A stretch of DNA of 64,000 nucleotides from Kocuria marina (lineage in GTDB: Bacteria > Actinomycetota > Actinomycetes > Actinomycetales > Micrococcaceae). The stretch is from positions 430,561-494,560 of the forward strand of contig BMZV01000002.1 of assembly GCA_014652975.1 (NCBI GenBank), given 5' to 3'. The notes under the pieces are model-generated. The model was given only the letters and a program-made list of their open reading frames with translations, was not told where the DNA came from and searched no databases. A program made the position numbers and the translations under genes. Positions 1-64,000 of the stretch are shown piece by piece; the stretch's first letter is position 1; each line of letters begins with the position of its first letter.

Positions 1-1208
1 TCGGCGCCGGGTACCGCTTGCTCACGAGCGTGGACGAACCACGGCCGCGCCAACGCCTGCTGCTGCGCCAGGCGCTCGCGATCCTCAAGGAACTGCTGCG
101 CGCGGGCGTCGTCGTACGCCTGCCTGAGCCGGACGAAACCGGGCGCCGCTACCGGCTCACGGTCGAGCTGCAGGAGAACTTCGCGCTGAACCAGCCGCTG
201 TCCCCGTTCGCACTGGCCGCGCTCACCCTGCTGGACCCGGAGTCGGAGACGTACGCGCTCGACGTCGTATCGGTCATCGAGGCCACGCTGGAGAAACCGC
301 GCCAGGTGCTGAACCTGCAGGAGAAGAAGGTCAAGGGCGAGGCGCTCGCGACCATGAAGGCCGACGGCCTCGAGTACATGGAACGCATGCGCGAGTTGGA
401 CGAGATCACGTACCCCCAGCCGTTGCGGGAACTGCTCGAGCAGTCGTTCGAGACCTACCGAACCTCCGCCCCGTGGGTCGCACAGTTCGAGCTTTCCCCC
501 AAGTCCGTGGTGCGGGACATGTACGAGCGCGCCATGACGTTCGGGGACTACGTGCAGTTCTACGGTCTCGCCCGCTCCGAGGGCATCCTGCTGCGCTACC
601 TCTCGGACGCGTACAAGGCCCTGCGCCAGACGGTCCCGGTGGACGCCACGACCGAGTCGCTCACCGACCTGGTGGAATGGCTCGGGGAGAGCATCCGCCA
701 GACCGACAACTCCCTGCTGGACGAATGGGAGAAGCTGGCCTCCGGGGAGGAATCCCCCATGGGCACGGGCGCGGACTCCCTCAAGGAACTCGTGGCCGAA
801 CAGCCGGAAGGCGTCACCGCGAACCCCCGTGCGTTCCGCGTGATGGTGCGTAATGCCCTGTTCCAGCGCGTGGAACTGTTCGCGCAGGAGAAGGACAAGG
901 TGCTCGGGGCCCTGGACGAGAGAACCGGGTGGGACCGCGACCGCTGGGCGGACGCGATGGACACGTACTTCGACGAGTACGAGGACATCTACACGGACGC
1001 CCAGTCCCGCGGGCCGTCTCTGATCCGCATCACCGAGGACCCCGAGGGAATGACCGGGTTCTGGACCGTCACGCAGGTCTTCGACGATCCGGACGGGCAC
1101 CACGACTGGGGTATCAACGCGCGCGTCGACCTCGCGGCGTCGGACGAGGACGGCTTCCCCGTGGTCCTCGTGGACAACGTGGGTCCCATCACCGACACGA
1201 GACGCTGA
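1..1208 (+). CDS. DEAD/DEAH-box helicase with DUF3516, C-terminal part (5' partial)
   Basis: The reading frame is open to the left edge of the window (codon phase starts at base 3), so only about the last 401 residues are present and the helicase core lies outside. The visible part matches the actinobacterial DUF3516 region that follows the helicase domains of a roughly 830-870 residue protein; a characteristic stretch is YGLARSEGILLRYLSDAYK. It ends with a long acidic region. Family members are putative ATP-dependent RNA helicases, but no motif for catalysis is visible in this fragment. The gene stops 85 bases before the SatD-like gene. The TTG at base 18 is not the true start, because coding similarity continues upstream of it. 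Confidence 0.85.
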   Translation, partial: GAGYRLLTSVDEPRPRQRLLLRQALAILKELLRAGVVVRLPEPDETGRRYRLTVELQENFALNQPLSPFALAALTLLDPESETYALDVVSVIEATLEKPRQVLNLQEKKVKGEALATMKADGLEYMERMRELDEITYPQPLRELLEQSFETYRTSAPWVAQFELSPKSVVRDMYERAMTFGDYVQFYGLARSEGILLRYLSDAYKALRQTVPVDATTESLTDLVEWLGESIRQTDNSLLDEWEKLASGEESPMGTGADSLKELVAEQPEGVTANPRAFRVMVRNALFQRVELFAQEKDKVLGALDERTGWDRDRWADAMDTYFDEYEDIYTDAQSRGPSLIRITEDPEGMTGFWTVTQVFDDPDGHHDWGINARVDLAASDEDGFPVVLVDNVGPITDTRR

Positions 1209-1252
1209 GCACCGGTTATCCCAGAAGCCATGCATGTGGAGACGCATCATCG

Positions 1253-1277
1253 GATAATATGCACTTTAGGATGCATA
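1253..1277 (+). promoter_or_regulatory. putative promoter -10 and operator of the SatD-like gene
   Basis: A -10-like GATAAT lies at 1253-1258 and overlaps an inverted repeat, TATGCA (1258-1263) and TGCATA (1272-1277), spaced by 8 bases. A related ATGCAT/ACGCAT pair lies just upstream at about 1230-1248. A strong ribosome binding site (GAGGAG) follows at about 1283. Because the downstream protein has a helix-turn-helix, autoregulation through this repeat is an inference. No good -35 is evident. Confidence 0.45.
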
Positions 1278-1293
1278 GGGTGAGGAGGAGTTC

Positions 1294-2004
1294 GTGTTCG
1301 CCCTGACGATCGACCGCCGCGATTCCCGCGGCCGCGCCGCCGAGCTGCACATGGGACGGCAGCGCACGGCTCTGCAGGAGGAACTCCCCCGCCCGGTCCT
1401 CGATTGGGAGATCAGCGCGGGCGATGAGCTGCAGGCGCTCTACGACGACGCCGCCGCGATCGTCCGCGCGGTCCTCGCGCTCGCCGACGCCGGGCACTGG
1501 CACGTGGGCGTGGGCATCGGCGCGGTGGACGACCCCCTGCCGTCGTCCGTGCGCGAAGCTACGGGCGAGGCCTTCGTGGCCGCGCGGGATGCCGTGAACG
1601 CCGCGAAGGAGCGCGGCCGTCCGGTCGTGGCCGGCAACGAGTGGGCGCGGCGCGCGGGCAGCGTGGTGGATCTGGTGTGTGCCGTGCGGGCCCGGCGTTC
1701 CGAGGCCGGGGCGCAGGCCACGGAACTCGCCGACCGGGGGCTCACGCAACAGGAGATCGCCGAGGGGCTCGGGATCACCCAGTCCTCGGTGTCCCGGCGG
1801 CTCAGCGCAGCGCTGTGGCACGAGGAACACACGGTCCACGAGACCCTCGAGGCGTTGTTCCGACTCGCGGACGAGCACTCCCCCTCTGGCCACGCTCCGG
1901 ACGCCGCGGCCCCCTCAGCGCAGGACGCCACCTCCTCGAAGAACGCCTCCTCGCCGGAGGATGTCGCCTCGAGTGGCGACACCACCTCGGGCGGTGACGC
2001 GTGA
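1294..2004 (+). CDS. SatD-like helix-turn-helix protein
   Basis: A 236-residue protein starting at a GTG preceded by GAGGAGG. The N-terminal two thirds resemble SatD-family proteins: a GDELQ motif near residue 45, then a W-VG-GIG-V--PLP-S segment (GVGIGAVDDPLPSSVREA) and a stretch of small and basic residues. A helix-turn-helix follows at about residues 148-175 (LTQQEIAEGLGITQSSVSRR), as in sigma-factor region 4 or LuxR-type DNA binding. The last 45 residues are a low-complexity Ala/Ser/Asp tail. The stop overlaps the start of the next gene (GTGA), so the two are probably translationally coupled. The precise role of SatD proteins is not established; a self-regulating sensor is my inference. 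Confidence 0.7.
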   Translation: MFALTIDRRDSRGRAAELHMGRQRTALQEELPRPVLDWEISAGDELQALYDDAAAIVRAVLALADAGHWHVGVGIGAVDDPLPSSVREATGEAFVAARDAVNAAKERGRPVVAGNEWARRAGSVVDLVCAVRARRSEAGAQATELADRGLTQQEIAEGLGITQSSVSRRLSAALWHEEHTVHETLEALFRLADEHSPSGHAPDAAAPSAQDATSSKNASSPEDVASSGDTTSGGDA

Positions 2005-2501
2005 GCTTCCTGCGCCCGCTCACCACCGCGGTCCTCCCCGCAGCCCTGGTGCTGACCACCGCGATCTGGACCGTGTTCGCGGGGACCGTGCCCCGGGAAT
2101 GGGCCTATCCCGCGCTGCTGATCGCCGGGGCCCTGTCCGGCGACCCTGTGGTGCGCGGGGTCTTCCGCTTCGCGGACGTCTCCCACGAACGCCTGCGTCC
2201 GGCGAAGAGCCCGTGGGACGACTCCGAGGCCACGGCGGAACCCGTGGACCCGCCGCTGCGCGGAGGTCTGGTCATCGGTGCGCTGGAACGCGCCGGCGCC
2301 ATCGTCTCGCTGCTCACGGGCATGGTCGCCGGGATCGGCGTGGTCGTGGCGATCAAGGGCCTGGCCCGCTACGGCGAGTTCACCAACGCCCAGCAGCGCG
2401 AACAGTTCATCATCGGCACCCTCGTGTCCCTGCTATGGGCCGCGTTGTTCGCCGGTGCTGCGCTGTGGTGCACGACGCCGCGGGGCCCGTTCCCAGGATA
2501 G
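2001..2501 (+). CDS. hypothetical membrane protein paired with the SatD-like gene
   Basis: A 166-residue protein with about four hydrophobic segments (near residues 5-28, 37-52, 95-120 and 138-158) and charged loops. It starts at a GTG that overlaps the preceding stop by four bases, and a strong terminator hairpin covers its end. Pairing of a SatD-like regulator with a small membrane protein recurs in actinobacteria, so the two probably act together, but I recognise no functional motif. Role unknown. Confidence 0.7.
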   Translation: MSFLRPLTTAVLPAALVLTTAIWTVFAGTVPREWAYPALLIAGALSGDPVVRGVFRFADVSHERLRPAKSPWDDSEATAEPVDPPLRGGLVIGALERAGAIVSLLTGMVAGIGVVVAIKGLARYGEFTNAQQREQFIIGTLVSLLWAALFAGAALWCTTPRGPFPG

Positions 2502-2517
2502 GGAACGGGCCCCGCGG
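2478..2517 (+). terminator. terminator of the SatD-like operon
   Basis: A perfect 17-bp inverted repeat (2478-2494 and 2501-2517, GC-rich) with the 6-base loop AGGATA. It overlaps the stop codon of the membrane protein gene. There is no T-tract after it, which is common for GC-rich actinobacterial terminators. It also lies 45 bases from the end of the convergent terC gene, so it may serve both directions. Confidence 0.8.
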
Positions 2518-2561
2518 ACCGGTTCGAGCGGCGTCGTCGTACGCCTCGGGCAGCCGGGTGG

Positions 2562-3944
2562 CTACCGCGCCGCGGTGGAGCCCCCGCCCGAGGAGTCGCC
2601 GCGGGCGGTCCCCGCACCCGGCGTGGCGTCCGCGGCCGCTTCACCCGCCGGAGCGGCCTTGCCCGTGTTGGCCCCCGGGGCGGCCGGGGAGGCGGTGTCG
2701 TCGCGGTGGCTCTCTTCGGCAAAGTCCGGGGAAGGGGTCTGCACCCGGCCGGTCTCCTCGAACTCGCGGTGCTGACCCCGGGCGGTCTCGAGCATCTTAC
2801 GGAACCGAGCGCGGGAATCGATCAGCTCGTTCTTGTGCTTCTCCGAGATCCGCGGGAAACGCTTCTGCAGCCGCGCGAGCTCCCCGGCGATCTTGTGACG
2901 CTCCTCGGCGTCCGCGTCCTGCGGGAGAGCCAGGTACTTCTCGGTGAGGTCCTGCGTCTTCTGGATGGTGCGCAGCGCGCGGCCCTTGGGGCTGTACAGC
3001 GAGATGAGGACGGTGAGCACGAGCACGGAGATGATCACCGTGAGGGACGTGCCGATCCCAATTTCGGCGACGGCCACGTGCTCGCCGTCGTTGATGAACG
3101 GCAGGGTGTTCTCGTGCAGCGCGTGCAGGATGAGCTTCACACCGATGAACGCGAGGATGATGGACAGGCCCCACGAGAGGTAGATCAACCGGTCCAGCAG
3201 ACCGTCGATCAGGAAGTACAACTGGCGCAGACCCATGAGGGAGAACGCGGTGGCCGTGAACACGATGTACGGCTCCTGCGTGAGGCCGAAGATCGCGGGG
3301 ATCGAGTCCAGGGCAAAGAGGATGTCCGTGCCACCGATCGCGACCATCACGAGCAGCATGGGGGTCAGCGCGCGCTTGCCGTTGTGCCTCGTGAACAGCT
3401 TGTCGCCGTCGTAGTAGTCCGTGGTGTGGAAGACCTTCTTGGCCAGGCGCACCACGATGTTGTTGGCCTCGTCCGACTTGTCGTCCGTGACCTCGCCCTT
3501 GATCAGGTTGCCCGCGGTGAAGATCAGGATCAGGCCGAAGAGGTAGAAGACCCACGCGAAGGTGTTGATCGCGGCCGCGCCGATGAAGATGAACACCGTG
3601 CGGGCGATCAACGCGAAGATGATGCCGAACAGCAGCACCTTCTGCTGGTCCGCCCGGGGCACCGCGAACGAGCCGATGATGATCAGGAACACGAAGAGGT
3701 TGTCCACCGACAACGCCTTCTCCGTGACGTAGCCGCCGTAGTACTCGGCCATGAGCGTGGGGCCGTCCAGCCACAGGATCACGAAGCCGAACAGCAACGC
3801 GATGCCCACGTACGCCGCGGACCAAATGGCCGCTTCCTTGATCGACGGTTCGTGCGCCTTACGCACGTGGAAGATGAAGTCGTAGGCCAGCAGGCCCACG
3901 ATCAGGGCGATCGTGATGCCCCATTGGAAGGATGTGATCTCCAC
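2562..3944 (-). CDS. TerC-family integral membrane protein (copy 1)
   Basis: A 460-residue TerC/Alx-type protein with about seven to nine membrane helices. It starts at GTG 3944, which has the ribosome binding site AAGGAGA at proper spacing; the longer open frame upstream lacks support. Conserved acidic membrane motifs are present: ALSVDNLFVFLII in the N-half and FALDSIPAIFGLTQ in the C-half, the latter with the family Asp. The last 130 residues are cytosolic, with a charged helical part and a Pro/Ala/Thr-rich tail. TerC/Alx proteins have been linked to Mn2+ export and metal loading of secreted proteins; substrate here is unproven. A paralogue lies immediately upstream on the same strand. Confidence 0.88.
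   Translation of the reverse strand: MEITSFQWGITIALIVGLLAYDFIFHVRKAHEPSIKEAAIWSAAYVGIALLFGFVILWLDGPTLMAEYYGGYVTEKALSVDNLFVFLIIIGSFAVPRADQQKVLLFGIIFALIARTVFIFIGAAAINTFAWVFYLFGLILIFTAGNLIKGEVTDDKSDEANNIVVRLAKKVFHTTDYYDGDKLFTRHNGKRALTPMLLVMVAIGGTDILFALDSIPAIFGLTQEPYIVFTATAFSLMGLRQLYFLIDGLLDRLIYLSWGLSIILAFIGVKLILHALHENTLPFINDGEHVAVAEIGIGTSLTVIISVLVLTVLISLYSPKGRALRTIQKTQDLTEKYLALPQDADAEERHKIAGELARLQKRFPRISEKHKNELIDSRARFRKMLETARGQHREFEETGRVQTPSPDFAEESHRDDTASPAAPGANTGKAAPAGEAAADATPGAGTARGDSSGGGSTAAR
3169..3269. repeat. near-identical block shared by the two terC genes (with 4675-4775)
   Basis: By direct reading, bases 3169-3269 match 4675-4775 at 99 of 101 positions (differences at 3221 and 3225), a constant offset of 1506. 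Flanking coding sequence diverges more. This is within the region encoding the conserved second half of the membrane domain. Recent gene conversion, or very strong constraint including at third positions, would explain it. Confidence 0.8.
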
Positions 3945-4147
3945 GGAGGGTCTCCTTGTGGGTGAGGTGTACCGCACAAGTCTCTCCCCCACGCGCCGGC
4001 CCTCACGCGGAGGACGGGGTGCGGCGTGGTCCGTGCCCGGCCCGGCGACGGCGCCCGACGTACTGACGTGCACGGAAGTGATGGGATACTCCCTTGATCA
4101 GGCAAGAGTGTACCGGGTTCCCGGCGTGGAGGCACGCGGTGACGGGC

Positions 4148-4177
4148 GAGGCCCCGCCGGTGCACCGGCGGGGCCTC
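4148..4177 (-). terminator. terminator of terC copy 2
   Basis: Inverted repeat GAGGCCCCGCCGG (4148-4160) and its complement (4165-4177) with a TGCA loop, located 64 bases beyond the stop of the second terC gene. No T-run follows. The remaining bases between the two terC genes (3945-4147) hold the copy 1 promoter region; I see no recognisable yybP-ykoY type riboswitch there. Confidence 0.7.
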
Positions 4178-4241
4178 GTGGCGGATCCGTGAGCGGGCCA
4201 CGGTGGCGGGCCCTGGACGGGCCCTCGGGCGAGACGCGAAC

Positions 4242-5453
4242 TCAGCGGTTCTCGGTCCGGGCGAGCCGGTGCTGACGCAATCCGTGGGCCCGTTCGAGCA
4301 GGTCGTGGTAGCGGGCCTCGGACTCGATGAGCTCGTCCCGGTACTTCTCCTTCACGGTGGGCAGCAGTTCCCGGTACTTGGTCATCTTCTCCGCGGCCTT
4401 GACCCGCTCGTCCCGGGGCGCGTCCTCGGGCAGGTCCAGGTAGCGTTCGGCCCAGTCGCGCGCGCCGTTGACGATGCGCACCGCGCGGCCCTTGGGGCTG
4501 AACAGCGATGCGAGCACGGTCACGATCAACACCCCCAGGATCACGGCCAGTGAGAACCCGGTGGTCACCTCGACCACGTGCACGGGCTCGCCGTCGTTGA
4601 TGAACGGCAGGGTGTTCTCGTGCAGGGCGTGCAGGATGAGCTTCACGCCGATGAAGCCCAGGATGATCGCGAGACCCCACGAGAGGTAGATCAACCGGTC
4701 CAGCAGACCGTCGATCAGGAAGTACAGCTGACGCAGACCCATGAGGGAGAACGCGGTGGCCGTGAACACGATGTAGGTCTCCTGGGTGAGACCGAAGATC
4801 GCGGGGATGGAGTCCAGGGCGAACATGATGTCCGTGAGCCCGATGGCCACCATGACCAGCAGCATGGGGGTCATCACGCGCTTGCCGTCGACCTCGGTGA
4901 ACAGCTTGTCGCCGTCGTACTCGTCCGTGGTCTTGAGGAAGCGCTTGGCCAGACGAACCATCACGTTGTTGGCCTCGTCTCCCTCGTCCTTGTCCGTGAC
5001 CTCACCCTTGACCAGGTTGCCCGCGGTGTAGAGCAGGAACAGACCGAACACGTAGAACAGCGCGGACCACCGGTTGATCGCGGCCGCGCCGATGAAGATG
5101 AACACCGTGCGGGCGATCAGAGCCACCACGATGCCGAACAGGAGCACCTTTTGCTGGTCAGCCCGGGGCACCTTGAAGGACGCCATGATGATCAGGAACA
5201 CGAACAGATTGTCCACGGACAGTGCCTGCTCGGTCACGAAGCCCGCGTAGTACTGCGCCGCGAAGCCCGGGCCGTCCCAGAACAGGATCAGCAGGCCGAA
5301 GATCAGGGCCAGGGACACGTACAGGCTGGTCCACAGCGCCGCTTCCTTGATGCTGGGTTCGTGCGGTTTGCGCGCGTGGAAGATGAAGTCGTACGCGAGC
5401 AACCCCACGATCACCGCGATGGTGACCCCCCATTGCAGACCGGAAACCTCCAC
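4242..5453 (-). CDS. TerC-family integral membrane protein (copy 2)
   Basis: A 403-residue paralogue of the protein encoded at 2562-3944, with the same ALSVDNLFVFLII and FALDSIPAIFGLTQ motifs and helix layout but without the long C-terminal tail. Two GTG codons six bases apart could start it; I choose 5453 because AAGGGG then has normal spacing and the N-terminus (VEVSGLQWG) aligns with copy 1 (VEITSFQWG). The tandem pair is the product of a duplication. Possible specialisation for different metals or stresses cannot be judged from sequence. Confidence 0.87.
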   Translation of the reverse strand: MEVSGLQWGVTIAVIVGLLAYDFIFHARKPHEPSIKEAALWTSLYVSLALIFGLLILFWDGPGFAAQYYAGFVTEQALSVDNLFVFLIIMASFKVPRADQQKVLLFGIVVALIARTVFIFIGAAAINRWSALFYVFGLFLLYTAGNLVKGEVTDKDEGDEANNVMVRLAKRFLKTTDEYDGDKLFTEVDGKRVMTPMLLVMVAIGLTDIMFALDSIPAIFGLTQETYIVFTATAFSLMGLRQLYFLIDGLLDRLIYLSWGLAIILGFIGVKLILHALHENTLPFINDGEPVHVVEVTTGFSLAVILGVLIVTVLASLFSPKGRAVRIVNGARDWAERYLDLPEDAPRDERVKAAEKMTKYRELLPTVKEKYRDELIESEARYHDLLERAHGLRQHRLARTENR

Positions 5454-5485
5454 GAGCACCCCTTAGGCGAGAACGACGTATGCAG

Positions 5486-5503
5486 CAGCCCGGGAACGGG
5501 CTG
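5486..5503 (-). terminator. short hairpin between uvrB and terC copy 2
   Basis: CAGCCCG (5486-5492) and CGGGCTG (5497-5503) around a GGAA tetraloop, 55 bases beyond the uvrB stop. A stable but short stem without a T-run; likely uvrB termination, though a leader role for the following terC gene is possible. Confidence 0.5.
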
Positions 5504-5557
5504 GGTAACTCGGGAAGTTTACCTGACTAACAACTCGCCGTAAGAGGTGCGATCGGC

Positions 5558-7705
5558 TCACGCGTGGCCGGCGTCCTTCATGCGCCGCAGTTCCTTCTTG
5601 AGGTCCGCGATCTCGTCCCGCAGCCGCCCGGCCAGCTCGAACTTCAGCTCGGCGGCGGCGTTGCGCATCTGCTCGCTGAGGTCCTCGATCAGATCCACGA
5701 GGTCCTCGGCGGGTGCGGCCGCGACACCGTCGCGCAGCAGTTTGGACTCCGCGGCGGCCGCGGCCTGATCCTTGCCCGTGGCCTTGCCTGTGGCCTTGCC
5801 CTTACCGCCCTTGACGGGAGCGGTGTGATTGTTGGCGGCGGCGCGCTGGGCCAGCAGGGTGCGGGTGTCCTCGTCCTCGCGTGCCAACTGATCGGTGATA
5901 TCCGCGATCCGCTTGCGCAGCGGTTGCGGATCGATCCCGTGTTCCTCGTTGTACGCGACCTGGATCTCCCGGCGGCGGTTGGTCTCCTCGATCGCAACGT
6001 TCATGGAATTGGTGATCTTGTCCGCGTACATGTGGACTTCACCCGAGACGTTACGGGCGGCGCGACCGATCGTCTGGATCAGGGACGTGGTAGAACGCAG
6101 GAAGCCTTCCTTGTCCGCGTCCAGGATGGCCACGAGGGAGACCTCGGGCAGGTCCAGGCCCTCGCGCAACAGGTTGATGCCCACGAGGACGTCGAACGTG
6201 CCCATGCGCAGGTCCCGCAGCAGTTCCACGCGCTTGAGGGTGTCCACGTCCGAGTGCAGGTACTGGACCCGCACACCGTGTTCCATGAGGTACTCGGTGA
6301 GGTCCTCCGCCATGCGCTTGGTCAGCGTGGTCACCAGGACGCGTTCGTCGCGTTCCACGCGCAGCTCGATCTGTTCCAGCAGGTCGTCGATCTGGCCCTT
6401 GGTGGGTTTGACGATCACCTGGGGGTCCACGAGTCCCGTGGGGCGGATGATCTGCTCCACCACGGAGTCCACCTTGGACATCTCGTACGGCCCCGGGGTC
6501 GCGGACATGTACATGGTCTGCCCGATTCGTTCCAGGAACTCGTCCCATTTCAGGGGGCGGTTGTCCATGGCGGACGGCAACCGGAAGCCGTGTTCCACCA
6601 GCGTGCGCTTGCGGGACATGTCCCCCTCGTACATGCCACCGATCTGCGGCACGGTCACGTGGGACTCGTCGATGATGAGCAGGAAGTCGTCCGGGAAGTA
6701 ATCCAGCAGACAGTGGGGAGCGGAACCGCGCGGGCGGCCGTCGATGTGCAGCGAGTAGTTCTCGATCCCGTTGCAGTAGCCCATTTGTTCCATCATCTCG
6801 AGGTCGTACGTGGTGCGCATGCGCAACCGCTGGGCCTCCACGAGCTTGTTCTGCGACTCGAGCTCCTGCAGCCGCTCCTGCAGCTCCTTCTGGATGGACT
6901 CGATCGCCGAGGCCATCCGTTCCGCACCGGCCACGTAGTGCGAGGCGGGGAAGACGTACATCTCCTGCTCCTCGTTTACGATCTCCCCCGTGAGCGGGTG
7001 CAGCGTGTAGATCGCCTCGATCTCGTCCCCGAAGAACTCGATGCGCACCGCGAGTTCCTCGTACATGGGGATGATCTCCACGGTGTCCCCGCGCACGCGG
7101 AACGTCCCGCGGTGGAAGTCCACGTCGTTGCGCACATACTGCATGTTCACGAACTGACGCAGCAGGGTGTCCCTGTCCATCTCCTGGCCCACGGCCAGGG
7201 TGACCATTTGATTGACGTACTCCTCCGGGGTACCCAGACCGTAGATGCAGGACACGGTGGAGACCACCACGGTGTCGCGGCGGGTCAGCAGGGCATTGGT
7301 CGCGGAGTGCCGCAACCGCTCGACCTCCTCGTTGATCGAGGAGTCCTTCTCGATGAAGGTGTCCGTCTGGGGGACGTAGGCCTCCGGCTGGTAGTAGTCG
7401 TAGTAGGAGACGAAGTACTCGACGGCGTTGTGGGGCAGCAGTTCGCGCAGCTCGTTGGCCAGCTGGGCGGCCAGGGTCTTGTTCTGCACGAGCAACAGCG
7501 TGGGCCGCTGGACGGCCTCGATGAGCCATGCGGCGGTCGCGGACTTACCCGTGCCCGTGGCGCCCATGAGTACCACGTCCTTCTCCCCGCCCTCGATCCG
7601 GCGGGACAGGTCCGCGATGGCCTTGGGCTGGTCACCGGCGGGCTGGTACTCGGACACGACCTCGAACGGGGCGACCACACGATTGATCTTCTGCGCGAGC
7701 GACAT
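5558..7705 (-). CDS. uvrB: excinuclease ABC subunit B
   Basis: A 715-residue UvrB, the damage-verifying helicase-like subunit of nucleotide excision repair, which takes DNA from UvrA and recruits UvrC. Walker A GATGTGKS is at about residues 48-55, the beta-hairpin region [13 protein letters not shown] at about 100-112, and the DEAD-like IDESHVT near 348. Helicase motifs V/VI (QTIGRAARN) lie near 560. A UVR motif for UvrC contact occupies the last 40 residues. A basic linker rich in Lys/Ala/Gly at about 635-660 is a lineage extension. It sits next to coaE, as in many actinobacteria. Confidence 0.97.
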
Positions 7706-7767
7706 GGACCCAGCGTACGCGCCGACTCAGACACGGATCCGGGCGGCTCGCATCGCTCCGGAACTGC

Positions 7768-8394
7768 TCACAGGACCCGCGTGCGCCACCACTCGTCCAC
7801 CTGCGCGAGCAGGTCCTTGATGGTCGTGGAATTGTCGAGGACTGCCGTGGCCACCGCCCGGCGCTGCTCGTCGCTGGCCTGGGCCGCGATCCGGCGGCGG
7901 GCGTCCTCCGGGCTCATCCCGCGGTCCTCGACCATCCGTCGCACCCGCTCGTCCTCGGGCGCCTGCACCACGAGCACCTCGTCCATCGTCTCGTACTGAG
8001 CGGTCTCCACGAGCAGCGGGATGTCGTGGACCACCACTCCCCCCGGCGGCACCTCACTCACGAGCCGCGCGGTCTCGCGCCGCACGAGCGGGTGGATGAT
8101 CCCGTTCAGGGCCGCGAGCTGCTCGGGGTCGTCGAACACGATGGCCGCGACCGCCGCGCGGTCCAGTGCGCCCGAGTCCGGCTGCACGATCCGCTCACCG
8201 AAGTGGGCCACCATGGCCTCGTAGCCTGGTTCCCCCGGTTCCTGCAGGGCCCGGGCGATCGCGTCCGCGTCCACGACAAGCGCCCCGAGCTCGCTCAGCC
8301 GCCGCGAGACGGTGGACTTGCCCGAGGCGATCCCGCCCGTCAGCCCGACCCGCAGGGTCTCGGTGTGGCCGGGTCTGCGCAACAGCTCAGTCAT
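7768..8394 (-). CDS. coaE: dephospho-CoA kinase
   Basis: A 208-residue kinase that phosphorylates the 3'-OH of dephospho-CoA in the last step of CoA synthesis. The P-loop GGIASGKST lies at about residues 20-28, followed by VVDADAIAR and later the HDIPLLVET and GMSPEDARRRI motifs of the family. ATG 8394 is chosen because GGAAGGA precedes it; the longer frame upstream belongs to another gene's tail. It overlaps by eight bases the out-of-frame end of the kinase-like tail of the neighbouring transporter gene, which is a degenerate relative of this same protein. Confidence 0.95.
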   Translation of the reverse strand: MTELLRRPGHTETLRVGLTGGIASGKSTVSRRLSELGALVVDADAIARALQEPGEPGYEAMVAHFGERIVQPDSGALDRAAVAAIVFDDPEQLAALNGIIHPLVRRETARLVSEVPPGGVVVHDIPLLVETAQYETMDEVLVVQAPEDERVRRMVEDRGMSPEDARRRIAAQASDEQRRAVATAVLDNSTTIKDLLAQVDEWWRTRVL

Positions 8395-10758
8395 GACGGT
8401 GTCCTTCCGTGTCCTGGTCCCGGCCCAGTGCCGGGAGCACGTGGTCGCGCCAGATCTCGCGGGAGCGCTCCCGCAGACCGTGGAGGTCACCGTCGTTGAC
8501 GATCACCTCGTCCGCGACCGCCCGGATCTCCTCCGGCCCGGCGGCCACGTCCACCCGGCCCCCGCGTCCTCGGCGGGCAGGCCCTTACCTGCGCGCAACC
8601 TCCGCACCCGGTCCTCCACGGGCGCGTCGACGGCCACGACGAGGTCGAACCGGTCCCCCTGGTCCGCCTCGAGCGGGTCCCGGATCACCTGCACGACCAC
8701 GCTGTCGGGTCCCGCGTCCCGGGCACGACGCCGCGCCGCCTCCCGCAGCGCGGGGAGCAACAGTTCGTGGGCGCGGGCCCTGGCGGCGTCGTTGTGAGTC
8801 ATCAGGTCGTCGAGCGCCTCGGCCGCAGCGGCCTTGTCCTGCGAAGAGACCCCCCGGGCGCGCAACTGCTCCCCGAAGACGCGCTCGACGTCCGCGCGCG
8901 TGTCCGTGCCCGGGCTCAGGAGCTCGCCCCACAGCGCCGAGCTGTCCACGACGACGGCGCCCAGCGCCTCGAACTCGCGGGCCACGGTGTGCTTGCCCGC
9001 CGACGGCCCACCGGTGAGCGCGAGCTGGAACACCGGCCGGCCCTCCTGCTCTCGCTGCCAGTGCCACGTGCGGGGCTGATGGGTGTCGTGATCGGGTTCG
9101 GTGCCCACCTCGTACTCGGGACGGATGACGTAGTCCTCGATCGCGGCGGTGTCCTGCTGCGCCCTGCGGTGGTACTCCTCCGCGGGCAGCACCTTCTTCC
9201 ACTGCCGCGTGCGCATGGGACGCGCGGTACCGGCGTCCTGGCGTAACGCCCGCAACAGCATCCCGGCCTGCATGACCTCCAGGACCATCACGGGAGCACC
9301 GATCACGATGATGACCTCCTGCAGGGCGTTGAGCCCGTTCTCGCCGGAGGTCGTGATGATCGCGGCACACACCGCGCCCACGGCGAGCGTCCAGAAGATC
9401 CGCTGCCGGCGCGGGCCTTCGTCCTCGTGCCCATTGGCCATCGCGTCCATCACGAGAGCGCCGGAGTCGATCGAGGTGATGAAGAAGATCGTGATGACCA
9501 CGAGCGCCACGAGCGCGGTGACCGCGAACCACGGCATGGATCCGAGCAACTGGAACAGAGCGGCCTCCACGTTGCCTTGCGTGACGATGGTGTCCGTGAG
9601 ACTGCCCTGCGTCTCGGGAGCGCGGTCGATGCGGATCGCGCTGTAGCCGTAGATGGCCATCCACACCGCCACGAACGACGACGGGACGCCGAGCACCCCC
9701 ACCACGAACTGGCGGATCGTGCGCCCGCGCGAGATCTTGGCCACGAACATCCCCACGAACGGCGCCCATGTGACGGTCCAGGCCCAGTAGAACACCGTCC
9801 AGTCACCGGACCACGTGCCGCCGCCGAACGTGTCGTTGAAGAACGCGAGCGTGGGCAACTGGTTCACGTAGCCACCCACGGATTCCACGATGCTGCGCAT
9901 CGTGTCCATTGTGGCCCCGGCCATGAGCACGAACAGCAACAGGGCCACGGCCAGGACGATGTTCGCGTACGACAGTCGCTTGACGCCCTTCTCCATGCCC
10001 GCGAGCACGGACGCCAGGCCCACCGCCGTGATCAGCGCGATGATGGCCGCCTGGATCCACCCCTCCATCGGGATGCCGTAGACGTATGTGAGGCCGCTGT
10101 TGATCTGCAGCGCCCCGAGCCCCACGGACACCGCGAGCCCGAACACGGTCGCGACGATCGAGAGCACGTCGATCGCTTTTCCCCACGGGCCGTGGATCCC
10201 GTCCCCGAGCACCGGGTGGAACGCGGACGAGACGCGCGGGGGCAGTTTGCGCTTGTACGTGAAGTACCCGAACGTCAGACCGGGTACGGCGAGGATCGCC
10301 CACATGTGCACGCCGAAGTGGAAGTTGGCGATGTTCAGGGCCTCCACCGCGGCGCGGTCCGAGGCGGGTTCGGTGCCGTACATGGGTGGGTTCGCGTAGT
10401 GGTTGACGGGTTCGGCCACACCCCAGAACATCAGCACGGCGCCCACGCCCGCCGCGAAGAGCATCCCGAACCACGCGATCCCGGAGTACTCCGGGACGGA
10501 ATCGTCGTCGCCGATCTTCACGCGACCGTAGCGGCTCAGTGCCAGACCGATCGCGAAGATCACGAGAGCGGTCACGCTGAAGGTGTAGAACCATCCCGTC
10601 TGGTAGCGCAACGCATGGGAGACCACGCCGAAGACCGATTGCACGGGCCCCGGGAACAGACTCATGGCGAGCGTGAAGACAACGATCAGCGCGGCCGAGA
10701 CGAAGAAGATGGACGGGGTCGTGCGCAACCCCAGTCGGTCGTGAAGACGATTGAGCAC
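8387..10758 (-). CDS. BCCT-family transporter fused to a CoaE-like domain (frame break near 8557)
   Basis: The uninterrupted frame (8503-10758) gives 751 residues. Residues 1-about 550 form a BCCT (betaine/choline/carnitine) carrier with about 12 helices and the Trp-rich signature FYWAWTVTWAPFVGMFVAKI. After a 25-residue linker, residues 576 onward resemble dephospho-CoA kinase, with P-loop GGPSAGKHT at about 583-591. Near residue 735 the frame breaks in a G/C run (8554-8563). The family sequence resumes in the other frame as RVDVAAGPEEIRAVADEV and runs to a TGA at 8389-8387, which overlaps the coaE start. One missing base would restore a protein of about 790 residues. The domain lacks the family's DxDxIAR and DIPLL residues, so catalysis is doubtful. 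Start GTG 10758 has only a weak ribosome binding site. Confidence 0.85.
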
Positions 10759-10902
10759 AGGTCAGCTTTCCGATGGGAGGCGGTGGCACGTGGCCGCGTC
10801 GGCGCGGCAGGTCTCACTGTAGTGGCCCTCCCGTGCTCAGCGGGCGCCCCGGGACCGTCCCGGCCCCCCGCGCGACCACGAGCCCCCGGATCGGCGCGTC
10901 CC

Positions 10903-10908
10903 TACACT
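10903..10908 (+). promoter_or_regulatory. -10 element for a probable leaderless transcript
   Basis: TACACT lies six bases before the GTG start of the YigZ-family gene, and no ribosome binding site is visible. This spacing fits transcription starting at or next to the start codon, as is common in actinobacteria. Confidence 0.45.
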
Positions 10909-10914
10909 GGTGGT

Positions 10915-11637
10915 GTGCCCGCCGAATCCCTCTCCCACGACGCCGCGGACTCGCGCGTGTCCTACACCGTCCCGCGCCGGGGCATCGTGCACAGCGTGGA
11001 GCTCGAGATCAAGAAGTCCCGGTTCCTGGCACTACTCACCCGCGTGGACACGGAAGCGGAAGCCCGCGAGTTCATCACCCGTGTGGCCGCCGAACACCGG
11101 GACGCCCGTCACCACTGCTCGGCGTTCGTGCTCGGACCCACGCGCGCCACGACGCGCTCGTCCGACGACGGCGAACCGGCGGGTACCGCGGGCATGCCCA
11201 TGCTGCAGGCGCTGACCGCGCACGCCACGACCCGGCAACGCACCGCGGACGAGGCCGGTGACCTCTCGGACGTGTGTGCCGTGGTCGTGCGGTGGTTCGG
11301 CGGGGTCAAGCTCGGGGCCGGCGGGCTCGTGCGCGCCTACTCCGGTGCCGTGGCCGCCGCGCTGGACACCGCCCCGCTCGTGCGCAGGATGCGCTGCCGC
11401 GAACTGACCCTGCTGCTCCCCTACGCCGAGGCCGGCCGCGTGGAGTCCCAGATGCGCGCTCGCGGGTTCACGGTCCTGCCCACCGGTTACGGCTCCGCGG
11501 ACGCGACCCTGCGCCTGCTCGTGGCGGACCTCCCCGGCGCCATCGACGATGCCCGGGCAGCCCTTGCGAGTATCACCGCGGGCCACGCGAGCGTCCACGA
11601 GGGACCCGCCCGGTGGGAGGACGTCCCGGACATGTGA
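10915..11637 (+). CDS. YigZ/IMPACT-family protein
   Basis: A 240-residue protein of the UPF0029/IMPACT family. The N-terminal IMPACT domain (about residues 20-135) includes KKSRFLALL, HHCSAFVLG, SSDDGEPAGTAGMPML and VVRWFGGVKLGAGGLVRAY. The C-terminal DUF1949-like ferredoxin-fold domain occupies about residues 150-215. The family is widespread; translation-related or nucleic-acid-related roles have been suggested, but the bacterial function is unsettled. The GTG at 10915 is the first start after a -10-like TACACT, and the N-terminus reads PAESLSHDAADSRVSYTVP. The gene is divergent from the BCCT transporter and convergent with rpsA. Confidence 0.88.
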   Translation: MPAESLSHDAADSRVSYTVPRRGIVHSVELEIKKSRFLALLTRVDTEAEAREFITRVAAEHRDARHHCSAFVLGPTRATTRSSDDGEPAGTAGMPMLQALTAHATTRQRTADEAGDLSDVCAVVVRWFGGVKLGAGGLVRAYSGAVAAALDTAPLVRRMRCRELTLLLPYAEAGRVESQMRARGFTVLPTGYGSADATLRLLVADLPGAIDDARAALASITAGHASVHEGPARWEDVPDM

Positions 11638-11639
11638 AA

Positions 11640-11670
11640 GGTCCCGCTCCCCGTGACGGGGAGCGGGACC
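11640..11670. terminator. bidirectional terminator between the YigZ-family gene and rpsA
   Basis: A perfect 13-bp stem (GGTCCCGCTCCCC at 11640-11652, complement at 11658-11670) with a GTGAC loop, placed between the convergent ends of the YigZ-family gene (11637) and rpsA (11716). Confidence 0.8.
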
Positions 11671-11715
11671 TCTCGGATTCACCTCACGGCGAGCTCACGG
11701 GCCGCCGCGTGCGAC

Positions 11716-13185
11716 TCAGTGACCGGTGAGCTTCTCGCGCAGAGCGGCGAGGGCCTCGTCGGACGCGAGCGTCCCGGCGTCCTCGGCCGGAGCCTCGGAA
11801 GAGTAGCTCGTGGGGCCGGAGGAGTGGCTCGGGGAGGACGAGGAGGACGAAGTGGTCGCCGCATCCTGGTCTTCCTGCAGGTGCTTGCGCACCTGCTCCT
11901 TGTGCGCCTCCCAGCGGGCCTGGGCCTGAGCGTACTGCTCCTCCCACGCGGCGCGCTGTTCCTCATAACCCTCGATCCACTCGTTGGTCTCGGGATCGAA
12001 GCCCTCGGGGTACTTGTAGTTGCCCTGCTCGTCGTACTCGGCGGCCATGCCGTACTGGGCGGGATCGAACTCGGTGGAGTCCGGGTCCACACCCTCGTTG
12101 GCCTGCTTGAGGGACAACGAGATCCGGCGGCGGTCCAGGTCGATGTCGATGACCTTGACGAACAGCTCCTCGTTCACGGAGACGACCTGCTCGGCCATGT
12201 CCACGTGACGCTGCGCCAGCTCGGAGATGTGCACGAGGCCCTCGATGCCGTCCTCGACGCGAACGAACGCACCGAAGGGAACCAGCTTGGTGACCTTGCC
12301 GGGGACGACCTGGCCCAGGGCGTGGGTGCGGGCGAACAGCTGCCACGGATCTTCCTGGGTGGCCTTGAGCGAGAGCGACACACGCTCGCGATCCATGTCC
12401 ACGTCCAGCACCTCGACGGTGACTTCCTGACCGACCTCGACGACCTCGGAGGGGTGGTCGATGTGCTTCCAGGACAGCTCGGAGACGTGCACCAGACCGT
12501 CAACACCGCCGAGGTCCACGAACGCACCGAAGTTGACGATCGAGGACACGGTGCCCGTGCGGACCTGGCCCTTCTGCAGCTGCTGCAGGAAGTTGGCGCG
12601 CACCTCGGACTGGGTCTGCTCGAGCCACGCACGGCGGGAGAGCACCACGTTGTTGCGGTTCTTGTCCAGCTCGATGATCTTGGCCTCGAGCTGCTGACCG
12701 ATGTACGGAGCGAGGTCGCGGACGCGGCGCATCTCCACGAGGGAGGCGGGCAGGAAGCCACGCAGGCCGATGTCCAGGATGAGGCCGCCCTTGACGACCT
12801 CGATAACGGTGCCGGTGACGACGCCGTCCTCGTCCTTGACCTTCTCGATGTCGCCCCAGGCGCGCTCGTACTGAGCGCGCTTCTTGGAGAGGATCAGGCG
12901 ACCTTCCTTGTCCTCCTTGGTGAGGACCAGAGCCTCCACCTCGTCACCCACAGCCACGACGTCATCGGGGTTGATGTCGTGCTTGATGGACAACTCACGA
13001 GAGGGGATGACACCTTCGGTCTTGTACCCGATGTCCAGGAGGACCTCGTCGCGGTCGACCTTGACGACGGTGCCTTCCACGAGGTCGCCGTCGTTGAAGT
13101 ACTTGATGGTCGCGTCGACAGCGGCGAGGAAATCCTCTTCGGTTCCGATGTCGTTGACGGCGACCTGCTGGGTGGTGGTGGTCAT
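11716..13185 (-). CDS. rpsA: 30S ribosomal protein S1
   Basis: A 489-residue S1 protein with four S1 RNA-binding domains at about residues 38-108, 123-190, 208-278 and 293-365. These show the usual G-V-----FG-F-D--G--GLVH-SE pattern (for example SSIVNFGAFVDLGGVDGLVH). It mediates mRNA binding on the small subunit. The C-terminal 125 residues are acidic and aromatic, then Ser-rich (SSSSSSPSHSS), typical of the short actinobacterial S1 forms. I choose ATG 13185 (MTTTTQQVAVND) because the family begins there; the frame upstream is not conserved. A clear promoter lies 120 bases upstream. Confidence 0.96.
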   Translation of the reverse strand: MTTTTQQVAVNDIGTEEDFLAAVDATIKYFNDGDLVEGTVVKVDRDEVLLDIGYKTEGVIPSRELSIKHDINPDDVVAVGDEVEALVLTKEDKEGRLILSKKRAQYERAWGDIEKVKDEDGVVTGTVIEVVKGGLILDIGLRGFLPASLVEMRRVRDLAPYIGQQLEAKIIELDKNRNNVVLSRRAWLEQTQSEVRANFLQQLQKGQVRTGTVSSIVNFGAFVDLGGVDGLVHVSELSWKHIDHPSEVVEVGQEVTVEVLDVDMDRERVSLSLKATQEDPWQLFARTHALGQVVPGKVTKLVPFGAFVRVEDGIEGLVHISELAQRHVDMAEQVVSVNEELFVKVIDIDLDRRRISLSLKQANEGVDPDSTEFDPAQYGMAAEYDEQGNYKYPEGFDPETNEWIEGYEEQRAAWEEQYAQAQARWEAHKEQVRKHLQEDQDAATTSSSSSSPSHSSGPTSYSSEAPAEDAGTLASDEALAALREKLTGH

Positions 13186-13304
13186 GTAGTAGGGACTCCG
13201 ATGAAATTGATGTGATGGTTTGGTGTCACCAACCCCGCCCTGTGGGGCGCACCGGATTGGCGACGTCACGCTTGATGTGGGCGTGCGAATACACGCACCG
13301 CTCC

Positions 13305-13333
13305 AGTCTAGGCTCGAAACCGTGCCGGTTCAA
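13305..13333 (-). promoter_or_regulatory. rpsA promoter
   Basis: Read on the minus strand, TTGAAC (13333-13328) and TAGACT (13310-13305) are separated by exactly 17 bases, a good housekeeping sigma promoter. This predicts an rpsA 5' untranslated leader of about 110 bases, long enough for autogenous control by S1, though no specific structure was resolved. Confidence 0.65.
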
Positions 13334-13370
13334 GCCTGAAGGGTGCGTCCGCGCGCTGCGCGAGCCGCGC

Positions 13371-14768
13371 TCAGAACGGGGAGATGCAGTACGGGTGGGT
13401 GGGCGTGGACATGAGCGCCTGGATGTCCCGCAGGGCGGCGTCGTCGCGCACGCGCAGCAGCCCCGCGTAGTGCAGCGTGGACGCCTTGACGGCCCCAAGG
13501 TACAGCGAGCCGAGCGAATCGACGTTCAGGGCGACGTCCGCGCCGTCGGACAGTTCCACGGCGGGCATGGACTTCCCCGCGAGATCGTCCTGTGTGCGCG
13601 GGCGGTCCGCTACGCGTTCCACGCGGGGGGCATCACCGGTGGTGTCGATCTCGTAGATCCCGTCCGCGAAGCCCATGGAGTCCACGACCGACATCCTGAC
13701 CTTGCGGTGGGACGTGTAGTGCCGGGCGGACAGGGCCGCCACCGGGTCCAGGACGCGCAACCACAGTCGCTCGTAGCGCTTGCGCACGGTGTAGGCGGAC
13801 ATGTCCACCATGCCCCACATGAGCGGGTCTTCCATCTGGGCGCTGTTGTAGCGCACCTCCGTGACGAGGTCCAGGTTGCACAGGTACTCCCACAGGGCGA
13901 TGCGCACCTGCGAGCTCGGGGACACGAGGTCCACGACCTTCAGGTACCCCTGGAACCCCTGGGTGGAGACGAACTTGTAGCTCACGTAGCCGTCCGCCTC
14001 ACCCCGGGCGTCGTAGTGCACCGCGGTGCGGATCTCAGGATCCGCGCCCTCCTGGTCCCAGTTCCACCGACCGGAGATAATGTCCCACCACTTCTGAGTG
14101 CGCGTGAGGGAGCCCGCCGTCACGCGGTGGAAGCGATCGAAGATGCTCGGCGCCAGCTCGGCCACGGCGTGGTTGTCGGCCATTTCCACCGTGCCCACGG
14201 TCGGGGCCTTCAACTGCAACCGCGTGTGCGCGTCCACCGTGATCTCGGTGTTGAACGTGCCCGCACCGAAACCGAAGCGACCGTAGATCGTGGCCTCGGA
14301 GGCGGTGAGCGCCGCGATCGGGAACCCCGCCTCGTGGGCCTCGGTCAGGTCGGTGGTCATGAGCCGGCGCAACAGTCCTCGCCGGGCATGGGTTGGGCGC
14401 ACCGTGACCTCAGAGACCAACCACGCGGGCACGCTGCGCCCTTCCCCGAGCGTCAGCTCCGAGTCCCACGAGCAGAACGTGGCCACGGGTCGCTCGGCCC
14501 CCAGCGCGGCTGTGGGCACGGGGTCCGCGGTGTATGCGGCGCGGAACCGGGTGCCAGCGGCGCGCATCGATCGCAGGTTGCGCTCGGTGGCCTCCTGCCC
14601 CGGTTCACGGCCGTGGAACCCCTGGGCGACCGCCCGGTTCCACTCCACGAACTCGGGGTTCGCGTCCGTGCCACCCTCGTTCGCGAGAAAGCGGCGCAGG
14701 ACGTAGTCGTTCCCGCGGGCGCTGTACTCGCTCTCGCGGGTCTGCTCGTGCCGGGGTGTCGCGTTCAT
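13371..14768 (-). CDS. Eis-family GNAT N-acetyltransferase
   Basis: A 465-residue protein of the Eis type: N-terminal GNAT domain, a second degenerate GNAT domain and a C-terminal sterol-carrier-like fold. The acetyl-CoA binding motif is VRPTHARRGLLRRLM near residue 150. The chain ends in Phe (CISPF), matching the family in which the free C-terminal carboxylate helps catalysis. Eis proteins acetylate amines such as aminoglycosides or protein lysines; the physiological substrate here is unknown. ATG 14768 is preceded by GAGGAG. It lies between rpsA and polA, apparently as a single gene. Confidence 0.88.
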   Translation of the reverse strand: MNATPRHEQTRESEYSARGNDYVLRRFLANEGGTDANPEFVEWNRAVAQGFHGREPGQEATERNLRSMRAAGTRFRAAYTADPVPTAALGAERPVATFCSWDSELTLGEGRSVPAWLVSEVTVRPTHARRGLLRRLMTTDLTEAHEAGFPIAALTASEATIYGRFGFGAGTFNTEITVDAHTRLQLKAPTVGTVEMADNHAVAELAPSIFDRFHRVTAGSLTRTQKWWDIISGRWNWDQEGADPEIRTAVHYDARGEADGYVSYKFVSTQGFQGYLKVVDLVSPSSQVRIALWEYLCNLDLVTEVRYNSAQMEDPLMWGMVDMSAYTVRKRYERLWLRVLDPVAALSARHYTSHRKVRMSVVDSMGFADGIYEIDTTGDAPRVERVADRPRTQDDLAGKSMPAVELSDGADVALNVDSLGSLYLGAVKASTLHYAGLLRVRDDAALRDIQALMSTPTHPYCISPF

Positions 14769-14897
14769 GATGCTCCTCGTCGTGACTCGGGCGGTTCGGG
14801 TGTGCCATGGCCCGCCGCGCGGTGGCGGGTGTCGTGCTGGGTGCACGGCCTGCTGCGGCGCCGAGCGGCGGGCTGAGTGGTCCGTGCGCTCAGGCGG

Positions 14898-17786
14898 TCA
14901 GTGGGCGGCCTGGTGCCATGTCCGCCCCGTGCCCACGTTGACGTCCAGGGGCACGGTCAGTTCCGCGGCCCCGGCCATCTCGGTGCGCAGGATCTCCTCG
15001 ACCCGCTCCGTCTCCCCCGGGGCGACCTCCACGATGAGTTCGTCGTGGACCTGCAGCAGCACCCGCGAGCGCAGGTCGTCCTCGCGCAGGGCCCGGTCCA
15101 CGCCGATCATGGCCTTCTTGATGATGTCCGCGGCCGACCCCTGGATGGGTGCGTTCAGGGCCATGCGCTCGGCGGCCTGGCGGGCCTGGCGGTTGTCGCT
15201 CGTGAGGTCCGGGAGGTAGCGGCGTCGCCCGTCGATCGTTTCGGTGTAGCCCTTGGAACGGGCTTCCTCGACGACGCCGCGCAGGAAGTCCCGCACGCCG
15301 CCGAAGCGTTCGAAGTAGCCGCTCATCATGGTGCGGGCCTCGTCCACGCCGATGTTCAGCTGCTGGGACAGGCCGTAGGAGCTCAGCCCGTAGACGAGGC
15401 CGTAGCTCATGGCCTTGACCTTGGAACGCATCTGAGGGGTGACGTCCTCCGGGGCCACGTCGAACACGCGCGAGCCCACGAACCGGTGCAGGTCCTCCCC
15501 GCCGCGGAACGCCTCGATCAGGCCCTCGTCCCCGGACAGGTGGGCCATGATCCGCATCTCGATCTGGGAGTAGTCCGCGGTCATGAGGCATTCGAACGGG
15601 CCCTGGGAGTCCTCCCCCACCACGAACACGTCGCGGATGCGCTGGCCCTGCTCGGTGCGCACGGGGATGTTCTGCAGGTTGGGACCCGTGGAGGACAGCC
15701 GTCCGGTGGCCGCCACGGTCTGCTGGTACGTGGTGTGGATGCGCCCGTCCTCGGCGATCGCGTCCCGCAATCCGGCCACGATCTGCTTGAGCTTGGAGTA
15801 CTCGCGCCAGTTCATGAGCGCCACGAGGAACCGCGAACCCTGGGTCTCGGGGTCCACGCGTCCGAGCAGGTCCGCGACCGCCGCGGCGTCCGTGGTGTAC
15901 CCGGTCTTGGTCTTCTTGGTCTTGGGCAGGCCGAGTTCCTCGAACATCACGGCCTGCAGTTGCTTGGTGGAACCCAGGTTGATCTCGTGGTCGATCTGCG
16001 CCTGCGCCTGCTCGAAGGCCTGGTCGATCGGTTGCTGGAGGTCGTCGAACAACCGGTCGATACCTGGGCGGTCCATCGCGATCCCCGTGGCCTCCATCCG
16101 GGCGAGGATCACGGCGAGGGGCATCTCCAGATCCGTGAGCAGCCCCAGTTGGCCGTCGGCCTCGAGCAGCCCGCGCAGGTGTTCGCTCAACTGCCGGCAC
16201 GCGGAACCGAGCGTGGCCTGGCGACGCAGTTCGGCGTCGCTCACACCGGCCAGCTCGTCCTGTTCGTCCGACGCGTCCAGCGCGAGTTCGGTCTGTCCGT
16301 TTTTCTCCGACGCCGCGGACTCGTCCGCGCGGGGCACCTCCACCTCCAGGTGGTGGCTCAGTTGGGCGTCCAGCTCGTAGGAACGCAGCGCGGGCCGCAC
16401 GAGGTAGCCGGAGAGCTGGACGTCGTCCACGACACCGGCGAGCTCGATCCCGCGCTGGATCAGACCGTGGTACAGGTCCTTGAGGCCGTCCACGATCTTG
16501 GGCGCCGCCGGGTCTGCGAGCCATGCCTCGACGGCGATGGTCAGCTCCTGGTCCGCGGTCACGAGGTCCACGGCGGCACCGCCCTGGTTCATGAGCATGA
16601 GGGTGGTCACCTCCGCGCCGGAGGGCGCCTTGGGGTCGTGCGCCAAGCGGCGGACGACGATGGGCACGTCCTTCTCCCCCGCGTCCAGCCAATCGCTGAA
16701 CTCCTGGGCGGTGCGCACCCGGGTGACGTCGGTGACCTCGGGAACCGTGGCGCCGGCGTCGTCGGAAGCGTGGGAACCGAAGGCCTCGAGCAGACGCCCG
16801 CGCAACTGGGCACCGAACTCGAGCTCGTCGAAGACCACGCCGACCCGCTCGGGATCGGCCTCGGGCAGTACCGCGTGATCCAGGTTCACGTCGAGGGGCA
16901 GGTCCGTGACCAGGCGGTTGAGTTTGCGGTTGCGCCGCACGAGGTCCTCGTGCTCGCGCAGGGCCTCGCCCTTCTTGCCGGTGATCCGGTCCGCGTGCTC
17001 GAGCAGCGATTCCACGGGACCGTAGGACGTAATCCACTTGGCCGCGAAGCCGGGACCCACGCCCGGTACACCCGGTAGGTTGTCCGCGGTCTCCCCCGTC
17101 AGCGCGGCGAGATCCGGGTAGTTCTGCGGGGCGACCTTGTACTTCTCGAAGACCGCCTGCGCGTCCATGCGGCGCAGGTCCGACGGCGTGCGGCCCGGGT
17201 AGACCACCGTCACGTGGTCCGTGATCATCTGGAACGCGTCCCGGTCACCCGAGAACACGAGCACCTCGAAGTCCTCGGCGGCGGCCGTGGTGGCGAGCGT
17301 GGCCAGGACATCGTCCGCCTCGTGGCCCTCGCTCGTGACGATCGGAATGCCAACAGCCTCGAGGATGCGTCGGATGTTGGGGACCTGCCCGTGGAACTCC
17401 TCCGGGGTCTCGTCCCGGCCGCCCTTGTACTCCCCGTACTCCTGGGAGCGCAGGGTAGGGCCCTCGAGGTCGAAGGAGACGACCAGGTGGGTGGGCTTCT
17501 CCTCGCGCACGAGCTTGACCATGGTGTTCACGAATCCGTAGACGCCCTCGGTGTGGACGCCGTCGGACGTCACGAAACCGGGGCCCCCACCGTACTCGGC
17601 GGCGCGGGAGAGCGCGAAGAATGCGCGGAACGCCAGGGAGTGCCCGTCGATCAGTAGCAAGCGCTTCTCGGGCCGGGACACCGGAACGGGCAGCGAGACC
17701 TCCTGCGGGTGCTCGGTCTTCTCACCGATCACCACGGTGCGGGTCTCAGGGGCGTCCTGGCTGGCCTGCTTGCTCGTCTCAGTCAC
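14898..17786 (-). CDS. polA: DNA polymerase I
   Basis: A 962-residue family A polymerase for gap filling and Okazaki fragment processing. The N-terminal 5' nuclease domain shows LLLIDGHSLAFRAFFAL near residue 44, GDRDAFQM near 195 and GVPGVGPG near 255. The middle 3'-5' exonuclease-like domain lacks the DEDD acidic residues, as in other actinobacterial Pol I. Polymerase motifs are ADYSQIEMR (A), KAMSYGLVYG (O-helix) and QVHDELIVEV (C). The O-helix carries Tyr where E. coli has Phe762, a change known in other polymerases to reduce discrimination against dideoxynucleotides. The N-terminus has a 40-residue charged extension. Confidence 0.97.
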   Translation of the reverse strand: MTETSKQASQDAPETRTVVIGEKTEHPQEVSLPVPVSRPEKRLLLIDGHSLAFRAFFALSRAAEYGGGPGFVTSDGVHTEGVYGFVNTMVKLVREEKPTHLVVSFDLEGPTLRSQEYGEYKGGRDETPEEFHGQVPNIRRILEAVGIPIVTSEGHEADDVLATLATTAAAEDFEVLVFSGDRDAFQMITDHVTVVYPGRTPSDLRRMDAQAVFEKYKVAPQNYPDLAALTGETADNLPGVPGVGPGFAAKWITSYGPVESLLEHADRITGKKGEALREHEDLVRRNRKLNRLVTDLPLDVNLDHAVLPEADPERVGVVFDELEFGAQLRGRLLEAFGSHASDDAGATVPEVTDVTRVRTAQEFSDWLDAGEKDVPIVVRRLAHDPKAPSGAEVTTLMLMNQGGAAVDLVTADQELTIAVEAWLADPAAPKIVDGLKDLYHGLIQRGIELAGVVDDVQLSGYLVRPALRSYELDAQLSHHLEVEVPRADESAASEKNGQTELALDASDEQDELAGVSDAELRRQATLGSACRQLSEHLRGLLEADGQLGLLTDLEMPLAVILARMEATGIAMDRPGIDRLFDDLQQPIDQAFEQAQAQIDHEINLGSTKQLQAVMFEELGLPKTKKTKTGYTTDAAAVADLLGRVDPETQGSRFLVALMNWREYSKLKQIVAGLRDAIAEDGRIHTTYQQTVAATGRLSSTGPNLQNIPVRTEQGQRIRDVFVVGEDSQGPFECLMTADYSQIEMRIMAHLSGDEGLIEAFRGGEDLHRFVGSRVFDVAPEDVTPQMRSKVKAMSYGLVYGLSSYGLSQQLNIGVDEARTMMSGYFERFGGVRDFLRGVVEEARSKGYTETIDGRRRYLPDLTSDNRQARQAAERMALNAPIQGSAADIIKKAMIGVDRALREDDLRSRVLLQVHDELIVEVAPGETERVEEILRTEMAGAAELTVPLDVNVGTGRTWHQAAH

Positions 17787-17922
17787 GGCTCCATCCTAGG
17801 GCCACCCCCGGAAAGGCACAGGCCCCGGCGGAACACGGGCTCGGGCGCGGGACGCCGCACGGCCAGGGACAGCTTCGGGCGCGTTCCGCGTGCGGCCCGG
17901 GACGATCTGGGCCCCGGGGGCG

Positions 17923-18657
17923 TCAGGCCACCTGGCTGATGATCGCCTCGGCCACCTCGCGCATCGACAGCCTGCGATCCATGGACGTCTTCTGGATCCA
18001 GCGGAACGCCTCGGGCTCGGACAGACCCATCTTGGTCTGCAGCAGCGACTTGGCGCGTTCCACGAGCTTGCGCGTGGCGAACTGTTCCTTCATGTCCGCG
18101 ACCTCGCTCTCGAGGGCCGTGATCTCCTCGAAACGAGACATCGCGATCTCGATCGCGGGCACCACGTCGTCCACGGTGAACGGCTTGACCACGTACGCCA
18201 TGGCGCCGGCCTCCCGCGCACGCTCCACGAGCTCGCGCTGGCTGAACGCGGTGAGCAGTACCACGGGCGCGATCCGGTCCTGCGCGATCTGCTCTGCGGC
18301 GGTAATCCCGTCCATCACGGGCATCTTCACGTCCATGAGCACGAGGTCCGGGCGGTGCTCGGAGGCCAGGGCGACGGCGCGCTCCCCGTTCTCCGCCTGC
18401 GCCACCACGCGGTACCCGGCGTCCTCGAGCATCTCGACGATGTCCATGCGGATCAGCGCCTCGTCCTCCGCGACGACGACCGTCTTGGCTCCGGAACCCT
18501 GCGCCTCGGAACGGGCGGCGTGGTCCTGGGCGGGCGCGGCGTCGACGTGGGTCGTCTCGGCGCGGGCGGTGTCGGGCTGCGCGACGCCAGGGTCTGCGGC
18601 GCCCGACCGTTGTGCCCCGGGCGCAGTGGGCTCCGGGGTGTTCGACGAATCCGTCAC
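17923..18657 (-). CDS. pdtaR: ANTAR response regulator, PdtaR-like
   Basis: A 244-residue two-component regulator. After a 70-residue Ala/Pro/Asp-rich N-terminus comes a receiver domain with acidic pocket (VVAEDEALIR), phospho-acceptor Asp in VLMDVKMPVMDG, and the conserved Thr (LLTAF) and Lys (VVKPF). The C-terminal ANTAR RNA-binding domain includes RKLVERAKSLLQTKMGLSE. It resembles mycobacterial PdtaR (Rv1626), which is likewise encoded close to polA and rpsA and is controlled by the kinase PdtaS; no kinase gene is in this window. GTG 18657 is selected for its TAGGAG ribosome binding site. Expected action is antitermination by binding paired hairpins in target mRNAs. Confidence 0.9.
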   Translation of the reverse strand: MTDSSNTPEPTAPGAQRSGAADPGVAQPDTARAETTHVDAAPAQDHAARSEAQGSGAKTVVVAEDEALIRMDIVEMLEDAGYRVVAQAENGERAVALASEHRPDLVLMDVKMPVMDGITAAEQIAQDRIAPVVLLTAFSQRELVERAREAGAMAYVVKPFTVDDVVPAIEIAMSRFEEITALESEVADMKEQFATRKLVERAKSLLQTKMGLSEPEAFRWIQKTSMDRRLSMREVAEAIISQVA

Positions 18658-18852
18658 GGGGACTCCTAGGTTTGGGGATAACTTGGTCGTGTCGACACGG
18701 CATCCAACCACGAGTGCCGCGAACGCGCCTGATGGGACACAGCACACCCCCGGGCGCGGAAGGGGCGGACCGGTCTCCAGCCTAGACCCATCATGTATGC
18801 TGTTATCCGCACCGGCGGCGGTGGCCCGCACTACGGTCCCCTTCCCGGACAT

Positions 18853-18934
18853 GCCCAAGTGGCGGAATTGGCAGACGCGCTGCACTCAAAATGCAGTATG
18901 GAGACATGTGTGGGTTCGAGTCCCACCTTGGGCA
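18853..18934 (+). tRNA. tRNA-Leu (anticodon CAA)
   Basis: An 82-base class II tRNA. The acceptor GCCCAAG pairs with CTTGGGC, the discriminator is A, and there is a long variable arm. The anticodon loop CTCAAAA gives anticodon CAA, and the T loop GGTTCGAGTCC is present. The 3' CCA is not encoded. Confidence 0.96.
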
Positions 18935-18964
18935 CGACAACTCGCTCCGTCGGAGCACCTTTGG

Positions 18965-18993
18965 AACGGCCTCGCACCCGCGGGGCCGTTTTT
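18965..18993 (+). terminator. terminator of tRNA-Leu
   Basis: AACGGCC (18965-18971) and GGCCGTT (18984-18990) followed by further T residues (TTTTT across 18989-18993), 31 bases after the tRNA: a standard rho-independent terminator. Confidence 0.8.
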
Positions 18994-19175
18994 CGTGGCC
19001 GAACACAGGGCGAATGCACGGGGGTCGTGGGTCTCCCCGCATCCGTGGTCGGGCGGGTGGGTGGACCGGTCGGGGACCTGTCAGCAATGGGGAGGCCCGC
19101 CCGTGGTCGACTTCCCAGGATGAAGCCGACAGCCTGAGCACCTCCGACACAGCTCACACCACGACGGGAGACCCC

Positions 19176-19541
19176 ATGCCGATGCCCAAGCGGATCGGTG
19201 CCGAGGACTATTCCGCTCGACTGGAGCCCCACCAACGTCCCCACCTCGAGGCGCTTCGAGACCTCAGCCGTCGCGTGGCGCCGCACGCGCGGGAGGTCCT
19301 GAAGTGGAACCAGCCCACGTACGCGCTCGACGACAACACCACTCTGTGGATGCTGTGGAACTTCAAGCACCACTGCTCCCTGCGGTTCACCCCCGAGTTC
19401 TTCGCACCCCACCAGTCACGGGAAGCGGCTGCGGGGGAGGAGTATGGCGCCGGGTTCATCAAGCTTCCCTACGACCGGCCCCTGCCCATCACGCTGCTCG
19501 AATCCCTCATGCGGGACCGGCTCCGCGATCAAGGCGCGTAG
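19176..19541 (+). CDS. DUF1801 domain-containing protein
   Basis: A 121-residue protein of the DUF1801/YdhG-like family, recognised by the pattern RVAPHAREVLKWNQPTYAL, then hydrophobic strands with FKHHCSLRF and a C-terminal IKLPYDRPLP segment. ATG 19176 has GGGAG upstream. The family has an SCP2-like or iron-chaperone-like fold in some reports, but no defined enzymatic role. It stands alone between tRNA-Leu and the convergent pyk, and no partner is suggested by context. Confidence 0.75.
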   Translation: MPMPKRIGAEDYSARLEPHQRPHLEALRDLSRRVAPHAREVLKWNQPTYALDDNTTLWMLWNFKHHCSLRFTPEFFAPHQSREAAAGEEYGAGFIKLPYDRPLPITLLESLMRDRLRDQGA

Positions 19542-19616
19542 CAAAACCTTTCGGAGACCGTAGGGCCCCAGCCGCTGTTCGCGCGATCGATCACAGCGTC
19601 CACGGTCAGCACGCAG

Positions 19617-19665
19617 AGTGGAGTAAAGGCAGCTCGGACGGCCTCCGGACTGCCTTTACTCCACT
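19617..19665. terminator. 16-bp perfect inverted repeat between DUF1801 gene and pyk
   Basis: AGTGGAGTAAAGGCAG (19617-19632) and its exact complement (19650-19665) flank a 17-base spacer. Position between convergent genes suggests a bidirectional terminator, but the arms are AT-richer than other terminators here and end outside in AGTGG/CCACT without T-runs. An alternative is the remnant of a small mobile repeat. Confidence 0.6.
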
Positions 19666-19758
19666 AGAACATCGGGTCGACACCCACACGCAGATGCCGC
19701 GACGAGAACCGCTCGCAGCGGTCCGCCATACGGCCGACCCGCGTGGATCAGCGACCGA

Positions 19759-21261
19759 TCACGGCTCCCGCCACGTGGCGGAACCGGCCATGCCGCCCCA
19801 CGGTCCCACGCGCTCGCGGGGTTCGCGCTGGGGTGCCTCGCCTGCGTCCTGGAGGTCGCCCACGCGGTGCACCTTCACGAGGTTGGTGGACCCGGCGTGG
19901 CCCGGGGGCGAACCGGCGCAGATGATGACCATGTCCTCGGTGTTGGCGAGATCATGCTGGAGCAGGTAGTGGTCCACCTGACGAGTCATGTCGTCGGTGT
20001 GCTCCACGCGATCCACCCGGATGGGCTGGACGCCCCACAGCAACTGCAGCCACGCCTGCACGCTCTTCTCGGGGGTGAACGCGAGGATCGGGCGTTCCGG
20101 GCGCAACCGGGACAACCGGCGGGCCGAGTCACCCGTCTGGGTGAACGTGCAGATGTAGTTCACGTCCAGCTGCCGGGCGATGGTCACCGCCGCACGGGTG
20201 ATGGCGCCGCCGCGCGTGCGGGGCTCGGTGCCCAGCGGGGGCATGCGGTCCATGCCCTGCGTCTCGGTGGCCAGGATGATGTTCGACATGGTCTCGAGCG
20301 TCTTGATGGGGTACTTGCCCACCGAGGTCTCGCCCGAGAGCATCACGGCGTCCGCGCCGTCGAGCACGGCGTTCGCGCAGTCCGAGGCCTCGGCGCGCGT
20401 GGGGCGCGGGTTGTCGATCATGGACTCGAGCACCTGGGTGGCCACGATCACGGGCTTCGCCCAGCGGCGGGCGAGCTCGATCGCGCGCTTCTGCACGATC
20501 GGCACGGCCTCCAGCGGCAGCTCCACACCGAGGTCGCCGCGGGCAACCATGATGCCGTCGAACGCGTCGATGATCTCGTGCAGCGCATCCACGGCCTGAG
20601 GCTTCTCGATCTTGGCGATCACGGGGATCTTGCGATCCTCCTCCGCCATGATCTCGTGCACCCGGGTGATGTCCTGGGCGTCCCGCACGAAGGACAGCGC
20701 GATGATGTCGACGCCGCGCTGCAGGGCCCAGCGCAGGTCCGCCTCGTCCTTCTCGCTCAGTGCGGGGACGTTGACGGCCACGCCGGGGAGGTTGATGCCC
20801 TTGTGGTCGGACACGGTCCCGGCGACCACGACCTCGGTGGTGACGGCGGTGTCCGACACGGCCGTGGCGCGCAGGGCGACCTTGCCGTCGTCGATCAGCA
20901 GCGGGTCCCCCACGTTGACGTCGCCGGGCAGGCCCTTGTGGGTCGTGGAGCACAGCTCCTTGGAGCCGGGGACGTCCTCGATCGTGATCGTGAAGGTGTC
21001 ACCCACGTCCAGCGCATGGGGGCCGTCCGCGAAGTTGCCCAGCCGGATCTTGGGCCCCTGCAGGTCCGCGAGGATCGCGACCGTGGTGCCCAGCTCTTCG
21101 CTGGCCCGGCGCAGGTTCTCGTAGGACGTATTGTGCACGGTGTGGTCACCGTGACTCATGTTGAGGCGAGCCACGTTCATTCCGGCCTGGATCGCCTGGG
21201 TGACGTTCTCGTACGAGGAGATGGCGGGGCCGATGGTGGCCACGATCTTCGCTCGACGCAT
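19759..21261 (-). CDS. pyk: pyruvate kinase
   Basis: A 500-residue pyruvate kinase converting phosphoenolpyruvate and ADP to pyruvate and ATP. Signature regions are MNVARLNMSHG near residue 28, KIEKPQAVDALHEI near 215 (catalytic Lys), VARGDLGVELP near 240 (metal ligands) and NPRPTRAEASDCANAVLDGADAVMLS split across about 290-320. The last 30 residues are an extra Arg/Pro/Gly-rich tail. ATG 21261 follows AAGGGAG. It is transcribed separately from gltBD, whose terminator lies just upstream. Confidence 0.97.
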   Translation of the reverse strand: MRRAKIVATIGPAISSYENVTQAIQAGMNVARLNMSHGDHTVHNTSYENLRRASEELGTTVAILADLQGPKIRLGNFADGPHALDVGDTFTITIEDVPGSKELCSTTHKGLPGDVNVGDPLLIDDGKVALRATAVSDTAVTTEVVVAGTVSDHKGINLPGVAVNVPALSEKDEADLRWALQRGVDIIALSFVRDAQDITRVHEIMAEEDRKIPVIAKIEKPQAVDALHEIIDAFDGIMVARGDLGVELPLEAVPIVQKRAIELARRWAKPVIVATQVLESMIDNPRPTRAEASDCANAVLDGADAVMLSGETSVGKYPIKTLETMSNIILATETQGMDRMPPLGTEPRTRGGAITRAAVTIARQLDVNYICTFTQTGDSARRLSRLRPERPILAFTPEKSVQAWLQLLWGVQPIRVDRVEHTDDMTRQVDHYLLQHDLANTEDMVIICAGSPPGHAGSTNLVKVHRVGDLQDAGEAPQREPRERVGPWGGMAGSATWREP

Positions 21262-21302
21262 GGGTGACTCCCTTTCGAATGGCGGATGGTTGGTGCATAT
21301 GA

Positions 21303-21352
21303 CGAAGCGGCCGGGTCGAGCAGCCTGGTGCTGCCCGACCGCGGCCGCTTCG
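21303..21352 (-). terminator. terminator of gltBD
   Basis: Long imperfect hairpin with outer arms CGAAGCGGCC and GGCCGCTTCG and inner arms GAGCAGC/GCTGC, about 90 bases beyond the gltD stop and 41 bases before the pyk start. It should isolate pyk from gltBD transcription. Confidence 0.65.
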
Positions 21353-21443
21353 CCGATGTCCGTTCCTACCTTAGCAACGAGCCCTGGGAATTGATATGGC
21401 TGGACTCATGGCGGGTGCCGGGAGGATCACGGATGCGTGCGGG

Positions 21444-22907
21444 TCACAGGCTCAGGTCGATCGCCCGCTCGGACGGGGTCACGGGTTCTGGCAACCGGGT
21501 CTGGCCTGTAAGGTGGCGTTCCACGTGAGCGGCGCACGCCCGGCCCTCCGCGATGGCCCACACCACGAGGGACTGCCCACGACCTGCGTCACCGCACGAG
21601 AACACCCCGTCCACGGCGGTCATGTAGGTCTCGTCCCGCGCCACGTTGTCCCGGGAGTCCAGCGCCACGGGTAGCTGCTCGGTGAGCTCGCGGGACTCAT
21701 TGCCCGTGAATCCCAGGGCGAGCAGGATCAGGTCCGCAGGCAACACCTTCTCGGTGCCGGCCACGGGACCGCGGGAGCCGTCCTCGCGGTACTCGGTCTC
21801 CGCCACGCGCAGTCCCGTGACCCGGCCGTCCTGCCCCACGAACTCCACCGTGGAGGCCAGGTACGTTCGTTCGCCGCCCTCCTCGTGGGACGTGGAGACC
21901 TCGAAGACCCGGGGCATCATGGGCCACGGTTCCTCGTCCGCGCGGTCCACGGGAGGCTTGCGACCGATCGCGAGCGACGTCACGGACGCCGCACCCTGGC
22001 GCAGCGCGGTGCCGATGCAGTCGGAACCGGTGTCACCGCCGCCCAACACGATCACGTGCTTGCCGCGCGCGTCGATGGGGTCGGGGACGTGGTCCTCGGC
22101 CACCAGGTGATTGGCTCGCACGAGGAAGTCCATGGCGTAGTGGATCCCCGCGAGCTCACGGCCGGGGATCGCGAGCTCACGGGGCCGCGTGGCACCCGTG
22201 GCCACGATCACGGCGTCGTAACGCCTGCGCAGCGCGTCCCACGTGATGTCCGTGCCGATCTCCACGCCCGGGCGGAACTTGGTGCCCTCCTGGCGCATGA
22301 TCTCGAGCCGGCGTTCGAGCACGGACTTCTCGAGCTTGAAGTCGGGGATGCCATAGCGCAGCAGACCGCCGATCCGGTCGTCCCGTTCGTACACGGCCAC
22401 CGTGAACCCCGCCTGCGTGAGCTGCTGGGCCGCCGCGAGTCCGGCGGGACCGGAACCGACCACCGCGACCGTCTTGCCCACGAGCCGCTGCGGGACGTAG
22501 GGCTTGATGAGGTCGTCGTCGAACGCCTTCTCGCCGATCGCGTACTCGACCTGCTTGATGGTCACGGGCTCCTGGTTGATCCCGAGCACGCACGAGGACT
22601 CGCACGGCGCGGGGCACACGCGCCCGGTGAACTCCGGGAAGTTGTTGGTCGCGTGCATCCGCTCGGAGGCCTCGTCCCACCGGTCACGCCACACGAGGTC
22701 GTTCCACTCGGGGATGAGGTTGCCCAGGGGACACCCCTGGTGACAGAACGGCACACCGCAGTCCATACAGCGCCCGGCCTGCTCGTGCAGCGTCCCCGCC
22801 TCCTGGCGTTGCTGCACCTCCGCCCAGTCCATGAGGCGCACCGGGACGGGGCGCTTGGGACGGTCCTCGCGTGTGCGGACCTTGAGAAAACCACGGGGAT
22901 CAGCCAC
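21444..22907 (-). CDS. gltD: glutamate synthase, small subunit
   Basis: A 487-residue beta subunit of NADPH-dependent glutamate synthase, which feeds electrons from NADPH to the large subunit. N-terminal cysteines for two 4Fe-4S clusters appear in [17 protein letters not shown] and [13 protein letters not shown]. The FAD site is [15 protein letters not shown] near residue 148 and the NADPH site [15 protein letters not shown] near 290. A C-terminal GD motif ([17 protein letters not shown]) closes the FAD fold. Start GTG 22907 overlaps the gltB stop by eight bases, indicating translational coupling. Confidence 0.96.
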
Positions 22908-25900
22908 GGCCGGTCACCTCCAGAATCTTGTGCCAGGTGCCGTCGCCGTCCGGGTCGTCCCCGGCGGCTTCGGCCTCGTTGCGCAGTGCGAGCACCGCGG
23001 AGTAGTCCCGCGGCAGCAGTTTGGTGAAGCGCGACATCGTGCGGTCCGGGTCCGCGAGCAGTTGACGCGCGAACTCGGACCCGGTCTCCTCACCGTGGCG
23101 CTTGATGAGGTCGGCGAGCAACTCACGGTCGTTGGCGTCCGGGTGCTCGAGGTGCAGTTCACCGCTCTCGCGGGCCTGCTTGTTCACGTCCCGCTCGTCC
23201 AGGTCCAGCACGTATGCCACACCGCCGGACATCCCGGCCCCGAAGTTGCGGCCCGTCTCACCCAGCACCACGGCCACACCCCCGGTCATGTACTCGCAGC
23301 CGTGGTCACCGATGCCCTCGACCACCGCGGTGGCCCCGGAATTGCGCACCAGGAAGCGCTCCCCCACGGTGCCGTTGAAGAACATCTCGCCGCTCGTGGC
23401 GCCGTAACCGATCACGTTGCCCGCGATCACGTTCTCGTGGGCCACGAACCCGGCGTCGCGCGGGGGCCGCACGACGATCCGTCCGCCGGAAAGACCCTTG
23501 CCCGTGTAGTCGTTCGCGTCCCCCTCGAGCCGCAGCGTGATACCGCGGGGCACGAAGGCGCCCAGCGACTGGCCGGCCTGACCGGTCAGGGTCACGTCGA
23601 TCGTGTCATCCGGCAGTTCCCGGGTCCCGAGCGCGCTGGTCACGGTGTATCCGAGCATCGTGCCCACGGCGCGGTCCGTGTTGATCACGCGTTCCTGTAC
23701 GCGCACGGGTTCACCGCGTTCGATCGCCGGTTGCGCGAGCGGGATGAGCTTCGTGTCGAAGTGCTTCTCGAGTTCGTGGTCCTGGACGCCGGTATTGCGC
23801 AGTCCGCCCGTGACCCCTTCCGCGCGGAACGAATCGAGCACGGGGCTCAGGTCCAGCCCCTTGGCCTTCCAGTGCGCCACGGCCTCCCGCGTGCGCAGTA
23901 CCTCGGCGTGCCCCACGGCCTCCGCGATGCTGCGGAACCCGAGTTCGGCGAGGATCTCGCGCACCTCTTGGGCAATGAACTCGAAGAAGTTCACCACGTG
24001 CTCGGCCTTGCCCGTGAAGCGCTTGCGCAGTTCGGGGTTCTGCGTGGCAACTCCCACGGGGCACGTGTCCAGATGGCACTTGCGCATCATGATGCAGCCC
24101 TCCACCACGAGCGGCGCCGTGGCGAAGCCGAATTCCTCGGCGCCCAGCAACGCGGCGACGACGACGTCGCGCCCCGTCTTGAGCTGGCCGTCCGCCTGCA
24201 CGACCACGCGCTCGCGCAGCCCGTTCAGCCGCAGGGTCTGCTGGGTCTCCGCGAGTCCCAGCTCCCACGGCATGCCCGCGTGCTTGAGCGAGTTCAGGGG
24301 CGCCGCGCCCGTGCCGCCGTCGTGGCCGGAGACCAGTACGACGTCGGCCTTGGCCTTGGTCACGCCCGCCGCGACCGTCCCAATCCCGCGTTCCGACACG
24401 AGCTTGACGTGCACGCGAGCGCGAGGGTTGGCGTGCTTGAGGTCGTAGATCAGCTGCGCGAGGTCCTCGATCGAGTAGATGTCGTGGTGCGGCGGCGGGG
24501 AGATCAGCGAAACCCCCGGGGTCGCGTGGCGCGTGCGCGCGATCCATGGGTAGACCTTCTGCGCCATGAGCTGCCCGCCCTCGCCGGGCTTGGCGCCCTG
24601 GGCCATCTTGATCTGCAGGTCGTCCGCGGTCGCGAGGTACAGGCTCGTGACCCCGAACCGGCCAGAGGCCACCTGCTTGATCGCCGAACGCCGCTCGGGG
24701 TCGATCAGCCGCTCGACGTCCTCACCGCCCTCGCCCGTGTTGGACTTGGCGCCCAGACGGTTCATGGCGATCGCGAGCGTCTCGTGGGCCTCCGCGGAGA
24801 TCGAGCCGTAGCTCATGGCACCCGTGGAGAACCGCTTGACGATCTCGCTCACGGGCTCCACCTCGTCGATGTCCACGGGCTCGCGCGTGGACGCGAAACT
24901 CATGAGTCCGCGCAGGGTCGCGAGCTCCTTGGCCTGGTCGTCCACACGGGACGTGTAGGACTTGAAGATGTCGTAGCGGCCCGTGCGGGTCGCGTGCTGC
25001 AACCGGAAGACCGTGTGCGGGTCGAACAGGTGCCGCGGTCCCTCGCGGCGCCAGTCGTACTCGCCGCCCGTGGCGAGGTCCCGGTGCGGTTCGGTGACGC
25101 CGTCCTCCGGATAGGCCAGGCGGTGTCGGGACTGGATCTCCGCGGCGATCACGTCCAGACCCACACCCTCGATCTGGGTCCGTGTGCCCGCGAAGTAGTC
25201 GTCCACGAGCTCGCTCGACAGGCCCAGGGCCTCGAACGTCTGCGCACCGCAGTACGACTGCACGGTGGAGATGCCCATCTTGGACATGATCTTCTGCACG
25301 CCCTTGCCCAGCGCCTTGATGAGGTTCGCCACGGCCTGTTCTTCCGTGACCCCCCGGATCTCCCCGCGGCGCACGAGTTCCTCGGCGGATTCCATGGCCA
25401 GGTAGGGGTTCACGGCCGACGCCCCGTAGCCCAGCAGCAGGGCCACGTGGTGGACCTCCCGCACGTCCCCCGATTCCACGATCAGGGCCACCTTGGTGCG
25501 GGTTGCCGAGCGCAACAGGTGGTGGTGCACGGCGGAGGTCAGCAGCAGGGACGGGATGGGAGCCCACACGCCGTTGGAGTCCCGGTCGGAGATGATGACG
25601 AACTGCACCCCGCGGTTCACGGCCGCGGAGACCTTCTCGCAGATCTCCGCGATCCGGGCCCGCAGCGAGTCCGCACCGTCCACGGGACGGTACAGCCCGC
25701 GCACGCGCAGGCTCAGGGGCACGCCGTCGTCGTCCAGGTGCACGAACTGGTCCAGCTGGTCGTTGTCGATCACCGGGAAGTTCAGCTGGATCTGGCGCGT
25801 CCGGGTCTGCTGCGTGGAGAGCATGTTGGCCATGGGCCCCACGGCACCGGCCATGGACGTGACGAGTTCCTCGCGGATCGCGTCGAGCGGCGGGTTGGTC

Positions 25901-27615
25901 ACTTGCGCGAAGGACTGCACGAAGTAGTCGAACAACAGCCGCGAGCGGTTGGACAGCACCGCCACGGGCGTGTCCGTGCCCATCGCGTAGATGGGCTCGG
26001 CGCCGGCCGCGGCCATGGGACCGATGATCAGCTTGAGCTCTTCCTCGGTGTAGCCGAAGGTCTTCTGCCGTAACCGGATGGAGTGCGGCGGGTGGGTCAT
26101 GTGCTCGCGTTCGGGCAGCTCCGTGATGGGCAGCACCGAGTCCCGCACCCAGTCCTGCCACGGCTTGGTGGCGGCGAGTTCGGCCTTGATCTCGCTGTCC
26201 TCCACGATCCGGCCCTCGTCCGTGTCCACGAGGAACATGGTCCCCGGGGACACCCGGCCCTTGCGGACGACGACGCGCTCCCCCACGTCCACGACGCCCA
26301 CCTCGGAGGCGAAGATCACCAGACCGTCGTCGGTCTGCCAGAACCGCCCCGGGCGCAACCCGTTACGGTCCAGGACCGAGCCCACGCGCACGCCGTCCGT
26401 GAAGGACACGCACGCGGGACCGTCCCACGGCTCCATGAGCGTGGCGTGGTACTGGTAGAAAGCCTTGAGCTGCGGATCCATGGTCTCATGGTTCTGCCAC
26501 GCCTCCGGGATCAGCATGAGCATGGTCTCGGTCACGGGCCGGCCCGCGAGCTGGAGCAGCTCGGCAACCTCGTCGAGCGACTGCGAGTCGGACGCGCCCT
26601 CCGAGCAGATGGGGAACAGGTCCTCGGGCTGGCGGCCCAGCACGGCCCCGGACAGCGAGGACTGGCGTGCGCGCATCCAGTTGCGGTTGCCCACCACGGT
26701 GTTGATTTCACCGTTGTGCGCGAGCGTTCGCATGGGCTGGGCGAGCGGCCAGGACGGGAACGTATTGGTGGAGAAGCGCGAGTGCACCACCGCGAGCTTG
26801 GTCGTGAACCGCGGATCGGACAGGTCCGGGTAGAACGGTTCGAGCTGAGCCGTGGTGAGCATGCCCTTGTACACGAGCGTGCGGGACGAGAAGGACGGGA
26901 AGTACACCCCGAACTTGTTCTGCGCGCGCTTGCGCACGCGGAACGCCTTCTGGTCCAGTTCGAGCTGGGCGGCCACGGGATCGTAGGACGTTGCGTCCTG
27001 CGCAAACAGGGACGCCGCCCGCTCGTTGTGACTGCTGTCGGAGACGAAGAACTGCACGAACGTTGGCATCACGGCGCGCGCGGACGCGCCCACGGCGTCG
27101 TCGACCACGGGGACGTCCCGCCAGCCCAGGACCGTGAGGCGTTCCATGCGGGCGAGTTCCTCGAGCGAGCGCTTGAGCTCCTCGAGGTGCTTACCGCCGG
27201 TGGGCATGAACGCCGTGCCCACCACGTAGGCCCCCTGGGGCGGCAGCGGGAAGTCCACCACCTCGCGCAGGAACTCGTCCGGGATCTGGGTCAGCAGACC
27301 GGCGCCGTCCCCGGTGCCCTCGTCCCCACCTACCGCACCGCGGTGCTCGAGGTTGCGCAGGGCCGTGAGCGCGGCGTCCACGATGTCGTGGGAGGCCACG
27401 CCGTCCAGGGTGGCCACGACGGCCAGACCGCACGCGTCCTTCTCGTCCTCCGAGCGGTACAGGCCCTGATCCTCGGGCACTGCCGAGAAACGCTCGAACG
27501 GGGACACCGGTTCGGCGGCGTCGCGTGGTTCGGGTGCGTCCCGGTGGACGGGATCCGTGGTGCTCACGCGATGCTGCTCGCGGGAGTTCGGGGCTGCTAT
27601 CTGGTCACTGCTCAT
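22900..27615 (-). CDS. gltB: glutamate synthase, large subunit
   Basis: A 1571-residue alpha subunit that makes two glutamates from glutamine and 2-oxoglutarate. The class II amidotransferase nucleophile is Cys62 in [12 protein letters not shown], so the first 61 residues would be removed. Other landmarks are the FMN-binding synthase region ([19 protein letters not shown]), the 3Fe-4S cysteines in [16 protein letters not shown], and the C-terminal beta-helix with repeated G--xG--N segments ([20 protein letters not shown]). ATG 27615 has GAGGAG at good spacing; the longer frame upstream has no support. Forms an operon with gltD and is central to nitrogen assimilation. Confidence 0.96.
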
Positions 27616-27807
27616 GGCGGTACTCCTCACCAAGGGCCGGCAGGTCGAATGCGTCGGACGAGGCCCGGGGAGCACTCGGTGGGTGCGCAGCGGGCGACGC
27701 GGGATCCAGGTGACGCGCGTGTCCGCCCCGTTGCGGAAGGAAGCGGCCCGTGGGCCGTGGATCGAACCGGCGGGTCCCACGGATGAGCGGGACAGGCACG
27801 GTGCTCG

Positions 27808-27839
27808 GGTAATTTACCACGTAGGCCACGTCACACGAA
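27808..27839 (-). promoter_or_regulatory. candidate gltB promoter with palindrome
   Basis: On the minus strand a -35-like TTCGTG (27839-27834) and -10 TAAATT (27816-27811) have 17-base spacing. The -10 lies inside the 11-base palindrome GGTAATTTACC (27808-27818), a possible operator. The nitrogen regulator involved cannot be told from this. Confidence 0.4.
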
Positions 27840-27866
27840 CATGCGTGACGGATCGCACGGACGACG

Positions 27867-27910
27867 ACGCGGGCCCCGCGGAGTCGTGAAGAGCTCTGCG
27901 GGGCCCGCGT
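27867..27910 (-). terminator. terminator after the trp-lgt operon
   Basis: Arms ACGCGGGCCCCGC (27867-27879) and GCGGGGCCCGCGT (27898-27910), 33 bases beyond the lgt stop. It closes the long his-trp-lgt transcript ahead of the gltB promoter. Confidence 0.75.
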
Positions 27911-27942
27911 GCGGCGTCGTGGTCGGAGACCCGGAGGACGCG

Positions 27943-28806
27943 TCAGGAACGCACGGCCCGGGCAGGCTCGGCCGCTGCCCCGGCACGAGAGCGGGCACGC
28001 CTACCCAGGACCGCGAAGAGGATGATGCCCGCGATGACGATCAGCAGCGAGGTCCACACGTGCACGCGCACACCGGCGATCATCAGGGCCGGGTCCACGC
28101 GCAGGAACAGCTCGATGAGCAGTCGCCCGATCCCGTAGTAGATCATGTACAGCGCGAAGATGCGCCCGTGCGGGTCCCGCATGCGGCGGTCGATTGCGAG
28201 CAGCAGCACCACACCCAGCAGGTTCCACAGGCTCTCATACAGGAACGTGGGGTGGAACAGCGTGTCCGCGGGCAGCCCCGCGGGGAAGTTCGGGGACGCC
28301 GGGGAGATCTCGAGCCCCCACGGCAGTGTGGTGGGTCTGCCGAACAGTTCCTGGTTGAACCAGTTGCCCCACCGTCCCACGGCCTGGGCAAGCAGGAGTC
28401 CGGGGGCCACGCAGTCCGCGAACACGGCGAGCGACAACCCGTTCTTGCGCGAGACGAGCCACGCGGCCACGGCGCCGAACAGCACGGCACCCATGATGCC
28501 GAGTCCGCCCTCCCAGATCCGGAAGACGGCCAGGGGGTCCGCGCCGGGCCCGAAGTACCCGGCGGGGTCCGTGATCAGCACGTGGTAGGCGCGCGCCCCC
28601 ACGATCCCGGCGAGCACCGCCCAGAACACGATGTCCCACAGTACGTCCGGGTCCTGACCGCACTGCTTCCAGCGCCGCATGGTGAGCCAGATGGCCAGGG
28701 CCATGCCGAGCAGGATGCACAGCGCGTAGAAGTGCACCGTGAGCGGCCCCAGGTGGATGCTGCTGATGCTCGGGGACGGGATGGAGGCGGGCAACACCGG
28801 CGGCAT
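27943..28806 (-). CDS. lgt: prolipoprotein diacylglyceryl transferase
   Basis: A 287-residue polytopic membrane enzyme that transfers diacylglycerol from phosphatidylglycerol to the lipobox Cys of prolipoproteins. About seven helices are visible. Family motifs include WEGGLGIMGAVLFG near residue 97 and the signature GRWGNWFNQELFG near 143, with the essential Arg. The C-terminal tail is Arg/Ala-rich. The ATG overlaps the trpA stop by one base (TGATG), so it is the last gene of the trp cluster, an arrangement widely seen in actinobacteria. Confidence 0.95.
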   Translation of the reverse strand: MPPVLPASIPSPSISSIHLGPLTVHFYALCILLGMALAIWLTMRRWKQCGQDPDVLWDIVFWAVLAGIVGARAYHVLITDPAGYFGPGADPLAVFRIWEGGLGIMGAVLFGAVAAWLVSRKNGLSLAVFADCVAPGLLLAQAVGRWGNWFNQELFGRPTTLPWGLEISPASPNFPAGLPADTLFHPTFLYESLWNLLGVVLLLAIDRRMRDPHGRIFALYMIYYGIGRLLIELFLRVDPALMIAGVRVHVWTSLLIVIAGIILFAVLGRRARSRAGAAAEPARAVRS

Positions 28807-29654
28807 CAGTCGCGTCCCGCGAGGTGCGCGGCGAGCTCACCCACGGCCTGCGGTCCGCCCTCACCGAGCGCGCGCACGAGAGCCGTGCCCACGATCACGC
28901 CGTCCGCGTACGCCCCGATCTCCAGCACGTGCTCGCGGCTGGACACCCCCAGGCCCACGCACACCCGCTCCGCACCGGCCCCGCGTGCGCGGGCGACGAC
29001 GTCCTCGGCGGCCGAGGACACCTGGTCCCGGGTCCCGGTCACGCCCATCACGGACACCGCGTACACGAAGCCGGAGGCCGCGCTCACAGTCATGTCCATG
29101 CGCTCACGGGTGGTGGACGGGGCCACCAGGAAGATCCGGTCCAGACCGTGCTCTTCGGAGGCCGCGAACCATTCCGAGGCCTCGTCCGGGATCAGGTCCG
29201 GGGTGATGATCCCGGCTCCCCCGGCGTCCTTGAGCCGGCGCGCGAACTCGTCCACCCCCGCCTGCAGCACGGGGTTCCAGTACGTCATCACCACGGGGAC
29301 CGCGTCCGTCTGCTCGGCGACGGCGCGCACCACGGTGAACGCGTCCTCGACCCGGAAACCGTTGGCGAGCGCCTGGGTGGTCGCCGCCTGGATGACCGGT
29401 CCGTCCATCACGGGGTCCGAGTAGGGGATGCCGATCTCGATGATGTCCGCGCCGTTGCGACCCAGGGCCACGGCGGCGGCGGCGGACTCCTCGACGGTGG
29501 GGTACCCGGCGGGCAGATAGCCCACGAGGGCCGGGCGGCCCTCGGCCTTGCACTGTTCAATCCGCCGCGACAGCGCGGAGTCCGCGCTGCGCGTGAGGTC
29601 ACGTGGGACGATGCGTTCGGTCAAGCCCGCAGGGGTGTGCTCGGTGGTGCTCAC
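28806..29654 (-). CDS. trpA: tryptophan synthase alpha chain
   Basis: A 282-residue TIM-barrel that cleaves indole-3-glycerol phosphate and passes indole to the beta subunit. Catalytic Glu and Asp are present in [18 protein letters not shown] near residues 66-83. The phosphate-binding GLGVSSREH lies near 232. Start GTG 29654 overlaps the stop of the trpC-trpB fusion by GTGA; the longer open frame upstream is a shadow of trpB. Its partner beta domain is thus translated directly upstream as part of the fused protein. Confidence 0.95.
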
Positions 29655-31816
29655 AGTTGTTCGCCTTTCTGCGCCACGCGTTCCTCGTGGCTGTCCTGCG
29701 GGAGGAGGTCGAACCATTCCCCCGCGGTGGCCACGTCCTTGTCGCCGCGCCCGGAGAGCGAGACCACGATGATCTTCTGCGCCGCTTCCTCGGGCCCGAG
29801 TTCCGCGACCCAGCGGGCAGCGACCTCGCGGGCGCCGGCGAGCGCGTGGGAGGACTCGATGGCCGGGAGGATGCCCTCGGTGCGGCACAGCAGCCGGAAG
29901 GCGTCCATGGCCTGGACGTCCGTGACCGCTTCGTAGTTCACGCGCCCGATCGAGTGCAGGTAGGAGTGTTCCGGCCCCACGGCGGGGTAGTCCAGGCCGG
30001 CGGAGATCGAGTGGGACTCCACGGTCTGCCCGTCCGGGTCCTGCATGAGGAACGTCTTGGCGCCGTGCAGCACGCCCGGTCGGCCCAGTGTGATGGTCGC
30101 GGCGTGGCGGCCGGTCTGCACGCCGTCACCCCCGGCCTCGTTGCCGTAGAGCTGCACGGACTCATCGTCCAGGAAACCGTGGAAGATCCCGATGGCGTTG
30201 GACCCGCCGCCCACGCACGCGGTCACGGCGTCCGGGAGGCGGCCTGCCTGCTCGAGGATCTGCGCGCGGGCCTCCTCACCGATCTGTTCGTGGAAGTAGC
30301 GGACCATAGCCGGGAACGGGTGCGGTCCGGCGGCGGTGCCGAGCAGGTAGTGAGTGGTCTCCACGGACGCGACCCAGTCCCGCAGGGCCTCGTTGATCGC
30401 GTCCTTGAGGGTGCGGGAACCGTTCTTCACGGCCACGACCTCCGCTCCCAGCAGCCGCATGCGCGCGACGTTGAGCGCTTGGCGGCGCGTGTCCTCCTCG
30501 CCCATGTACACGCAGCACTCCATGCCGAACAGAGCCGCTGCGGTGGCCGTGGCCACACCGTGCTGGCCCGCGCCTGTCTCGGCGATCAGCCGTGTCTTGC
30601 CCATGCGCCGGGCCAACAGGGCCTGCCCCAGCACGTTGTTGATTTTGTGGGAACCGGTGTGGTTGAGGTCCTCACGCTTGAGGAACACGCGCACCCCGAG
30701 TTCCGCGCCGAAGCGCTCGGCCTCGGTGAGCAGGGAGGGCCGGCCGGAGTACTCGCGGGAGAGCCGCTGGAACTCGTCCTGGAAGGTCTCATCCGTACGA
30801 GCCTTGTCGAACGTCTCGGTCAGCTCGTCCAGGGCCGCCACGAGGGACTCGGGCATCCACCGGCCACCGAAGTCCCCGAAGTAAGGGCCCGGGGCGTGCC
30901 GGAGGGACTCGGCGTCCCGTGCGGAAGCCTCCCCCGAGACCTGGGCCGCGGCTAGTTCCTCCTGCGCGGCGGTCGGGGTGGCCCCAGCCAAGTACTCGGC
31001 CCGGGACATTGCGCCGACCTCCCGGAAGCGACCGATGGTCTGCGCGGGGTCCTCGGCGCGCACGAGCACCTCACCGGTCAGCACCGCGTTGGCGCCGTGG
31101 CCCGCGTACAACCGGATCTGCTCCTCCCCCAGGACACCGGACTCCGCCACGATTACGGCCTCGCGTGGCAACCGCTCGGCGAGCCGACCGAACGTGTCCA
31201 CGTCCACGTCCAGGGTCTTGAGGTTGCGGGTGTTCACCCCGATGATCCGCGCACCCACGGCGACGGCGCGATCGATCTCCTCCTCGGTGTGCGTCTCCAC
31301 GAGCGCATGCATGCCGAGGTGGTGGGTCAGTTCGAGCAGGTCCCGCAGGGTGGCGTCGTCGAGGGCCGCCACGATGAGCAGCACGATGTCCGCACCGTGC
31401 GCGCGGGCCTCCCACACCTGGTACTCCTCGACCACGAAGTCCTTGCGCAGCACGGGGATGCCCACGGCGCGGCGCACGGCGTCGAGGTCCGCGAGCGAGC
31501 CCCCGAAGCGGCGCTGCTCGGTGAGCACCGAGATCACGGAGGCCCCACCGCGCTCGTACGCGGCGGCCAGCTGCGCCGGGTCCTCGATCGCTGCGAGCGC
31601 ACCCTTGGACGGGCTCGAGCGCTTGACCTCGGCGATCACCTGCACGGACGCGGGATCCGAACCGCGCAGCGCGGACTCGGCGTCCAGCGCGGGAGTCTGT
31701 TCCGCGGCGGCATGGCGCACGTCCTGCAGGGACACCGATGCCTTCCGGGTCTCGAGGTCCTCGCGCACCCCCTCGATGATCCGGTCCAGCACCGTACCGG
31801 TGTGCTGCTGCGTCAT
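29651..31816 (-). CDS. trpCB: fused indole-3-glycerol-phosphate synthase / tryptophan synthase beta chain
   Basis: One uninterrupted 721-residue frame encodes two enzymes. Residues about 1-270 are TrpC, with [12 protein letters not shown] near 61, VLRKDF near 122, and ESG near 225. Residues about 309-721 are TrpB, starting at [17 protein letters not shown], with the pyridoxal-phosphate Lys391 in [10 protein letters not shown] and GGGSNA near 530. The roughly 38-residue joining segment is Ala/Glu-rich and flexible. All key residues of both enzymes appear intact. ATG 31816 follows GAGGAA. In most actinobacteria trpC and trpB are separate adjacent genes, so loss of the stop between them explains the fusion. 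TrpA follows, coupled by overlap. Confidence 0.93.
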
Positions 31817-31947
31817 GCGATTCCTCACTTAGTTCTCGGTGCACGCCGGCGTACGGTGCACCCGGCGCGCGGACGACGATGACCAGTTCCCCGACAGCGC
31901 GGAACTGGTCATCGACGGATGAATGCGGTACCGATCCCCTGCGGCGA

Positions 31948-32193
31948 TCAGTGGGACTTGGTCTTGGACCCGCCCTTGCCGTACCCCATGGACTTGAGCA
32001 CGCCGCCCACGATCACGCCCACGATGATCAGACCGATGCCCACGACCGTCACAGGGACCGAAGCCATCACGAAACCCACGCAGCCCACGATGACACCCAC
32101 GGTCATCACGCCCACACAGGCCCACGCGGCCACGGTGTTGCCGTGGCCCACCGCGGCGGTGTGGTCCAGGATGATCTGATCGGTGTTCGACAT
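31948..32193 (-). CDS. HGxxPAAW-motif small membrane protein of the trp cluster
   Basis: An 81-residue protein with two hydrophobic helices (about residues 22-42 and 46-68) and the motif HGNTVAAW near residue 17, which identifies the HGxxPAAW family found beside trpC in actinobacteria (the usual Pro is Val here). The C-terminus is Lys/Gly-rich. Function is unknown; the fixed place between trpE and trpC suggests a membrane-linked accessory role in tryptophan metabolism or transport. ATG 32193 is preceded by GGGAGA at a rather long distance. Confidence 0.85.
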   Translation of the reverse strand: MSNTDQIILDHTAAVGHGNTVAAWACVGVMTVGVIVGCVGFVMASVPVTVVGIGLIIVGVIVGGVLKSMGYGKGGSKTKSH

Positions 32194-32325
32194 GCGTGTC
32201 CACTCTCCCGTGCCGGTTGAGCCGCTCGGCTCTTGGATTGCCGGTCCCGCGTGAGCCGTGGGACCGAGGATTCTCTGACCCCATTGTGCCACTTCCCGGC
32301 GCGTGCGCGCCGCAGCCCACGCGGT

Positions 32326-32967
32326 TCAGTCGGTTTGTGTAGGATCCTCGCCGCGGGTCAGCGCGTCCCACGTGTCGATGTCGTCCACGTGCTCCGCGGC
32401 CTGGGTCTCCCCTGCCGAGGCCTCGCCACCCCGCGGGTGCATCGCGGCCGTCGTCGCGGCGGTTCCCACGCTGCCGGCGACCGCAGCGCGATCGTAGCGT
32501 TGCGCATTGCGCCGTCGCGCGTGCCGGGCGACCACCGCGAGCCACACGCCGCACAGTGCGAGCAGCACCGCGGCGGTCACGGCGGCCCACGGCCACCCGG
32601 TAAGGGCGTAGTCCCCGCCGTCGTTGATCACACCCGTCTGCGCGCCAACCGTGGGTTGCGCGGCCGCACGCGAGTCCCCCGTGACGGCCAGCACCGCGAG
32701 CACCGCGCCCACGCCCGCTAGCGCGACGACGGCGCCCACGATCATGCGCAGCACCCGGCCTCCCAGCGTGGAGGCCACCGCGGCCACGGCGGCGACAAGA
32801 CCCAGGGCGGTGACGGCCGGAGCGGCGTCGGCCCCGGGGACGTCCACCGTGACCGACTGCAGGGACGTGGGGACGTCCGCGTGGATCCAGGTGGCGGTGG
32901 TCGTGGCGAACAACGCCAGGGCACACAACAGCGTGACCAGGACGGCGGGTGCGGTGCGGCGCAGCAA
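32326..32967 (-). CDS. Trp biosynthesis-associated membrane protein
   Basis: A 213-residue protein of the Trp_oprn_chp (TIGR02234) family: an N-terminal helix, two central helices around residues 53-95, a fourth near 122-145, then a hydrophilic tail. It begins with TTG 32967, two bases after the trpE stop, with GAGGAG inside the trpE end. Members occur only next to trpE/trpC in actinobacteria; the role is unknown. Together with the HGxxPAAW gene it separates trpE from the trpC-trpB fusion. Confidence 0.85.
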   Translation of the reverse strand: MLRRTAPAVLVTLLCALALFATTTATWIHADVPTSLQSVTVDVPGADAAPAVTALGLVAAVAAVASTLGGRVLRMIVGAVVALAGVGAVLAVLAVTGDSRAAAQPTVGAQTGVINDGGDYALTGWPWAAVTAAVLLALCGVWLAVVARHARRRNAQRYDRAAVAGSVGTAATTAAMHPRGGEASAGETQAAEHVDDIDTWDALTRGEDPTQTD

Positions 32968-32969
32968 CG

Positions 32970-34559
32970 TCAGCTCCTCGGGGGACGGGAGGCCCGGGTG
33001 TCCGTGCCCGGCTCGCGCAGGGTCTGGGCGATCAGCGCGGCGCGCAACGGCGCGGTGGCCTTGTTGAGGGATTCCTGGGCCTCGGACTCGGGATCCGAAT
33101 CAGCCACGATACCGCCGCCCGCCTGGACGTACGCCGTACCCTCGAGCAGCAGCGCCGTGCGGATCGCGATCGCCATGTCCATGTTCCCCGCGAAGTCCAT
33201 GTAGCCCACGACGCCGCCGTAGACGGCCCGGCGCAGCGGCTCGTACTCGTCGAGCAGGCGCAACGCGCGAGGCTTGGGCGCGCCCGAGAGCGTGCCCGCG
33301 GGGAACGTGGCGGCGAGGACGTCGTAGGCGGTGACGTCCTCGCGCATGCGCGCGACCACCGTGGAGCACAGGTGCATGATGTGGCTGAAACGCTCGATCT
33401 CCATGAACTCGCTCACGTCCACGCTGCCGGGCTCGGCGACCTTGGAAAGATCGTTGCGGGCCAGGTCCACGAGCATGAGGTGCTCCGCGCGTTCCTTCTC
33501 GTCCGCGAGCAGGTCCTGGCCCAGGGCCACGTCCTCGTCCACCGTGGCACCGCGCGGGCGGGAGCCCGCGATCGGGTGGGTCATGGCCTGGCGGCCCGTG
33601 ACCGTCACGAGCGCCTCGGGTGAGGAACCCACGATCGAGTACGGCCGACCTTGGGCGTCCTCGAACGAGTACAGGTACATGTACGGGCTCGGGTTGATCC
33701 GGCGCAGCGTGCGGTAGACGTCCAGCGAGCTCGCGTGGCACTCAGCCTCGAAGCGGCGCGAGACCACCACCTGGAAGATGTCGCCGTCCACGATCGCCTG
33801 CTTGCCGCGGTCGATCGCGGACATGAACAGCTCCCGGTCCCACGACTGGCGCGCGACGGACTCCACGTCCGTGAGCTCCGGTGCTCCCTGCTCCGCGATG
33901 GACACCGTAGTGCGCTCGAGCGGGGTGGCCAGGCGGGTCACCATGGAGCGCAACCGGGACACGGCGTCGTGGTAGGCGGCATCCACGTTCTCGTCCGTGC
34001 CGTTGACGTTCACGGCATTGGCCACGAGCAACACGGAGCCGTCCTTGCTGTCGTGCACGGCCATGTCCGCGACCAGGTTCATGGCCAGCTCGGGCATGTG
34101 CAGGTCATCCTCGGGCGGGTTGGGCAGGGTCTCCCAGCGGCGCACGGCCTCCCAGCCCACGAAACCCACCATCCCGCTCGTGAGCGGTGGGACGCCGTCG
34201 AAGGGTGCGGTGTGCAGCAACTGCATGGTCGCGCGCAGTGCGTCGAGGGGATCGCCGTCCACCGGTGCCCCGGCCGGTGCGTCACCGATCCAGTGCGCCT
34301 GCCCGTCCCGGGAGGTCAGCGTGGCCACGGAACCGGCACCCACGAACGAGTAGCGGGACCACACCCCGCCCTCCGCAGCGGACTCGAGCAGGAACGTGCC
34401 CGGGCGGGGTTCGCCCTCGCGGGTCACGAGCGCGCGGTACAGACCCACGGGGGTCAGTGAGTCCGCGAGCACCGTGGTGCGCACCGGGATCACGCGGCGG
34501 GTCGCGGCATACTGCCGGAACTCCTCAAGGGTGGGGGTGATGTTGCCGAGTTCGTGCAT
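32970..34559 (-). CDS. trpE: anthranilate synthase component I
   Basis: A 529-residue chorismate-utilising enzyme making anthranilate, with ammonia supplied by a TrpG subunit not present in this window. The feedback-inhibition motif LLES lies near residue 57, and GSSPEALV, PIAGSRPRG, HLMLVDLARND and GGGIVADSDPESE mark the catalytic domain. ATG 34559 directly follows the hisI stop, so trpE is read in the same transcript as the his genes. No leader peptide or attenuator is visible, and regulation may rest on feedback and on the upstream promoter. Confidence 0.96.
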   Translation of the reverse strand: MHELGNITPTLEEFRQYAATRRVIPVRTTVLADSLTPVGLYRALVTREGEPRPGTFLLESAAEGGVWSRYSFVGAGSVATLTSRDGQAHWIGDAPAGAPVDGDPLDALRATMQLLHTAPFDGVPPLTSGMVGFVGWEAVRRWETLPNPPEDDLHMPELAMNLVADMAVHDSKDGSVLLVANAVNVNGTDENVDAAYHDAVSRLRSMVTRLATPLERTTVSIAEQGAPELTDVESVARQSWDRELFMSAIDRGKQAIVDGDIFQVVVSRRFEAECHASSLDVYRTLRRINPSPYMYLYSFEDAQGRPYSIVGSSPEALVTVTGRQAMTHPIAGSRPRGATVDEDVALGQDLLADEKERAEHLMLVDLARNDLSKVAEPGSVDVSEFMEIERFSHIMHLCSTVVARMREDVTAYDVLAATFPAGTLSGAPKPRALRLLDEYEPLRRAVYGGVVGYMDFAGNMDMAIAIRTALLLEGTAYVQAGGGIVADSDPESEAQESLNKATAPLRAALIAQTLREPGTDTRASRPPRS

Positions 34560-34964
34560 TTAAACCGCCTGTTCCGCGTGGAGGTCTCGATCGTCGAAAC
34601 ACGTGCGCGAGCCCGTGTGGCATGCCGCGCCGTGCTGGTCCACCTGCACGAGCAAGGCGTCCCCGTCACAGTCCAGGCTCACGGAGTGCACGCTCTGGTA
34701 GTGCCCGGAGGTGTCCCCCTTGCGCCAGTACTCCTGGCGGGACCGCGACCAGAAGGTCACGCGACCCTCGGTCAGGGTGCGGTGCAGGGCCTCGTCGTTC
34801 ATCCAGCCCAGCATGAGCACCTCCTTGGTGTCGTACTGCTGGATGATCGCCGCCACGAGTCCCGCCTCGTTGTGCGAGAGCTGCTCGGCGATGCGGGGGT
34901 CCAGGTTGTGGGTCGTGAACTCGTCCGTGGCGGTACTCATCCGCGTCTCCTGGTTCTGGGACAT
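34560..34964 (-). CDS. hisI: phosphoribosyl-AMP cyclohydrolase
   Basis: A 134-residue HisI catalysing the third step of histidine synthesis, opening the purine ring of phosphoribosyl-AMP. Typical motifs are [36 protein letters not shown] and the metal-binding [12 protein letters not shown]. It is monofunctional; HisE is encoded separately at 36692. ATG 34964 overlaps the hisF stop (TGATG). A second possible ATG at 34940 would remove eight residues. Confidence 0.95.
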
Positions 34965-35728
34965 CAGCGCACCTCGTAACCTGCGGCACGCAGGGCGTTC
35001 TTGACGTCCGCGATCGCGTCGTCCGGGCCGAAGTGGAACACCGAGGCCGCCAGCACCGCGTCCGCGCCGGCGGCGACCGCGGGCGGGAAGTGCTCGGGTG
35101 CCCCGGCCCCGCCCGACGCGATGAGCGGAACGTTTACCCGATCCCGCACGGCGGAGATCATCTCCAGGTCGAAGCCCTCGCGGGTCCCGTCCGCGTCCAT
35201 CGAGTTGAGCAGGATCTCCCCGACCCCGCGTTCCTCGGCCTCCCGGGCCCACTCGAGCGCGTCCAGGCCCGTGAGCGTGCGCCCACCGCGCGTGGTGACC
35301 TCGAAACCGGACGGGGTGTTGCCCGTGCGTTTCGCGTCCAGGGACAGCACGAGCACCTGGTTGCCGAAGCGGTTCGTGATCTCGTCGATGACCTCCGGGC
35401 GCGTGACCGCCGCGGTGTTGATCGAGGCCTTGTCCGCGCCGCAGCGCAGCAACCGGTCCACGTCCTGCGCCGTGCGCACGCCGCCCCCCACGGTCAGGGG
35501 GATGAACACCTTCTCTGCGGTGCGGGCCACGACGTCGAACATGGTGTCCCGCTCGCTCGAGGACGCGGTCACGTCCAGGAACGTGAGCTCGTCCGCGCCG
35601 GCCAGGTTGTAGCGCGCCGCGAGTTCCACAGGATCCCCCGCGTCCCGCAGGTTCTCGAAGTTCACGCCCTTGACCACGCGCCCGGCGTCGACGTCCAGAC
35701 ACGGAATGACTCGTACGGCCACACCCAT
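34964..35728 (-). CDS. hisF: imidazole glycerol phosphate synthase, cyclase subunit
   Basis: A 254-residue TIM-barrel that uses ammonia from HisH to form imidazole glycerol phosphate. Catalytic Asp residues sit in [15 protein letters not shown] (about residue 12) and LSLDAKR (about 130). Phosphate-binding loops include VGGGVR and ASGGAGAPE. HisH is not in the window. Coupled to hisI by overlap. Confidence 0.96.
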
Positions 35729-35776
35729 TACGCCACCGTCCTTACTGCTCTCGACTTCTCTTCGCCCGCGCCCGCG

Positions 35777-36622
35777 TCAGATCCGCGCGGCCTGGATGGG
35801 TGAGACCAGGATGGCCCGGGCCCCCACTTCGTAGAGCGCGTCCATGACCTTGTTGGTGTCGCTCTTGCGCACCATCGCGCGAACGGCCACCGCGCCGTCG
35901 TGACCGAGCGGGGAGATAGTGGGGCCCTGCATACCCGGGGTGATCTCGGTGGCGGCGGCCAGCAGGTCCTCGGTGATGTCGTAGTCCATCATCACGTACT
36001 GCCGCGCGACCAGCACACCCTGCAGACGACGTCGCAGCACGCGCAGTCCCTCGGGTTCCGGTTCGTCGCCGCGGCGGATGAGCAGCGCCTCGGAGGTCAT
36101 GATCGGTTCGTCGAAGATCTCGAGGCCCGCCGCGCGCAGGGTGTTGCCGGTCTCCACGACGTCCGCGATCGCGTCCGCGACACCCAACCGGATGGAGGAT
36201 TCTACGGCGCCGTCCAGGCGCACGACCTCGGCATCCACGCCGCGGTCCGCGAGGTAACGCTCCAGCAGCAACTGGTAGCTCGTGGCGATCCGCTTGCCCT
36301 CGAGTTCCTGCACGGACTCGAACTGGCCGTGCGGGCCTGCCAACCGGAAGGTGGAACGGGCGAAGTCCAGGCCCAGCTCCTCCTCGGCCTCCGCGCCGGA
36401 ATCGAGCAGCAGGTCCCGTCCGGTGATCCCCAGGTCCAGGGTGCCGCCACCCACGTAGATCGCGATGTCCCGCGGGCGCAGGTAGAAGAACTCCACGTGG
36501 TTGTCGTTGTCCACGAGCACGAGTTCCCGGGTGCTGCGCCGCTGCCGGTAACCGGCCTCGGTGAGCATGGTGATGGCGGCTTCGGACAGCGCGCCCTTGT
36601 TGGGCACGGCTACTCGCAGCAT
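35777..36622 (-). CDS. hisG: ATP phosphoribosyltransferase (long form)
   Basis: A 281-residue HisG, the first and feedback-controlled enzyme of histidine synthesis. The catalytic part includes VAVPNKGALSEAA at the N-terminus and the PRPP-binding segment DAIADVVETGNTLRAAGL near 158. The C-terminal regulatory domain (about residues 205-281, with ISPLGHDGAVAVRAMV) marks the long hexameric form that needs no HisZ. Lies 69 bases downstream of hisE and 48 bases upstream of hisF. Confidence 0.96.
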   Translation of the reverse strand: MLRVAVPNKGALSEAAITMLTEAGYRQRRSTRELVLVDNDNHVEFFYLRPRDIAIYVGGGTLDLGITGRDLLLDSGAEAEEELGLDFARSTFRLAGPHGQFESVQELEGKRIATSYQLLLERYLADRGVDAEVVRLDGAVESSIRLGVADAIADVVETGNTLRAAGLEIFDEPIMTSEALLIRRGDEPEPEGLRVLRRRLQGVLVARQYVMMDYDITEDLLAAATEITPGMQGPTISPLGHDGAVAVRAMVRKSDTNKVMDALYEVGARAILVSPIQAARI

Positions 36623-36691
36623 GGGATTCCTTTCCGCGGGGCGCAGATGACGGGGATCGGGGCGGTGCCCGGAGCGGGTGACGCGCGGGGC

Positions 36692-36955
36692 TCAGAGGTA
36701 CTTGTAGACGTCCTCGAGGCTCATACCCTTGGCGATCATCATGACCTGCACGTGGTAGAGCAACTGGGAGATCTCCTCAGCGGCCTCGGCGTCGGACTCG
36801 TACTCGCACGCCATCCAGACCTCGGCGGCCTCCTCGACGACCTTCTTCCCGATGCCGTGGATCCCGGAGTCCAGTTCCGTGACGGTCCTGGATCCCTCGG
36901 GGCGTTGCTCGGCCTTGGTGCGCAGTTCGGTGAAGAGGTCTTCGAAGGTTTTCAC
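36692..36955 (-). CDS. hisE: phosphoribosyl-ATP pyrophosphohydrolase
   Basis: An 87-residue MazG-fold HisE for the second step of histidine synthesis, with the acidic helix [19 protein letters not shown] carrying metal-binding Glu residues. GTG 36955 (VKTFEDLF) matches the usual family start. No spaced ribosome binding site is visible, but TACCCT lies about eight bases upstream, consistent with a leaderless transcript starting here. The 16-residue extension to an upstream ATG is not supported. First gene of the his-trp cluster. Confidence 0.93.
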
Positions 36956-37009
36956 CCCTTCAGGGTAATGGGTGCGCGTGCCCGTCCCGAACGCGTGGCA
37001 CATGCACGC

Positions 37010-37059
37010 CGCTCGCGGCCGGCCTCCGCGGATCGAGCGTGGCGGACCGGCCGCGAGCG
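37010..37059 (-). terminator. terminator of the riboflavin operon
   Basis: Perfect 13-bp arms CGCTCGCGGCCGG (37010-37022) and complement (37047-37059), 11 bases beyond the ribH stop, followed by about 55 bases to the hisE promoter region. Confidence 0.75.
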
Positions 37060-37069
37060 TCTGCTCCGT

Positions 37070-37549
37070 TCAGACCCCGTGCTCGCGCAGGGTCAGGGCG
37101 GTGCTCAGGGCGGCGTGGGCGGCCTCGTAGCCCTTGTCCTCGTGCGAGCCCTCGAGGCCGGCGCGGTCCAGGCCCTGTTCCTCCGTGTCACACGTGAGTA
37201 CGCCGAAGCCCACCGGGGTCCCGGTGGCCACGGACACGTCCGTGAGTCCGGAGGTCGCGGCGTGGCACACGTAGTCGAAGTGCGGGGTGCCGCCGCGGAT
37301 CACGACGCCGAGCGCGACCACCGCGTCCGCCGTCTCCGCCAGGCGGCGGGCGGCCACGGGCAGCTCGAAGCTCCCGGGTACGCGCACCCGCACGACCGTG
37401 CCGGTGTTCGCTTCCGTGAGGGCGCGCAGGGCGCCGTCGAGCAGCCCGTCCATGATCGTCGTGTGCCAGCTCGCGGCGACCACGGCCACGGTCAGGTCCG
37501 AGGCGTCGAGGTCCGAGGCGAGGGTGGTCGGGGCGCCGTGTCCGCTCAT
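37070..37549 (-). CDS. ribH: 6,7-dimethyl-8-ribityllumazine synthase
   Basis: A 159-residue enzyme condensing the pyrimidine intermediate with dihydroxybutanone phosphate. Substrate-site motifs [13 protein letters not shown] near residue 58 and [17 protein letters not shown] near 83 are present, and the catalytic His lies in the latter. Start ATG 37549 overlaps the ribA stop (ATGA). It is the last gene of the operon. Confidence 0.96.
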
Positions 37550-38247
37550 GATGTTTCTCCTGGGTTGAGGTGGGTCAGGTGGTGGTGCATGCGGTCGCGC
37601 TTGGTGCGCAGGTAGTCCAGGTTCTCGGTGCGCGCGTGGACCTCGTGGGGGATCACGTTCGCCACGGTGATCCCGAGCGCCTCGAGCTTGGCGACCTTGT
37701 CCGGGTTGTTGGTCAGCAGCCGCACCGTGGTCAGGCCCATGGCCGCGAGGATCCGGGCGGCGGCGGTGTAGTCCCGGGCCTCCGCGGGCAGCCCGAGCAT
37801 GGTGTTGGCGTCCACGGTGTCCGCTCCGCCGTCCTGGAGCTTGTAGGCGCGCAGCTTGTTGATCAGCCCGATCCCGCGGCCCTCGTGGTTGCGCAGGTAC
37901 AGCACCGTGCCCCCGTGGCGGGAGATCCGTTCCAGCGCAAGGTGCAGTTGCGGTCCGCAGTCACAGCGCCACGAGCCGAAGACGTCCCCGGTGAGGCACT
38001 CGGAATGCAGCCGCAGCAACGGTGGCAGAGCGGCTTCGTCGGCGGGCGGGGGTGCCGTGAGCGAGACGTGCTCGGCGGCGGGGATCCCCGACGGCTCCGG
38101 AACGCGCCAACCGGTCACCGAGAACGTGCCGTACTCGGAGGGCACGGTCACGGGGTCGCTGTGGTGCAGGGGCTCCGCTCCCGGAGCCGCGTGATTGTCG
38201 GCCGGTGACGCGTGTTCGGGGATCTCACCGTGGTCGAAAACGCTCAT
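37546..38247 (-). CDS. ribA: GTP cyclohydrolase II
   Basis: A 233-residue enzyme opening GTP in the first step of riboflavin synthesis. Zinc-binding cysteines lie in [30 protein letters not shown] and [12 protein letters not shown] are family motifs. It is monofunctional, since the dihydroxybutanone phosphate synthase is fused to RibE upstream instead of to this protein as in the common RibBA. A 35-residue low-complexity N-terminus precedes the domain. It overlaps the ribE-ribB fusion by four bases. Confidence 0.94.
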
Positions 38248-39638
38248 GCGATGCGGTCTCCCTCCCCCGTGGTGTCCACCGACGGCGCGGTGGCGCCCCC
38301 GGCGACGTCGACGGCGCTCGGTCGAGTTGTGCCCTTCGCGTCCTGAGCCGCGGCACCGGCGTCGTTCGCGGCCGCCCGCGGGACGGCGTCCTCAGCGGCA
38401 TCCGTCGCGTCCAGGTGGGCGATCAGATCGGCGATGCTGATCATTACGAGCCCGTGCTCGTCCGCGAACCGCCGCAGGGCGGGGGCGCGCAGGGGCTGCC
38501 CGGCGTCGTCGACGATCTCCGCGATCGCACCCACGGGCTCGCACTCTGCGAGCCGCGCGAGCTCCACGGCGGCCTCGGTGTGCCCCGCTCGTTCGCGCAC
38601 CCCGCCAGGGACCGCGCGCAGCGGCAGGATGTGGCCGGGCCGCGTGAGCTCGGCCGCGGTGGTGCCGGGCAGCGCGAGCAGTCGCGTGGTCAGCGCCCGG
38701 TCCCGCGCGCTGATCCCGGTGGTGATCCCGGTGCGGGCGTCGCACGTCACGGTGTACGCCGTGGCCTTGGCGTCCTCGTTGTGCTCGGTCATGGGCGGCA
38801 GGGCAAGCCGGTCCGCGCGCTCGTCGGTCATGGGCACGCACACCACCCCGGAGCTGTGCCGGATCGTGAAGCCCATGAGGGGCTGGGTCGCGTGCTGGGC
38901 CGCGAACACCAGGTCGCCCTCGTTCTCCCGGTCCTCGTCGTCCACGACAACGACCGCGGCACCCGAGGCCATCGCGGCCACGGCGTCCGCGACCGGATCG
39001 AGGGCGACGCCGCGCGGTGTCGCGGGTGCCGCGTACGAGGCCAGGCGCTCGGCGTACTTGGCGAGCACGTCCACCTCGAGGTTGACGGTGGAACCCGGCG
39101 TGCGAGCGCCGAGCGTGGTCGCGCGCAGGGTCTCCGGGATCAGCCCCACCTCGAACCACGCCTCGGGCTCGTCCGTGGAGTTCACCGCAGTGACCGTGAG
39201 GGACACGCCGTCCACGGCGATCGAACCCTTGACCGCGATGTAGCGCGCAAGTGCCACGGGGACTCTGATCCGCACGGTCTCCCATCCGGTGTGGGACGTG
39301 CGCTGCACCACGGTGCCCACGCCGTCCACGTGCCCCTGGACCACGTGCCCGTCCAGGCGCTGCCCGGCTGCGGTGCAGCGTTCCACGTTCACCAGGTCAC
39401 CGTGTCCGAGCGCCCCCAGGGTGGTCAGGCGCAGTGTCTCGCCCATGACGTCCGCGGTGAAGTCCCCCGCCGCGCCCGAGGGGACCGCGGTCAGGCACAC
39501 CCCGTTGACCGCGAGTGAGCCGCCGTGGGGCAGGTCCGCGACGAGTGGCCCCGCGGACACGTGCAGCCGGGCGGCGTCCTGCGCCAACCGTTCCACACGT
39601 TCCACGGTGGCCTGGGCTTCGACAATTCCGGTGAACAC
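38244..39638 (-). CDS. ribEB: fused riboflavin synthase / 3,4-dihydroxy-2-butanone 4-phosphate synthase
   Basis: A single 464-residue frame. Residues 1-about 205 are riboflavin synthase alpha, with two lumazine-binding repeats (starting MFTGIVEA and, near residue 99, [17 protein letters not shown] near 145). Residues about 215-425 are the RibB enzyme with intact catalytic motifs [53 protein letters not shown] and [11 protein letters not shown] roughly 45-residue Ala/Thr-rich tail follows. The usual partner for RibB is RibA; fusion to RibE is unusual. GTG 39638 has AAGGAGA at good spacing. Both steps belong to the same pathway, and the RibB product is used by RibH two genes downstream. Confidence 0.92.
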
Positions 39639-39726
39639 TGATTCTCCTTGGGGATCCGGGGTGCGCGGGGTTCTCGGGAACTTCCCGGCGCGAGGTCTTG
39701 GTGTGCTGCGTCAGTTCAGGGGCGTG

Positions 39727-40995
39727 TCATGGGGCGTCGGGTACGGGACCCGCGGGCCGCAAGTGCCACCGTCCATCGACGCCCACGCGGCTGATCGCCT
39801 CCATCTGCTCCGCGGCCTCTTCGTGGCCGGGGCGCGCGAGGTCCGCCGGGTGCCGCACGGGGTCACCGCGCCATGACGCCGCCGCGGCAAGCGTCCCGAT
39901 CCCGAGCGACGCGACCGACGCCGCGCCGTCCCCGAGGATCAGTGGGGCCTGGTACAACCACAGCTCGTCCACGAGATCGGCGGCGAGAAACGCGGCGGAC
40001 ACCGTGGGCCCGCCTTCCACGAGCACGTGGGAAACCCCGCGTTCACGGAGGTGTTGCAACGCCTCGGCGGGATCGTGCGTGGTGAGGTGGATGAACCGCC
40101 CGTCGTGCCCGCGGTCGGCGCATGCGACCTCTCCGTGATCCGTTCCGGTGTCTCCCGGGGCTCCAGGTTCGGTGTCTTCCCGGGGCGCGCGGTCGAGGAC
40201 GCCGCGCCGGACCTTGGCATCCGCGGGCACGGGGCGGGTGCTCATGACTGCCCGCAGGGGTTGCCGCGCGAGGGGTTCACCCCCGGCATCCCGCGCGGTC
40301 AGGGTCGGGTCGTCCGCGCGCAGGGTCCCGCCGCCCACCAGGATCGCGTCCACCCGGGTGCGCAGGGCGTGGCCCTGATCCCGAGCGGGTGCACCCGTGA
40401 TCCACTGGCTCGTTCCGTCCGCTGCGGCCACGCGGCCGTCGATCGTCTGAGCGAGTTTCAGCGTCACGAACGGTCGCGCATCATGCTGGGCAATGAACCA
40501 GCGGTCATTGAGATCGTGGGCTTCCCTCGCGAGCAGCCCCTGACGCACGTCCACCCCGTGTGCGGCGAGGAACGCGCCGCCCCCGCGGGCGGTGTCCGTG
40601 CCGTCGGCCACCGCGTAAATGACTCGGGGGATCCCCGCGTCGAGGATCGCGCGCGAGCACGGGCCAGTGCGTCCGGTGTGGTTGCAGGGTTCGAGGGACA
40701 CGACCATGGTGGTGTCCTCGAGAGGTGTCCCCGCCTCACGGGCCAGATGCAGGGCGTCCGCCTCCGCATGCGGGGTGCCCGCCCCGCGGTGATGACCCAC
40801 GTGCAGGATCTCCCCCGCGGCGGAGAGGATCACGGCGCCCACCACGGGATTGGCCCCGCGGATCCCCCGCCGAGCCGCTTCCAGAGCCGCGCGCATCGCC
40901 TCGTGTTCCGCGGCCGAGAAGTCGTGGGACGGCTCCGCCCCCGGCCGGGAGCGGGGCGCGGGCCCCGGCGCAGCGGCGTCGTCGTACGCCGTCAC
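39727..40995 (-). CDS. ribD: bifunctional diaminohydroxyphosphoribosylaminopyrimidine deaminase / reductase
   Basis: A 422-residue two-domain enzyme for the second and third riboflavin steps. The deaminase domain has zinc motifs HAEADALHLA near residue 76 and PCNHTGRTGPC near 103. The reductase domain includes TLKLAQTIDGRVAA, ILVGGGTLRADDP and VLVEGGPTVSAAF. An insertion of about 40 residues rich in Asp/Gly lies near 270-305. Start GTG 40995 overlaps the transporter gene's stop (GTGA). Downstream is the ribE-ribB fusion. Confidence 0.95.
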   Translation of the reverse strand: MTAYDDAAAPGPAPRSRPGAEPSHDFSAAEHEAMRAALEAARRGIRGANPVVGAVILSAAGEILHVGHHRGAGTPHAEADALHLAREAGTPLEDTTMVVSLEPCNHTGRTGPCSRAILDAGIPRVIYAVADGTDTARGGGAFLAAHGVDVRQGLLAREAHDLNDRWFIAQHDARPFVTLKLAQTIDGRVAAADGTSQWITGAPARDQGHALRTRVDAILVGGGTLRADDPTLTARDAGGEPLARQPLRAVMSTRPVPADAKVRRGVLDRAPREDTEPGAPGDTGTDHGEVACADRGHDGRFIHLTTHDPAEALQHLRERGVSHVLVEGGPTVSAAFLAADLVDELWLYQAPLILGDGAASVASLGIGTLAAAASWRGDPVRHPADLARPGHEEAAEQMEAISRVGVDGRWHLRPAGPVPDAP

Positions 40996-41699
40996 TTCTC
41001 GTCCTCACCCACGGACAGGCGCAGGTCCGGGAAGCCCGTCTCGATCGTCGCGCGACGGCGCTGGCGCGTGTTCACGCGCCACCACACGAAGAACCCGGCG
41101 AGCGTGAAGGCGCCGTAGAACACGTACATCAAGCCCGAGGCGTAGTAGCCGGCGGAGAACAGGAGGGGCACGCCCACGATGTCCACGGCGACCCACAACA
41201 GCCAGAACTCGACCCAGCCCTTGGCCATCCCGAGCGTTGCGAGCAGCGAGCCCATGAAGATCCAGGCGTCCGCCCACACGGGTTCGTACGAGCCCAGGGC
41301 ACGGAAGATGGGCGTGAGAAGTGCCGTCCCGAACACGAGGGCGACCACGAGGAACACGCGTTCGCGGGCGGTGGCCCAGCGCGGGGACACGGCCTCCTCG
41401 GACGCCCCGCGGGACCGGCGCCACTGCACCCAGCCGTACACGGACACCGCGATGAACATGACCTGACGGCCGGCCTGACCCAACAGGTTCACGGGGTTGG
41501 GGGTGTCGAACACCGCGCCCAGGAAGACGGTCAGCAGGATCGCGTTGCCCACGATCCCCACGGGCCACGCCCACACTTTGCGGCGCATCCCGCCCAGCGC
41601 GGACAACAGCCCGAACACGTTGCCGAGCACCTCGCGCCACAGGATGAAACCGTCACCCACCCGCAACTGCGCGTCGAACAACCAACGCAGGACGTCCAC
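40992..41699 (-). CDS. PnuC-family transporter, probably riboflavin (RibM-type)
   Basis: A 235-residue membrane protein of the PnuC family with about seven helices. Conserved features include an N-terminal W-E--G---G-L-- pattern (WREVLGNVFGLLSALGG), the WPVGIVGNAILL segment and the aromatic C-terminal part FWLLWVAVDIVGVPLL. GTG 41699 follows GAGGAGA. Its place directly behind an FMN riboswitch, as first gene of the rib operon, argues for riboflavin uptake as in actinobacterial RibM rather than nicotinamide riboside. This substrate call is inferred from context. Confidence 0.88.
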   Translation of the reverse strand: MDVLRWLFDAQLRVGDGFILWREVLGNVFGLLSALGGMRRKVWAWPVGIVGNAILLTVFLGAVFDTPNPVNLLGQAGRQVMFIAVSVYGWVQWRRSRGASEEAVSPRWATARERVFLVVALVFGTALLTPIFRALGSYEPVWADAWIFMGSLLATLGMAKGWVEFWLLWVAVDIVGVPLLFSAGYYASGLMYVFYGAFTLAGFFVWWRVNTRQRRRATIETGFPDLRLSVGEDEK

Positions 41700-42079
41700 G
41701 GTGTCTCCTCTCACCCGCCACTGTCGGTGGTCCCGGGGAGGAATGCGCACACGCGTCGAACACGATCACGCGGCGGAGCACGTCACAGCACCACCCGACG
41801 GACCGCGATCGCGTGCGACCGCGCACGGTCAGGACGCCGTGACGCTCACGTGTGCCTACCATCCAGACTGTACTGTCGGTACCGGATTTCCACCGGTTCG
41901 GCCGATCCCTCCGTGCGCATCCTCGGTGGTTCCCACGGGAACCTGCTCGGCGCTGTGCACGGTGTTCACGGTTCGCGGACTGTCACCGCCGGTTCGGAAT
42001 TGCACCGACCCCGGAACACGTTGCTGCGCTCATTATGCCACGCGGCCTCACCATGCCCATGATCGGGGACACCGGGCGG
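41700..42079. other. riboflavin operon leader and promoter region (380 bp without genes)
   Basis: Contains the FMN riboswitch aptamer (41855-42020), about 155 bases of expression platform before the transporter start, and about 60 bases shared with the end of arsC. ORFs drawn through it are not coding. Confidence 0.7.
41855..42020 (-). promoter_or_regulatory. FMN riboswitch (RFN element)
   Basis: Read on the minus strand, the conserved blocks of the FMN aptamer appear in order. They are GGGGTCGGTGCAATTCC, then ACCGGCGGTGACAGTCCGCG, a variable hairpin arm, then CCGGTGGAAATCCGGTACCG, ACAGT and AGTCTGGATGG. This is the six-helix aptamer that represses flavin synthesis and uptake genes when FMN is abundant. 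It sits 155 bases before the RibM-type gene and should control the whole operon. A hairpin region between aptamer and start (about 41730-41850) is the likely expression platform; mechanism unresolved. Confidence 0.93.
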
Positions 42080-42520
42080 TCACGTCCTGTTCTTCCGGCC
42101 GTTCTCCCGGCCCTGCAGATCCGAGAGCAGTCCGGCGACGCGGGCCTTGATGTCGTCGCGGATCCTGCGCACGTCCGCGAGGGGCTGACCGGCCGGGTCG
42201 TCGAGGTCCCAGTCCTCGTAGCGCTTGCCCGGAAACACGGGGCAGGTGTCCCCACAGCCCATGGTGATGACGACGTCGGAGGCCCTGATCTGCTCCGCCC
42301 GCAGGATCGTGGGCACGGCTGCGGTGATGTCGATGCCCTCCTCAGCCATCGCCTCCACGGCCACCGGGTTCAGGCTCTCTGCCGGTTCGGACCCGGCCGA
42401 ACGGACATCGATGCTCCCGCCTGACATCGCGGCCAGGTAGCCCGCCGCCATCTGGGAGCGGCCCGCGTTGTGGACGCAGACGAAGAGCACGGTCGGTTTC
42501 GTGGGTGATGGTGCGCTCAT
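42080..42520 (-). CDS. arsC: arsenate reductase (low-molecular-weight phosphatase type)
   Basis: A 146-residue ArsC that reduces arsenate to arsenite for export. The active-site loop CVHNAGRS (CX5R) is near residue 15, with an Asp later in the phosphatase fold, and a MGCGDTCPVFPG segment near 88. The latter cysteines are those of actinobacterial thiol-dependent forms. Electron donor (thioredoxin or mycothiol) cannot be decided. Overlaps acr3 by ATGA. ArsC, Acr3 and ArsR form a complete small resistance set. Confidence 0.93.
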   Translation of the reverse strand: MSAPSPTKPTVLFVCVHNAGRSQMAAGYLAAMSGGSIDVRSAGSEPAESLNPVAVEAMAEEGIDITAAVPTILRAEQIRASDVVITMGCGDTCPVFPGKRYEDWDLDDPAGQPLADVRRIRDDIKARVAGLLSDLQGRENGRKNRT

Positions 42521-43620
42521 GATGCGGTCTCCCGGGTTCGGTGGGTGGGGACGGAGGGATCGTTCGGGAACACGCGCGGGCCGGCCCACAGGGCCACGTA
42601 GACCAGGCCGATCAGGACGGGCACTTCGATCAACGGCCCCACGACGCCGGCCAGTGCCTGCCCGGAGGTGACGCCGAAGGTGCTGATGGCCACGGCGATC
42701 GCCAGTTCGAAGTTGTTGCCCGACGCGGTGAAAGCCACCGTGGCCGACTTGCCGTAGTCGAGCCCCACCGCTTTCGAGGCGAAGAGGCCGATGGCGAACA
42801 TCAGAGCGAAGTACACGAGCAACGGCAGCGCGATCCTGACCACGTCGAGGGGCTGTGAGGTGATGGCGTCCCCCTGGAGCGCGAAGAGCATCACGATGGT
42901 GAACAGGAGGCCGTACAGGGCCCACGGGCCGATCGCGGGGAGGAACTTCTCCTCGTACCAGTCCCGGCCCTTCGCCCGTTCACCCAGGACGCGGGTGAGG
43001 AAGCCTGCGAGCAGCGGGATGCCGAGGAATACCAGGACGGATCCCACGATCGCCCCCACGGAGAATTCGGCCGTGGTGGTGGGCAGCCCCAGCCACGACG
43101 GCAGGACCTGGAGGTAGAACCACCCAAGAGCGCCGAAGGCTACGACCTGGAAGACGGAGTTGATGGCCACGAGCACGGCCGCACTCTCCCGGTCGCCGCA
43201 TGCGAGGTCGTTCCAGATCAGGACCATGGCGATGCACCGGGCCAGGCCCACGATGATCAACCCGGTGCGGTACTCGGGCAGATCGGGCAGGAACACCCAG
43301 GCGAGCACGAACATCAACGCCGGTCCCACGACCCAGTTGAGCACGAGCGACAGGCCCAGCAATCGCTTGTCGCCGGTCACGCGGCGGGTCTCGTCGTAGC
43401 GCACCTTCGCCAGGACGGGATACATCATCACCAGCAGACCGACTGCGATCGGCAGCGACACCTGTCCGATCGTCATGGCTTCCAAGGCCGTGTTCAGCCC
43501 CGGCACCAGCCGACCCAGCAGCAGGCCCACGCCCATGGCCAGCAGGATCCAGGCCGGCAGCCACCGGTCCAGGAACGACATGCTCTGCCTCACCGGTGCG
43601 GAGGCGATGGTGGTACTCAT
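42517..43620 (-). CDS. acr3: arsenite efflux transporter, ACR3 family
   Basis: A 367-residue carrier with ten helices exporting arsenite. The conserved membrane Cys occurs in GLARCIAMVLIWNDLACGD near residue 115, and the second discontinuous-helix motif is FTASGNNFELAIAVAI near 300. I take ATG 43620 because GAGGAG precedes it by about ten bases. An in-frame ATG at 43650 would add ten residues but lies in the operator region. Divergent from arsR. Confidence 0.94.
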   Translation of the reverse strand: MSTTIASAPVRQSMSFLDRWLPAWILLAMGVGLLLGRLVPGLNTALEAMTIGQVSLPIAVGLLVMMYPVLAKVRYDETRRVTGDKRLLGLSLVLNWVVGPALMFVLAWVFLPDLPEYRTGLIIVGLARCIAMVLIWNDLACGDRESAAVLVAINSVFQVVAFGALGWFYLQVLPSWLGLPTTTAEFSVGAIVGSVLVFLGIPLLAGFLTRVLGERAKGRDWYEEKFLPAIGPWALYGLLFTIVMLFALQGDAITSQPLDVVRIALPLLVYFALMFAIGLFASKAVGLDYGKSATVAFTASGNNFELAIAVAISTFGVTSGQALAGVVGPLIEVPVLIGLVYVALWAGPRVFPNDPSVPTHRTRETAS

Positions 43621-43635
43621 GGGCGGCGAGCTCCT

Positions 43636-43699
43636 CGTATCGACGGTCATCTATGGGACACACGCTACGAGGTCATATAGATGTCCGTCAATGTAAAAT
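43636..43699. promoter_or_regulatory. ars divergent promoter and probable ArsR operator
   Basis: The imperfect inverted repeat GACGGTCATCTATG (43643-43656) and CATATAGATGTCCGTC (43674-43689) lies between divergent acr3 and arsR. TAAAAT (43694-43699) lies six bases before the arsR ATG and would act as -10 of a leaderless arsR message. Repression of both genes by ArsR bound here is inferred. Confidence 0.55.
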
Positions 43700-43705
43700 C
43701 TCGGT

Positions 43706-44062
43706 ATGAAAGCACCCGCGCAACGACCCGAGCTGATCGATGAGAAAGCAACCGAGTGCTGCTCGCTCGCCTCCTCGCCGCTCGGGGCCGGCGAGGCCGA
43801 GCGCATGACCGCGAAGCTCAAGGCGCTCTCCGACCCGACGCGCCTGCGGTTGCTCTCCCACATCGCCACGCAGGGCTGCGACGCAGTGTGCGCCTGCGAC
43901 CTGCTGGACGTCCTCGACATCAGCCAGCCCACCGTGAGTCATCACCTCAAGAAGCTGGTGGACGCCGGACTGCTCACACGCGAGCAGCGCGGCAAGTGGG
44001 CGCACTACACCGTGGTGCGCGGCGCCTTCACGGAACTGCGTGAACTCCTGGACCTGCGCTGA
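43706..44062 (+). CDS. arsR: ArsR-family arsenic-responsive repressor
   Basis: A 118-residue winged-helix repressor. Recognition helix region is DISQPTVSHHLKKLVDAGLL. Cysteines fit an actinobacterial As(III) site: the pair Cys18-Cys19 (TECCSL) with Cys58/62/64 (GCDAVCACDLL), as in the Corynebacterium ArsR type, rather than the E. coli CxC site alone. Divergent from acr3-arsC and preceded by a -10-like element without a ribosome binding site. Release from DNA on binding arsenite would switch on the operon. Confidence 0.92.
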   Translation: MKAPAQRPELIDEKATECCSLASSPLGAGEAERMTAKLKALSDPTRLRLLSHIATQGCDAVCACDLLDVLDISQPTVSHHLKKLVDAGLLTREQRGKWAHYTVVRGAFTELRELLDLR

Positions 44063-44108
44063 CAGGCAGGGCGTTCTCCGCGGACCCGTCATCGGGGCCC
44101 GCATAAAT

Positions 44109-44774
44109 TCAGGCCCGGTGCTCCCGCGCGGTCCTGCGGAGTGCCTCGATCGCGGCGGCGGGGTCGTCCTGGCCGTAGACCGCGGAACCGGCGACGAACG
44201 TGTCCGCCCCAGCCTCCGCGGCGCGCACGATGGTCTCCTCCGTGATCCCGCCGTCCACCTGCAGCGCGATCGTGCCCCCGTGGGCCTTGACCGCCGCCGC
44301 GGCGCGGCGCAGCTTGGGCAGGGTCACGTCCAGGAACTTCTGGCCGCCGAAGCCGGGTTCCACAGTCATGATGAGCAACATGTCCAGCTCCGGCAGTAGG
44401 TCCAGGTACGGCTCGATCGGCGTGGCCGGACGCACCGCGAGTCCCGCTCGGGCACCCGCCGCGCGCAGTTCACGCGCGAGCTTGATCGGCGCCGTGGCGG
44501 CTTCCGCGTGGAACGTCACGGATGCGCACCCTGCCTCCGCGTACGCCGGGGCCCACCGGTCCGGGTCCTCGATCATCAGGTGTAGGTCCAGGGGGATCGG
44601 GGAGACGGCCTGCAATCGTTCCACGACCGGCAACCCCAGGGTCAGATTGGGGACGAAGTGGTTGTCCATCACATCCACGTGCGCCGCATCCGCGTTCGAG
44701 ATGCGCTGGAGTTCCTCCGCGAGCCGGGAGAAGTCTGCGGAGAGGATTGACGGGTGGATGTCACAGCGGGACAT
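44109..44774 (-). CDS. rpe: ribulose-phosphate 3-epimerase
   Basis: A 221-residue TIM-barrel interconverting ribulose 5-phosphate and xylulose 5-phosphate. Motifs [35 protein letters not shown] and [13 protein letters not shown] carry the metal and catalytic residues. ATG 44774 follows GGAGGAA. Lies 44 bases behind rsmB's end in the opposite sense of reading order: rpe is upstream of nothing else on this strand but the ars cassette, which separates it from the rib operon that usually neighbours it. Confidence 0.96.
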
Positions 44775-44818
44775 GGTTCCTCCTGGGAATAGTTCCGGAT
44801 CAATGACCGAGCCGCGGC

Positions 44819-46477
44819 TCACGCGCTCTTGCGCAGCGCGACCATGAACATGGCGTCGGTTCCGTGGACGTGCGGCCACAACTGCACACTCGTACCCCCG
44901 CCGGGGACGTCGTGCCCCGCCGCCCGAGCGTCGTCGAGCGCGCCGGGCAGGGCGGCATCCACGGCGAGCTGCGCGGTGTCCAGGACCGACACGTCGCCGC
45001 GCCGTTCCACGACGTCCTGGAGCACGTCGTGCGTCTCGGCGGTGTGCGGTGAGCACGTGGCGTAGAGCACCACCCCGCCGGGACGGGTGGCGTCCAGCGC
45101 GGCGTCGAGCAGCTCGCGCTGCAGCGGGGCCAGGTTCGCGACGTCCGACGGCGTGCGCCGCCATCGCGCTTCGGGACGACGCCGCAGCGCGCCCAGTCCG
45201 GTGCACGGCACGTCCACGAGCACCCGATCGAAACGCGTGTCCTGGCCGGACGGGATCTGCCGGGCATCGCCGGTGCGGACGTGCCACGCCTCGTGGTCCA
45301 CGGCCGACAGCGCCTGGCGCACGAGGTCACTACGGTGCCCGCTGACCTCGTTGGCCAGCAACGTGGCACCGCGCTCGTGGGCCAATGCCGCGAGCAGCGC
45401 CGCTTTGCCGCCGGGTCCGGCGCAGAAGTCGGCCCACGCCCCGCTGTCATCGGCCACGGGCACCTGCGCGAGCACGCGGGCCACGAGCTGGGAACCGGCG
45501 TCCTGGACACGCACCGTTCCCTCCCGCGTGCCCGGGACGCGGTGAATGTCTCCCCCGGCGCTGACCGCGCTGTTCGGGACCAGGTCACCGGGTTCGGCGC
45601 CTGCTGCGAGTGCGGGCTCGAGCGAGCCGATACCGGGCAGGGCCACGAGGTGCACACGGGGCGCCTCGTTGTCCGCTCCCAACAGGGCCTCGATCTCCGC
45701 GGTGTCTCGGCCGTTGGCGCGCAGGGACCGGCGCAACGCGCGGACCTCCCACACCGGGTGGGCGTGGCGGACACCGAGCTGCCGCAGCTCGTCGGTGTGC
45801 TCGGCGGCGAGCGCGTCCAGCCATTCGTCGTGGCTGCGCCGGGTCACCTTGCGCAGGACGGCGTTGACGAGTCCCGAGGGTCCCTGCCCGATCTCCCCGC
45901 GCACCAGACCCACGGTCGCGTCCAGCGCGGCGTGATCGGGGACGCGCATCGCGAGCAACTGGTGCACGCCCAGGCGCAGGGCGTCCAGCACCGCGGGGTC
46001 CAACTGGTCCAGCGGGCGGTCCACGCACTTCTCGAGCACGGCGTCCCACGTGCCACTCCACCGCATGGCCCCGTAGGCGAGCTCGGTCGCGAACGCCGCG
46101 TCCCGCTTGTCGAGGCGGTTTTCACGGACCAGGCGTGGCAGCACGAGATTCCCGTAGGCGTCCTCCGAGTTGACCGCGCGCAGGGCCTGATATGCGGTCA
46201 GCCGTGCGGGATCGGAGCGCTTGCGACGCTGCGAGGGCGCCTGTGCGGAGTAGGAGCGCTCGTGCTGGGCCAGGCGGTTGCGCTCGTGGCCCTGGGCGTC
46301 GCGACGCGAGCCGTCCCCCGCTCGTCGATCCCTCCCGCCGGCCTCCCGGGGCGAGCGGTCGTCGCGGCCCCGGCCGCCGGCATCACGGGACGGACGATCG
46401 TCACGACGGCGGTTGTTCCCCCGAGACCGGTCGTTGCCGCTACCGGCGTGGCCGCGGTGCTGCTGGTCCCGACTCAT
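44819..46477 (-). CDS. rsmB: 16S rRNA (cytosine-967-C5) methyltransferase, RsmB-type
   Basis: A 552-residue protein. The first about 85 residues are a highly charged, probably disordered Arg/Asp/Gly/Ser extension, unusual for the family. A NusB-like RNA-binding domain follows (about residues 95-225), then the SAM-dependent methyltransferase core with [16 protein letters not shown], the catalytic [18 protein letters not shown] and the second Cys in [14 protein letters not shown] 46477 overlaps the fmt stop (ATGA). Part of the def-fmt-rsmB-rpe translation cluster. Confidence 0.93.
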
Positions 46478-47424
46478 CCGAAGGCCACCTGTTCCGTGTT
46501 CTGCTTGCCGCGCGCCCAGTCGAGGGCCGCCATGGGTTTCTTGCCATTGGGTTGCACGCGGGTCAGCTCCACGGCGTAGGACCCGGTGCCCACGAAGACC
46601 CGCTTCTCCCGCAGCTCCACGTGGCCCGGGGCGATCCCGGTGACCTCCGGGGCGGGGATCACGCGGTCGAGCTTGAAGCGCTGGCCGTCGAGTTCGGTCC
46701 ACGCACCGGGTTCGGGGGTCACACCGCGCACCCGGTGAGCCACGGCCACGGCGGGATGTGACCAATCGACGCGCCCGTCCTGGGCCGTGAGTTTAGGGGC
46801 AGCGGTGGATTCACCGCGTTGCGGCGTGGGGTGCACGCGGCCCGAGGCCACACCGAGCAAGGATTCCACGAGCAGGGGCGAACCTTCATGTGCGAGCCGA
46901 TCCAGCACCGACCCGGAGGTGTCCTCCGGACGCACCTCGTCCGTGAGGGTGCCTACCACGGGGCCGGTGTCCATGCCGTCGTCCAGGACGAAGGTGGTGG
47001 CCCCGACCACGGAGTCCCCGGCCATGAGGGCCCGCTGCACCGGGGCGGCGCCGCGCCACTGGGGCAGGAGGGAGAAATGCAGGTTGATCCACCCGTCCTG
47101 GAAGACCTCCAGGGCCGGTCGCGGCAGCAGGGCGCCGTAGGCCACGACCGCCGCGATGCTCGCGCCGGTGTCACGCAGGGTGTCCAGGAGTTCACCCCGG
47201 ACCCGATTGGCCTTGATCACGGGCAGCCCGAGCTCATCGGCCCGACGACCCACCGCGGACGGGGCCATGACCTTCTTGCGGCCCACGGGGGCGTCCTCCC
47301 GGGTCAGCACCGCGGTGATCTCGATCCGTGGATCCTGGTGCAGTGCCTCGAGCGGGGGGACGGCGGTCTCCGGGGTTCCCGCGTACAGGATCTTGAGGGG
47401 CTGCTGGTTCGTGTCGGGGCTCAT
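46474..47424 (-). CDS. fmt: methionyl-tRNA formyltransferase
   Basis: A 316-residue enzyme formylating initiator Met-tRNA with formyl-tetrahydrofolate. The core motif HFSLLPQWRGAAPVQRAL near residue 110 includes the catalytic His and Asn neighbourhood, and DDGMDTGPV is present near 148. The C-terminal tRNA-binding domain starts near 215. ATG 47424 overlaps the def stop (ATGA). Confidence 0.96.
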   Translation of the reverse strand: MSPDTNQQPLKILYAGTPETAVPPLEALHQDPRIEITAVLTREDAPVGRKKVMAPSAVGRRADELGLPVIKANRVRGELLDTLRDTGASIAAVVAYGALLPRPALEVFQDGWINLHFSLLPQWRGAAPVQRALMAGDSVVGATTFVLDDGMDTGPVVGTLTDEVRPEDTSGSVLDRLAHEGSPLLVESLLGVASGRVHPTPQRGESTAAPKLTAQDGRVDWSHPAVAVAHRVRGVTPEPGAWTELDGQRFKLDRVIPAPEVTGIAPGHVELREKRVFVGTGSYAVELTRVQPNGKKPMAALDWARGKQNTEQVAFG

Positions 47425-48080
47425 CGGGCATCACCCGCCGCGCCGAACGCGGAACCGGCCGTGTGTGCGGCACCGGATGCGGCTCCCGAGGTGCGGGCCG
47501 CACCGAAAGCCGACCCAGCGGCGTCGTGTGCGTCCGGTGTTGAGTGACCCGCGCGCTGCGCCTCGCGTTCGCGCGTGACACGGGCGGTCGTGTCCGTGAA
47601 CGACTGCGCGCGCAACTGCCGCATGGCGTCCTTGCGCTCGTCACCCACGAGACGGTCGACGTAGAGCATGCCGCCCAGGTGATCGTTCTCGTGCTGGAAG
47701 CAGCGGGCCAACAGGCCGGTGGCCTCACGGTGCACGGGCTCGCCGTGGCAATCCACCCCGGTGAGGACGGCGTGCTCGGCGCGGGGGGTCTCGTAGGACA
47801 GGCCCGGGACCGACAGGCAGCCCTCGCCGCCTTCCTGCGGCTCCTCCCCCATGCTCAGCTGGGGGTTGATCACGTGCCCTTCGTCCCCGTCGATGCCCCA
47901 CGTGAAGACGCGCAACCCCACGCCCACCTGCGGTGCGGCCAGACCCACACCGCCCACGGCGTACATGGTCTCGAGCATGTCCCGGACGAGGGCAGCCAGG
48001 GCGTCGTCGAACTGCGTGACCTCCTGGGCCGGGGTGCGCAGGACGGGGTCACCGATGGTACGAATGCGCAGAATACTCAC
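47421..48080 (-). CDS. def: peptide deformylase
   Basis: A 219-residue (from GTG 48080) metalloenzyme removing the N-formyl group from nascent proteins. Motifs GVGLAAPQVG, EGCLSVPG and the metal-binding QHENDHLGGMLYVDRL are intact. The family N-terminus (VSILRIRTIGDPVL) supports GTG 48080. GTG 48092 is an alternative that adds four residues but leaves its ribosome binding site abutting the start. The C-terminal 45 residues are a low-complexity tail in which AGSAFGAA occurs twice. Confidence 0.95.
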   Translation of the reverse strand: MSILRIRTIGDPVLRTPAQEVTQFDDALAALVRDMLETMYAVGGVGLAAPQVGVGLRVFTWGIDGDEGHVINPQLSMGEEPQEGGEGCLSVPGLSYETPRAEHAVLTGVDCHGEPVHREATGLLARCFQHENDHLGGMLYVDRLVGDERKDAMRQLRAQSFTDTTARVTREREAQRAGHSTPDAHDAAGSAFGAARTSGAASGAAHTAGSAFGAAGDAR

Positions 48081-48125
48081 CGCGGAGTGCACTCCTCATG
48101 GGGGTCGTGGGACGGGGTGTGCCTG

Positions 48126-49046
48126 TCAGTCTACGGCGGGGCCCGCGACCGTCTCGGCCGTCACGACCTGCGGGCCGCCCGCCACGCGACCCGTGGGGAA
48201 GGAATCCAGGGGCGGGGGCGCGATGCTGCGCAGTTGCGCCCCCGCGGTGGCCAATTGGGAATTGCGCGCCCACACCTTGGCCAGGGCGCAGAACTTGTAC
48301 CAGTGCACGGGGAGGTGCTCGGGCGCGGCCTGCACGGTGAGCGCCTCGGTCTCACCGATCGCCACGGCCATCAGGACCTCCGCGTCCCGGTAGCGCCACG
48401 GTTCCCACTCCCCCGCCGTGGCGTCCACGAGGGATTCCTCGGCCTTGAGCCCGGCCACCAACTGGGTCACGACCTTGGGGTCCGGGGCCTTGACCCGCCC
48501 GGCGCGGTCGGTCCCGCGGGTCTTGTAGTCGATCAGACACACCTTGCCGCCGATGCGCGCCACGAGATCCAGAGTGCCGGCGTAGCCCACCGTGGAGTTC
48601 CATACCGTGATCTCCGCGGCCAGCGGTTCGGGGCGGAACAACTGCCACCATTGGTCCGCACTGTCCGCGAATCGGGTCTCGTGGTGTTCTGCGAGCGTGT
48701 CCCGGGCCCGGTCCACCTCGTGGTCGCGGCCCATGGCCCGCAGCGCGAGCTGCTCGCAGTAGTCGTGTACGCGGTCACCGCGCTGCGCCGCGTGGTCCCG
48801 GTGTCGCTCCGCCGCCTTGGCCGCGTGGTTCACGAGCGAACGACGACGCCGCGTGTCCCGGAGCGCGTCCGGCAACTGGGGATCCGTGGCCAGGGCCTGC
48901 GCTGCGGTGTAGGCGTACCAGCCCCCGAGGTCGTTGGCCTCGCACCCGATGACCGTGGTGATGGAGGGGACCTCGAGGTCCCCGCCCTCACTCCGGGCGT
49001 ACATCCGGCCGGTGGCGGTCTGCTGGGCCAAGCGGGGTTGAGTCAT
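48126..49046 (-). CDS. PD-(D/E)XK nuclease-fold protein
   Basis: A 306-residue protein with the RecB/Cas4-like core: an alpha-helical N-terminal part, then GYAGTLDLVARIGGKVCLIDYKT, which supplies the Asp and the D-x-K of the PD-(D/E)XK motif, near residues 155-178. A Lys/Glu segment follows (KAEESLVDATAGEW), and the last 60 residues are less conserved. No Cys cluster for a 4Fe-4S site and no cas genes are nearby. It is conserved as a predicted exonuclease in actinobacteria without a known role. The start ATG 49046 lacks a clear ribosome binding site. Confidence 0.72.
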   Translation of the reverse strand: MTQPRLAQQTATGRMYARSEGGDLEVPSITTVIGCEANDLGGWYAYTAAQALATDPQLPDALRDTRRRRSLVNHAAKAAERHRDHAAQRGDRVHDYCEQLALRAMGRDHEVDRARDTLAEHHETRFADSADQWWQLFRPEPLAAEITVWNSTVGYAGTLDLVARIGGKVCLIDYKTRGTDRAGRVKAPDPKVVTQLVAGLKAEESLVDATAGEWEPWRYRDAEVLMAVAIGETEALTVQAAPEHLPVHWYKFCALAKVWARNSQLATAGAQLRSIAPPPLDSFPTGRVAGGPQVVTAETVAGPAVD

Positions 49047-49187
49047 GGGCTCAGCGTAGGAAGGGGCCCAGACATGGACAACGATCACGGGCTCACCCGG
49101 GCAGAGCGGGCTCGGACGTCCGTCCAGGAGCCGGACCTCACGCGGTCGGGGCCGGACCGACCGGTCCGATCGGCCTTGGACGCGAAA

Positions 49188-49215
49188 GAACCCGGCCCCT
49201 CCCGGGACCGGGTTC
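49188..49215 (-). terminator. terminator of tRNA-Val(CAC)
   Basis: GAACCCGG (49188-49195) and CCGGGTTC (49208-49215) with a 12-base loop, 11 bases beyond the tRNA 3' end, followed on the minus strand by TTT. Confidence 0.7.
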
Positions 49216-49225
49216 CTCGTTACCG

Positions 49226-49297
49226 TGCGCGATACTGGGATCGAACCAGTGACCTCTTCGGTGTGAACGAAGCGCGCTACCGCTGCGCCAATCGCGC
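49226..49297 (-). tRNA. tRNA-Val (anticodon CAC)
   Basis: A 72-base tRNA: acceptor GCGCGAT/ATCGCGC, discriminator A, anticodon stem CTTCG/CGAAG with loop TTCACAC giving CAC, and T loop GGTTCGATCC. CCA is not encoded. Apart from its anticodon arm it is nearly identical to the tRNA-Val at 49778. Confidence 0.96.
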
Positions 49298-49311
49298 TTG
49301 CAACGTTGAAG

Positions 49312-49341
49312 ACTCTAGAACACTTCGTCCGGGAACGGCAA
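49312..49341 (-). promoter_or_regulatory. promoter of tRNA-Val(CAC)
   Basis: On the minus strand TTGCCG (49341-49336) and TAGAGT (49317-49312) with 18-base spacing, 15 bases before the tRNA. Confidence 0.5.
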
Positions 49342-49540
49342 ATTCCCCGGCGTCCGCGATCGATTTGCCCGGACCCGCTCCGGTGGGTAATGTTCTTGCT
49401 CGTTGGCAACGCCCCGAAAGCGAAGTCCTCCGATGGCAACACCCCGGATGGACAAGCACGGAAGGGTGTGAAGTCTTGTGATAAAGTTTCCGCTCGGAAG
49501 AACGGAGCACTGAGTTCCAGGGCCTCGATCGACCGACAAT

Positions 49541-49613
49541 GCGGACGTAGCTCAGCTGGTAGAGCATCACCTTGCCATGGTGAGGGTCGCGGGTTCGACT
49601 CCCGTCGTCCGCT
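49541..49613 (+). tRNA. tRNA-Gly (anticodon GCC)
   Basis: A 73-base tRNA with acceptor GCGGACG/CGTCCGC, discriminator T, anticodon stem TCACC/GGTGA and loop TTGCCAT (anticodon GCC), T loop GGTTCGACTCC. CCA not encoded. Confidence 0.96.
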
Positions 49614-49670
49614 CGCAGTTTTCGACCCTGGTCGAGACCTGAGACCTTGTCCTCCAAGGATCTGGTCCCC

Positions 49671-49741
49671 GGTGGGGTGGCCGAGTGGTTAGGCAGCGGC
49701 CTGCAAAGCCGTCTACGCGGGTTCGAATCCCGTCTCCACCT
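49671..49741 (+). tRNA. tRNA-Cys (anticodon GCA)
   Basis: A 71-base tRNA with acceptor GGTGGGG/CTCCACC (one G-T pair), discriminator T as expected for Cys, anticodon loop CTGCAAA (GCA), and T loop GGTTCGAATCC. CCA not encoded. Confidence 0.96.
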
Positions 49742-49777
49742 CGGTGCAACCACCTCGTTCAATATGATGAACATTGA

Positions 49778-49852
49778 GCGCGATTGGCGCAGCGGTAGCG
49801 CGCTTCCCTGACACGGAAGAGGTCACTGGTTCGATCCCAGTATCGCGCACCA
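49778..49852 (+). tRNA. tRNA-Val (anticodon GAC)
   Basis: A 72-base tRNA with acceptor GCGCGAT/ATCGCGC and discriminator A, plus an encoded CCA (49850-49852). Anticodon stem CTTCC/GGAAG with loop CTGACAC gives GAC. Last of the Gly-Cys-Val group on the plus strand. Confidence 0.96.
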
Positions 49853-49855
49853 GAC

Positions 49856-49887
49856 AAGGCCCCGGAACACTACTTTCCGGGGCCTTT
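49856..49887 (+). terminator. terminator of the Gly-Cys-Val tRNA group
   Basis: AAGGCCCCGGAA (49856-49867) and TTCCGGGGCCTT (49875-49886) with a 7-base loop and a following T, directly behind the tRNA-Val(GAC) gene. Confidence 0.85.
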
Positions 49888-49904
49888 CGCGTGCCACCGC
49901 TGAC

Positions 49905-50468
49905 CTACGACCCGGCGGCGCGCACCGAGTGGGAGACATGGCCCAGAGCCCGCAGCACCCGGGTCAGCCGATTGTAAGAGACCATTCCCCGCACCGCGCG
50001 GGCCACGATGACGTCCCAGGACGGCGTCTCCCCCGGTCCACGGGTGACCCAGTGGCCCGCATGCCCTCCAACAACTCACCGAGCGCCCGGCGCGGCCCGC
50101 TTGCCACGTCCGGCCACCCCAGCTGCGTGAGCATGTCCCGGATCATCGGATCCTCCCGGCGCTCCGGGGGCCCGCTGGCCTCGGCAGGTGACAGGCCCGC
50201 GGCGAGCGCCTGGGCGATTTCGAGGGCGTCCACGAGGGGCCCGCCGCGGATCGTCGATCAGGGTGACCAGCGCACGGATGTCGGGGATCGTGGCACCGGC
50301 CTCCTCCCGCAGTACCCGGATGAGCTGCAGGCGTTCCGCGTGACCCTGATCGTAGTCCTGCCGCGTGGCGGTGAGCCTGGTACCGGCGGGCAACAGTCCC
50401 TCCCGACGGTAGAACTTAATGCCGGCCGTGGTGGTGTTACTGACCTCGGCCAGGGCATTGAGCAGCAT
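49905..50468 (-). pseudogene. MerR-family regulator, broken by two frame shifts
   Basis: From ATG 50468 (ribosome binding site GAGGGGG) the frame encodes a MerR-like DNA-binding N-terminus with IKFYRREGLLPAGTRL and LIRVLREEAGATIPDIRAL. Similarity then passes to the next frame (VDALEIAQALAAGLSPAEAS) after the G/C run at about 50236-50244. It returns to the first frame (RGPGETPSWDVIVARAVRG) after the C-run at 50030-50036, ending at a TAG at 49907-49905. Two opposite single-base changes would restore about 187 residues. Either a pseudogene or sequence errors; the decayed neighbour favours the former. Confidence 0.7.
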
Positions 50469-50511
50469 GACGCAGCCCCCTCGGATAGTCCTCCGCGCGC
50501 CAGTTGTCCTG

Positions 50512-50655
50512 ATGGCGCGCGCTGGATACCCCAACCTTCATCCACCCCCACGGCCTGACCTGGCTGCACGGACTCGCCGCGTTCACGCTCTTCTCGGTGG
50601 GGTTGGCCATGTGGGGGATCCTGCACGGCGACGTCCGAATGCGCCGGCGGAACAT
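50512..50655 (+). pseudogene. fragment of a DUF2306-like membrane protein
   Basis: The plus strand between the MerR and cyclodeaminase remnants encodes a coherent membrane-protein segment (FIHPHGLTWLHGLAAFTLF, then VGLAMWGILHGDVRMRRRNM). It resembles the IH-L---TL-----W--RRGDVR-HR-NM pattern of DUF2306 proteins. It has no start, and its frame is open only from a stop at 50510. It ends where the cyclodeaminase similarity begins on the other strand, so it looks like inserted or rearranged DNA. Family call is tentative. Confidence 0.4.
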
Positions 50656-51364
50656 GCTCGTGGGATCCCATGGCCACGATGCACGCGGTGTCTGGCACCA
50701 GGGCACCGTCGAAGAGGGGCTCCGCCGCCGACGTCGTGCACACCACCACGTCCGCGTCGCGTACCTCGCTCGCGTCCCCCGATCGGGCCGCGAGACCCAG
50801 CGTGCGGGCGTAGTCGACGGCGGCGTGCACCTTGCGCGGCGTCCGGCCGCACACCACCACCTCCGTGAACGAGCGAATCTCGGCGAATGCCGCGATGTGG
50901 GCGAGCGCCTGCGGCCCCGTACCGAACACCACGAGCTTGGTCGCCTCCTTCGGGGCCAGGTAGTCGGTGGCCACGGCCGAGATCGCGGGGGTCCGTAGGG
51001 TGGTGAGGACGTTGCCTTCCAGCAGAGCTCGAAGACTCAGGGTGGCTGAGTCTATGAGCATGTAGGTGGCCTGGATGCGGGGCAGATCGCGTTCGGGATT
51101 CCCGGGCGAGACCGATGCGATCTTGATGCCTGCCCAGTCACCAATGACCGACGGCATCAACAGCAGGTGGCCCTCGCCGGCGGGGACATTGCTGCGCCCG
51201 GGGTCATCTTCCGGGCGGAATCCCGAACGTAGCGTGGCTTCGAGAAGCCGACGTGCACGCTCGGCGGGAACCGCCCGCACGATCTGTTCCTCGGTGTACC
51301 ACGCGGGTGCACCCTGGATTCCTGTCGAGCACTGCTCCTGGGGGGTCGATTCCGCGGTGGTCAT
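50655..51364 (-). pseudogene. ornithine cyclodeaminase/mu-crystallin family protein, 3' part lost
   Basis: From ATG 51364 (ribosome binding site GAGGAA) about 236 residues match the family: substrate region LLMPSVIGDWAGIKIASVSPGN, then the NAD-binding LVVFGTGPQALAHIAAF and the VVVCTTSAAEPLFDGAL, CIVAMGSHE segment. Similarity stops at about 50655. The frame then runs on through unrelated sequence, ending antisense to the MerR gene at 50258. The last quarter of the protein, about 80 residues, is missing, so activity is unlikely. The family acts on ornithine, alanine or related imino acids; substrate unknown. Confidence 0.7.
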
Positions 51365-51462
51365 GATGCGGTTCCTCCCAGGGATGCGGTGCTCCGGCAT
51401 TGACCGATTCACTGTCTCGACTGTTCCGTCAGCATATCCCCGACCAGGACCGGACTTCAGAG

Positions 51463-51508
51463 AAAAACTCCCGCCCCACCCGGCTAAGAGACCCGGGCGG
51501 GGCGGGAG
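51463..51508 (-). terminator. terminator of nrdHIE
   Basis: 16-bp arms 51468-51483 and 51493-51508 (one mismatch), GC-rich, followed on the minus strand by TTTTT (51467-51463). A canonical rho-independent terminator 43 bases beyond nrdE. Confidence 0.9.
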
Positions 51509-51550
51509 CGGCGTCGTCGCCGACGCGGTGCCGTCAGGAGACGGCGGGGA

Positions 51551-53710
51551 TCACAACATGCAGGAGACGCAGCCCTCGACCTCGGTACCCTCGAGCGCCA
51601 GCTGGCGGATGCGCGAGTAGTACATGGTCTTGATGCCCTTGCGCCACGCGTAAATCTGCGCGCGGTTGATGTCGCGCGTGGTGGCGGTGTCCTTGAAGAA
51701 CAGCGTGAGGGACAGGCCCTGGTCCACGTGCTGGGTCGCGGCGGCGTACGTGTCGATGATTTTCTCGTAGCCGATCTCGTACGCGTCCTGGAAGTACTCC
51801 AGGTTCTCGTTGTCCATGAACGGCGCCGGGTAGTACACACGCCCGAGCTTGCCCTCCTTGCGGATCTCGATCCGCGAGGCGATCGGGTGGATCGAAGACG
51901 TGGAGTTGTTGATGTACGAGATGGACCCCGTGGGCGGGACCGCTTGCAGGTTCTGGTTGTACATCCCGTCCGCCATGACCTTCTCGCGCAGCTCCCGCCA
52001 GTCGTCCGCGGTGGGCAGGGCGATGCCCGCCCGCTCGAACAGCTCGGCGACGCGCGGCGTGGCGGGCTCCCACACGCCGTCGACGTACTTGTCGAAGAAC
52101 GTGCCGCTCGCGTAGGCCGACTTCTCGAAGCCCACGAAGGACTCGCCGCGCTCCTTGGCGATCAGGTTGGACGCGCGGATCGCGTGGTAGGTCACCGCGT
52201 AGAAGTACATGTTGGTGAAGTCCACGCCCTCGGTCGAGCCGTAGTGGATGTGCTCCTTGGCGAGGTACCCGTGCAGGTTCATCTGCCCCAGGCCCACCGC
52301 GTGGGACATCTCATTGCCGCGCCGGATGGAGGGCACCGAGTCGATGTTGGACATGTCCGAGACCGCCGTGAGACCGCGGATCGCGATTTCGATGCTCGCG
52401 CCGAAGTCCTGGGACTCCATGGCCATGGCGATGTTCATGGACCCCAGGTTGCACGAGATGTCCTTGCCCACCTGCGCGTACGTGAGGTCCTCGTTGTACA
52501 CGGAGGGCTCGGAGACCTGGAGGATCTCGGAGCACAGGTTGGACATGATGATCTTGCCGTCGATGGGGTTGGCGCGGTTCACCGTGTCCTCGAACATGAT
52601 GTACGGGTACCCGGACTCGAACTGCACCTCCGCCACGGTCTGGAAGAACTCGCGGGCGTTGATCTTCTTCTTGGCGATGCGGGAGTCGTTCACCATCTCG
52701 TGGTACTTCTCGCTCACGTTGACGTCCGCGAACGGCACGCCGTAGATCCTCTCCACGTCGTACGGGGAGAACAGGTACATGTCCTGGTCCTTCTTGGCCA
52801 GCTCGAACGTGATGTCCGGGATGACCACACCCAGCGAGAGGGTCTTGATGCGGATCTTCTCGTCCGCGTTCTCGCGCTTGGTGTCCAGGAAGTTGAGGAT
52901 GTCCGGGTGGTGGGCGTTCAAGTACACCGCGCCGGCGCCCTGGCGGGCACCCAGCTGATTGGCGTAGGAGAAGGAGTCCTCGAGCAGCTTCATCACGGGG
53001 ATGACACCGGAGGACTGATTCTCGATCATCTTGATGGGCGCACCGGACTCGCGCAGGTTGGTCAGCGCGAACGCCACGCCACCGCCGCGCTTGGACAGCT
53101 GCAGCGCGGAGTTGATGTTGCGCCCGATCGACTCCATGTTGTCCTCGAAGCGCACCAGGAAGCACGAGACGAGCTCGCCGCGCTGCTTCTTGCCCGCGTT
53201 GAGGAACGTGGGCGTGGCCGGCTGGAACCGTCCGGAGATGATCTCCGCCACGAGCCGCTGCGCGAGGGCCTCGTCCCCGTCCGCGAGGTACAGGGACACC
53301 ATGACCACGCGGTCCTCGAACCGTTCCAGGTAACGCTGACCATCGAAGGTCTTGAGCGTGTATGACGTGTAGAACTTGAACGCGCCCAGGAAGGTCTGGA
53401 ACCGGAACTTGTAGCCATAGGCCTGCTTGGACAGCGCCTTCACGAACTCGAAGCTGTACTTCTCGAGCACCTCGGCCTCGTAGTACTGGTGGTCCACGAG
53501 GTACTTGAGCTTCTCCTCGAGGTCGTGGAAGAACACGGTGTTCTTGTTCACGTGCTGCAGGAAGTACTGTCGCGCGGCCTGGCGGTCGGCCTCGAACTGG
53601 ATCTTGCCGTCCGCGTCGTAGAGGTTCAACAGCGCGTTGAGCTCGTGGTAGCCCAGCCCGCGGTACTTCTCGGGGCAGGTGGGATCCTCGTGACCGGGTT
53701 CGACGCTCAC
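51551..53710 (-). CDS. nrdE: class Ib ribonucleotide reductase, alpha subunit
   Basis: A 719-residue catalytic subunit reducing ribonucleoside diphosphates. The active site includes Cys in [12 protein letters not shown] near 175, MSNLCSEIL near 380 with the radical Cys, and [13 protein letters not shown] near 605. The chain ends with the redox pair EGCVSCML, re-reduced by NrdH. The short N-terminus without an ATP cone marks class Ib. GTG 53710 overlaps the nrdI stop (GTGA). The beta subunit NrdF is not encoded downstream; a terminator follows at once. Confidence 0.96.
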
Positions 53711-54201
53711 GCCCGGGGTTGCATGGATGCTTGCCAAAACTTGTCCAATCCTTGGGTAACCTTCTCGACGTCCTCGTCGGTTCCCATGAGCTCGAACTTG
53801 TAGAGCAGGGGAACCTGACACTTGGCTGCGACCTTCTCCGCGGCGACGCAGAACAGGGGGCCGAAGTTGGTGTTGCCCGCGCCGAGCACCCCCAACAGGT
53901 GCGCGCGCGAGACGGGATCGTTGAGAAACTTCACGACTTGCGGTGGGACCGATCCCGCTCCCCCGGGACGCCCGTAGCTGGGCACTGCCAGCACGTAGGG
54001 TTCGTCAATGCGGGGAGCGGTTTCGGAGGTTTTCAGGGGCAACCGGACGGACCGCACCGGGAGTTTGGTGATGAACCTGTCCGTGTTGCGCGTCACGGAG
54101 GAGAAGTACACCACTAGGGGTGCATCATCCCCCGCGACGACGGGTGTGCGATGGAGTTCCCGCTCCTTCGCCTGGGCGAGAACCGTGGCGAGAGCACTCA
54201 T
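53707..54201 (-). CDS. nrdI: NrdI flavodoxin-like protein
   Basis: A 164-residue flavodoxin-like protein that activates the dimanganese-tyrosyl radical cofactor of NrdF. Key segments are [18 protein letters not shown] (FMN phosphate loop), [17 protein letters not shown] and [13 protein letters not shown] 28-residue N-terminal extension precedes the fold; an internal start is possible but less supported. Between nrdH and nrdE, translationally coupled to nrdE. Confidence 0.95.
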
Positions 54202-54297
54202 GCCGGGTCACTTCGATTCTGGGGGGGTCGTACCAATTCGTGTGATTCCGGGGGCGGGCTGGCGGTGGGGTTCGGGGCCACTCGCCCGGGTGGTGCC

Positions 54298-54316
54298 GGG
54301 CCGCCCGCGGCGGCCC
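54298..54316 (-). promoter_or_regulatory. intercistronic hairpin between nrdH and nrdI
   Basis: GGGCCGCC (54298-54305) and GGCGGCCC (54309-54316) around CGC, in the 128-base gap just after nrdH. May reduce read-through or protect the nrdH part of the message; no T-run follows. Confidence 0.45.
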
Positions 54317-54329
54317 GTCCGTTTCCGGC

Positions 54330-54566
54330 TCAGGCGGAGCGCAGCAGGGCCAGCGCGTTGATCTTGTCCGGGCGGAAGCCGGACCAGTGCTCGGTGGCGG
54401 TCTCCACGACGGGGACCTGCTGGTATCCCAGGCCCACCACGTGCTCGTAGGCGGCGGTGTCCTCGGTGACGTCCACGACGGTGTAGTCGATGCCCTTCTT
54501 GGTGAGAGCACGGTAGGTGGCGTTGCACTGGACGCACGACGGCTTGGAATACACGGTGACAGACAT
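54330..54566 (-). CDS. nrdH: NrdH glutaredoxin-like redoxin
   Basis: A 78-residue redoxin reducing NrdE. Active site CVQC at residues 11-14 (YSKPSCVQCNATYRAL) and the NrdH signature WSGFRPDKI near 61 are present. ATG 54566 has AAGGAGAA upstream. First gene of the nrd operon. Confidence 0.96.
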   Translation of the reverse strand: MSVTVYSKPSCVQCNATYRALTKKGIDYTVVDVTEDTAAYEHVVGLGYQQVPVVETATEHWSGFRPDKINALALLRSA

Positions 54567-54665
54567 AGCCCATTCTCCTTGCGGGAAGTACCGATTTTCG
54601 GGCGCTTCCGGGGCCTTTCGGCTCTGGATCCGGGTGGTGCGCCAGGTGGTTGAAGATCTACGTCA

Positions 54666-54713
54666 ATACTACATCTAGTGTCGTGTGCCGGAACAGGACC
54701 CAACATGATGTGG
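54666..54713 (-). promoter_or_regulatory. paired NrdR boxes upstream of nrdHIE
   Basis: On the minus strand ACACTAGATGTAGTAT (54681-54666) fits the NrdR box ACACwATATATwGTGT. A weaker related palindrome, CCACATCATGTTGG, lies at 54713-54700. Their centres are about 32 bases apart, the three-turn spacing typical of NrdR box pairs. This predicts ATP/dATP-dependent repression of the operon. The boxes are about 100-150 bases before nrdH. Confidence 0.7.
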
Positions 54714-54718
54714 TCGTG

Positions 54719-54816
54719 TGATCCACAGGGGATGTCGTCTTTTCCCCGGGTTGTCCACAGGGACCGCGTCCGGGAGCCCTGAGAACACGCGGTTCTCGCG
54801 GGGCCCATGTGGACAA
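54719..54816. promoter_or_regulatory. cluster of three DnaA boxes
   Basis: Two exact actinobacterial DnaA boxes TTGTCCACA occur at 54751-54759 (plus) and 54808-54816 (minus). A near match, TGATCCACA, lies at 54719-54727 (plus). They sit directly upstream of the NrdR boxes. An AT tract (AAAAATTTTTTT, 54837-54848), rare in this GC-rich DNA, follows 20 bases on. There is no dnaA or dnaN nearby, so this is not oriC; DnaA control of nrd or a DnaA-titrating site is the likely reading. Confidence 0.65.
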
Positions 54817-54860
54817 GACGGGCGGGGGAAGTCACGAAAAATTTTTTTGCACAGCGTGTC

Positions 54861-55352
54861 TCACGCGCCGCGCAGGACGCGGTCGGCACTGACGAAGTCC
54901 GGGAAGACGTCCAGGTAGAAATTGTCCCGCAGGAAGGTGTACTCGAGACCGGCGCGCTCGATGGCCTGCTCTGTGGCGTAGTGGGTGCGGGCGAACGTGA
55001 AGGTCGCGTCCGGTGCGGGTGCAGCGAAGGACGTATAGACCACCCGGCGCACGCCCGCGCGGGACAGCGCCTCGACCATGGCCAGTTGCTGTTGCTTGCG
55101 ATCCGCCGATTCCGACGCGGACACCAGGAACACAGTGTCCAGTCCCGCCATCGACTCCGCGGCCCCGTCCGGGTCGGCGAAGTCCATGGTGGCGGCGTCG
55201 AGCAGGCCGTTCGCTGCGGCCACGTGGGACGCGACCCGGTGCGGGGAACGCACGAGCAGCCGGTGGGCGACGCCGCGTTCTTCGAGCCGACGCGAGACGG
55301 CCCAGCCGATGCGTCCCGTGGCGCCGGTGATACCGAGGGTCGTGTGTGCCAT
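54861..55352 (-). CDS. NmrA-like NAD(P)-binding protein, C-terminally truncated
   Basis: A 163-residue protein with the NAD(P) motif GITGATGRIGWAVSRRL at the N-terminus and segments VFLVSASE and VVYTSFAAPAPDA typical of the NmrA/atypical SDR family. It stops right after DNFYLDVFPDFVSADRVLRG, where relatives of about 280 residues continue for another 110. The downstream DNA (DnaA boxes) does not encode the rest in any frame. It may be a pseudogene remnant. ATG 55352 follows GGAGGAA. Confidence 0.7.
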   Translation of the reverse strand: MAHTTLGITGATGRIGWAVSRRLEERGVAHRLLVRSPHRVASHVAAANGLLDAATMDFADPDGAAESMAGLDTVFLVSASESADRKQQQLAMVEALSRAGVRRVVYTSFAAPAPDATFTFARTHYATEQAIERAGLEYTFLRDNFYLDVFPDFVSADRVLRGA

Positions 55353-55441
55353 GGTTCCTCCGTTCGGGGGTGCATCCGACAATGTGCTCGGGGCGGGTCG
55401 ACGGGCGCCCGGATCGGGGCGCCCCCGTGGCTCGCGCGGGT

Positions 55442-56512
55442 TCAGAGCAACCCGGCGTCCTTCAGCTGATCCGAGATGGAGGCGCCGTCGTTGGCCTCGA
55501 TCCACAGCGTGCCCTCCGGAACGGTCACGTGATGGCCCTCCGAGGCGCGGGTGCCCGCGGCCAGGACGGCCTCGGTGGGTGAGAGGTTGCGGATCACGAT
55601 GGCGGCCACCGAATCCGGGTGACGCTGCGCGAAGCCCGAGTAGATCTGCGGATCGTGCTGACCGTCGTCGCCGATCAGGATCCACCGCACGTGGGGGAAG
55701 TTGCGCGCCAGACGCTGCAGGTTCTGCACCTTGTGCTGGGAACCAGACCGGAACCAGCGCTCCGTGGTGGGCCCCCAGTCGGTGAGCAGCAGCGCTCCGG
55801 CGGGGTACGCGTTGCGCGTGAGGAACCGACGCAGGGTGGGCGCCACGTTCCACGCCCCCGTGGAGAGATAGAGGAAGGGTGCGTGCGGATGGCTGCGGCG
55901 CAGCCGGTCCATCATGGTGGACATCCCCGGCGTGGGGATGCGCGCGTGCTCGTTGGCCACGAACGAGTTCCAGGCCGCGAGCATGGGGCGGGGCAGGGCG
56001 GTGACCATCACGGTGTCGTCCACGTCGCACACGACCCCCACGTGCTGCTCGTCCGAGACCACGGTGACCTTGGCCTCCGTGACCTCCGAGCCCTCGGCCT
56101 GCATGTAAATGGTGTGCACCCCGGGGGTCATGGAGACCTTGAGGTCCACGTCGATCACGCCGCCCTTGTCCGCCACGAGGTGGAACTCGTGCTCGCCCAA
56201 CCACACGTTGACGTGGGCGAACGCGAAGGGCACGGACGTGAAGGAACGCCACCCGCGGATCGACTCCGCGGCGTCGTCGGTGTCCTCGATCAGCAAGCGC
56301 GTCTTGAGGAGCACACGCCCCAGGGCCCGCACGTAGCGGGGGCTGCCGTAGCCGTCGAAGGCGAGCATGGTGGGGATGTCCCCCCGCTGCACGGCCCGTC
56401 CCTGACGCCATCGCTGCAGCTTCTGGTCGAAGCGGTACGCGATGTTGATCGCCTCTTCCGTGACCTGGTCCACGGTCTGCAGCAGATCTCCTCCGCCACT
56501 GTTTTTCGCCAT
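55442..56512 (-). CDS. App1-like phosphatase (DUF2183)
   Basis: A 356-residue protein of the App1/DUF2183 family. After an N-terminal beta-rich domain, the haloacid-dehalogenase-like motif CDVDDTVMVTALPR begins near residue 161. FLYLSTGAWNVAP and LLLTDWGPTTERWF follow, with a third acidic motif WILIGDDGQHDP near 280. In yeast App1 is a phosphatidate phosphatase; bacterial members are of unknown substrate. No signal peptide is visible. Stands alone between the truncated NmrA-like gene and the metallophosphoesterase. Confidence 0.85.
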   Translation of the reverse strand: MAKNSGGGDLLQTVDQVTEEAINIAYRFDQKLQRWRQGRAVQRGDIPTMLAFDGYGSPRYVRALGRVLLKTRLLIEDTDDAAESIRGWRSFTSVPFAFAHVNVWLGEHEFHLVADKGGVIDVDLKVSMTPGVHTIYMQAEGSEVTEAKVTVVSDEQHVGVVCDVDDTVMVTALPRPMLAAWNSFVANEHARIPTPGMSTMMDRLRRSHPHAPFLYLSTGAWNVAPTLRRFLTRNAYPAGALLLTDWGPTTERWFRSGSQHKVQNLQRLARNFPHVRWILIGDDGQHDPQIYSGFAQRHPDSVAAIVIRNLSPTEAVLAAGTRASEGHHVTVPEGTLWIEANDGASISDQLKDAGLL

Positions 56513-56690
56513 GCCTCACAGTTTTGCACAGCACTCCCGGCCCACGACGTCGCGGCGTACCGTGCCGCGGACGACGGCGCGCGGCGTCGTGGAGCGGGGC
56601 CGCGCCGTCGAACCCCTGGCAGGGCTGCGGGCAGGGCGTCGGGCCCCGGGCGCGAGGACGGACCCGGGGCCCGGCCCCGGTGCCCGCGGC

Positions 56691-57905
56691 TCAGCCGCGC
56701 ACGTAGCGCGGGAAGCGCTCGGGGTGGTCGATGGGCTGGGTCTCGGGGCTCATGTCGATCCCGAGGTCCTTGGCGAAGACCAGGCGTGTGCGGGTGTAGA
56801 CGCGCTTGGTGCGCTCGTCGAGCTCGAACACGCGGGCACCGCGCAGGGTGTGCTCGTCACGGGTGCCGTCGTTGAGCCCGTAGGTCCCGAAACCCGTGCC
56901 GGGGCCGTAGCCCAGTTCGACCCCGAAGTAGTTGCCCATGTAGGTATTGATGTGGTCGTGGCCGCAGTACAGGCCCAGGACGTCCCCGCGTTCCAGGACC
57001 GCGGCGTAGATCCCCGAGTTGACCATGCCCGTGTAGACGTTCTCGTGCTTCTCCCCCACGATCCCGTGACGCTTCACGGCGGCCGCGTGCCCGGACTCGT
57101 CCGAAGTGAACTGCTGACCGAACCACATGTGGTGGTGCTCCCACGTGGGGATGTGGAAGTACATGAGCCCCGGGATCTTCTTCCCGTAACGGCGCTCGGT
57201 CTCCACCGAGAGGTCGTTGTACCAGCGGATCTGCTGGGGACGGATCCAGTCGTAGCCCATGAGACCCTCACGGTCCTGCCCGCCGAGGCGTTCCTCCGCG
57301 TACCGGCCGGAGTCCAGCAACCACACGGCGAACGTGGGGGCGTGGCCGCGGGACCCGCGGATCAACAGCTGGGCATTGGACGAGCCGAAGACCTTCTGGT
57401 CGTCCCCGGGGTTGAGGTTGTGTTTGTACTGACGCACGAACTCGACCAACTGCGGTTCACGCATCCCGGTGCCGTGCTCCTCGGTGGAGTCCTCGTCGTG
57501 GTTGCCGAATGTCACCGCCCACTTGATGCCCCGGGACTCCATGGGCAGCACCACGTTGTTCACGGCCTGCTTGACCTCGCGGTCGGTGCGAGGGGAACCG
57601 TCGATCACGTCCCCGTTGATCAGCACGAACTGGGGCTTCTCCCGGTCCAGCACCTTGTTCATGAGCTCGATGGTGCGCCGGTCGGTGCGCGGGCCGTCCT
57701 GGGTGTCGTTGAACTGGACGATCTTGAACCTGCCGTCGCGCCCGAAGGAGAGGGGCATCCGGCTGTGACCGTGGCCGTGCTGGGTCACAAGCGCCGGTGC
57801 CGCGTGGGCGGTCGACGGCGCGGCGGCGAGCACACCGGCGGCCGCGATGGCGCTGCCTCCGGTGATCAGGTTCCGGCGCGAGGGATGTGAGGTGTTCTCG
57901 GTCAT
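56691..57905 (-). CDS. Tat-exported metallophosphoesterase
   Basis: A 404-residue calcineurin-like phosphoesterase. The N-terminus has a twin-arginine signal (SRRNLITGGSAIAAAGVLAAA) ending near AHA-AP. Metal-binding motifs are VQFNDTQDG near residue 65, LINGDVIDG near 95, VTFGNHDED near 130, and GLYCGHDHIN near 310. The order D-x-GD-GNHD-GHDH fits the family; it resembles secreted purple-acid-type or Ser/Thr-phosphatase-like enzymes of actinobacteria. ATG 57905 has AGGAG upstream. Phosphate scavenging is plausible, but no Pho box was identified. Confidence 0.88.
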   Translation of the reverse strand: MTENTSHPSRRNLITGGSAIAAAGVLAAAPSTAHAAPALVTQHGHGHSRMPLSFGRDGRFKIVQFNDTQDGPRTDRRTIELMNKVLDREKPQFVLINGDVIDGSPRTDREVKQAVNNVVLPMESRGIKWAVTFGNHDEDSTEEHGTGMREPQLVEFVRQYKHNLNPGDDQKVFGSSNAQLLIRGSRGHAPTFAVWLLDSGRYAEERLGGQDREGLMGYDWIRPQQIRWYNDLSVETERRYGKKIPGLMYFHIPTWEHHHMWFGQQFTSDESGHAAAVKRHGIVGEKHENVYTGMVNSGIYAAVLERGDVLGLYCGHDHINTYMGNYFGVELGYGPGTGFGTYGLNDGTRDEHTLRGARVFELDERTKRVYTRTRLVFAKDLGIDMSPETQPIDHPERFPRYVRG

Positions 57906-58078
57906 GTGGTGCTCCTGGTGCGAAGGGTTCCGACCGCTGCGGGCGGAGGGGGTCCGGCTACTACGGGCGGTGAGCATCCGACCGCGACGGGCGGTGGGTG
58001 AGTCACACGCTAGGGTCACCGCGTTACGGCCACGTGGCACCCCGGTGTCCCGTGGGGCACGAGCCGCGCGCCGGTTAT

Positions 58079-61000
58079 TCACCTTCTGACCTGGGGTTTC
58101 ACTTCCGTTCTGGTGCGGGGGTGCGCACCGGCGACGGCGCTGTCCCCCTGGGGAGCACGGCCCCGGGAGGCACCGGGCCGTTCGGGGCCGTGGCTGCGGC
58201 GTCGTCCGGGGCCCTCAGCGGACTCCGGTCGCGGCGGACGGGACGGTGTGGGCCGCGAACCCAGCAGGGACCGGGGATCCGGGAGGGTCTCCGGGCGGGA
58301 GAGGTCCCACGCCTGGGCCGCCTGGATCCCGATCCCCCGCGGGCCCGTGCGGCGCGTGTGGCCGTGGACCAACAGCAGCGTGGGGGCGAACAGTACCTCA
58401 CCGGAGGCGGCCTGGGCCTCGTCGAAAAACGTGCAGTCCACGGCCCCGGAGCCGTCGTCCAAGGAGATGAAGACCACGCGTTTGCCGCTGCGCATGGGCG
58501 GGGTCATGGTGGAGACCCGCACGCCAGCTACGATCACCTCGGTGCCGTTGCGCAACCCCAACAGGTCCTCGGCGCGGGTGGCCCCGTAGGAACGCATGAG
58601 CTCACCGTGCGAGTCCATGAGGTGGGCGCTGACCTCGATGCGCATGGTGTCCATCTCCGCTTTGACCCGCTCCCCCGTGCTCGGTTCAGGCAGCCGCGCC
58701 GGAAGGGCGGCCAGGTCCACGTCCCCGAGGGGTAGGGCCAGCTGCCCCTCCCCGGGCTGCGCACGGGCCGAGGTCCCGCGCCCGGTCGCGGGCCGATCCG
58801 CCTGTTCCCGCAGGAAGTGGACCATGTCCGTGTGGGAGGCCCGCGTCTCGGCGCGGTGCAACAGGGAGTCCAGGGCGCCCGCCTCCGCGAGCCGTTGCAG
58901 CGTGCGCCGGGTGGGCCGGGCGCGCACCCGCAGTTCGGCGAGGGTGCTGTAGGGCTGGGCGGCCACGAGACGTTCGATCTCCGCGGCGCTGATCCCCGCG
59001 ATGGAACCCAGGGACATGCGGATCCCCCACGCACCGTCCTGGGTGTGGGGGATCCCCCGGTCCAGGTCCCCCGAGACCACGGTCCCTGGCCGCGGCGTGA
59101 CCGACTCCACCCGGTGGTGGTCCGTGCTGCGGTTGACGTCCGGGCCCAGCACGGGGATCCCCATGCGGCGGGCCTCCCCCACGAGCAGGCGGGCGGGGTA
59201 CATCCCGGGGTCATGTTCCCACACCCCGGCCATGAACGCCTCCGGGTGATGGGTCTTCAACCACGCCGACTGATAGGTGGGCACCGCGAAGGCCACCGCG
59301 TGGGCCTTGCAGAAACCGAAACTGCCGAACGCGTGCAGGATCCCCCACACCGTGTCGATCACGTCCGGGGCGTAGCCGCGAGCGCGAGCGCCCTCGCGGA
59401 AAGCGGTTTCCACGGGCTCCTCCGAGGCAGAGCCGAGCAGTCGCCGCCAGATGTCCGCGCGGGCCAGACCACACCCGGTCATCCGGTCCATGATGCGCAT
59501 GATCTGTTCGTGGTAGACGGCCACCCCGCGGGTCTCGGCGAGGATCTCCTGGAGGTCCGGGTGGGGGTAGGTGGGCGTGGCCCAGCCGTGGCGGGCGTTG
59601 AGGTAGGGCCGGACCATGGCGGCCTGCATGGGCCCGGGGCGGAACAGGGAGATGTCCACGACGAGGTCGTTGAACTCCTCCGGTCCCATGGTCCCGATCA
59701 GTTCCCGCTGCCCGGGGGACTCGATCTGGAAGCACCCCAGGGTGTGGGTGGAGCTGATCAGCCGGAAGGTGTCGGGGTCGTCTCGGGGCATGGTGTCGAG
59801 GTTGGGCGGGGGTTCGTGGGGTCGCAACCGGGTGATCTCCTCCACGGCGTGGGCCAGGGTGGACTGCATGCGCACGCCCAGGATGTCGAGTTTGATCAGC
59901 CCCATGGGGTCCATGTCGTGCTTGTCGTACTGGGACATGGGCAGCCCAATCCCGCTGGCCTGCACGGGGGTGCGCTGCAACAGGGTGGTGTCGGAGAGGA
60001 TCACCCCGCACGGATGCATGGAGATGTGCCGGGGTAGTCGGTCGAGGCGTTCGGTGAGATCCACGAGCAGGTCCAACTGCCGGTTGTTGCGCAGCCGCTG
60101 CGCGAGCGGGGCGAGTTCGGGCCGGCGTGCGATCTCCTCCCGCAGGGTGCCCCCGGGCACGCGCCACAACTGGGTGGCCACGTGGTCCACCTCCTGGGCC
60201 TCGAGCCCCAGTGCCAGTCCGGCGTCCCGCACGGCCCCGCGGGAGCGGTAGGCGTTCTGCATGCTCATGAGCGTGACGCGGCGGGGGCCGAAGCGTTCGA
60301 AGATCCGGTGGTAGACGGCGTGGCGTTGCGCGCTCTCCATGTCGATGTCGATGTCCGGCAGGCTGGGGCGCAGCGGGGAGAGGAAGCGCTCGAAGACGAG
60401 GTCGTACTCGAGCGGATCCGCCGGTGAGATCCCCAACAGGTGGACCACCAGGGACGAGACCCCGGAACCGCGGGCGGCGTGACGCACACCCATGCCGCTC
60501 ATCAGTTCCGAGACCTCCCCCACGGTCAGGAAGTACCCGGCGAAGCCGAGCTGGGCGATCACCGCGAGTTCCCGTTCCAACCGTCCGCGCAGGGACTCCC
60601 GGTTGAGTCCGGGCACGGTGCGGTCCCAGTCCTCGCCGGCATGCAACCGGGCGAGTCCCGCGTAGCAACGCTGGGCCAGTTCCCGGTCCGGGTCACCGCT
60701 CACCCCGATCACCGAGGCCTCCGGGATCACCGGACGGTCCACCCCGAGATCCCCCTCCGGATCTAGACGGCAGCGCTGGGCCAGGTGGTGGGTGTCCGCG
60801 AGCAGCGCGCCGTGTCCCGCCTGACCGTGGTCCGCGGCGAGGGCGATCTCCCGGGCCAGCAGACTCATCTCGTCACCGTCCTTGAGCCAGCCCTGCCCGT
60901 TGGGTTGCAGCACACCGCGATCCGCCCCGGCCAGTTCGTCGAGGGACATCAAGGTCCGGGCGGCATCCAGGACGTCCGCGGTCACGGCCTGCCCCGGGTG

Positions 61001-61738
61001 GGCGTAGCGCACGGCGTTGCTGAGCACCACGGGCAGCTGCGCCTGCCGCCCGATCTGGAACATCCGCACCGCGTGCCCCATGCTCAGGGGCGCACCCTGG
61101 GGCGCCAGGTGGGTCACCGTCTCCACCACGAGGGTCTCCGCGGGCAGCGCGTGACGCCATCGGTTCAGCGCGGTGCGCGCCGCGTGGTAGTGCCGTCCCA
61201 CGAGCAGCCGACCCACGTCCGAGTCCGGGCCGAGCAGCACCACGAGCCCGGGATCACCGTGGCGCGCCGCACGATGCACGTGCCGCGCCAACTGCTCCGC
61301 GCTGAGTCCGATGGGGTGGGCCGCGTGCCGGTCATGAGCCCGGTGGGCGGCGGAGACCACCCGGCACAGGGCCGCGTACCCGGCTCCCCCGTTGCGTCCC
61401 GTGGCCAGGACCACCACCCGGCCGATCACCACGGGTGCCGCCGGACGACGTCGCTGTCCGGCCGCCCGACTCTGCCCGGCCACCCGGCCCTGCGCGCCTC
61501 CCGCGCCGGCGCGCGGGGTCCGCAGCAGGGCGATGTCCACACCCAGGACGGGAGCGAGACCGTGCGCGCGGCATGCCAGCACGTGTTTGACGGCCCCGTA
61601 AAGGCCGTCCCGGTCCGTGCACGCGAGGACCTGTGCTCCCTGGGACGCGGCCGCCCGGGCGAGTTCTTCCGGACGTGCCACACCGTAGTGCGCGCTGAAG
61701 GCCGAGGCCACGTGAAGATGGGGGAACCACATGCCCAT
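58079..61738 (-). CDS. dnaE2: error-prone DNA polymerase III alpha subunit
   Basis: About 1219 residues of the DnaE2/ImuC type, which performs damage-induced mutagenic translesion synthesis. A PHP domain begins at the N-terminus (HLHVASAFSAHYGV), and an insertion rich in Arg/Ala/Gly lies near residues 75-110. The polymerase catalytic PDIDIDMES is near 490 and the third Asp is in LIKLDILGVRMQS near 640. Tandem helix-hairpin-helix motifs lie near 960 and an OB fold near 1090. The C-terminal 90 residues are a basic low-complexity tail. Start at ATG 61738 (or 61732) is preferred because a LexA box ends two bases before it; the frame upstream to 61792 would place the box inside the gene. No ribosome binding site is visible, so the message may be leaderless. 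Confidence 0.92.
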   Translation of the reverse strand: MGMWFPHLHVASAFSAHYGVARPEELARAAASQGAQVLACTDRDGLYGAVKHVLACRAHGLAPVLGVDIALLRTPRAGAGGAQGRVAGQSRAAGQRRRPAAPVVIGRVVVLATGRNGGAGYAALCRVVSAAHRAHDRHAAHPIGLSAEQLARHVHRAARHGDPGLVVLLGPDSDVGRLLVGRHYHAARTALNRWRHALPAETLVVETVTHLAPQGAPLSMGHAVRMFQIGRQAQLPVVLSNAVRYAHPGQAVTADVLDAARTLMSLDELAGADRGVLQPNGQGWLKDGDEMSLLAREIALAADHGQAGHGALLADTHHLAQRCRLDPEGDLGVDRPVIPEASVIGVSGDPDRELAQRCYAGLARLHAGEDWDRTVPGLNRESLRGRLERELAVIAQLGFAGYFLTVGEVSELMSGMGVRHAARGSGVSSLVVHLLGISPADPLEYDLVFERFLSPLRPSLPDIDIDMESAQRHAVYHRIFERFGPRRVTLMSMQNAYRSRGAVRDAGLALGLEAQEVDHVATQLWRVPGGTLREEIARRPELAPLAQRLRNNRQLDLLVDLTERLDRLPRHISMHPCGVILSDTTLLQRTPVQASGIGLPMSQYDKHDMDPMGLIKLDILGVRMQSTLAHAVEEITRLRPHEPPPNLDTMPRDDPDTFRLISSTHTLGCFQIESPGQRELIGTMGPEEFNDLVVDISLFRPGPMQAAMVRPYLNARHGWATPTYPHPDLQEILAETRGVAVYHEQIMRIMDRMTGCGLARADIWRRLLGSASEEPVETAFREGARARGYAPDVIDTVWGILHAFGSFGFCKAHAVAFAVPTYQSAWLKTHHPEAFMAGVWEHDPGMYPARLLVGEARRMGIPVLGPDVNRSTDHHRVESVTPRPGTVVSGDLDRGIPHTQDGAWGIRMSLGSIAGISAAEIERLVAAQPYSTLAELRVRARPTRRTLQRLAEAGALDSLLHRAETRASHTDMVHFLREQADRPATGRGTSARAQPGEGQLALPLGDVDLAALPARLPEPSTGERVKAEMDTMRIEVSAHLMDSHGELMRSYGATRAEDLLGLRNGTEVIVAGVRVSTMTPPMRSGKRVVFISLDDGSGAVDCTFFDEAQAASGEVLFAPTLLLVHGHTRRTGPRGIGIQAAQAWDLSRPETLPDPRSLLGSRPTPSRPPRPESAEGPGRRRSHGPERPGASRGRAPQGDSAVAGAHPRTRTEVKPQVRR

Positions 61739-61767
61739 ATTCGAAACTTTATTCGAACTTCTGTCAA
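61739..61767 (-). promoter_or_regulatory. dnaE2 promoter with LexA (SOS) box
   Basis: On the minus strand the -35 TTGACA (61767-61762) is followed after 17 bases by TCGAAT (61744-61739). The palindrome TTCGAATAAAGTTTCGAA (61757-61740) fits the actinobacterial SOS box TCGAAC-N4-GTTCGA with one change per arm. LexA would cover the promoter. Confidence 0.75.
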
Positions 61768-61834
61768 TCGCGGACGGCTCCGCGGGCGACATGAAGTGAC
61801 ATGGAAGGACTCCGCACGGGGACCACGGGCGGTC

Positions 61835-62245
61835 TCATGCGGCGCTGACACGGAGCACCCGCCACTGATCGGTGAACTGGTTCCGGACCAGCTCGAAGGT
61901 GCGTGCGATAACCACCCCGGGCCGGACGACCTGCACCCGCCACCGCTCCTGATCCACCGCGCTCGTGCGGCTCTCACGCGGCACGCGGACCTCCACATCC
62001 CACCAATTCCGGCGTTCGTACCAGCGAACGGCGGGCTGCAGGACGCGATGCTCCTCACCGCGGTACGTCACCACACACGGCGTCCCGGTGATGTCACACA
62101 CCACCGCGAGATCATCGAGGGCGGGGTCCGTGGAGCCGCCCACCAGCCCCGTGGGACGCTCCACCGGCATGCCCGCGCCGATCACCGGAACCGTGTCCCA
62201 CGGGTCCTCGTACTGCCCGGTCTCCGTCATCTCCAGCACCGTCAT
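61835..62245 (-). CDS. DUF6504-like small protein of the dnaE2 locus
   Basis: A 136-residue protein. The conserved part is VTYRGEEHRVLQPAVRWYER-RNWW, followed by ERWRVQVVRPG and FELVRNQFTDQWRVLRV. This resembles the small DUF6504-type proteins encoded with imuB and dnaE2 in actinobacteria. ATG 62245 has GGGAGG upstream. It has its own promoter with a SOS box, and ends 96 bases before dnaE2. imuA and imuB, usual partners, are absent here. Function unknown; SOS-associated by its promoter. Confidence 0.7.
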   Translation of the reverse strand: MTVLEMTETGQYEDPWDTVPVIGAGMPVERPTGLVGGSTDPALDDLAVVCDITGTPCVVTYRGEEHRVLQPAVRWYERRNWWDVEVRVPRESRTSAVDQERWRVQVVRPGVVIARTFELVRNQFTDQWRVLRVSAA

Positions 62246-62267
62246 GATGGCTCACCCTCCCCGATTA

Positions 62268-62302
62268 TTCGAAAATTTATTCGACTACTGAGACGGTGCC
62301 AA
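62268..62302 (-). promoter_or_regulatory. promoter with LexA (SOS) box of the DUF6504-like gene
   Basis: Minus strand: -35 TTGGCA (62302-62297), 17-base spacer, -10 TAAATT (62279-62274). The palindrome TCGAATAAATTTTCGAA (62284-62268) overlaps the -10 and matches the same SOS box pattern as at dnaE2. Confidence 0.75.
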
Positions 62303-62390
62303 GATCGTCCGACACGCATAAGCGACCGACGCCACGGCGGTGTCGGTCACCGGAGAGATGCCCGCACACGGGCGTGGGTGAGATCTTTTC

Positions 62391-62412
62391 CGTTAAACGA
62401 TATCGCGATAGC
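62391..62412 (+). promoter_or_regulatory. putative operator of the toxin-antitoxin pair
   Basis: The perfect 10-base palindrome TATCGCGATA (62401-62410) is embedded in an AT-richer stretch 24 bases before the antitoxin start. A ribbon-helix-helix antitoxin usually binds such a site with its toxin to repress the pair. Confidence 0.45.
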
Positions 62413-62434
62413 ATTCTTCGAGGAGGTGCTGACG

Positions 62435-62662
62435 ATGAAGAATGTCCTCATCCGGGGACTCAGTGACAGGGCGGTTGAAAGCATCGATGCGGAGGCATCC
62501 GCACTGGGGCTATCCCGCAACGAGTTCCTGCGCCGGAAGTTTGAGACAGCGGCAGCCATGACGGACGACAAGGCCACGGTGACCACTGAGGACTGGGAGC
62601 GCTCCTCCCGCGCCTTCGGCGACCTCATGGATGACGACATCATGGCTGCCGCGTGGCAGTGA
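62435..62662 (+). CDS. vapB: VapB/FitA-like antitoxin
   Basis: A 75-residue protein with a ribbon-helix-helix N-terminus ([20 protein letters not shown], then [12 protein letters not shown]) and an acidic C-terminal half likely to wrap the toxin. ATG 62435 follows GAGGAGG. Its end overlaps the toxin start by ten bases. Base composition is less GC-rich than the core genes around it, consistent with acquisition. Confidence 0.88.
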
Positions 62663-63072
62663 CCGGCTGGTTAATCGACAAGTCTGCGTATGCACGAATG
62701 CAGGCAGGGAAGGCCGCGCACCTCGAGGACTGGAATGCCCGCATCGAACGAGGACTGGTTCGACTCTCGACGGTCACGCGACTTGAACTGGGATTCTCAT
62801 CCCGTTCCGGCGAAGGCGGGCGTCAGGCGTTCGGGCTGCCGCCGCTGTCGCTGATGCCCATCGAACATCTGACGCCCGCGATGGAGGACCGTGCCTTCCA
62901 GGTGCAGATGTTGCTCGCCGATAGAGGTCAGCATCGTGCGCCGTCCATTCCGGATCTGCTGATCGCAGCATGTGCAGAGAAGGCTGGGCTGACGGTGCTG
63001 GCCATGGACAAGGACTTCGACTTGATTGCCGCGGTCACAGGCCAGCCGGTGGAAACCCTCACGCTGCGATGA
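62653..63072 (+). CDS. vapC: VapC-like PIN-domain toxin
   Basis: A 139-residue PIN ribonuclease. Acidic residues of the site are the Asp in [11 protein letters not shown], Glu in TRLELGF, Asp in [12 protein letters not shown] and Asp in [11 protein letters not shown], the full set. Start GTG 62653 overlaps vapB; a second in-frame GTG two codons later is possible. VapC toxins cut specific RNAs, often initiator tRNA or rRNA; target not predictable. Confidence 0.9.
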
Positions 63073-63507
63073 CAGAACACGCGTGAGGCGGTTATCGGCC
63101 CTCCCGGTCGGTGATTCTCTGCGCCGTGACCGGGGAAATACCGCGGGCCCGCCGCCCTGGGCGACGCCCCGGAGTCCATCCCGCGAAGAACAGCGGCCGA
63201 TGCTGAGCCCGGCCGCGGTGCCGTACAACGCGTAGTCGTACCACTCGATAACCGTTCCCGCGATCGCCGCGAAAAGCGCCCTGCCAGCGCCGGGGCGCGC
63301 TGCCGTGCCCGTCGTCGTCCGCTGGCGCATGAGCTCACACTACGACGCCGCTCGGGCACCGTCCGGACGTTGCACACCCGGACCAAGCGCCCGGAGATGA
63401 TGCCCTGGAGCAGTTCCGGGGCATGGTGTCCGTACCCCTTTCGGGAGCGCCGGCATTGTCCGCACGCACCCCTGTGTTCCACGCCACACAGCGGTTAGAT
63501 TGATCCC
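63073..63507. other. gap between vapC and the monooxygenase-like gene (435 bp)
   Basis: Contains only the MHS-transporter fragment (63180-63330) and a TAGATT -10-like element at about 63496-63501 just before the next gene. No intact gene is seen. Confidence 0.6.
63180..63330 (-). pseudogene. N-terminal fragment of an MHS-family (MFS) transporter
   Basis: From ATG 63330 the minus strand encodes a basic N-terminus and the first transmembrane segment AAIAGTVIEWYDYALYGTAAG, diagnostic of metabolite:H+ symporters of the MFS. After SIG the frame shifts near 63195 (the next frame reads LFFAG, as expected after IGP). Nothing further of the roughly 430-residue protein is present. A remnant cut off by whatever brought in the vapBC pair. 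Confidence 0.65.
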
Positions 63508-63843
63508 ATGACGACATCCATCGGGACAGCCGACACCACCGCCCTGTTCATGCTCCACGGATGCCTCCGCTCCACCCCCGGGAACGGACACGCGCTCGCG
63601 GGCATCCTGGCCGAGAACGACGCCGCCGAGCCCATGCCCGGTTGCCGCCTCTACCTCGTGGCCACCGATCCCGAGGACCCTGATGCCGTGTGGGTCACCG
63701 AGGTCTGGGACACCGAGGAGGATCATCAGGCGTCCCTGCAGATCCCGGCCGTCCAGGAGCGGATCCAGCGGGCCTTACCGATCATCGACCGTGAAGGCAT
63801 GACCAGCCACCGGCTGCAAGCCGTGGCGGGCATCCCGCGCTGA
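63508..63843 (+). CDS. antibiotic biosynthesis monooxygenase-like (ABM) protein
   Basis: A 111-residue ferredoxin-like alpha-beta barrel protein. Diagnostic elements are ALAGILAENDAAEPMPGCRLYLVATD and VWVTEVWDTEEDHQASL, the latter being the W-x-E-x-W/Y-x---H motif of the family. ATG 63508 is preceded by a TAGATT element and no ribosome binding site, consistent with a leaderless message. Members include quinone monooxygenases and many of unknown role. Confidence 0.8.
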   Translation: MTTSIGTADTTALFMLHGCLRSTPGNGHALAGILAENDAAEPMPGCRLYLVATDPEDPDAVWVTEVWDTEEDHQASLQIPAVQERIQRALPIIDREGMTSHRLQAVAGIPR

Positions 63844-63856
63844 CCCGGCGCCACCA

Positions 63857-64000
63857 TCACATCGTCAACCCACCACTCACCGAGATCGCCTGGCCCGTGA
63901 TGTAGGCAGTCCCCGGGGAGAGCAGGAAGTGGATCGTGGCCGCGACCTCCTCGGGGGTGCCGAGCCTGCGGGCGGGGATGCCCCGTGTCATCCCGGAGAA
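63857..64000 (-). CDS. short-chain dehydrogenase/reductase, C-terminal end (partial)
   Basis: Only the last 47 residues are inside the window: RLGTPEEVAATIHFLLSP then TAYITGQAISVSGGLTM, the typical SDR C-terminus with the (T/S)G-x-x-(I/L)-x-V-(S/D)GG motif. The catalytic Tyr-Lys part lies beyond the right edge. Substrate unknown. Confidence 0.88.
   Translation of the reverse strand, partial: FSGMTRGIPARRLGTPEEVAATIHFLLSPGTAYITGQAISVSGGLTM

Follow-up and report, generated by a model that had tools for sequence, protein, structure and literature searches.

Dephospho-CoA kinase (CoaE) domains occur inside longer proteins in the mycobacterial CoaE-GrpB (UPF0157) protein and in animal CoA synthase, where the partner domains are soluble and the CoaE part is an active enzyme. 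Control of transporters by additional domains is a separate theme. According to passages of PMC10710835, the activity of the carrier BetP is set by its cytosolic C-terminal domain, and transporters that have gained CBS, UspA or cyclic-nucleotide-binding domains are thought to be controlled by them, often via a nucleotide. None of the transporters with added sensor domains described in these passages carries a metabolic kinase turned pseudokinase.

In this study we focus on a locus of Kocuria marina, found in a stretch of 64,000 nucleotides (the window), where a BCCT carrier gene runs into a CoaE-like domain and is followed by the genuine coaE. The initial annotation of this DNA knew of no transporter of such make-up, and indeed no published description of a fusion between BCCT and dephospho-CoA kinase was found in open-licence PMC full texts. 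The fused protein resembles CoaE-GrpB and CoA synthase (6n39, 2f6r) in holding a CoaE domain inside a longer chain, and BetP in its carrier fold; the C-terminal tail of its carrier is conserved. The fusion proves to be real and conserved, and older than the view from a single genome allowed.

Results

Organisation of the locus

The features of the locus, in positions of the window, are as follows.

8503..10758, minus strand: BCCT-CoaE-like fusion ORF, 751 codons, GTG start at 10758, stop at 8503
9235..10710, minus strand: BCCT carrier domain, predicted membrane part, residues 17-508 (PF02028, TIGR00842)
9046..9234, minus strand: conserved BCCT C-terminal tail and linker, residues 509-571, RTRQWK..LP.EEY.RR .. 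RPEYEVGTEP..THQPRTW
8563..9024, minus strand: CoaE-like (putative pseudokinase) domain up to the frame shift, residues 579-732 (PF01121)
8986..9012, minus strand: altered P-loop GGPSAGKHT, read from the sequence
8503..8562, minus strand: frame-shifted tail, 19 residues and stop, in place of the conserved domain end (alignment with a relative)
8387..8562, minus strand: domain end of relatives (AW..VD .. VIVND .. IW), out of frame in the window (sequence)
7768..8394, minus strand: genuine coaE (dephospho-CoA kinase), 208 aa (family profiles)
5558..7705, minus strand: uvrB, next downstream of coaE (family profiles)
10915..11637, plus strand: divergent gene upstream of the fusion (sequence)

The 751-codon frame matches PF02028 with residues 17-508 and PF01121 with residues 579-732, which bears out the earlier reading of a BCCT carrier running in frame into a CoaE-like domain. 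The BCCT part covers profile positions 1-485 of 485 in Pfam (E 3.3e-165) and reaches 488.6 bits with TIGR00842, above the curated cut-off of 407.55; with the glycine betaine equivalog NF047988 it scores 475.9 bits, under the cut-off of 650. The CoaE-like domain, shortened by a frame shift, passes the family cut-off (PF01121, 52.4 bits vs 27) and misses those of the equivalogs (TIGR00152, 23.8 vs 65.55; PRK03333, 81.3 vs 215). The genuine coaE lies directly downstream, as had also been noted; it is intact, begins at 8394 and scores 199.3 bits with PF01121. The same genome holds three other BCCT places (33-37% identical) together with weak pieces at a fourth, and the fusion and coaE itself are its only CoaE matches in the PF01121 search. 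The divergent gene upstream is presumably YigZ/IMPACT-like, and a gene similar to it was seen by eye at one Micrococcus and one Citricoccus-like locus.

The window copy ends in a frame shift

The fusion had initially been drawn to position 8387. The frame of the window stops at 8503; relatives use another frame, which is closed at 8387-8389. Alignment with a genome 96.6% identical (G008) shows a single gap column in 3,001 aligned bases, near 8,563, and after about this position the window reads 19 unrelated residues where relatives have about 58 conserved ones. This one-base difference shifts the frame, so that the last 58 or so residues of the window domain are lost; it may be a mutation of the strain or an error of the assembly. 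The fusion is intact in nine relatives of the same genus, as well as in the K. marina database protein P0001 (790 aa), which shares 97% identity with the searched region where the two align and whose cluster counts 107 member sequences. The stretch around the frame shift is G-rich.

The fusion occurs in at least three genera

The initial annotation had asked whether the fusion is conserved in related strains: in the genus Kocuria it stands in one frame in 10 of the 27 genomes, that is, in nine besides the window, and 16 show no fused match. When relatives were checked for a separate gene for the kinase-like part, the two parts were found in different frames in the K. atrinae type (G001/L039) only, where the BCCT is broken too. 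Family-wide, 28 of 395 genomes give a full-length match: 10 of the window genus, 7 of group g4 and 11 of group g14. We call g4 Citricoccus-like, since P0053, from a MAG named Citricoccus, lies near its proteins, and g14 Micrococcus, since the G144 domain that served as query shares 96% identity with P0035 of M. luteus. Both parts share one open frame at all 28 loci, in the window only as far as the shift, and the frame stays open through the whole domain in 27, the exception being the window.

Beyond these genomes, at least 71 protein clusters hold both Pfam domains (32, then 15 and 24 new ones, in three database searches), a lower bound because the candidates were the best-ranked by shared words, or the best 120 of 129 hits. 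The source names of the clusters include several species of Kocuria and Micrococcus, Citricoccus and the gammaproteobacterium Luteimonas, and the cluster of Micrococcus luteus alone has 565 members. One record labelled Glutamicibacter (P0020) sits among Kocuria sequences, and one labelled Microbacterium (P0056) falls in the same group as the Citricoccus-like g4. A sample of 369 gammaproteobacterial genomes contained no fused copy; as it included no genome known to hold the fusion, it is uninformative.

Fused genomes keep a separate coaE

A PF01121 search of 35 genomes found a separate, full-scoring coaE (182-203 bits) in all 29 genomes with the fusion, the frame-broken G001 included, and one CoaE in each of the six genomes that lack it. 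Nor is the fusion universal in g4, where G084 has a single CoaE. Among 49 genomes of the order and 61 of the family, a second CoaE above the cut-off occurs in fusion-bearing genomes only, apart from G049, where one gene was matched in two pieces; in G083 the second match lies under the cut-off. At the 28 fused loci, coaE is always the next gene after the fusion and uvrB always follows coaE. The start codon of coaE precedes the stop of the fusion in 20 loci and does not in eight, among them the window.

A single fusion event

In a tree of 40 fused rows (38 of them different) and 44 free CoaE, all fused domains fall beyond one branch (support 100/99), and the same clade is recovered after dropping eight motif columns (100/99; 100% of 200 bootstrap trees). 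The grouping of all fused CoaE domains in one clade shows that they go back to one fusion event. With 55 more sequences, the fused clade (100/98) has its neighbours not in Kocuria coaE but among free coaE from Micrococcus and g4 (99/94); in this extended tree 3 of the 26 order rows intended as outgroup landed inside the family. The initial annotation had suggested that a coaE duplicate was caught by a neighbouring transporter gene; a local capture of this genome's own coaE is rejected in view of this placement and of a fusion common to at least three genera.

In the BCCT tree, the fused carriers and a truncated unfused carrier of G027 form a clade (100/99) adjoining an unfused BCCT of K. palustris. 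The latter stops soon after the same tail, ..GTEPEYETHQPRTW, which indicates that the BCCT tail was already there when the kinase was joined on behind it. Within the fused clade, Kocuria fusions branch off close to the base (82-88% support), and the Luteimonas-like carriers lie inside the Citricoccus-like ones (100/100); in the CoaE trees the Luteimonas-like rows have no resolved place. A transfer of the fusion into Kocuria is suggested by the CoaE tree, but is not favoured by the BCCT tree. The Luteimonas-type fusions look transferred.

Active-site residues were lost in parallel

Five residues of CoaE were compared among the fused rows, numbered as in M. tuberculosis CoaE where a number is given. 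Rows in which each is kept are given below in the order Citricoccus-like, Luteimonas-like (two of the six named Luteimonas), intermediate, Kocuria, Micrococcus, free CoaE.

P-loop Lys (K14): 10/10, 0/6, 2/2, 9/10, 4/12, 44/44
Asp32 equivalent: 10/10, 6/6, 2/2, 2/10, 11/12, 44/44
HP-His: 9/10, 6/6, 0/2, 0/10, 0/12, 44/44
DIPLL-Pro: 9/10, 5/6, 0/2, 0/10, 0/12, 44/44
Leu114 equivalent: 9/10, 4/6, 0/2, 0/10, 10/12, 44/44

All five are intact in 9 of the 10 Citricoccus-like rows, hence being fused does not in itself entail degeneration; the exception, G029, has the same fused domain as the intermediate P0027, and the tree places this domain with Kocuria. The loss of active-site residues described initially thus holds for the window and fails as a general trait of the fusion. 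In the window, DxDxIAR has become DSSALW and DIPLL has become VIRDP, the P-loop reads GGPSAGKHT, and Ser, Asp and Leu stand at the positions of the catalytic Asp32, Leu114 and the HP-His, respectively. The fewest changes on the tree are three for K14, two for D32, two for the His, three for the Pro and four for L114; together with replacing residues that differ between lineages, these numbers indicate that degeneration was parallel. A motif script run on the 71 clusters found Lys at the P-loop position in 43 and Arg in 28.

Other positions are held throughout. The equivalent of Arg140, in the ATP pocket, is present in 40 of 40 fused rows, window included. A Trp is specific to the fusion, being found in 39/39 intact fused rows vs 0/44 free CoaE; the window row also has a Trp in this column, which comes from the shifted tail and was left out of the count. 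The motif AW..[ILVM]D is held by 70 of the 71 clusters, the lone miss being a partial sequence.

Mutants of M. tuberculosis CoaE reported in passages of PMC3019153 help to read this pattern. There, D32A leaves about 5% of the efficiency and K14A about half, R140A has no activity, R140K fails to bind an ATP analogue, and the cleft for dephospho-CoA is lined by Leu114. With Asp32 mostly and Leu114 always lost and Arg140 kept, the Kocuria domain is predicted to be inactive as CoaE, yet capable of keeping its nucleotide pocket; the change of Leu114 to Asp alters the dephospho-CoA site, which argues against sensing of a CoA precursor there. The case for inactivity is weaker in Micrococcus, which keeps Asp32 in 11 and Leu114 in 10 of 12 rows and the Lys in four, so that, K14A being half-active, a loss of activity is not certain. 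The fused domains of the Citricoccus-like group may be active CoaE.

Selection and structure models

The ratio omega (Nei-Gojobori) of the fused domain has a median of 0.22 (range 0.12-0.48) in 17 of 18 genome pairs, compared with 0.20 (0.12-0.40) for the genuine coaE and 0.08 (0.02-0.33) for the BCCT part; the pair G091-G172, which hardly differs, is left out of the medians. Despite the losses in its active site, the fused domain is constrained about as strongly as the working enzyme. Such purifying selection does not tell for what function the domain is held. Decay of the fused domain was considered, and the omega values speak against it.

A full-length model of the close relative P0001, made with fusion sequences only, has a pLDDT of 80.7 and a pTM of 0.63. 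Its carrier part fits TmaT (8zxk) with TMt 0.95-0.96 and, among the 50 matches listed, BetP with 0.85-0.93; the carrier fold is that of BetP, BetT and TmaT. Parts of the tail and linker fall under pLDDT 50. The model of the K. salsicia domain is the surer one (pLDDT 87), and its best matches are dephospho-CoA kinases, in agreement with the CoaE fold; it was built on 12 sequences, of which nine are true CoaE, and is therefore biased towards that fold. Solved chains differ from the fusion in that those of BCCT carriers match its profile only to position 510, and those of CoaE only from about 566-581. For BetT, which is long (685 aa), the match goes only up to its residue 505. Three chains per entry were found in 13 of 20 BCCT rows and 5 of 15 CoaE rows of the PDB search.

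Discussion

The fused domain shares with CoaE (PF01121, TIGR00152) the fold and the order of motifs, and groups with the coaE of Micrococcus and the Citricoccus-like group. It differs from CoaE in being carried on a transporter, in the loss of the catalytic Asp, the acceptor-cleft Leu and the HP His in most or all Kocuria rows, and in its fusion-only Trp. We propose, with middling confidence, that the protein is a BCCT carrier on which a CoaE-derived pseudokinase would act as a nucleotide- or CoA-precursor-binding tail that regulates transport. Purifying selection together with the kept Arg140 makes a sensing or regulatory role likelier. We infer that the second CoaE copy, CoA synthesis being no longer its duty, would be placed on the cytosolic face of each protomer, and that the carrier part would assemble as a BCCT trimer with one pseudokinase domain per protomer. 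With its retained P-loop glycines and Arg140 the fused domain could bind nucleotide, and the conserved tail could relay to the carrier whether the domain is open or closed, or its oligomeric state, so that uptake of osmolyte would be tied to energy or CoA status. If the frame shift of the window is real, the regulatory switch of this strain is likely impaired.

A broader scenario can be offered more tentatively, and we rate its chances as clearly below even. A kinase of CoA synthesis would have been recruited once as a sensor of nucleotide or CoA-pathway status on an osmolyte carrier, coupling this status to uptake in trimeric carriers; it would then have been turned stepwise into a pseudokinase in parallel lineages, with intermediates still living, and have spread to Gammaproteobacteria.

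The main rival is that the fused domain is a partner of the authentic CoaE encoded by the next gene, with which it would co-assemble, keeping it membrane-bound or trapped in a trimer without activity; CoA synthesis, not transport, would then be regulated. The constant adjacency of coaE (28/28) and its start ahead of the fusion stop in 20 of 28 loci are consistent with such a pairing, as are the three-chain entries of both families and the trimer of M. tuberculosis CoaE, proposed to be inactive, which is reported to interchange with an active monomer (PMC3123319). However, gene overlap is common in operons and is absent from the other eight loci, and the Luteimonas-type fusions seem to have been transferred. 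We regard this explanation as unlikely.

That the fused domain is still an enzyme at the membrane, acting as dephospho-CoA kinase in the Citricoccus-like group or as a kinase of changed substrate in Kocuria and Micrococcus, seems to us rather improbable. In six of the seven g4 genomes the fused domain scores 183.6-192.9 bits, like free coaE, and the Citricoccus-like rows keep K14, D32 and mostly Leu114, with Arg140 kept everywhere. Against this, 8 of 10 Kocuria rows lack the catalytic Asp, whose replacement leaves so little efficiency in the M. tuberculosis enzyme, all 10 lack the acceptor-cleft Leu, and the window domain falls under the TIGR00152 cut-off.

It is quite doubtful that the domain is a neutral leftover, a redundant coaE copy stuck to the carrier and decaying. 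Repeated loss of active-site residues, the frame-shifted window copy and the fact that K. palustris manages without the domain would fit; nevertheless, its omega resembles that of real coaE in the 17 pairs, the frame stays open in 27 of 28 genomes, and both AW..[ILVM]D and Arg140 are retained almost or entirely without exception. An artefact of assembly or gene calling, to which the frame-shifted end of the window ORF could have pointed, is for the fusion itself, frame shift aside, contradicted by one-frame copies in 27 further genomes and by no fewer than 71 clusters, which come from several sources, and we give it practically no credence.

If the regulatory reading is right, a carrier would be under the control of a domain that stems from cofactor synthesis, and osmotic stress would be tied to CoA or energy status in bacteria of which so common a species as Micrococcus luteus is one. 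With kinases graded from intact to degenerate on the same carrier, it would also be possible to test by which steps an enzyme that a second copy has made dispensable turns into a regulatory pseudoenzyme. Among the matches listed, 22 of 25 named fusion clusters bear the name dephospho-CoA kinase in at least one source, so that models built from genomes may include a CoA enzyme and overlook an osmolyte carrier.

Integrity of the fusion

In this assembly, the CoaE-like domain of the window copy is interrupted by a frame shift at 8503-8562; the domain is intact in 9 relatives. At the Kocuria atrinae locus (L039, from genome G001, a draft assembly whose completeness is listed as 79%), the BCCT and CoaE-like parts are spread over several frames. 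Genome G027 encodes, directly upstream of coaE (L187:69-1355), a BCCT carrier that belongs to the clade of the fused carriers, but is truncated and unfused.

Tandem fused BCCT-CoaE genes were observed in two Micrococcus-group (g14) genomes, one pair in each:
G068:C1:846989-851936, tandem fused BCCT-CoaE genes
G204:C23:11526-16421, tandem fused BCCT-CoaE genes

Probable transfer and mixed affinities

Among the matches listed, a BCCT-CoaE fusion is also found in a gammaproteobacterium (protein clusters P0065-P0075), with the name Luteimonas borne by P0065 and P0066, the latter from Luteimonas sp. JM171. In these proteins the P-loop Lys is replaced by Arg. Their carriers are nested inside the Citricoccus-like carriers in the BCCT tree; horizontal transfer of this fusion is likely.

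Affinities are mixed in G029 (L124), a genome of the Citricoccus-like group (g4): its free coaE groups with Citricoccus-like coaE, and its fused domain, identical to P0027, is placed with the Kocuria fusions in the CoaE tree.

Cluster names and other CoaE partners

Among the fused clusters with a name, the three not called dephospho-CoA kinase (P0045, P0052 and P0057) bear carrier names, either ectoine/glycine betaine/proline or choline/glycine/proline betaine transport. Other CoaE fusion partners among the matches listed (P0076-P0165, mostly small clusters) are of many kinds, including prepilin peptidase, pseudouridine synthase, TldD-type and formamidopyrimidine-DNA glycosylase proteins.
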